Source: a virus. From it: a stretch of 26,401 bases of DNA. The stretch spans positions 1-26,401 of the IMG/VR virus record IMGVR_UViG_3300030389_001201, one strand, 5' to 3'. The position numbers were made by a program, and so were the translations under genes. Of the stretch, positions 1 through 26,401 are shown piece by piece. A model generated the notes under the pieces. The model did no database searches, was not told the origin of the DNA, and worked only from the letters and a program-made list of their open reading frames with translations. Each line of letters starts with the position of its first letter. The first letter of the stretch is position 1.

Positions 1-74
1 TGGTGAGCGGAGGCGCGATGAACGACTAGCGACAGAACTTTACTCTGCTCCACCACAATGCTAAGAAGGTTTCT
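1..74 (+). other. Leader upstream of the terminase genes, possible end of a gene
   Basis: This stretch precedes the small terminase gene. Its last part carries the AAGAAGG ribosome binding site (about 63-69) for the ATG at 75. One frame is open from the left edge to TAG at 27-29. If the window were a circular or permuted genome opened here, the partial gene at the right edge would continue in frame into it and stop at that TAG. A second frame is open to TAA at 62-64, so it may equally be the end of an unrelated upstream gene. Packaging sites (cos or pac) usually lie close to the small terminase gene, but I cannot recognise one here. Confidence 0.3.
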
Positions 75-596
75 ATGGCGATGCAAAAAAACCTTTGGAG
101 TATTAGTGCGTTAGCGGTCGAATTTGGGCTAGATCGGCGCACTGTGGCACAGCGTCTAATGTGCATTGAACCGACAGAAACCAAAGGTCGCGCCAAACGC
201 TACGCACTACAGGATGCCGCAAAAGCAATCATCGGACAGATTGCAGTTACAGGCGACATACTTTCCTATGATGAAGCCAGAGCAAGAAAGATGGCAGCCG
301 AAGCAGAGTTGGCAGAAATCGAATTGCAGAAAGAGCGTGGCGATGTTTTGTCAGTAGAAACAATCAACGAAGTCAACAATGAGATATTTGGGAACTTTCG
401 CGCAAAGTTGCTTGCGCTCCCGGCTAAGTCAGCACCCGACATCTTTGCCAGTAGTAATGTCAAAGAGGCGAAGGGTATTTTGCGTAAGAGTGTAAACGAC
501 ATTCTTGAAGAACTGTCAGATAGTATGATTGAAGTCTATGACCTTGAAGATACCGAATTTACCAGCAGCACGAAAGACAACAAAAAACGTACTTGA
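75..596 (+). CDS. Terminase small subunit (Nu1-like)
   Basis: Likely the DNA-recognition subunit of the packaging motor. The 173-aa product starts with a winged-helix-like segment (residues about 8-35, with the phrase EFGLDRRTVAQRL typical of Nu1-type helix-turn-helix domains). A charged helical middle follows (about 65-95, rich in A, E and K), as in the oligomerisation region of lambda Nu1. The start at 75 has a good AAGAAGG site 5 bases upstream. It lies directly before, and overlaps by 59 bases, the large terminase gene, the usual pair. Family assignment rests on the motif and position; sequence in this family is poorly conserved. Confidence 0.8.
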   Translation: MAMQKNLWSISALAVEFGLDRRTVAQRLMCIEPTETKGRAKRYALQDAAKAIIGQIAVTGDILSYDEARARKMAAEAELAEIELQKERGDVLSVETINEVNNEIFGNFRAKLLALPAKSAPDIFASSNVKEAKGILRKSVNDILEELSDSMIEVYDLEDTEFTSSTKDNKKRT

Positions 597-2391
597 TATA
601 ATCAAGCCACCACCAATCCTGACGGTAAGTGAATGGTCTGATAATCACAGGCGTTTGTCTGCTGAAGCATCATCCGAAGCTGGTGTTTGGTCAACTAGCA
701 GGGCTGAATATCAGCGCGGAATAATGGACGCTATCAGCGATGATGCAATCGAAGCAGTTACGATTATGTCTTGCGCCCAGGTTGGCAAAACCGAAATGTT
801 ACTCAACTTGATTGGGTATCATATTGAGCAAGACCCAAGCCCCATTCTCGTCGTCCAGCCGACACTGGATATGGCGCAGACATTCAGCAAAGATCGGCTT
901 GCTCCAATGTTGCGAGATACGCCTGTGCTGAAAGGCAAGGTCAAAGACCCTCGTGCTAGAGACAGTGGCAACACAACATTGAAGAAGAACTTTCCCGGCG
1001 GTCACATAACCATGTGTGGCGCAAACAGTCCAAGTTCCCTTGCAAGTCGTCCAATCCGTATCGTGTTGTGCGATGAGGTTGATCGCTTTCCACCGTCTGC
1101 TGGAACCGAAGGTGATCCCATTGACTTGGCAAAAAAGAGGGCAGCAACATTCCACAATCGCAAGTTTGTTATGGTCAGCACACCGACTGTTGAAGGTACA
1201 TCTCGAATATCTGCTGCTTTTGAAAATACAGACAAACGAGAGTATTATGTCCCTTGCGCCGATTGCGGCGAAGAACAGATTATGAAGTGGTCGAATGTTC
1301 ATTGGGATAAAGATCAGCCTGAAACGGCTTACTATGCCTGTGAACATTGTGGTTCAGTTTGGGATGATGCGTCCCGCTATAGAGCAGTTCGCAGGGGTAT
1401 CTGGAGAGCCACCAATCCAGAGATAGTCGGAAGGGCGGGGTTCCGGCTATCAGGATTGTACTCTCCGTGGATTACTTTGGAGACTGCCGTTAGAGAGTTC
1501 TTAGAAGCAAAAAAGCTGCCTGAGACTTTGCGAGTTTGGGTGAATACTTACCTTGGCGAAACGTGGGCTGATGAAGCAGCCGGGGACGGATTGGATGATT
1601 TTGCCATATCCACCCATCGGGAAGATTATGGCGACAAAGTGCCGGAAGGTGTTGTTGTATTGACTGCCGGGGCAGATTGCCAGCAAGACCGAATTGAAAT
1701 AGAGGTCTGCGGTTGGGGGCGTGATGAAGAAACTTGGAGCATTGACTATCGAACATTTTATGGCGATCCTAATTCTGCAAACGTATGGGCTGAACTTGAC
1801 GAGTATCTTTCGCAAACATGGATGCGCGAAGATGGCGTGAAGCTGGCAATCAAGGGAACGTGCATTGACAGCGGTGGGCATCACACTCAAAGTGTCTATC
1901 GTTTCTGTAAACCAAGACTAGGCAAACGTGTTTTCGCCATCAAAGGTATTGGTGGCGAGGGCAAGGCTTTGGTCAATGGGCGACCATCAACAAACAATAA
2001 TCTAAAATGCAAACTGTGGTCTATTGGAGTGGATACAGCTAAAGAAATTATCTACTCCCGGCTAGCAATCAAAGAAGTTGGCGCGGGTTATTGTCACTTT
2101 CCAGAGCGATATGATGACGAATATTTCAGTCAGCTAACCGCAGAGAAAGTCGTCAAGAAATACCATAAGGGTTTCCACCGCAGAGAGTGGGTGAAAATAC
2201 GTCAGCGCAACGAGGCTTTAGATTGCCGTGTCTATGCGTTGGCGGCATTGAACATACTTGGCATTTCCGTTAATATGCTTGCACAGAGATATGCCAAGAC
2301 AGACGCAAAGGATGTGGATGTTGATAAAGCCAAACCTAAAAGGCGCAGAGCAAAACGCAAGTCTGGTAACTTTGTGCAAGGGTGGCGATGA
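538..2391 (+). CDS. Terminase large subunit (lambda GpA family)
   Basis: ATPase-nuclease motor that cuts concatemeric DNA and pumps it into the prohead. The product from ATG 538 is 617 aa; a TTG at 529 is the alternative start. Visible features in order: Walker A-like CAQVGKT ending at residue 85; Walker B LCDEVD with D179-E180; a coupling motif VMVSTPT; two CxxC pairs (C240/C243 and C268/C271) that look like the zinc element of GpA proteins; and a C-terminal nuclease domain beginning around TAGADCQQDR (D380), with further acidic candidates in CIDSGG and NEALDCRVYA. A basic tail (KPKRRRAKRK) follows. Length and motif order match the lambda GpA family. The 59-base overlap with the small subunit suggests translational coupling. 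Confidence 0.95.
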   Translation: MTLKIPNLPAARKTTKNVLDIIKPPPILTVSEWSDNHRRLSAEASSEAGVWSTSRAEYQRGIMDAISDDAIEAVTIMSCAQVGKTEMLLNLIGYHIEQDPSPILVVQPTLDMAQTFSKDRLAPMLRDTPVLKGKVKDPRARDSGNTTLKKNFPGGHITMCGANSPSSLASRPIRIVLCDEVDRFPPSAGTEGDPIDLAKKRAATFHNRKFVMVSTPTVEGTSRISAAFENTDKREYYVPCADCGEEQIMKWSNVHWDKDQPETAYYACEHCGSVWDDASRYRAVRRGIWRATNPEIVGRAGFRLSGLYSPWITLETAVREFLEAKKLPETLRVWVNTYLGETWADEAAGDGLDDFAISTHREDYGDKVPEGVVVLTAGADCQQDRIEIEVCGWGRDEETWSIDYRTFYGDPNSANVWAELDEYLSQTWMREDGVKLAIKGTCIDSGGHHTQSVYRFCKPRLGKRVFAIKGIGGEGKALVNGRPSTNNNLKCKLWSIGVDTAKEIIYSRLAIKEVGAGYCHFPERYDDEYFSQLTAEKVVKKYHKGFHRREWVKIRQRNEALDCRVYALAALNILGISVNMLAQRYAKTDAKDVDVDKAKPKRRRAKRKSGNFVQGWR

Positions 2392-2445
2392 ACCCGGCCT
2401 AGAGCCGATTTGTAAAAGATAGAACTTAGGCAGGGGGTATTTGCC

Positions 2446-3027
2446 GTGGCAAATTTATTTGATAGCGCAAATGCACCCGTTGGGGTTCCCAGCGAAGTTT
2501 TCATTGGCGACTTCATACAATTTAAGATAACCGAGTTCTCTGACGATTACGCAAACTCCGCACACACAATGAAATTGATTGCCCGGATAAGCACAGGGGC
2601 AAACACTGAAATAACGATCACTGCAAGCGCGTTGGATGACGACTACCTATTTTCTGTAGCATCGTCGTCTAGCGCAAGTTTCACGGCTGGCAATTACCAT
2701 TATCAGTTAGAGATTACACGCGACAGCGACAGCAATCGAATTATTGTTGATCGTGGTCATATAAAAGTTTCTACAGACTATGATAACAATGTTGATCCAC
2801 GCGCTCACGCTGAAATCATGTTGTCCAAGATCGAGAGCATCCTGGAGGGCAAAGCCGACAGTGATGTAAGCAGCTATTCAATCCAAGGTCGTTCTTTGAC
2901 CAAGTTAGGCATCGAAGAATTATTGGAGTGGCGTAATTATTATCGTGCTGAAGTAAACGAGATCAAGCGCAAGGAACAGATCAAGCATGGTCGTAAAACC
3001 AAATCGACAGTTTTGGGAAGGTTTTGA
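2446..3027 (+). CDS. gpW-like head-tail joining protein with extra N-terminal domain
   Basis: The C-terminal third (about residues 135-193: YSIQGRSLTKLGIEELLEWRN and on) has the signature of gpW, the small protein that closes the connector under the portal. It sits between large terminase and portal, the lambda W position. Classical gpW is about 68 aa; here 193 aa are present because roughly 120 N-terminal residues form a predicted beta-rich domain (alternating hydrophobic strands, no cysteines), possibly immunoglobulin-like. The start is GTG at 2446, preceded by CAGGGGG. Its stop TGA (3025-3027) lies just before the portal ATG. The gpW call is fairly firm; the N-terminal domain is unassigned. 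Confidence 0.75.
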   Translation: MANLFDSANAPVGVPSEVFIGDFIQFKITEFSDDYANSAHTMKLIARISTGANTEITITASALDDDYLFSVASSSSASFTAGNYHYQLEITRDSDSNRIIVDRGHIKVSTDYDNNVDPRAHAEIMLSKIESILEGKADSDVSSYSIQGRSLTKLGIEELLEWRNYYRAEVNEIKRKEQIKHGRKTKSTVLGRF

Positions 3028-3029
3028 CA

Positions 3030-4523
3030 ATGGGACTTTTAGACTTTCTCAACCGTGAAGAAAAGCCGAAGCAGATGAAATATAAAAGGCTGTTTCGTAA
3101 TTATGGTGGCGCAAACAGTGGTCGGCTTTTTGGTGACTTTGTTGCTAGTAGTTTCTCAGCCGACAGCGAACTAAAAAATTCATTACCTGTCCTACGCAAC
3201 CGCAGCAGAGACTTGGCAAGAAATAATGAATATGCCAAGCGGTTTCTGAACCTGATAAAAACCAATGTCGTGGGTGAGAAGGGTTTTAACACACAAGTTC
3301 GTGCAAGAAACCCTGATCTGACTTTGGATGTAGCTGGCAACAGAATAATTGAAGATGCGTTTCATCAGTGGGGGCGTTTGGGCAATGCGGATGTAACAGG
3401 GAGATTAAGCTGGCTGGATTGTCAGCGTGTTGCAGCCGAAACACTAGCGCGAGATGGCGAAGTGTTTATCAAGATCATTCGCAATCGCCAATATGCAAAC
3501 GGGTTCACTTTGCAATTCATCGAAGCTGATCTGGTTGACGATCAGGAAAATGGCCGCAACGAAAAGAACGGTAATGAAATCCGTATGGGTGTTGAGATGG
3601 ATCAGTTCCATCGGCCTGTCGCATATCATGTGCTGACTAGCCATCCGAATGACAGCTTCTTTAGAACACCTAAAAAGAGAGAGCATGTTCGTGTCCCCGC
3701 TTCTGAGATGATCCATATATTTATGCCAGTTCGGACGCACCAGACACGCGGCGAACCATTTATGGCTCCGGCAATCACAGGGCTAAAGATGCTGGATGGT
3801 TTTGCGGAAGCTAGTCTTGTTGCTGCTAGAGCGGCAGCGTCGAAGTTTGCTGTTCTTACTACACCATCGGGCGAAGATTTTGTCGGGGATGATGAAACAG
3901 AACAAGATGTTCCTGTCGTCGATTTTGAGCCAGCTAGTATTTTTCAGTTGCCGGAAGGTCAGGACTTAAAACTCATTGACCCTAATCATCCGACAACAAC
4001 ATTTGACGAGTTCCAGAAAGCTATTCTACGAGGGATCGCTGCTGGACTAAACGTCAGCTATACGAGCCTATCGAATGATCTCACTGGCGTTAGTTATTCG
4101 TCAATACGCCAAGGCACGATTGAAGAACGCGATCACTTCAAGATGTTGCAATCTTTTCTAGTGCAGCATTTTTGCGAACCAGTTTTTCGGGCATGGTTAG
4201 AAACTACGATGACAGTAGGTGACGTTCCAATCCCGATAGACAAGTTTGATAAGTTTGCTGATGCTGTCGTGTTTCGTGGTCGGGGGTTTGCCTGGGTCGA
4301 TCCGCAACGTGAAATCAATGCAAATATATTGGCACTGTCCAATGGCATTGTTAGTCTGTCTGACATTGCAGCAAACTATGGTCGTGACGTAGAAGACTTA
4401 TTCTCACAGATACAATCGGATCAAGAGATGGCAGAGCGTTACGGTATCAAAACTGCGTTCCAGCCGTTTGGTAGCAAACTGCCAGCAGAAGCTGAAGTTG
4501 ATGGGGCTGACAATGCCGACTGA
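3030..4523 (+). CDS. Portal protein (lambda gpB family)
   Basis: Dodecameric portal at the unique capsid vertex through which DNA enters and to which the tail attaches. The 497-aa product begins MGLLDFLNREEK and contains the typical block RDLARNNEYAKRFLNLIKTNVVG (split here: RDLARNNEYA then KRFLNLIKTNVVG), then LARDGEVFIKI, a MIHIF segment and GLNVSYTSLSNDLTGVSYSS, all characteristic of the lambda-type portal family (PF05136). Length is typical. I prefer ATG 3030 over the TTG at 3024 because AGGGGAAGG-like sequence (GGGAAGG, about 3015-3021) is well spaced for it. It overlaps the next ORF by about 11 bases. Confidence 0.95.
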   Translation: MGLLDFLNREEKPKQMKYKRLFRNYGGANSGRLFGDFVASSFSADSELKNSLPVLRNRSRDLARNNEYAKRFLNLIKTNVVGEKGFNTQVRARNPDLTLDVAGNRIIEDAFHQWGRLGNADVTGRLSWLDCQRVAAETLARDGEVFIKIIRNRQYANGFTLQFIEADLVDDQENGRNEKNGNEIRMGVEMDQFHRPVAYHVLTSHPNDSFFRTPKKREHVRVPASEMIHIFMPVRTHQTRGEPFMAPAITGLKMLDGFAEASLVAARAAASKFAVLTTPSGEDFVGDDETEQDVPVVDFEPASIFQLPEGQDLKLIDPNHPTTTFDEFQKAILRGIAAGLNVSYTSLSNDLTGVSYSSIRQGTIEERDHFKMLQSFLVQHFCEPVFRAWLETTMTVGDVPIPIDKFDKFADAVVFRGRGFAWVDPQREINANILALSNGIVSLSDIAANYGRDVEDLFSQIQSDQEMAERYGIKTAFQPFGSKLPAEAEVDGADNAD

Positions 4524-7275
4524 CTTTCCTACAAAGGGTGACGACAAAAAGATCAGTTTGCGTAACAGCAACTATCCGCAGTTTGACTACGATTTTGCGA
4601 CAGGCATAAAAAAAAATAATAATGAGGTTTGGCGTTTGGGTGGGAACATTCGCGGCAACGAGGCTTATGAGTTCTGGACAAAGGCAAGAGATGGTTCGGA
4701 AACCGAAGGCACACTTGATTGGATAAAGGAGCGCGAAGCCTGGGCAGCAAGACACTTTGAGGATGGAGCGCAGTTTAAAGATGGTGACTTGGAGCCCAAC
4801 AGATCGAATGTTGGTGGCGTTGTAGCCTTGATGAAATGGGGCGTCGTCGGAACGCTGGGAGAGCGCGGCATGAAGGATGTAATATTGGAACTTGTGAAGA
4901 AGCTAGAAGGCAAGAAGGACGAAGATCGTGCCTTCTCTGATTTAAGCGATGCAGTCCAAACTGGAATACGCAACATGGTCGAGGAACACAATGAAGAAGT
5001 CGGTAATGCAAAAACTAAGCGTACGAATGTACGCACGATGGCAGCAGTTTTTGAGCGCGGTGTCGGCGCGTATAAAACAAATCCGGGAAGCGTTAGGCCG
5101 AATGTAAAGTCACCAGAGCAATGGGCGTATGCACGTTGCCGGAGTTTTTTATTCGCGTTACGCAATGGACGCTTCCAAGGTGGAAAACACGATCAGGATT
5201 TGTTACCATTGGGACATCCCTTATCAACAAAGGAACGGGACATGGCAGATTTAGAGCAGAGACATATTCTGAACGTCGAAGAAACCGATGAGGCATACAC
5301 CATTACTTTCGCTAAGAAGATGGAAGAAATGGAAGAAATGGGTGATATGGAAGAGCGCCCATATCATTATGACGAGGACGAGGATAAGAAGGGCGCGAAA
5401 GACAAAGATATGGAGCGTCTTGATCGTTTGAATATGTCCAAGCGGTATCATCAGTTTGATGATGACAGAACTATTGACGAAGAAACCCGCGAAGTTCGCG
5501 TTGGCGTTTCCAGTGAGGAACCAGTGGAGCGCGATTTTGGAATGGAAGTTATTGACCACAGCCGGGAGAGCATGAACCTTGAGTTCCTTAATTCTGGTCG
5601 TGCGCCTTTACTGCTGGATCACGATATGACCAAGCAGATAGGTGTGGTTCAAGAAGTTGAGATGGATGAAGATAAGCGCAGATTACGCGCTATAGTTCGC
5701 CTTGGAAAAGGTGAACTGGCTTCTGAAGTCTTTAACGATGTTCGGGACGGTATTCGTCAGAACATCAGTGTCGGCTATCGAATAGATGGTCGAGTTGAGC
5801 GTGAAGGTGATCCTGACGAAGTTGTTAGGGTTGCAACAACGCCGATGGAGATTTCGATTGTATCTTTGCCAAGTGATAGGTCGTCACTTGTCGGCATCGG
5901 GCGGTCAGTTTCCAAACCTTTGCAAACATCAGTTAAAACGGAGATTGCTATGACTGATACAACTGAAACCCAAGTCGTTGACTTGGATGCGGCGAAGGCA
6001 GAAGCTGTTCGAGCCGCAAGAAAGAACGATAGCGAAATTCTTGCTATCGCTGCCAAGCACAATAAGCGTGATCTTGGCGATGCCGCCATTCGTGACGGTT
6101 TGAGCGTTGATGCGTTTCGCGGTCAACTTCTTGATGTCATCGGTGATGACAAGCCACTTGATACGCCCCCAAGCGTTGTTGACGCACCTGTAAAGGAAAA
6201 GCGTTCCTATTCGCTTGCTCGTATGATCCGCGCTCAAGCTACGGGCGATTGGCGCGAAGCTGGCTTTGAACGTGAGATGAACGATGAAATTACACGTTCT
6301 GTCGGGCGAGAAGCAGAAGGCGTTTACGTCCCTGACTTTGCATGGCAACAGCGTGGCCCACTTTCCACTGCCGCCACAGGCGCGACAGGATCAGAAGTCG
6401 TGTTTGATGATTTCGTTCCCACGGAACATCGCGGCGATCTTTTCATTGAAGCACTACGCGCCAAACAGGTTCTTGGAAATCTTGGCGCAACCTACATGGG
6501 GGGTCTGACGGGTCGTGTAAAAATGCCGAAACTGGCAACAGGCGCGACAGCCGGGTTTGTTGAGGAACTCGGTGACGTTTCTGATGGAGCCGGAACCGAT
6601 GGTGGCGTGACACTTCAGCCGCGCACAATGGGTGCGTTTGTTGAAATTTCACGCTTGCTGATGATGGAGAGCGTTCCCGCGATTGAGCAAATCATTCGCA
6701 ATGATCTGCTTGCTTCTGCTGCCGATGCCATTGAGAAACATGCCATCCAAGGCAGTGGTTCATCAGGCCAGCCAACTGGTATTTTGAATACATCCGGCAT
6801 CAATGATCTGGACATTTCAGCCGATACCGATGTGGCGGCTCTGACATGGCAAGACATCATAGACTTGGTGAAACTTGTCGAGGAAGACAACGGCATTGTC
6901 AATGGCAACGCGGCTGGCTTCCTGTCCAATCCAAAGGTCAAAGCCAAGTTAGCAGCGACTGTAAAAGTCGGCTCCACCGATAGCGTCATGCTTTTGAACG
7001 ACCCTTGGAATAACCTTTATGGTTATCCGGTTGAGTTCACTGGCAACGTACCGTCAAACCTGAACCCCGGTGATGGTGGAACGGACGCTAGTGCATTGAT
7101 ATTTGGAGATTTTTCCCAGTTAATGATCGCAAATTTTGGTGCGCCAAGTATACTGGTAAATCCCTTTGCGGGTGACAAGGCGGGAACAATACGTTTGACC
7201 CTCTTGGGTGAAATTGACGTAGGTGTTCGCAACGCTGTCAGCTTTGCTGTAACTAACGAGGTCAGCACTGCCTAG
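4513..7275 (+). CDS. Fused N-terminal domain - prohead protease (S78) - HK97 major capsid protein
   Basis: A single open frame of 920 aa from ATG 4513 (GGGG just upstream; a TTG at 4468 and an ATG at 4501 are alternatives). Residues 1 to about 240 are a domain I cannot name, with a conserved-looking phrase SPEQWAYARCRSFLFALRNG and DQDLLPLGHPLS. Residues about 245-480 are an HK97-type serine prohead protease: LLLDHD gives catalytic His370 and ISVGY gives Ser419. Before it lies an acidic low-complexity run (MEEMEEMGDMEE). Residues 480-920 are an HK97-fold capsid protein: a helical delta-like segment, then FVPTEHRGDLF, the E-loop and A-domain region, and C-terminal FGDFSQLMIANFGAPSIL. In most phages protease and capsid are separate genes. 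The protease presumably cleaves itself off, or internal starts at 5242 and 5950 supply the separate proteins. Confidence 0.9.
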   Translation: MPTDFPTKGDDKKISLRNSNYPQFDYDFATGIKKNNNEVWRLGGNIRGNEAYEFWTKARDGSETEGTLDWIKEREAWAARHFEDGAQFKDGDLEPNRSNVGGVVALMKWGVVGTLGERGMKDVILELVKKLEGKKDEDRAFSDLSDAVQTGIRNMVEEHNEEVGNAKTKRTNVRTMAAVFERGVGAYKTNPGSVRPNVKSPEQWAYARCRSFLFALRNGRFQGGKHDQDLLPLGHPLSTKERDMADLEQRHILNVEETDEAYTITFAKKMEEMEEMGDMEERPYHYDEDEDKKGAKDKDMERLDRLNMSKRYHQFDDDRTIDEETREVRVGVSSEEPVERDFGMEVIDHSRESMNLEFLNSGRAPLLLDHDMTKQIGVVQEVEMDEDKRRLRAIVRLGKGELASEVFNDVRDGIRQNISVGYRIDGRVEREGDPDEVVRVATTPMEISIVSLPSDRSSLVGIGRSVSKPLQTSVKTEIAMTDTTETQVVDLDAAKAEAVRAARKNDSEILAIAAKHNKRDLGDAAIRDGLSVDAFRGQLLDVIGDDKPLDTPPSVVDAPVKEKRSYSLARMIRAQATGDWREAGFEREMNDEITRSVGREAEGVYVPDFAWQQRGPLSTAATGATGSEVVFDDFVPTEHRGDLFIEALRAKQVLGNLGATYMGGLTGRVKMPKLATGATAGFVEELGDVSDGAGTDGGVTLQPRTMGAFVEISRLLMMESVPAIEQIIRNDLLASAADAIEKHAIQGSGSSGQPTGILNTSGINDLDISADTDVAALTWQDIIDLVKLVEEDNGIVNGNAAGFLSNPKVKAKLAATVKVGSTDSVMLLNDPWNNLYGYPVEFTGNVPSNLNPGDGGTDASALIFGDFSQLMIANFGAPSILVNPFAGDKAGTIRLTLLGEIDVGVRNAVSFAVTNEVSTA
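5231..5244 (+). promoter_or_regulatory. Possible internal ribosome binding site for the protease
   Basis: AGGAACGGGA lies 7 bases before an in-frame ATG at 5242, where the unnamed N-terminal domain ends and the protease region begins. A product from this start would be a protease-capsid fusion of 677 aa. The Shine-Dalgarno match and the domain border coincide, but use of the site is inference. Confidence 0.35.
5938..5952 (+). promoter_or_regulatory. Probable internal ribosome binding site and start for the major capsid protein
   Basis: ACGGAG (5938-5943) is followed after 6 bases by an in-frame ATG at 5950. Translation from here gives a 441-aa stand-alone capsid protein (MTDTTETQVVDLD...), a normal HK97-family length including an N-terminal delta-like domain. 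The site falls exactly at the protease-capsid border, which is what a nested capsid gene would need, comparable in logic to the nested scaffold gene in lambda C. Confidence 0.55.
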
Positions 7276-7283
7276 TGGTCTGG

Positions 7284-7311
7284 GGGGCAGCTTGGGAGAC
7301 CAGGCTGTCCC
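7284..7311 (+). terminator. Hairpin after the capsid gene (possible attenuator)
   Basis: GGGGCAGC (7284-7291) can pair with GCTGTCCC (7304-7311), 8 pairs including one G-U, with a 12-base loop. It begins 8 bases after the capsid stop codon. No T-run follows, so it is not a canonical intrinsic terminator; it could cap the 3' end of capsid mRNA or partly attenuate transcription. A competing pair TGGTCT/AGACCA (from 7275 and 7297) overlaps it. Confidence 0.35.
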
Positions 7312-7331
7312 ACTTTCCCATGTGAGGAATT

Positions 7332-7529
7332 ATGAAAGTTAAAATCCTAGAGAAAACATTTATCGGTGCTGGCGGTAATTTACACGCCGGAACTGAGCAT
7401 GAAATTGATGACAATGTAGCAGAGCGATTGATTGCGCGAGGCGTTGCTGAAAAAGCAAAGAAGGCTGCGCCTAAAGGTAAAAAGACTAATCGCGCTGTGA
7501 AAAAAGTCGCTACGCCAGAAGATGAATAA
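7332..7529 (+). CDS. Small head-region protein with basic tail
   Basis: A 65-aa product with a strong GAGGAA site before its ATG. The first 40 residues (MKVKILEKTFIGAGG, then AERLIARGVAEKA) look like small proteins often found directly after the capsid gene in siphoviruses; the rest is a lysine-rich tail (KKAAPKGKKTNRAVKK). Position corresponds to lambda FI, an accessory packaging factor, but I see no clear FI homology. It resembles the product at 8286-8450 in layout. Function unknown. Confidence 0.75.
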   Translation: MKVKILEKTFIGAGGNLHAGTEHEIDDNVAERLIARGVAEKAKKAAPKGKKTNRAVKKVATPEDE

Positions 7530-7841
7530 ATGGCTGTCGAAACCGCCACAGAATTAGCGATATACTTTGACGCTGATGATTTCGGTGTTGCGGCTTCATA
7601 TACACCCCAAGGCGGTTCAGCCACTACCATCAATGGTATCTTTGACAATGAGTTTTTTGAGGTAGAAGCTGGCGGCGAAGTTGCTGTTGCAATGGAGCAG
7701 CCACGGTTCACCTGTCGCACATCTGACGTTTCTAGCGCGGCAGAAGGCGATACCATAAACATAAACAGCCAGAATTATACGATCAGAGTGGTTCAGAATG
7801 ACGGGACAGGTGTGACTGTCCTGGTTCTGGAAGAAGCGTAA
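7530..7841 (+). CDS. Head-tail connector protein (gpFII-like)
   Basis: A 103-aa beta-rich protein with the pattern seen in the FII/phage-attachment family: SYTPQGGSATTINGIFDNEFFEV near the N-terminus (written here as SYTPQGGSATT then INGIFDNEFFEV), a central PRFTCRTSDV and a final GDTININSQNYTIRVVQ strand pair. It would form the ring that joins the filled head to the tail. The ATG overlaps the upstream TAA (TAAATGG), and its own stop overlaps the next ATG, so translation is coupled across three genes. Confidence 0.7.
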   Translation: MAVETATELAIYFDADDFGVAASYTPQGGSATTINGIFDNEFFEVEAGGEVAVAMEQPRFTCRTSDVSSAAEGDTININSQNYTIRVVQNDGTGVTVLVLEEA

Positions 7842-8284
7842 TGGCACACGTTAGGAAATCCATAAGGGACAATATTACCACCACACTGACGGGTCTAACG
7901 ACTACTGGAACGCGCGTCCATCAAACAAGATTTTATCCATTGGCAGAGGCAAAACTGCCAGCCCTTACTATTTACACCAAGTCAGAAACGTCTGATTACT
8001 CAACAGTAAAAACGCCCAGAACAACGATCAGAACGCTTGACGTAACCGTTGAGGCTTACGTTTCCGCTAATACCAATCTTGATAACACTCTGGACACGAT
8101 TGCTGTAGAGATCGAAGAAGCATTATTCACTGATCTAACCCGTGGCGGCAATGCTAAAGACACAAAGATAACTTCTTTTGATGCTGATTTTTCGGGCGAT
8201 GGAGAGAACCCTGTAGGCGTTGGACGCTTTTCAATAGAAGTCATGTATGTTACTTTAGAAAATGATGTTGAAACGGCGGTTTAG
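7841..8284 (+). CDS. Tail terminator protein (gpU-like)
   Basis: A 147-aa protein whose pattern fits tail terminators: an N-terminal helix with IRDNITTTLTGL, then VHQTRFYPLAEAKLPALTIY, a strand RTLDVTVEAYV, the phrase LDTIAVEIEEAL, and a C-terminal strand VGRFSIEVMYVT. Such proteins form a hexamer that stops tube growth and presents the tail to the head. It starts on the ATG overlapping the stop of the connector gene. The gpZ-type completion protein that normally precedes it is absent here. Confidence 0.7.
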   Translation: MAHVRKSIRDNITTTLTGLTTTGTRVHQTRFYPLAEAKLPALTIYTKSETSDYSTVKTPRTTIRTLDVTVEAYVSANTNLDNTLDTIAVEIEEALFTDLTRGGNAKDTKITSFDADFSGDGENPVGVGRFSIEVMYVTLENDVETAV

Positions 8285-8285
8285 G

Positions 8286-8450
8286 ATGAAGCGCGTTACA
8301 GTTTATGATAAGGATGGAAACGCAATAAATTGCTGGCCTGACACGGCAAAGAAACTTATTGCGCTTGGATATTCGGAAGATGAGCCGAAGAAGGCTAAAA
8401 GTCGGAAGCCTAAAAAGTCCGATGAAGCGACTAGCGAGAATGAGGTCTAA
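8286..8450 (+). CDS. Small basic-tailed protein in tail cluster
   Basis: A 54-aa product starting one base after the terminator stop (TAGGATG); the longer reading from 8262 would overlap that gene. It begins MKRVTVYDKDGNAINCWPDT, then has AKKLIALGYSED and a lysine-rich tail (KKAKSRKPKK). The layout matches the protein at 7332-7529 (AERLIARG versus AKKLIALG, each followed by a basic tail). I do not recognise the family. A role in assembly is suggested only by position. Confidence 0.65.
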   Translation: MKRVTVYDKDGNAINCWPDTAKKLIALGYSEDEPKKAKSRKPKKSDEATSENEV

Positions 8451-8452
8451 CT

Positions 8453-8839
8453 ATGGGAACACACGCGGGATCGGAAGGTACGGTTTTTATCGGCGGTAAT
8501 GAGTTGGCCGAAATCCGTTCCTTCACACTTAACGTCACGGGAGATGTTATTGAGGACACAAGCATGGGCGACAGTTTTCGCTCGTACAAAGCTGGCCTTG
8601 GCCAATTTACCGTTTCATTTGAATGTTTCTTTGATGAACTTGATGCAGCACAAAATTCGCTCGATGTCGGTTCTACTGTCACGGTAGAACTTTACCCGGA
8701 AGGCAATGCTTCTGGTGATATCAAGTTAAGCGGTTCAGTGATCGTTACAGGCAAGACGGTGACATCTACTTTCGATGGCATGGTTGAACATGCGTTTGAA
8801 GCGCAAGGATCGGGCGGGATTACTGAAAGCACAGTATAA
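8453..8839 (+). CDS. Major tail tube protein (gpV-like)
   Basis: A 128-aa beta-rich protein placed where the tube protein is expected, between tail terminator and assembly chaperones. Typical features are ELAEIRSFTLNVTGDVIEDT near the start, SYKAGLGQFTVSFECFFD, then VELYPEG and SGSVIVTGKTVTSTFDGMVE (a long beta-hairpin pair). These match the short tube proteins of siphoviruses. A GAGGT site precedes the ATG. Stacked hexamers would form the tail tube around the tape measure. Confidence 0.8.
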   Translation: MGTHAGSEGTVFIGGNELAEIRSFTLNVTGDVIEDTSMGDSFRSYKAGLGQFTVSFECFFDELDAAQNSLDVGSTVTVELYPEGNASGDIKLSGSVIVTGKTVTSTFDGMVEHAFEAQGSGGITESTV

Positions 8840-8863
8840 ATATAGACAGACGGAGGTGGCACG

Positions 8864-9211
8864 ATGTCTAAATTCGGTGAGCAGATTTCTGCTAATAGAG
8901 AGAGCAGAAAACGCGAGTATGTGGAAGTCGATGAATGGGGCGTAGATGGAAGCCCTTTGAAAATATATTATACGACTGTTACTGGCTCTGATATCGACAA
9001 GGTACAGCGTAAATATAAAGACTTCACAACAAACCCATCAATCGCTGGCATGGTTCAAATGATTATCATAAAGGCGCAAACAGAAGATGGCGAAACTATG
9101 TTTACGCTTGATGATAAGCCGACACTGATGCGCGAACCCATAGGGGTTCTTACAAATGTTTTCGGCTGCATATTCAATCCCGTTAGTATTGAGGAACAGG
9201 AAAAAAACTGA
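8864..9211 (+). CDS. Tail assembly chaperone, G-like product
   Basis: A 115-aa protein (MSKFGEQISANRESRK...) with a perfect GGAGGT site. It lies between tube protein and tape measure, where lambda G sits, and ends IEEQEKN just at a run of seven A. The short product would coat the tape measure during assembly. Its composition (charged N-terminus, helical core from TGSDIDKVQRKYKDF to TNVFGCIFNPV) fits the chaperone group. A longer frameshifted product is described separately. Confidence 0.8.
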   Translation: MSKFGEQISANRESRKREYVEVDEWGVDGSPLKIYYTTVTGSDIDKVQRKYKDFTTNPSIAGMVQMIIIKAQTEDGETMFTLDDKPTLMREPIGVLTNVFGCIFNPVSIEEQEKN

Positions 9212-9360
9212 GAGGCGATCCATTCCGTTTCGGCCTGATTTCTCTAGCGGTAAGATTGGGCAAAACGATTGCAGAGATTGAAGAAATATCACTGGATGAG
9301 TATAATGAATGGGTCGCATATTTTAGTTTGCTAGAGGAACAGCAAGATGGCCGCAAATAA
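8864..9360 (+). CDS. Tail assembly chaperone, G-T frameshift product
   Basis: If ribosomes slip back one base at A-AAA-AAC (9202-9208), translation bypasses the TGA at 9209 and continues in the -1 frame for 50 codons to TAA at 9358-9360, giving a 165-aa protein. The added part reads LRGDPFRFGLISLAVRLGKT, then IAEIEEISLDEYNEWVAYFS and LLEEQQDGRK. This resembles the T domain of many siphophages: a short helical region with a Y-x-x-W motif. The T region has no start codon of its own in a suitable place, fills the otherwise empty gap between G and tape measure, and overlaps the tape-measure ATG by 14 bases. Confidence 0.75.
9202..9208 (+). promoter_or_regulatory. Programmed -1 ribosomal frameshift site
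   Basis: The heptamer A AAA AAC is in register with the G frame (codons AAA at 9203 and AAC at 9206) and stands immediately before the TGA. GAGG at 9191-9194 and AGG at 9198-9200 lie upstream at distances at which Shine-Dalgarno-like elements stimulate slippage, as in dnaX. Downstream pairing is weak (AGGC with GCCT). Confidence 0.7.
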
Positions 9361-10849
9361 TTTACAGATCAATGTGAATGTCGGCGGCAATGCTCTAGCC
9401 CAACTACAGCAAGTTCAAAGCCAGATACGAAAAACAGATACCGTTGTCGGCAAGTCAGCGCGTGGATATAACGCTTTTGGAGCCGCAGCAGATAAGTCAA
9501 CGACCAAGGTAAGACGTTTTGGTCAAGCCGGAGTGCAACAGGTCGGCTTCCAGTTGGGTGACTTGGCGGTTCAACTGCAAAACGGTACGCATTTCCTCAC
9601 GGCCTTTGGTCAACAGGGTTCACAGCTATTGGGTATCTTTGGTGCTACTGGCGCAATCCTTGGTGCTGTAGTCGCTGGCGCGGCAGCATTGGGAACCGTT
9701 TTCCTGAAGATGCGAGATACTGCGGGATCGCTAACCGAAGAACTGGATGGTCTTGAAGAAAGTTTGCAGACATTAGATGGGTTTGCTATCAGCAACCAGC
9801 AAAGATTTGATAAACTGACGGAAACTTACGGCAAGGCTACTACACAAGTAAACAAGCTGTTTGAGAGCCAAAAAGCACTCGCAGAGTTTGAGTTACAAAA
9901 CGCTTTACGCAAAACCATTGAAGCATTGCAAACTGAATTAGATGTCGTTGACGATTTAGCTAGAGCGCAGGAAAATGTTGCACAAGCAGCATCAAAAAGA
10001 AAAAACGAACAAGTACAAGCAAACAGGGCGTTGCAAGATGACATCAAGTTAGTAACAGAAGAATTTGGCCTAAGTAGAAAAGAAGCAATCGCGCTGGGAG
10101 AAAGTTTCCAGCGTTTAAAAACTCTTGATCCGTTTACACAAGCAAATGAGAGCGCGAAAGAAGTACAAAAGATATTTGATCTCATAACAAAAAAAGGATT
10201 GGAAAACCTTACTGTCGCGCAGCGCGAGACGGCTACTAACACACTAAGACTTTTAGCGGCTCTAGCTGAAACTGCTCACAAAGTTAGCGAAACTGCTACA
10301 GGTGCAGTTAACGATATTGGGCTTACAACAGACGAGGCAAAGAAACTAGCGGACAATATGGCGGGAGCGTTTGGCAATAGCTTCAAGGGTATTGTCCAGG
10401 GAACTATGTCGGTGAAGGATGCGTTCCGTAACATGGCGCAGAGTATCATCAGCCAGTTGCTTGATGTCTTAGTTGTGCAGAGATTGGTCAGTGGCATTTC
10501 TACTGGCCTGCAAACCGCTTTTCCAAATTTATTTGGCACTGTTTCTGGCACAAGCCCAACAGGGGATGCCATCGGTGGGTCGGTACAACGAGGCAGACCC
10601 ACCATCGTAGGGGAGCGCGGCGCGGAACTCTTCATACCCGCAAGTTCGGGCAGCATTATTTCTAACAAACGCCTTTCTGGTGGCGGTGGCGTTACTGTAA
10701 ACCAGACCATTAACGTCACCACAGGCGTCCAGCAAACAGTTCGGTCAGAGATTGTGAACCTAATGCCACAGATTGCCAACGCTACAAAAGCAGCTGTGGC
10801 TGATAGCAGACTGCGTGGCGGGTCATTTAGTAAAGCGTTTGGGGGCTGA
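9347..10849 (+). CDS. Tail tape measure protein
   Basis: Sets tail length and is probably injected ahead of the DNA. The 500-aa protein has a glutamine-rich N-terminus, a hydrophobic glycine/alanine segment (about residues 95-125, LLGIFGATGAILGAVVAGAA), a long helical middle (about 130-330), and a C-terminal part containing FKGIVQGTMSVKDAFRNMAQ, SIISQLLDVLVVQRL and GRPTIVGERGAELFIPASSG, which are hallmarks of tape measures. At roughly 1.5 angstrom per residue the tail would be about 75 nm, which is short. The ATG has GAGGAAC upstream and overlaps the T frame. Confidence 0.93.
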   Translation: MAANNLQINVNVGGNALAQLQQVQSQIRKTDTVVGKSARGYNAFGAAADKSTTKVRRFGQAGVQQVGFQLGDLAVQLQNGTHFLTAFGQQGSQLLGIFGATGAILGAVVAGAAALGTVFLKMRDTAGSLTEELDGLEESLQTLDGFAISNQQRFDKLTETYGKATTQVNKLFESQKALAEFELQNALRKTIEALQTELDVVDDLARAQENVAQAASKRKNEQVQANRALQDDIKLVTEEFGLSRKEAIALGESFQRLKTLDPFTQANESAKEVQKIFDLITKKGLENLTVAQRETATNTLRLLAALAETAHKVSETATGAVNDIGLTTDEAKKLADNMAGAFGNSFKGIVQGTMSVKDAFRNMAQSIISQLLDVLVVQRLVSGISTGLQTAFPNLFGTVSGTSPTGDAIGGSVQRGRPTIVGERGAELFIPASSGSIISNKRLSGGGGVTVNQTINVTTGVQQTVRSEIVNLMPQIANATKAAVADSRLRGGSFSKAFGG

Positions 10850-10851
10850 TT

Positions 10852-11481
10852 GTGTCTATATCTTACCCGCTTTCCACTCCGACGAATAAAACGATAGCAG
10901 AGATCACATTGATCGCGAGGAATGTGGTCGGTGTTTCAACTTCCCCATTTACGTTTAAACAGCAGACTTATCAGTTTAGTGGTCAGCGATGGGAAGCAGA
11001 CATCAAGCTGCCACCAATGCAGCGAACCGATGCCGAAGAATGGGTGGCTTTTCTGACAAGTCTCTATGGGCAAAAAGGCACTTTCCTACTGGGCGATCCT
11101 CTAGCAAGCACTCCGCAAGGTTCGGCATCAAGCGCGGCTGGAACGCCAGTTGTTAATGGAGCAAGTCAGACCGGGGATAGCTTGGCGATTGATGGGCTTC
11201 CGGCAAGTGCAACAAACTATCTGAAAGCTGGCGATTATATACAGCTTGGGTCGGGAGCATCGTCTGAGTTTTACAAAGTCTTGACCAATGCCAGCAGCAA
11301 CGGTTCTGGTGAAGCAACACTGGACATCTGGCCTAATTTGAGATCATCACCCGCAGACGGGGCGACTGTCGTTGTGTCGGGTGCCAAGGGCGTCTTTCGC
11401 CTTAACGACAATGCAAGCAGTTGGAACATCAATAATATGGGACTTTATGGCATCGCTTTCGGTGCGGTGGAGAGCCTATGA
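10852..11481 (+). CDS. Distal tail / minor tail protein
   Basis: A 209-aa protein directly after the tape measure, starting with GTG behind GGGGG. The N-terminal half (SGQRWEADIKLPPMQRTDAE, then EWVAFLTSLYGQKGTFLLGD) is a pattern I know from minor tail proteins of siphophages, where it builds the ring at the tip of the tube. The C-terminal half is serine/glycine rich with beta strands and ends GLYGIAFGAVESL. Its stop overlaps the next start (ATGA). The exact family name is uncertain. Confidence 0.7.
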   Translation: MSISYPLSTPTNKTIAEITLIARNVVGVSTSPFTFKQQTYQFSGQRWEADIKLPPMQRTDAEEWVAFLTSLYGQKGTFLLGDPLASTPQGSASSAAGTPVVNGASQTGDSLAIDGLPASATNYLKAGDYIQLGSGASSEFYKVLTNASSNGSGEATLDIWPNLRSSPADGATVVVSGAKGVFRLNDNASSWNINNMGLYGIAFGAVESL

Positions 11482-12092
11482 GCCGCGATCTCACAACAGC
11501 AGTCCAGAACCAGCTTGCGGCGTCTGAACTTGAGCCATTCTTTGCCATCAAACTGGCTTTTGATAGCGGAGATGTTCGGATATGGACAGGCTATACAGAC
11601 ATCACAGTTGCGTCAGAGACGTATATAGGGGGTGGTCATTTGCTATCGATATCACCCATCGAAGAAACTGTTGAAGTTGCCGCTAGGGGCGTAAATATGG
11701 CACTGAACGGCATTGATAGCAGTCTGGTATCTGTTGCCCTTACAGAAAGCTATCAGGGGCGTTCTGCTAAAGTTTATCTGGGCGTAATATCATCAGGCGC
11801 AGTTGTGGCAGACCCTTATCTTGTATTCGATGGGCGCATGGATGTTATGACCATTGAAGATGCCGGAGAAACCGCGACAATTAGTCTGTCAGCCGAAAGT
11901 CGGCTTATTGATTTGGAACGTTCCAGAGTGCGTCGCTTTACAGACAACGACCAGCAAAATCAATTTCCCGGCGACACCAGTTTGCGGTTTGTCGCTGATT
12001 TGCAAAACAAAGAAATAGCTTGGGGTTCAGGTAAGGATGACAACGATTTCGTATTTAAACCATTCTTTGGCGGCTTCCAACCGTTATCCTAG
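11478..12092 (+). CDS. Minor tail protein (baseplate hub-like)
   Basis: A 204-aa protein beginning MSRDLTTAVQNQLAASELEP, then FFAIKLAFDSGDVRIWTGYT, typical of tail-tip proteins near DUF2163. It continues with EETVEVAARGVNMALNGID and AESRLIDLERSRVRRFTDND, where the last phrase recurs in tip proteins of many phages. It starts by ATGA overlap with the preceding gene behind GGAGAG. Its last 56 bases are overlapped by the next ORF. Likely part of the tip complex with the J-like protein. Confidence 0.7.
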   Translation: MSRDLTTAVQNQLAASELEPFFAIKLAFDSGDVRIWTGYTDITVASETYIGGGHLLSISPIEETVEVAARGVNMALNGIDSSLVSVALTESYQGRSAKVYLGVISSGAVVADPYLVFDGRMDVMTIEDAGETATISLSAESRLIDLERSRVRRFTDNDQQNQFPGDTSLRFVADLQNKEIAWGSGKDDNDFVFKPFFGGFQPLS

Positions 12093-12492
12093 GATTGCTG
12101 GTTGGGAAGCCAATTTAATCGAAACGATTGAAACGTATCGCCACGAACCGTTTGCGTGGTCAAAAAATGATTGTTTCACATTTGCTGTGCGGTGTGAGGA
12201 GGCAGTTTGCGGCAGGACGCGATTTCCAGAATTGTATAAAGCCCAATACAAGAACCAGTTTGGCTCAATGCGCGCCTTTATGCGTGAGGGGTATTATGGC
12301 ATGATTGATTGCATGAATCAGCGTTTGGATGAGATAGATATGCGTGTGGCTCGGCGCGGTGATTGGTCAGTCGTCGGAACGCCTGACGGTTTAGCTGTTG
12401 GCGTTCTTACAGGTGACAAAATTGCAGTGACAGGTGAACAAGGATTGCTGTTTTTTGACTACAGCCAAGGCGTAAAAGCATGGAGAATATAG
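12037..12492 (+). CDS. DUF6950-like tail tip protein (NlpC/P60-type position)
   Basis: A 151-aa protein containing PFAWSKNDCFTFAVRCEEAV, the DC core seen in DUF6950/NlpC-related tail proteins that occupy the lambda K position. A histidine partner is not obvious after it, so peptidase activity is doubtful. The start is uncertain: ATG 12037 lies inside the previous gene with AAGG directly against it, and TTG 12067 is another possibility; the recognisable part begins around RYPRIAGWEANL. The C-terminus (GDKIAVTGEQGLLFFDYSQG) is beta-rich. Confidence 0.65.
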   Translation: MTTISYLNHSLAASNRYPRIAGWEANLIETIETYRHEPFAWSKNDCFTFAVRCEEAVCGRTRFPELYKAQYKNQFGSMRAFMREGYYGMIDCMNQRLDEIDMRVARRGDWSVVGTPDGLAVGVLTGDKIAVTGEQGLLFFDYSQGVKAWRI

Positions 12493-12493
12493 C

Positions 12494-15373
12494 ATGGCAC
12501 CGCAAGCCGTAGCCGCCGCAGTTGTAGCAACCACAGCGACTGCCGCCGCAAATTTTGTTGGGGCGGCGTTGGTAACTGGATTTGTTGCCGCAAGTTTAAC
12601 AACGGTTTTTGTGACCACATTGGTTCTATCTGGGATTTCAATGGCTTTGCAGAAAAAGCCAAAGATCAATCCTCAAGGCAGCATGGCTGCTCGAAGCCAG
12701 ATGGTGAAGCAGCCGTTGATAAGCCGCAAGATTGTCTATGGTCGGCAAAAAGTGTCAGGCGGCATTGTCTATATGAAAACCACGGGTAAGTCAGAGTTCT
12801 TGCATATGATCGTGGCGATAGCGTCAAACGAACTAAACAGCATTGAAAAGATATTTTTTAATGATGATGAGTTGACGCTTGATGGTTCTGGCAACGTCAC
12901 AGCCCCATCGCAGTATGCTGGGAAAGCGCAAGTGCTAACGGGTTTGGGTCGAGACGATCAGTTGTCTAACGCAACGATCGCTCTAAACACTTTTGGCTTC
13001 AATAGCCCATCAGGAGTGAACACCAATGATCGGTTCCGTGGCATAGCTTACATATATGCCAAGCTAACATACGACACCGATGCTTTCCCAAATGGCATCC
13101 CAAATATAAGCGCAATCGTGCAAGGCAAGAAAGTGCTAGATACACGCACATCAGCGACAGCGTTTTCTAGCAATCCTGTTTTGATTTTGCGCGACTATCT
13201 AACTGACACGAAATATGGGCTAGGTTCTGCGGCGTCTGAGATTGACACAACATCTTTTAACGCGGCGGCGAATGTCTGCGACGAGGATGTGGCGTTAGCG
13301 GCTGGCGGTACAGAGAACAGATACGAAGCGCACGGCGTTATCGACACAGAAAACCAGCCCAAACAGATCATTGAGGAAATACTGTCAAGCATGGCTGGCT
13401 CCCTATATTACTCAGGCGGCAAGTGGTACGTCAAAGCTGGTGCATATTCGGCTCCGAGTGAAACGATCACTGAAGATGATTTAATGGGTGCAATTACAAT
13501 CAACACGAAGCCAAGCCGCCGGGACAACTTTAACGCAGTGAAGGGCGTGTTTCTGCCAGCCGAAGATGGAAACTTCCAGCCGACAGATTATACGCCAATT
13601 ACATCCGGCACTTTCCAAACCGAAGATAACGGAGAGCAAGTTTTTACCAATCTTGACTTGCCGTTTACACAATCGTCGAGCATGGCTCAACGTATTGCCA
13701 AGATTAATCTGTTCAAGGCGCGGCAACAGCTTACAATGACGTTGCCGTGTAAATTGACTGCGTTCAGACATAATGTAGGTGACACGATTATGGTGACGCT
13801 AGATAGGTTCGGCTTTAGCAGCAAAGTTTTTGAGATTGTTAACTGGCAGTTTGCAAGTTCAGTAAGCGATGATGGATCGGCAACGCTTGGCGTTGATCTG
13901 ACGGTGCGCGAACTGGCATCGAGTGTTTATGATTGGTCAGCCGAAGAAACCGAGTTCTTAGCGGATAATACAGATTTGAGATCGCCGTTTGATATTCTTG
14001 CGCCATCGGTTACAACATCTGATGAACTGCGCGTTATCAATGAAGAAGCGATTGACGTTTTGCTAGTTGACATCAGCAGTGGAGATAACCTTGCTGTGCA
14101 GTTTGAAGTGCAAGCCAAAAAAACGACAGACAGCACTTTCACATCGCTGGGGATATCATCATCGACACGCTTTGAGATGATAAACGTTGAGGCTGGTGCA
14201 ACTTATGATGTTCGCGCGCGAAGCATCACGGGGCTGGGTAATAAATCGGCGTTTACGAGTGTGACACAACAAATCACGGCATCATTAGATTTGCCAGCAG
14301 ATGTGACCAACTTTTCTGTAAACATTATAGGCAAGGAAGCGCATTTGAGTTGGACACCTGTGCCAGATTTGGATTTGAGCCATTACATTGTGAGACACAG
14401 CGATGCCACATCTGGGGCAGCTTTTAATACATCTCGAACATTAGCAAAGAAAGTCAGTCGTCCAGCAAACACAGTCATCGTTCCTGCAATAACTGGCACA
14501 TATCTTATCAAATCAGTAGATAAGGGCGGCAGAGAAAGCCGAAATGCAACAGCTACGATTGCGATAATAAACGAAATTGACCCCGGTAATGTAGTTCAAA
14601 CGCTTACAGAAAACCCGACATTTTCTGGCACGAAATCAGATGTTGCTGTTTCTGATGGTGCATTAGTATTGGCGACCACTTTGCTATTTGATAGTGCGAC
14701 AGGCAACTTTGATGATTTGGATGGCCTGTTCGATGGTGGCGGGTCTACTGTTGATAATGAAGGCACTTACGATTTTGCGACCGTGGTGGATTTAGGCAGT
14801 AAGTTTACCAGCCGTGTGACATCAAAAGTGGAAATCAGTCGGGTGGATTATGTAAACGTATTTGATGATGCGGCGGGTCTATTTGATGCGCGTGAAGGGT
14901 TCTTTGATGGTGACACTTCCAGCTTTGGCGATACTAACGCGACATTACAGATTGCGACCACAGACGATGATCCATCTGGTTCGCCCACGTTTACGGACTT
15001 CAGAGAATTTGTGGTGGGAGAATATTCGGCACGTGCGTTTAAATTCCGCGCTGTTTTGAACAGCAATGACACAAGCGCGTCACCGAAAGTAGAGACATTG
15101 CAAGTGACGGTTGATATGCCAGATCGGTTTGAACACGGAAACGATATCGCCAGTGGAACTGATGCAGGCGGTAAGACGGTAACGTTTAGCCCTGCGTTTA
15201 GCAGTTTGGAGAATGTAGCAATCACCGCGCAAAACATGGAAAGCGGTGACTTTTTTGTCGTTAGCAGCAAAAGCGCAACTGGTTTTAACGTGGTGTTCAA
15301 AAACAGTTCAAATGCTGTTATAAATAGAACGTTCGATTTTCAAGCCAAGGGTTTTGGCGCAGTCATATCATAG
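12494..15373 (+). CDS. Tail tip attachment / host specificity protein (J-like)
   Basis: A 959-aa protein at the lambda J position, with GGAGA before its ATG. The first 55 residues are hydrophobic and alanine-rich, ending in LVLSGISMALQKKPK, as in fused gpI/J N-termini. Then comes the J core: SRKIVYGRQKVSGGIVYMKT, an LHMIVAIASNELNSIEKIFF strand block and the central SGGKWYVKAG region. Fibronectin-III-like segments follow (about residues 500-690, for example HLSWTPVPDLDLSHYIV). The C-terminal part has imperfect repeats FDDLDGLFDGG and FDDAAGLFDAREGFFDG, then a beta-rich end. It probably forms the trimeric hub and central fibre that contacts the host. Confidence 0.85.
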   Translation: MAPQAVAAAVVATTATAAANFVGAALVTGFVAASLTTVFVTTLVLSGISMALQKKPKINPQGSMAARSQMVKQPLISRKIVYGRQKVSGGIVYMKTTGKSEFLHMIVAIASNELNSIEKIFFNDDELTLDGSGNVTAPSQYAGKAQVLTGLGRDDQLSNATIALNTFGFNSPSGVNTNDRFRGIAYIYAKLTYDTDAFPNGIPNISAIVQGKKVLDTRTSATAFSSNPVLILRDYLTDTKYGLGSAASEIDTTSFNAAANVCDEDVALAAGGTENRYEAHGVIDTENQPKQIIEEILSSMAGSLYYSGGKWYVKAGAYSAPSETITEDDLMGAITINTKPSRRDNFNAVKGVFLPAEDGNFQPTDYTPITSGTFQTEDNGEQVFTNLDLPFTQSSSMAQRIAKINLFKARQQLTMTLPCKLTAFRHNVGDTIMVTLDRFGFSSKVFEIVNWQFASSVSDDGSATLGVDLTVRELASSVYDWSAEETEFLADNTDLRSPFDILAPSVTTSDELRVINEEAIDVLLVDISSGDNLAVQFEVQAKKTTDSTFTSLGISSSTRFEMINVEAGATYDVRARSITGLGNKSAFTSVTQQITASLDLPADVTNFSVNIIGKEAHLSWTPVPDLDLSHYIVRHSDATSGAAFNTSRTLAKKVSRPANTVIVPAITGTYLIKSVDKGGRESRNATATIAIINEIDPGNVVQTLTENPTFSGTKSDVAVSDGALVLATTLLFDSATGNFDDLDGLFDGGGSTVDNEGTYDFATVVDLGSKFTSRVTSKVEISRVDYVNVFDDAAGLFDAREGFFDGDTSSFGDTNATLQIATTDDDPSGSPTFTDFREFVVGEYSARAFKFRAVLNSNDTSASPKVETLQVTVDMPDRFEHGNDIASGTDAGGKTVTFSPAFSSLENVAITAQNMESGDFFVVSSKSATGFNVVFKNSSNAVINRTFDFQAKGFGAVIS

Positions 15374-15380
15374 GTGAGAA

Positions 15381-16853
15381 ATGGCACAGCACGATTACGT
15401 TATAGACAATCAAAGTTTTCCGGCAACGCGAACTGATCTGAATAATGTTCTGCAAGCAATAGTTTCCAATAACTCTGGAACCTCGCAACCGACCACGATG
15501 TTTGGAAATCAATGGTGGGTGGACACAACCAATAATAAATTGATGCTCCGAAACGAGGACAACGATGCTTGGATAGAGGTGGCTGTTCTTGACCAAAGCA
15601 ATGACAGGGTGAGTTCAATAACATCTGAAACTGTTGTCGCAAACATTCTGAGTGAGCGCACAAGTGGGTCAGGTGTAACTATTGATGGCTTGCTTGTTAA
15701 AGATAAAGAAATTGGCACATCAGCCGCGCCAGCGACACTGCAAGCATCAGCGATAAACGGCGGCCAGATTGGTGGTCGCAGAAATGTTGTTATTAACGGT
15801 GAAATGAAGATCCAACAAAGGGGAACTCAAACAGGTCAAACCGGTGTGGATATGGCCGCTTGTGACAGATGGATTGTTGCGGAAGCCGGCGACACTATTG
15901 TTGATACATCACAATCGACAGATGTTCCATCAGGTCAGGGATTTGCTAATTCTTTGAAGGTGGATGTTACAAATGCTGATGCTAGTTTGGCCGCTGATGA
16001 TTTTTTTCTTATCATTCAAAGAATAGAAGGTCAGGATGTACAGCATTTCAGTTATGGAACTAGCAGCGCGAAAGATGTAACTGTAAGTTTCTGGGTAAAG
16101 TCAGCAAAAACCGGAACACACATCCTCGAAATCAGGCAGAACACTTCTGGTGTTTTCAATAGTCAGGCATATACAATTGCTTCCGCGAACACTTGGCAAA
16201 AAGTCGAATTAACCTTTTCTGGTTATACTGCTGCCGCTATCGCAGATAGCAGTGCCCACGGATTTAGTCTTAATTGGTTTTTGGCGGCGGGAAGCACGTA
16301 TTCCGGAGGAAGTTTGAACTCAAACACTTGGCACAGCACCCAAGCCAATCGCGCCGTTGGTCAGGTTAACGTTGTAGATAGTGACGCGAATAATTTTTAT
16401 CTTACAGGCGTTCAGCTTGAAGTTGGCTCAGTGGCTACTGAGTTTGAGCATCGTTCTTTTAGCGAAGAATTGGAGCTGTGCAAACGGTATTATCATCGTA
16501 TTGAACGCACAGAAACGGACGGTTCAGATACGTTAGGGGCAATACCAAGAAACGTGGCTGGTTTGTATTTAGGAATTGCTCAGATAACAGGTGCAACTAC
16601 TGGATTTGTGGGTGTTGATCTGCCAACAACGATGCGAGCAACTCCAACGATATCTTTTACTAACGTAAGCCATATTTCAGTTTTTCCAGGTTCTAACAAA
16701 GTTCTAAGCACCTTTTCTATTGTAGGTCACAAACAGCAAAAATTAGTGTTTGTATCGTTAGGCTTCGCCAGCGGCGGCGTTGCTAATGATGCGGCAAGAG
16801 TATTTATAAATGTTTCAGGCAGTTTTGTTGAATTTGATGCGGAGATTGGGTAA
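15381..16853 (+). CDS. Tail fibre / receptor-binding protein
   Basis: A 490-aa protein preceded by AGGTGAG, just after the J-like gene. The N-terminal 130 residues resemble a fibre-attachment region with QWWVDTTNNKLMLRNEDNDA, a phrase frequent in marine phage fibres. From residue about 133 the motif RRNVVINGEMKIQQRGTQTG starts a carbohydrate-binding-like beta-sandwich (DRWIVAEAGD ... VTVSFWVKSAKTGTH ... FYLTGVQLEVGSVATEFEHR). The last 120 residues are a distinct beta-rich domain, possibly the receptor tip. The stop overlaps the next ATG (TAATG). Confidence 0.75.
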   Translation: MAQHDYVIDNQSFPATRTDLNNVLQAIVSNNSGTSQPTTMFGNQWWVDTTNNKLMLRNEDNDAWIEVAVLDQSNDRVSSITSETVVANILSERTSGSGVTIDGLLVKDKEIGTSAAPATLQASAINGGQIGGRRNVVINGEMKIQQRGTQTGQTGVDMAACDRWIVAEAGDTIVDTSQSTDVPSGQGFANSLKVDVTNADASLAADDFFLIIQRIEGQDVQHFSYGTSSAKDVTVSFWVKSAKTGTHILEIRQNTSGVFNSQAYTIASANTWQKVELTFSGYTAAAIADSSAHGFSLNWFLAAGSTYSGGSLNSNTWHSTQANRAVGQVNVVDSDANNFYLTGVQLEVGSVATEFEHRSFSEELELCKRYYHRIERTETDGSDTLGAIPRNVAGLYLGIAQITGATTGFVGVDLPTTMRATPTISFTNVSHISVFPGSNKVLSTFSIVGHKQQKLVFVSLGFASGGVANDAARVFINVSGSFVEFDAEIG

Positions 16854-17038
16854 TGGAAAATAATACGAGTTGGATTGCATCCGCAAAATATTTTGCACTT
16901 GATGGCGAAAATCAATCAATAATTGTAACGAATTCGGCGGGTTCCATTTTCTCAGTGCCAATCGACGCAGATAACAGACATTATCAAGGTATACTTGCTT
17001 GGGTAGCTGAAGGCAACACGATCGCGGATGCAGATTGA
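16853..17038 (+). CDS. Small protein after fibre gene
   Basis: A 61-aa product (MENNTSWIASAKYFALDGEN...), starting in a TAATG overlap with the fibre stop and ending in a TGATG overlap with the next gene, so coupled on both sides. It contains the phrase SIFSVPIDADNRHYQGILAW, which resembles short proteins often next to tail fibres in marine phages. No membrane segment. Function unknown; a fibre-associated or chaperone role would be a guess from position. Confidence 0.65.
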   Translation: MENNTSWIASAKYFALDGENQSIIVTNSAGSIFSVPIDADNRHYQGILAWVAEGNTIADAD

Positions 17039-17211
17039 TGGCAAAACCAACTGTTACAAGTCTGACAAGTCGCGTGGACAAGCTGGAAGCTGTGAGCGAG
17101 GAACGCTTTCAAGAAACGATCAATCGCATAAAGCGTTTGGAGATGGTAATCGTCGGAACTGGTGGAGCCACGATTGTTCTTTTATTGAACATTGTTATAA
17201 ATGGATCATAG
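17038..17211 (+). CDS. Small membrane protein, XhlA/holin-accessory-like
   Basis: A 57-aa product (MAKPTVTSLTSRVDKLEAVS...) that starts in the TGATG overlap. Residues about 8-36 form a coiled coil (VDKLEAVSEERFQETINRIK), followed by one membrane span (MVIVGTGGATIVLLLNIVI). Coiled coil plus a single C-terminal span is the plan of XhlA-type proteins that assist holins. It heads the lysis cassette, which supports that reading. Sequence identity to XhlA is not evident by eye. Confidence 0.65.
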   Translation: MAKPTVTSLTSRVDKLEAVSEERFQETINRIKRLEMVIVGTGGATIVLLLNIVINGS

Positions 17212-17223
17212 TCAGGCTCTTAC

Positions 17224-17691
17224 ATGGAACCAATCAGCACAGCACTAACAGGCATTGCTCTGGTGCAGAAGTCTGTCGGTTTCATAAAGAGCCAAATTGC
17301 CACTGCAAATGACATCAAGGACATCGCGGATGCTTTGGATGGTCTGTTTGCTGGCGAAAAACAAATACAACAAGAACGATTTTCAGACAAATCAATGCTG
17401 GGTCAAACTAAGGACGCAGCTAACAAGGTCATCGACGCGAAACTCGCCAAAGAAGCGATGGATGAGATGAGAATACTCATTAACCATCGTTTTGGACATG
17501 GCACGTTTCAGCAGATTATTGCAGAGCGCAATAAGCAAATACGCGAAGAAAAAGAACGGATTGCCGAAGCAAAGCGTATCGCTCGAAAAAGAGCGCAAGA
17601 ACGCAAAGAAGTGATAATGATACTAGCATCAATCGCTGGTGGACTTGGGCTGTTCTTTCTATTTCTGTTTATTTATTTATCGACATCGTAG
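17224..17691 (+). CDS. Coiled-coil protein with C-terminal membrane anchor
   Basis: A 155-aa protein. The N-terminal part (MEPISTALTGIALVQKSVGF) is amphipathic, the middle is strongly charged and helical (IAERNKQIREEKERIAEAKR and IARKRAQERKE), and residues about 130-153 form one membrane span (MILASIAGGLGLFFLFLFIY). Proteins of this plan occur near tail and lysis genes in marine phages without known function. It could be a membrane-tethered lysis or spanin-like component, but no lipobox or second spanin partner is visible. The ribosome binding site is weak. Confidence 0.7.
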   Translation: MEPISTALTGIALVQKSVGFIKSQIATANDIKDIADALDGLFAGEKQIQQERFSDKSMLGQTKDAANKVIDAKLAKEAMDEMRILINHRFGHGTFQQIIAERNKQIREEKERIAEAKRIARKRAQERKEVIMILASIAGGLGLFFLFLFIYLSTS

Positions 17692-17700
17692 GAGTTAAAT

Positions 17701-18084
17701 ATGTGGGCTAATCTAGTAACACCACTGGCGGGTATAGTCGGCAACTATATGGAAAGCCGGGCGGCTGTATCTAAGGCGAAGGTGCAAGCCAAGGTCGCCA
17801 AGGTAGAAGCAGACGCGGAAATATCGAAGCGAGTGGCTGCTGGCGAGATAGACATCCAAAAGTCGCAAGCTGATGCCACGGACGGATCGTGGAAGGACGA
17901 ATTTTTCAGCGTAATTTTCGGGCTCTGGTTCCTCGGAAACTTCGCGCCGTTTTTGGATGATTATTATGACCATGCGTATGAAAGACTTAACGCAGCACCT
18001 GATTGGCTGACTTACACATTCATGTCTATTGTGGCTGCATCGTTTGGATTCAAGTCTATCGGGATGATACGCGGAAAAAAGTGA
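17701..18084 (+). CDS. Putative holin
   Basis: A 127-aa membrane protein with a strong TAGGAG site. The N-terminal 55 residues are helical and charged (SRAAVSKAKVQAKVAKVEAD). GSWKDE then introduces two hydrophobic segments, about residues 66-85 (FFSVIFGLWFLGNFAPFL) and 100-120 (WLTYTFMSIVAASFGF), and the end is basic (RGKK). The layout is like holins encoded next to endolysins in alphaproteobacterial phages. It directly precedes the peptidase gene with a GTGA start-stop overlap, which supports a holin-endolysin pair. Confidence 0.65.
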   Translation: MWANLVTPLAGIVGNYMESRAAVSKAKVQAKVAKVEADAEISKRVAAGEIDIQKSQADATDGSWKDEFFSVIFGLWFLGNFAPFLDDYYDHAYERLNAAPDWLTYTFMSIVAASFGFKSIGMIRGKK

Positions 18085-18563
18085 GTTCTCCCGTTATGGC
18101 AAACATACAATTAACAGAACACTTTTCATTGCGGGAGATGACCAAGAGCCAAACAGCCATGCGGCGTGGGATTGATAACACGCCAACTGACGAACATCTG
18201 GAAGCATTGACATCTTTATGCACAAACATCCTTGAGCCTATCCGCAAGCACTTTGGCGTTCCGGTGTTAGTCAGTAGTGGTTATCGCAGCCCAGAATTAT
18301 GCAGAGAGATTGGCAGTAAATCCACAAGCCAACATGCCAAAGGCGAGGCGGCTGACTTTGAACTAGGTGGTGGCGTAAGCAATTACGACGTCGCCTGGTG
18401 GTGTCGAGAGAACTTGGATTTTGACCAACTGATCCTAGAATATTATACGCCAGACGATCCGAAGTCCGGCTGGGTGCATATTAGTTACAGAGATGATTGC
18501 AAAAACCGCGATCAGGTTCTTACTTACGATGGCGCAAACTACACCATAGGTCTTAGCAAATGA
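18081..18563 (+). CDS. Endolysin, peptidase M15 family
   Basis: A zinc D-Ala-D-Ala-type carboxy/endopeptidase that would cut peptidoglycan at lysis. The zinc-binding pattern is complete: SQHAKGEAAD gives H85 and D92, and GWVHIS gives H133; SSGYRSPELC upstream is also typical. No signal peptide is seen, so export needs the holin. I chose GTG 18081 (160 aa), which overlaps the holin stop and has GGAAA upstream. ATG 18096 (MANIQLTEHFSL) is the other candidate but lacks a clear ribosome binding site. About 160 aa is the usual size for this phage family. Confidence 0.88.
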   Translation: MSSPVMANIQLTEHFSLREMTKSQTAMRRGIDNTPTDEHLEALTSLCTNILEPIRKHFGVPVLVSSGYRSPELCREIGSKSTSQHAKGEAADFELGGGVSNYDVAWWCRENLDFDQLILEYYTPDDPKSGWVHISYRDDCKNRDQVLTYDGANYTIGLSK

Positions 18564-18724
18564 TGACCACTGAAAAAGAGTTTGAGCAACACGCTCAGAT
18601 TATTAGGTCAGAGCAAATGCCGCTTGGCGATATGATGATCCTGTTTCGTGAAGAGCCGAAGTTTGCCGATTGGTATAAGAAGAAATACTTTGCTTCACAG
18701 CCAAAGGCGCAAGCCAACTCTTAA
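18560..18724 (+). CDS. 54-aa protein after the endolysin
   Basis: A short ORF starting ATGATG in the overlap with the endolysin stop (TGA 18561-18563). The product is MMTTEKEFEQHAQIIRSEQM, then PLGDMMILFREEPKFADWYK and KKYFASQPKAQANS. It is charged, soluble and helical, without membrane segment. The tight overlap and the sensible, non-repetitive composition support it as real. Similar short ORFs follow lysis genes in some marine phages. Function unknown. Confidence 0.6.
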   Translation: MMTTEKEFEQHAQIIRSEQMPLGDMMILFREEPKFADWYKKKYFASQPKAQANS

Positions 18725-18726
18725 CC

Positions 18727-18768
18727 AAGGCACTTTCCCACGCCACCCCAAGGCACTTTTCCACGGTA
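18727..18768 (+). repeat. Pair of GGCACTTTCCCACGGTA-type direct repeats
   Basis: AAGGCACTTTCCCACG (18727-18742) and AAGGCACTTTTCCACGGTA (18750-18768) stand 23 bases apart in the gap between lysis and early genes. The same unit appears twice at 25784-25825 with the same 23-base period, and its core CACTTTCCCA once at 7311-7320. The rest of the 115-base gap (18769-18839) holds only a weak promoter-like TTGCAC and the AAGGGA ribosome site for the next gene. Confidence 0.75.
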
Positions 18769-18839
18769 CCAAATTAGGTGTTGCACTTTGTAACGAATAA
18801 CGATAGTTATGAACTGTTACATCAAAAAGGGATATACAG

Positions 18840-19031
18840 ATGGCAAAAGATTATCAGATTTATGAACGCACTGAAGGCAAGTGGGTCATCGGCCACATTG
18901 TCGGTGAAACACCAGACGCTCTTGATCGGGGCATCAGTTATTATCGTGATGTGTACAAATACCACGATGCTGGTCAGCCCGAAAAACTTTCCAGCTTGAC
19001 AGCCGAAGTCAAACGCTTTTACAAAATGTGA
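18840..19031 (+). CDS. Small protein, first gene of early region
   Basis: A 63-aa soluble protein (MAKDYQIYERTEGKWVIGHI...) with AAGGGA 7 bases before its ATG. It is acidic/aromatic and ends VKRFYKM. It follows the repeat pair and may be the first gene of the early transcript. I do not recognise a family. Its phrase GISYYRDVYKYHDAG has no obvious motif. Confidence 0.6.
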   Translation: MAKDYQIYERTEGKWVIGHIVGETPDALDRGISYYRDVYKYHDAGQPEKLSSLTAEVKRFYKM

Positions 19032-19042
19032 CAGGTGGAATT

Positions 19043-19132
19043 ATGAAAATGTTTTTTACAGCAATGATTGAGTTGGTATCGCTGATGGCGGTGCTTGCCG
19101 CGATTATGTTTGTTGGGTTTTTTGTACTGTGA
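19043..19132 (+). CDS. 29-aa single-span membrane peptide
   Basis: A very short ORF with a good CAGGTGG site 5 bases before ATG. The peptide starts MKMFFTAMIELVSLMAVLAA and continues IMFVGFFVL, almost wholly one membrane span. It lies between two accepted genes with short gaps. Such micropeptides occur in phage early regions, but the call rests on the ribosome site and hydrophobic pattern only. Confidence 0.45.
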   Translation: MKMFFTAMIELVSLMAVLAAIMFVGFFVL

Positions 19133-19154
19133 AACCCAAACTGACAATTTAGAA

Positions 19155-20645
19155 ATGAGCAAACAAATGACACAGAATTTCGGAACAGCAAAGCAAATAA
19201 CTACATTACGCGAAGCGCAAGGTCGTGTAGACAGCAGCGCAAAAACTTATCCAGCCCTGGTTGGAGAAAACTTGGGACATACGACACTCAAGTTTTCATT
19301 GCCTATAACTCAGGTGCTACAAATGGCGAAGGTCGCAAATCATCAAAACATCAGCAATATTGTGTCGTTGCAAAACGAATACGAAGCGCAACGCAATCTT
19401 ATGGTTAATCACGCTAAAAAATTAGCGCAATATACACTGATGGGTTTAGTAAAGTCGGAAATCCAAAGCCATGAAAAAACAAAAGGGAAGGTTTCTTTGG
19501 CGGTACATGAACTGCAAAACAATTTAGGAAAGCCAGCCTATACGTCTTTACAGCCAATGGTGACAAACATTAGAGCCTGTGAAATGGGTGGCGGTGACAT
19601 ACCCGCTGTCGATGTAGGACATAAGTATGGGCAAACAACAGGCATTTACAATGTTACGCTTTCCAATAAACACGTTTTATGGGTTGTGGATGGGCAGCAT
19701 CGCTTAGAAGGTTTTAGGATGGTCTTGGAATTTCTCAAACAAGTCTTGAGAACTTGCAGATACCCGAAACAGGCTGATTTTAAATTGTACGCTCCTAATG
19801 GCCTTAATAATAATCAAATGATATCGGAAGAAATACTTGAGTTCTGGGAAGCTGTATATGATTGGGCGATGCACAGAGCAACCGTTTCCGTTGAGTGTCA
19901 TCTAGGTTTGAACAAACATGAAGAACAACAATTATTCTTTGACTTAAACTCTAAAGGTAAAAAAGTAGAAACAGGGCTGGCTTTTGAGTTTGACCACACT
20001 GACCCAATCAATAAAGCGGTTAAGGATATAGTTATTCCAATACTGCCGTTTGTCCCTAATCTACGGGACAAGAACGCCTTTAATTTTGGTGATGATGGGA
20101 GATTGACCAGGAGAGAGGTCAATAAAATTACGCAAATCCTTTGTCTTGGCAAACAAAACAGGCATGTTACGCCTAGCGAAGTTCAAGAAAAAGAGCAGTT
20201 GATCACGTCTTTCTGGCAGACAATAATTTCGATTAAAGATTTTGGCCAACCATGTTGGCGAGAGAAATCGGTTGCTGCTCAGTCCGTGACGCTGAAAGCT
20301 GTTGCCTTCACCATTCATCGGCTTGTTTATGGGCAAAACAGTTTGCCGCGAGAAGAAGCCATCAAATGCACACAAAAAATCTTTGAGGCTATCCGTTCTA
20401 ATTTATTGAGTTTTTCGTTCGATAACCCAATTTGGAGTTCAATTCTGGTTGAAAAAGCAGAGAGAGAAAAGAAACTAAAGGGCATCAGTAAGTTTGTACA
20501 GATCAACGATGAAATGGTGCAAACCTATGGGGCTGTGGATTTAAAAACAGGCAAGGTGCGTTTTGGTAATAGACATAACGACATCATGTTGTATTTGGGT
20601 GATGCGATTTCGTGGCAACTTTCGTTGCCGCCAAGGAAGGCTTAA
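19155..20645 (+). CDS. DGQHR-domain (DndB-like) protein
   Basis: A 496-aa protein carrying the exact DGQHR motif (residues 179-183, in LWVVDGQHRLEGFRMVLEF). A second family signature follows about 85 residues later: EEQQLFFDLNSKGKKVETGL. DGQHR proteins include DndB, a regulator of DNA phosphorothioation operons, and DpdB of 7-deazaguanine systems. No dndA/C/D/E or dpd genes are in this window, so the protein stands alone. A role against or alongside a host DNA-modification defence is possible but is inference. The start is uncertain: ATG 19155 and ATG 19167 both lack a clear ribosome site. Confidence 0.8.
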   Translation: MSKQMTQNFGTAKQITTLREAQGRVDSSAKTYPALVGENLGHTTLKFSLPITQVLQMAKVANHQNISNIVSLQNEYEAQRNLMVNHAKKLAQYTLMGLVKSEIQSHEKTKGKVSLAVHELQNNLGKPAYTSLQPMVTNIRACEMGGGDIPAVDVGHKYGQTTGIYNVTLSNKHVLWVVDGQHRLEGFRMVLEFLKQVLRTCRYPKQADFKLYAPNGLNNNQMISEEILEFWEAVYDWAMHRATVSVECHLGLNKHEEQQLFFDLNSKGKKVETGLAFEFDHTDPINKAVKDIVIPILPFVPNLRDKNAFNFGDDGRLTRREVNKITQILCLGKQNRHVTPSEVQEKEQLITSFWQTIISIKDFGQPCWREKSVAAQSVTLKAVAFTIHRLVYGQNSLPREEAIKCTQKIFEAIRSNLLSFSFDNPIWSSILVEKAEREKKLKGISKFVQINDEMVQTYGAVDLKTGKVRFGNRHNDIMLYLGDAISWQLSLPPRKA

Positions 20646-20855
20646 ATGTCCGAAAACTATAACCAGCCACTGTCTTATATCCGACCTACGCCCGAAAAAG
20701 ACTTTCCGGCTGAGTTGGTAGTGCGCCGCCCAAATGATACGGATGTCGTTTGTGTGTTGGTCACGCGCAATGCACTGATGAACCTGATCGACGATGCAGT
20801 TAAACTGGTTAGGGTGTTTGACAGTCAACAGGAGCGAAAGACCAATGGCAAATAG
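20646..20855 (+). CDS. Small early protein
   Basis: A 69-aa soluble protein (MSENYNQPLSYIRPTPEKDF...) whose ATG follows AAGGAAGG and lies directly after the stop of the DGQHR gene. The C-terminal half (ALMNLIDDAVKLVRVFDSQQ) is a probable helix. No family recognised. Its end overlaps the next gene by 11 bases, suggesting co-translation. Confidence 0.65.
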   Translation: MSENYNQPLSYIRPTPEKDFPAELVVRRPNDTDVVCVLVTRNALMNLIDDAVKLVRVFDSQQERKTNGK

Positions 20856-21033
20856 ACCGGATAAATATGCAGGGCTTTCTGACAGAGAGGCGTTCATCGA
20901 AATACAGTTGGATTTGCAACAGACTGTCAAAATGATACGCCAACAAAGGCAAGGAATTGCGGACAAAGAACTTCTTGAATATGTAAGGCTGAAGCTAGAA
21001 GCCATGACAGGGGGATTACCAGATGACACTTGA
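20845..21033 (+). CDS. Small helical early protein
   Basis: A 62-aa protein from ATG 20845, behind AGGAG (about 20830). It begins MANRPDKYAGLSDREAFIEI and continues QLDLQQTVKMIRQQRQG, almost entirely helical and charged. A longer reading from 20794 would lie deep in the previous gene and lacks a good ribosome site. Its end overlaps the HTH gene by 11 bases. Function unknown. Confidence 0.65.
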   Translation: MANRPDKYAGLSDREAFIEIQLDLQQTVKMIRQQRQGIADKELLEYVRLKLEAMTGGLPDDT

Positions 21034-21211
21034 ACGCTGGATGAGAATTAAAGGTTACACGGACGGGCAGTTTGCGGAGTTGATTGGCATGAGCCGTGTC
21101 GCTGTTAATCTGTATCGCAATGGGTTGCGGATGCCGCGCCCGGCCGTAATGGAAAAGATCACCGATGCAACGGCTGGACAAGTGAAGCCCAATGACTTCT
21201 ATAAAAAATGA
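21023..21211 (+). CDS. Cro-like HTH regulator
   Basis: A 62-aa protein that is little more than one XRE-type helix-turn-helix: GYTDGQFAELIGMSRVAVNL, then YRNGLRMPRPAVMEKITDAT. The size and shape are those of Cro-type repressors. It has AGGGGG upstream and overlaps both neighbours. It is the only clear DNA-binding regulator in the window. The palindrome at 24918-24962 or the CACTTTCCCA repeats are possible targets, but nothing in the sequence ties it to either. No CI-like partner or integrase is present. Confidence 0.8.
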   Translation: MTLERWMRIKGYTDGQFAELIGMSRVAVNLYRNGLRMPRPAVMEKITDATAGQVKPNDFYKK

Positions 21212-21560
21212 TATTCACTATTTCATGTTGCCAACACCCCCATCCGTCAATCGATTGTGGCGTATATCGGGCAAGCGGATGCACAAATCAAAGGTCTATG
21301 TGGATTGGTTGGCAGACTGCCATTACTCGCTGCGGGGCATACATAGGCCGAATATTGACTATGCGTTCAACATCGAAATCATTGTCGGGCGACCAAGTAA
21401 ACGCCGCATGGACATCGACAACCGGGCAAAAGCTGTCATGGATGCGTTGCAAGAGTTGAGGATCATTGCAGATGACTGTCTGGCGAACAGGGTGACGATG
21501 ATGTGGTCATTGGAGATTGAGTGGTGCGAGATCACCATAACCAGGGCAGAGGTGCATTGA
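21192..21560 (+). CDS. RusA-family Holliday junction resolvase
   Basis: An endonuclease resolving branched DNA during phage replication and recombination. The N-terminus LPTPPSVNRLWR is the standard RusA opening. The catalytic block SKRRMDIDNRAKAVMDAL carries D74, D76 and N77 (122-aa numbering), and a further acidic pair follows in IIADDCLA. Length is typical. ATG 21192 (122 aa) and ATG 21225 (111 aa, MLPTPPSVNRL) are both possible; neither has a strong ribosome site, and the second gives the more usual N-terminus. It ends with an overlap into the nuclease gene. Confidence 0.92.
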   Translation: MTSIKNDIHYFMLPTPPSVNRLWRISGKRMHKSKVYVDWLADCHYSLRGIHRPNIDYAFNIEIIVGRPSKRRMDIDNRAKAVMDALQELRIIADDCLANRVTMMWSLEIEWCEITITRAEVH

Positions 21561-22321
21561 TGCCTAAGAAGATGAAAGCATTAAGCACATCGGGCGTAAA
21601 TATGTTTCGCGCTGATCCGGCAAGATGGTGGCTGACTTATGTCGCGGGTATTAGGGGCGGCACAAATACAAACATGGCGCGTGGCTTGGCAACCGAAACT
21701 GGTTACGATTTTATCTGGCAAAACGAGTTTAGCACAGAGCAAGAAGCCATCGACGCGGCTATCAAGAAGTTTAACGCCGATACGATGTTTGAGGGCGTAG
21801 GTGAGAAGCGCGACAAGGAACGCGAACACATTGCAGGGTTTGTTGAGCAGACCATAGAAGCATTGAAGCCGTATGGTTTTCCGACTAGCGATCAGACGTG
21901 GCACGAAGCAGAGATGGATGATGTGCCGTTCAAGGTAACAGGGCGCGATGATTATTGCTTCAAGCCGCATGGTGACGATCCGCGTCCGATCTGCTTGGAC
22001 TTGAAAACGACACACCGCGTACCAAGCGAAATGTCTGCGCCACACAAGCGTCAGATGTCGCTTTATCAGTTCTTCCGGCCTGATCATCGTATATTAATCT
22101 GTTATGTCAGCACGAAGAAACACGCCATCTATGAACTAGACCCGGCTGAAGCCGTGGACATTAACAAAGAATTTGTTATTGCAGCGCAAGCCATTGAGCG
22201 ATTGCTCACGACTTTCGATGATCCTATGGATATCGCAAAGCTGTTTGCGCCCGACTATTCCAGTTTCTACTGGGATGACCCCATAGTGCGCGCAGAAGCC
22301 AAGCGGATATGGGGATATTAA
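21560..22321 (+). CDS. PD-(D/E)XK nuclease (RecB/Cas4-like)
   Basis: A 253-aa protein from ATG 21560, which overlaps the RusA stop (TGATG) and has AGAGG upstream. The nuclease core is clear: HEAEMDD, GRDD (D130/D131), ICLDLKTT (D147-x-K149), then QMSLY (Q165-x3-Y169), the RecB-type order. No cysteine cluster typical of the Cas4 iron-sulphur site is visible. It lies directly before the SSB-like gene, so it probably acts as a DNA end-processing exonuclease in recombination, by analogy with exonuclease/annealing-protein pairs in other phages. Confidence 0.85.
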   Translation: MPKKMKALSTSGVNMFRADPARWWLTYVAGIRGGTNTNMARGLATETGYDFIWQNEFSTEQEAIDAAIKKFNADTMFEGVGEKRDKEREHIAGFVEQTIEALKPYGFPTSDQTWHEAEMDDVPFKVTGRDDYCFKPHGDDPRPICLDLKTTHRVPSEMSAPHKRQMSLYQFFRPDHRILICYVSTKKHAIYELDPAEAVDINKEFVIAAQAIERLLTTFDDPMDIAKLFAPDYSSFYWDDPIVRAEAKRIWGY

Positions 22322-22346
22322 TGGTGGCTTATAAAGGAACTAAAAA

Positions 22347-22946
22347 ATGGCAATAAATTTTGACATTGGTGCAGCAAGCACGTTTGAACATTATATCAAC
22401 TACAAAGCCGGAAATGGCACATGGGAGATGTCAACGGACGACATGAATGTCTCATTCAATTTCACCAAAGTTGTGTTCGATCTGAATACCATGGAAATGG
22501 GTTGGCAGTTATGGCCTAAAGGCGGCAGTCCGATCTGGCAAATGGACACAAGCGCAGAGGAAGCGTTGCCCAAGCCAGATGCCGATTGGAAACGAGGCTT
22601 CAAGGTTCGCGTTTTTTCCAAGGCGTTGTTCGGCGATTACCCTGTAAGGCTATTTTCATGCGCCAACAAAGGTGGCATGGATGGCATGAAGAAACTATGG
22701 ATGGAATACGACAAGTCCAAGCAACCGGGGAAGCTGCCAGTGGTGGCGTTCAACGGCGCGACCAAAATTAACGTGGGAGAGGGTTCGACTTGCGTACCTG
22801 ATCTGGTTATTGATAAATGGATAGACGCGCCACAAGAGTTGCTCGATGCGGTTCTAGGCGTGGAAGAGGTTGCGGTATTACCTTCCAGTGCCGCAGCATC
22901 CTTGCCTGACGGGGCGGGGGACAGTGATGAAGAAGATGAATTCTAA
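22347..22946 (+). CDS. Probable single-stranded DNA-binding protein
   Basis: A 199-aa protein with an AAAGGAAC site. The first 160 residues are beta-rich with many aromatics (GWQLWPKGGSPIWQM, GFKVRVFSKALFGDYPVRLF), consistent with an OB-like fold. The C-terminus is disordered and acidic, ending DGAGDSDEEDEF: a phenylalanine after an acidic run is the tip of T7 gp2.5 and of bacterial SSB. Its place between a nuclease and the PrimPol-helicase supports an ssDNA-binding role. No family assignment by eye, so the function is an inference from composition, tail and context. Confidence 0.6.
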   Translation: MAINFDIGAASTFEHYINYKAGNGTWEMSTDDMNVSFNFTKVVFDLNTMEMGWQLWPKGGSPIWQMDTSAEEALPKPDADWKRGFKVRVFSKALFGDYPVRLFSCANKGGMDGMKKLWMEYDKSKQPGKLPVVAFNGATKINVGEGSTCVPDLVIDKWIDAPQELLDAVLGVEEVAVLPSSAAASLPDGAGDSDEEDEF

Positions 22947-22959
22947 TCACTGATAGGCC

Positions 22960-22994
22960 GTGGGCGGTGAGTTTATCCCTTACTTGCCGCCCAC
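22960..22994 (+). terminator. Strong hairpin between SSB-like and PrimPol genes
   Basis: GTGGGCGGTGAG (22960-22971) pairs with CTTGCCGCCCAC (22983-22994): 12 pairs, two of them G-U, with an 11-base loop. It starts 13 bases after the SSB-like stop. A-rich sequence, not a T-run, follows on the + strand, so it is not a standard intrinsic terminator. It lies 7 bases before the AGGGA site of the PrimPol gene, so control of translation or protection of the upstream mRNA end are alternatives. Confidence 0.5.
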
Positions 22995-23014
22995 AAACCA
23001 AAGGGAATAAGGTG

Positions 23015-24916
23015 ATGGTGGATTTAGTTAGTAAGGCGTTAGAGGTCGCGGAAGAATACCCCGTGTTTCCTTGTGACGCCAAGAAGCGACCCGTCTGTGA
23101 GGGCGGGTTCAAAGCGGCAACACAAGACCCGACAGAGGTTGAGCGTTTGTTCAGTGTGCCAAATGCGGCATTGATTGGTATGCCAACAGGTGAAGCTAGT
23201 GGTGTGTCGGTGATCGACATTGATATTAGGGACAATAAAAATGGCAAGGCATGGAAGGAAGATAACCAAGAACTTCTTGGCAATACTAGGATTGCTCAAA
23301 CGCTTTCTGGTGGATGGCATTTTTACTATCTTCATCGTAGTGGTATTCGTAATCGTGCCGGGATTGCTGGGTGCGTGGATGTCCGTGGTGATGGCGGGTA
23401 TGTTATTCATCCAGAGAGTGCTGGTTATCGTTGGCTCAACGACGAGGAGTTTTGCGATTTCCCCGATGCCGTGGCTGATATCGCTACCGATATTTCTCAT
23501 GATTTGGGTGGTCATCAATTAGACAAATTTGGATCGGTCACAGATGGGCGCGAAAAGTATATGGCGTCGATCATCATGGCGTCAGTAGGGGACTATTACA
23601 GGCAGACTAAAACCTATCCCACGCTCAAATGGATGGTCGAAAATGTCTATCCGGTTTACGCCAGCAAAGTCGTGTCCAGGTCAGGCGATTTGGAAAAGGA
23701 TGGGCGCGGGATATCAGAGTTTCAGCGCAAGTGCATCAGTACGCTACGCAAGGCGCATGAGGGCGGTTTTACTGATCTAGGGACTGCGCCACCAAAAAAG
23801 GAAGAAGCCGTGGAGAGCGCAAACGCTAACCCACGGCAGCGCAAGATTGTTCTCAAAACACTGCAAGAATTACGTCAGACACCGCCCCCGACATTTCAGG
23901 TTGCGCCATACATTATCGATAAGTCGTTTGCCGTTTTGTTTGGTGCGCCAGCGTCATATAAATCATTCCTTGCGCTTGATTGGGCATTATCAGTGGCGCA
24001 TGGCGTAGATTGGAACGAGCGACCAGTTATCCAAGGCAGTGTCGTTTACCTTGCCCTAGAAGGTCAGACAGGGCTGGCAACGCGATCTGAGGCATGGCAC
24101 AGGGAGCGAGGGCTGAAAGACACTGACGCGCCATTTTATGCGGTCACAACGCCATTATCACTAGCAGACGAGGCGGGTGATTTAGTGCCATTGATGGATG
24201 GCATAGCGGATGGTTTGGGCGGTGTAAACCCGACAATGATTGTGGTGGATACGCTTGCCCGGTCTTTTGTAGGAGCAGATGAGAACAGCAGCACGGATAT
24301 GGGTGTGTTCGTGCATAACATTGATCTGCTAATAGATCGTTTTGATTGCACCGTTTTGGTCGTTCATCATTCCGGCAAGCAAACGGAGCGCGGTATGCGT
24401 GGTTCGTCGGCGTTACGCGGTGCTGTCACATCGGAGTTTGAACTGGTCAAGACAGTGGGTTCGCAGAGCGTTGCGCTGCATGTTCGCAAGCAAAAGGATG
24501 TCGAAGAAGCCAAGTCGCAATGGCTAACTGCCAGAGAGGTGTCATGGGTTCAGTCGGGGTTTGGCGAGGAACGGACAAGCCTGGTTCTTGACGCGACAGA
24601 CGAGCCTGATGCGCCGAAAAGGTACACTAAAGACCAGATATTTGCGCTTAATTTGCTAGAGCAAATCATTGCTGATGGCAGTGAATGGGTGGACAGAAGT
24701 GACGGTTCAGGGGTGCCAAATGAGGTCTGGAGAGACAGAGTTAACGAGTTAAGAGTGGATAAACAGGGAAATTCCAAGAAATACAGCACTAGCGGATGGT
24801 ATCACTTTGTTGATCGGATGTTGACGTTAGGGGTTATCAATAAAATCAATAACTTAGTCAGTATAACGTCAACAACGTCAACCAAACATCAACATGAAAC
24901 GTCAACTGTAGTGTGA
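23015..24916 (+). CDS. PrimPol - AAA helicase replication protein
   Basis: A 633-aa two-domain protein from ATG 23015 (AGGGA 8 bases upstream). Residues 1 to about 180 are a primase-polymerase domain: PVFPCDAKKRP and then GFKAATQDP near the start, catalytic IDID (D68, D70) and SGGWH (S98-H102), the standard PrimPol motif pair. Residues about 290-500 are a RepA/RecA-type ATPase: Walker A GAPASYKS (K316), Walker B IVVDT (D412), sensor LVVHHSGK. The C-terminal end (about 530-633) may be a winged helix. It would both prime and unwind; no separate DNA polymerase is seen. The last 100 coding bases carry the repeat cluster described separately. Confidence 0.92.
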   Translation: MVDLVSKALEVAEEYPVFPCDAKKRPVCEGGFKAATQDPTEVERLFSVPNAALIGMPTGEASGVSVIDIDIRDNKNGKAWKEDNQELLGNTRIAQTLSGGWHFYYLHRSGIRNRAGIAGCVDVRGDGGYVIHPESAGYRWLNDEEFCDFPDAVADIATDISHDLGGHQLDKFGSVTDGREKYMASIIMASVGDYYRQTKTYPTLKWMVENVYPVYASKVVSRSGDLEKDGRGISEFQRKCISTLRKAHEGGFTDLGTAPPKKEEAVESANANPRQRKIVLKTLQELRQTPPPTFQVAPYIIDKSFAVLFGAPASYKSFLALDWALSVAHGVDWNERPVIQGSVVYLALEGQTGLATRSEAWHRERGLKDTDAPFYAVTTPLSLADEAGDLVPLMDGIADGLGGVNPTMIVVDTLARSFVGADENSSTDMGVFVHNIDLLIDRFDCTVLVVHHSGKQTERGMRGSSALRGAVTSEFELVKTVGSQSVALHVRKQKDVEEAKSQWLTAREVSWVQSGFGEERTSLVLDATDEPDAPKRYTKDQIFALNLLEQIIADGSEWVDRSDGSGVPNEVWRDRVNELRVDKQGNSKKYSTSGWYHFVDRMLTLGVINKINNLVSITSTTSTKHQHETSTVV

Positions 24917-24962
24917 GGTTGATTGACGTGACGTTACACTATAGTAACGTCACGACATCAAC
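24820..24962 (+). repeat. AACGTCAAC iteron cluster, candidate replication origin or operator
   Basis: The 9-mer AACGTCAAC occurs at 24865-24873, 24874-24882 and 24898-24906, and as its exact complement GTTGACGTT at 24820-24828. A variant AACATCAAC lies at 24885-24893, and shorter forms AACGTCA (24946) and TGACGTT (24929) lie in the adjoining palindrome. The first five copies fall in the last codons of the PrimPol gene, the rest in the gap to the next gene. Iterons within or after the replication initiator gene are the arrangement of the lambda origin and many plasmid origins. Confidence 0.6.
24918..24962 (+). promoter_or_regulatory. Perfect palindrome with promoter-like -10 at its centre
   Basis: CGTGACGTTAC (24927-24937) and GTAACGTCACG (24944-24954) are perfect inverted 11-mers around ACTATA. 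GTTGAT (24918-24923) and ATCAAC (24957-24962) extend the symmetry after short unpaired bases. TTGATT (24919-24924) and TATAGT (24940-24945), 15 bases apart, could be a sigma70-type promoter for the next gene, with the palindrome as operator. The symmetric arms could also form a cruciform. No T-run follows, so a terminator is unlikely. Confidence 0.5.
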
Positions 24963-24980
24963 ACTAGGGGGAAAGATCAA

Positions 24981-25574
24981 ATGGCAACTAAAATACCAAG
25001 AAAGACCCGCGAAGATATCGAAGCACTTAACGACCATCAGGTCTGGATACCGCAAGATGATATCACGCGGGATCAGATTGATGGCGCATTGAAGCCGCTT
25101 GATGCTCTGGCAAACGAGATGGAAGAACGATGGGGCAGATGTCGGTTGCAAGAACTTGTTACCCCGGCAACGGCTTCACGCTTTCAAGCGGCAAGTCAAA
25201 AGCTGAACGTGGCGATCTTGAGCAACGACATCGACATGGTTATCCGCAAATCGACTGTCTTGATAAAAGGCTGGCGCGCTATGGAGAACGAGGCATTAGA
25301 AGCTGGTCATAAGCCTATGCCACCAGAGTTGTGGGATTGTCATGCGCCGGAAGAAGATGGCAAGCCGGAAGTCTCGTTTGTTATTGCCAAAAACGCCACC
25401 GCAGCGACACTAGCAGAGGTTGATGTGCCTGTGTATACGACCCAAGAGATAGCGAGGATTATACGAGCATGGAGATTGCAGTCGTCTGTGCAAACAGCGA
25501 AAACCGTTTTCCCTGATGCAGAAATAGTTAGAATATCAAACGATGGTTTTAAGGATGATGATTTGCCGTTTTAG
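24981..25574 (+). CDS. Replication-region protein with SSB-type C-terminal tip
   Basis: A 197-aa protein with GGGGGAAAG before its ATG. The N-terminal part (TREDIEALNDHQVWIPQDDI, then TRDQIDGALKPLDALANEME) and middle are helical, and I know similar proteins only as uncharacterised phage/prophage products. No OB-fold, nuclease or helicase motif is seen. The last residues FKDDDLPF match the DDDIPF tip by which bacterial SSB binds its partners. It follows the palindrome and may be under its control. Binding to the SSB-interacting pocket of host replication proteins is inference from this tail. Confidence 0.75.
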   Translation: MATKIPRKTREDIEALNDHQVWIPQDDITRDQIDGALKPLDALANEMEERWGRCRLQELVTPATASRFQAASQKLNVAILSNDIDMVIRKSTVLIKGWRAMENEALEAGHKPMPPELWDCHAPEEDGKPEVSFVIAKNATAATLAEVDVPVYTTQEIARIIRAWRLQSSVQTAKTVFPDAEIVRISNDGFKDDDLPF

Positions 25575-25585
25575 GGGAGAAGCAG

Positions 25586-25801
25586 ATGTCTGATGTGCCA
25601 AACCTGGATGATGTAGTTTTGAAGGATCGTGGCTATCATAATTTCTATGAAGGTTTTATCGACTGTGATTTTTGTGGTCAGCAGACCCGTGGTCGTGTTT
25701 ATAATGGATCGCACGAAGTAAAGTGTGGCGCGTGTCATTCGGTGCTGTTAACGCTGACCGATGTGCAGCAATATCCGATGACAGGCACTTTCCCACGGTA
25801 G
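25586..25801 (+). CDS. Small zinc-ribbon protein
   Basis: A 71-aa protein (MSDVPNLDDVVLKDRGYHNF...) with GGGGAGAAG before its ATG. It contains CDFC (C27, C30) and CGAC (C47, C50), a four-cysteine zinc ribbon. Such short phage proteins can bind nucleic acid or polymerase, but no partner is visible. Its last codons and TAG stop are part of the first GGCACTTTCCCACGGTAGT repeat. Confidence 0.75.
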   Translation: MSDVPNLDDVVLKDRGYHNFYEGFIDCDFCGQQTRGRVYNGSHEVKCGACHSVLLTLTDVQQYPMTGTFPR

Positions 25802-25825
25802 TCGTGGGCACTTTCCCACGGTAGT
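25784..25825 (+). repeat. Pair of exact 19-bp direct repeats
   Basis: GGCACTTTCCCACGGTAGT occurs at 25784-25802 and 25807-25825, 23 bases apart. The first copy contains the end of the zinc-ribbon gene. CCCACG (in copy 1) and CGTGGG (between copies) can form a 6-pair stem with a 5-base loop. The pair at 18727-18768 has the same unit and the same period, so the spacing is constrained, as expected of a protein-binding or promoter-like site rather than a chance duplication. Confidence 0.8.
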
Positions 25826-25845
25826 AAAGCAAGAGAAGGCGTAAA

Positions 25846-26401
25846 ATGTACAGGCTGTCGATTGAGGCAAAAGCAGGGTTTTTGACTGACGATATTCAGC
25901 GTGTTGTCGATAAACAATTACCATTTGCTGCGTCTATGGGTTTGAATGAATTGTTATTTAGCGTTCAAAAAACAGAGGTATTGCGGGTTTATGAAAAGGC
26001 ATTTGATAAAAGAAATGACGCTTTCTTTAACTTAGTTAACAGAGTTTATAAAAGTAACAAACGCCAGTTAAAACAATTTGGGTTTCTTACTGCCAGTATT
26101 CAAAGGGGAGAACTACCAGCCCCGGCGGGAAGCTCTACAAAGCCCATTGCATCAACAAAACGAAACCCGGCTGATACATCGTTTATGCTTGTCCATGCGC
26201 GCGGTGGTGTTCGCAAGCCGTTACGTTCTAAAAAGGCAGTACCAATGACTGTGGGAGGTGCAAGGATATCTCGCAGCAAAACGACAGGTAAAGTTCGACA
26301 CGCTCAGAAGGCATCTACTCTGTACGCGCAAGATAATACTTTTGTTCGCAAAAGCACAAAAACTGGCAAGAGCATATTATTTAGACGGGTGCGTAAAAAG
26401 A
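25846..26401 (+). CDS. Partial gene, tail completion (gpZ / HK97 gp10)-like
   Basis: An open frame of 185 codons plus one base, running off the right edge, with AGAAGG 6 bases before its ATG. The start MYRLSIEAKAGFLTDD, then KQLPFAASMGLNELLFSVQK, resembles tail completion proteins whose N-termini carry a -FA-A-ALN- helix. The middle to end is basic (SSTKPIASTKRNPADTSF, KSTKTGKSILFRRVRKK). It begins 21 bases after the second repeat, after the early genes, unlike other tail genes. Identity is moderate at best; the end of the protein is outside the window unless the sequence is circular, in which case it would stop at base 29 (194 aa). Confidence 0.55.
   Translation, partial: MYRLSIEAKAGFLTDDIQRVVDKQLPFAASMGLNELLFSVQKTEVLRVYEKAFDKRNDAFFNLVNRVYKSNKRQLKQFGFLTASIQRGELPAPAGSSTKPIASTKRNPADTSFMLVHARGGVRKPLRSKKAVPMTVGGARISRSKTTGKVRHAQKASTLYAQDNTFVRKSTKTGKSILFRRVRKK

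Follow-up and report, generated by a model that had tools for sequence, protein, structure and literature searches.

Lineage-specific repeats and a hairpin at the 3' end of a phage PrimPol-helicase gene: a putative replication origin that appears to be exchanged with the C-terminal domain of its initiator

Results

The putative initiator gene, the repeats and the hairpin

The stretch of DNA analysed here (the window; 26,401 nucleotides) comes from an IMG/VR virus record and carries genes for the large terminase and the portal. A putative initiator gene near its end (Table 1) codes for a protein that matches the Pfam families Prim-Pol (1.1e-21) and AAA_25 (2e-35), and the helicase part of which matches RSF1010 RepA (PDB 1g8y; E 1.5e-6). 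The start at M23015 is common to all four close relatives, and a GTG upstream, at 22967, is a possible alternative. The last ~108 residues (aa 526-633, counted from M23015) are predicted by AlphaFold2 (pLDDT 81) to have the order of helices and strands of a winged helix, and the model aligns with the winged helix of archaeal ORC2 (VIA-align, Z 8.8), a match that is no proof of function because the fold is common. A fold search with this model returned generic winged helices only; the lack of P4 alpha and RepE among the matches listed excludes nothing.

Table 1. Features of the initiator gene, the putative origin and the gene that follows (window coordinates)
Feature	Coordinates	Strand	Remarks
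PrimPol + RepA-type (AAA_25) helicase + C-terminal winged helix, putative initiator gene	23015..24916	+	Pfam, PDB
C-terminal winged helix, putative specificity domain for iteron binding	24629..24865	+	AlphaFold2 model, co-variation with iterons
Iteron AACGTCAAC, inverted copy (left set)	24820..24828	-	
Candidate melting region: AT-rich stretch (71% AT) separating the two iteron sets	24829..24863	.	
Match (AATCAATAACTTA) to the IHF consensus WATCAANNNNTTR	24844..24856	+	Overlaps coding end
Iteron AACGTCAAC	24865..24873	+	
Iteron AACGTCAAC	24874..24882	+	
Variant iteron AACATCAAC	24885..24893	+	
Iteron AACGTCAAC, beyond the stop codon in L002	24898..24906	+	
Hairpin/palindrome	24918..24962	.	Core 24927-24954 (11 bp + 6-nt loop), outer arms GTTGAT/ATCAAC
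197-aa gene after the putative origin	24981..25574	+	C-terminus DDDLPF

A sequence-only reading of this DNA had described four exact 9-mers (three direct, one inverted) with a variant, a perfect 11+11 palindrome sharing their half-site and a Thr/Ser-rich end of the encoded protein, all of which are present. The repeats start within the coding end of the gene, and no further exact copy of the 9-mer, AACGTCAAC, occurs in the 26.4 kb window. A single inverted copy makes up the left set and is followed by the AT-rich segment and then by the other copies. The palindrome, CGTGACGTTAC-ACTATA-GTAACGTCACG, bears the iteron half-site in its arms and has outer arms besides; its hairpin energy has a z of -6.0. 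The repeat cluster and hairpin at 24820-24962 are far beyond chance: dinucleotide shuffling of 24800-24970, repeated 2000 times, never reached the repeat redundancy or four copies of one 8-mer and gave an 11-bp stem once, and neither a fourfold 8-mer nor a stem of 11 bp occurs in any of the 508 other tiles of the window (350 bp each). The iterons of the window are unevenly spaced (9, 11, 13) and follow no strict helical repeat, which counts against reading the region as an origin.

Conservation in close and distant relatives

The same reading had suggested that the DNA, and not the protein, is under selection, and alignment of the gene ends bears this out: in three close relatives (L002, L003 and L004; 77-96% identity in the best segment) the 9-mers and the palindrome persist as the protein tail varies. 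An earlier stop codon in L002 leaves one repeat copy past the end of the gene, and the Thr/Ser tail is therefore a side effect of the DNA sequence. When the four sequences are compared, 42 of the 44 cells of the hairpin pair, and 4 of its 11 pairs have changed on both sides; slid controls gave no such compensatory changes. The compensatory pairs, together with the repeat beyond the L002 stop, thus argue for selection on the DNA instead of the protein tail.

Homologues with 46-83% identity have, in the same place, repeats of wholly different sequence and then a hairpin. The repeats are short and often 10-11 bp apart, the hairpin core is often a C-run, TATA and a G-run, and the repeat sequence changes in almost every lineage (ATCACAAC in L017, CAAATCTGAAC in L019, ACGGCTACC in L105, CGTACACG in L108, AAGGACA in L109, and GCATGAAGGT in L012, where the hairpin is TACATACCCCC-CCTATATA-GGGGGTATGTA). 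This layout also accompanies the more distant primase-helicases of Rhizobium 16-3 (repeat GCGTGACA), Idiomarinaceae 1N2-2, Roseobacter CRP-821/831, CRP-406, Rhizobium RHph_N65, Alteromonas XX1924, Salicola CGphi29 and others. Of the 26 loci tested, 21 have this architecture at the gene end, where the region ranks with the tiles of its locus that are richest in repeats (no more than 6% of tiles match it). Two of the five exceptions, Corynebacterium phi673 and Vibrio 1.076 (CCCCCTATATATAGGGGG), have the hairpin only; in the remaining three, Gordonia Morrissey, Mycobacterium Rinkes and Caulobacter GB2A, the layout is absent at the gene end, which counts against the origin reading.

The hairpin CCCCCTATATAGGGGG was found in 50 viral contigs, in many of them with flanking repeats and in some after PrimPol/AAA_25, PriCT_2/AAA_25 or VapE-type genes. 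A literature text search for this exact hairpin found no paper, blastn of the origin region against phage records gave no match, and a contig scan with protein alignment found no relative. L028, L034, L050 and similar contigs have the same putative origin layout beside an initiator of another family: a C5-TATATA-G5 hairpin and GGTAGGTAAGT repeats stand after a VapE-type primase-helicase gene. Iteron-flanked C5-TATATA-G5 hairpins also adjoin the small-terminase gene in L029 (near 4891), L074 (near 4141) and L026 (near 4255), and no initiator gene was recognised in the stretches examined of these three contigs.

The C-terminal domain co-varies with the iterons

In region-by-region comparisons, pairs of phages with the same iterons (helicase identity 86-100%) have C-terminal domains 70-100% identical, and pairs with different iterons (helicase identity 78-100%) have C-terminal domains 32-58% identical. 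L108 and L109 are 94% identical in the PrimPol domain, 100% in the helicase and 42% in the C-terminus, and their iterons are unrelated; their DNA identity drops where the C-terminal domain begins and is regained gradually from ~0.5 kb past the stop codon, over the downstream 197-aa gene. The L109 contig, taken alone, could be a chimeric assembly; L012 and L013 behave in the same way, and comparison of the groups to which they belong (L012/L093/L094 against L013/L095/L096/L099) gives the same result.

Some relatives have an accessory gene between the putative origin and the 197-aa gene, a slot in which two unrelated families alternate independently of iteron type (one in L003, L012, L093 and L099, the other in L013, L095 and L017). 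L099 has the domain and iterons of L013, yet the accessory gene is of the L012 type (69% identical), and L003 has an accessory gene of the L012-type family, missing from the window, L002 and L004, yet keeps the domain and iterons of the window. Since the next gene is uncoupled in both cases, pure hitchhiking of the domain with the repeats is unlikely. The co-variation is not proof of contact, as neighbours can be exchanged together without interacting. Nevertheless, related phages appear, from these comparisons, to exchange the repeat cluster together with the protein domain expected to recognise it, and the strong co-variation and the winged-helix model lead us to propose the C-terminal domain as the reader of the iterons.

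An IHF-type site and the remainder of the window

Matches to WATCAANNNNTTR, the IHF consensus, number 12 in 13.7 kb near the putative origins versus 9 in 192 kb, and in a second set 7 in ~23 kb (22.8) versus 6 in ~125 kb (124.6). This enrichment is no more than suggestive, because the site in the window sits in codons of a protein motif conserved in the window lineage; an exact match is absent from L003. An extended element, WWWCAATNNCTTA, was picked after the loci had been seen (12 matches near versus 1 in 192 kb) and had 1 match in the second set; the IHF consensus was therefore used instead.

The 197-aa gene follows the putative origin, directly or after the accessory gene, in nearly all metagenomic relatives and in Roseobacter CRP-821/831. 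Its product belongs to no Pfam family, is mostly helical in the model and gave nothing significant in a fold search; in metagenomic relatives it ends in acidic residues and a final PF (DDDLPF, DDEIPF or DDELPF), much like the C-terminal tip of SSB. The phage replication region of the window also encodes a DndB-like protein (19095-20645; PF14072, E 2.1e-21; also phrog_36010, of unknown function). Two copies of GGCACTTTCCCACGGTAGT, 23 bp apart, lie at 25784-25825, at the end of a 71-aa ORF. In L003 and L012 the gene order is initiator, putative origin, 197-aa gene, small terminase and large terminase. Set against 75-2391 and 25846-26401 of the window, this order suggests that almost all of a circularly permuted genome of ~27 kb is contained in the window.

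Discussion

We consider it very probable that 24820-24962 is the replication origin of the phage. An origin at the end of the initiator gene had been put forward from the sequence of the window, and the proposal is now supported by repeats that differ between lineages in step with the C-terminal domain of the initiator. The switch in GC skew anticipated near 24.9 kb was not found; skew is positive throughout the window, where it is uninformative because all large ORFs lie on one strand.

The repeats could instead bind a regulator, or the initiator acting as a repressor, and serve as an operator or promoter that controls the 197-aa gene. The array lies immediately before the start codon of this gene, TTGAT(T/G) and TATAGT in the palindrome resemble -35 and -10 boxes, and TTGATT-15 bp-TATAGT can be read there and is retained in L002. 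However, a consensus scan passed no promoter, another gene is directly downstream in L003, L012 and L013, and repeat identity tracks the C-terminal domain of the helicase, so that we find this explanation improbable; autoregulation on top of origin function is possible. A packaging (pac/cos) site, read by the small terminase encoded a few kilobases downstream in relatives, would agree with the location of the iterons and C5-TATATA-G5 hairpin of L029 and L074 next to the small-terminase gene. Yet the window and L003 share iterons and have small terminases only ~37% identical, whereas the small terminases of the window and L012 or L019 (59% identical), like those of L003 and L017 (63% identical), go with unrelated iterons. 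Iterons and small terminases thus do not co-vary, as would be expected of a site read by the terminase, and packaging is a most improbable function for the region. The stable hairpin right past the stop codon might also suggest a terminator of transcription, or a hairpin in the RNA beyond the primase gene, with incidental repeats. This is hardly credible, since no G+C stem with a T run was found at 24700-25100, Rfam gave chance-level matches only, and the iterons and their co-variation with the domain would be left unexplained. The promoter and terminator scan of the origin region returned nothing, and the window has no tRNA that could hint at an attachment site. As neither the accessory gene nor the small terminase is tied to the repeats, the domain and the repeats behave as a linked unit.

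Origins located 3' of the initiator gene are already known from SaPI/PICI, pRN1 and IncQ elements, which are closer models than lambda, a loose comparison made in the sequence-only reading. In SaPI/PICI elements the origin comes immediately after the 3' end of the initiator gene and has an AT-rich stretch flanked by iterons, and the C-terminus of Rep reads these iterons (PMC6092414, PMC7581432). Likewise, 24820-24962 overlaps and extends past the gene end at 24916, as in the relatives. In contrast, the repeats here begin inside the coding end, the array closes with a hairpin made of the iteron half-site, the initiator is a PrimPol with a RepA-type helicase, and the phage, with terminase and portal genes, is apparently autonomous and tailed; PICI satellites have few structural genes, and the window has the large terminase, the portal and other large ORFs of a late region. 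In pRN1 the PrimPol initiator, ORF904, has a C-terminal winged helix, and the replicon needs a stem-loop just downstream of the gene that varies in sequence but keeps its fold; the authors of that study proposed the same for phage BIP-1 (PMC4234260). The PrimPol initiator, the 3' stem-loop and the fold kept despite sequence change recur in the phage; however, ORF904 has an SF3 helicase and the pRN1 origin lacks iterons (PMC4234260), whereas the phage helicase is of the AAA_25/RSF1010 RepA type and the iterons are prominent. RSF1010 (IncQ; oriV with ssiA/ssiB) divides the work among three proteins, the iteron binder RepC, the helicase RepA and the stem-loop-dependent primase RepB' (summarised in PMC4234260). 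The phage shares the hexameric RepA-type helicase, its helicase domain matching RSF1010 RepA, and would likewise have an iteron binder and a primase that works at a stem-loop, but carries PrimPol, helicase and winged helix in one polypeptide with no separate RepC or RepB' genes; RepB' is a different protein from the PrimPol, and one palindrome replaces the two single-strand initiation sites. P4 alpha also combines primase, helicase and a repeat-binding C-terminal winged helix in a single protein, with a Toprim-type primase (PMC4234260) in place of the archaeo-eukaryotic PrimPol of the phage. The phage system thus joins features of SaPI/PICI, pRN1 and RSF1010, namely iterons, a hairpin and one polypeptide, and this combination in autonomous tailed phages is new, as is the apparent swapping of the specificity domain with the repeats.

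From the repeats, the hairpin, their conserved location and the C-terminal co-variation we infer the following course. The winged-helix C-terminus would bind the AACGTCAAC repeats that flank the AT-rich segment, probably assisted by bending of the DNA at the IHF-type site, and the helicase domain, which resembles RSF1010 RepA, would open the DNA at that segment and be loaded. The palindrome, exposed as a hairpin, may then be where the PrimPol domain assembles or primes, and the host polymerase would take over from there. With the specificity domain right next to its sites, lineages could change both together.

Origins are known for a minority of environmental phages, and repeats with a hairpin where a PrimPol/RepA-type primase-helicase gene ends (3') offer a candidate origin signature that can be read from the sequence. 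The chances seem to us evenly balanced that these loci represent a widespread class of phage origin, made up of iterons, a C-run/TATA/G-run hairpin and often an IHF-type site, and that the C-terminal winged helix of the initiator and the adjacent iterons can be exchanged as a single specificity cassette, without the remaining parts of the protein. L108/L109 and L012/L013 are a natural experiment, and initiator-origin recognition is directly testable by domain swap; moreover, a recognition code for winged helices could be learned from the many pairs of specificity domain and iteron. If the proposal is true, a single recombination step would change the replication identity of a phage and may allow it, for example, to escape from satellites or incompatible co-residents.
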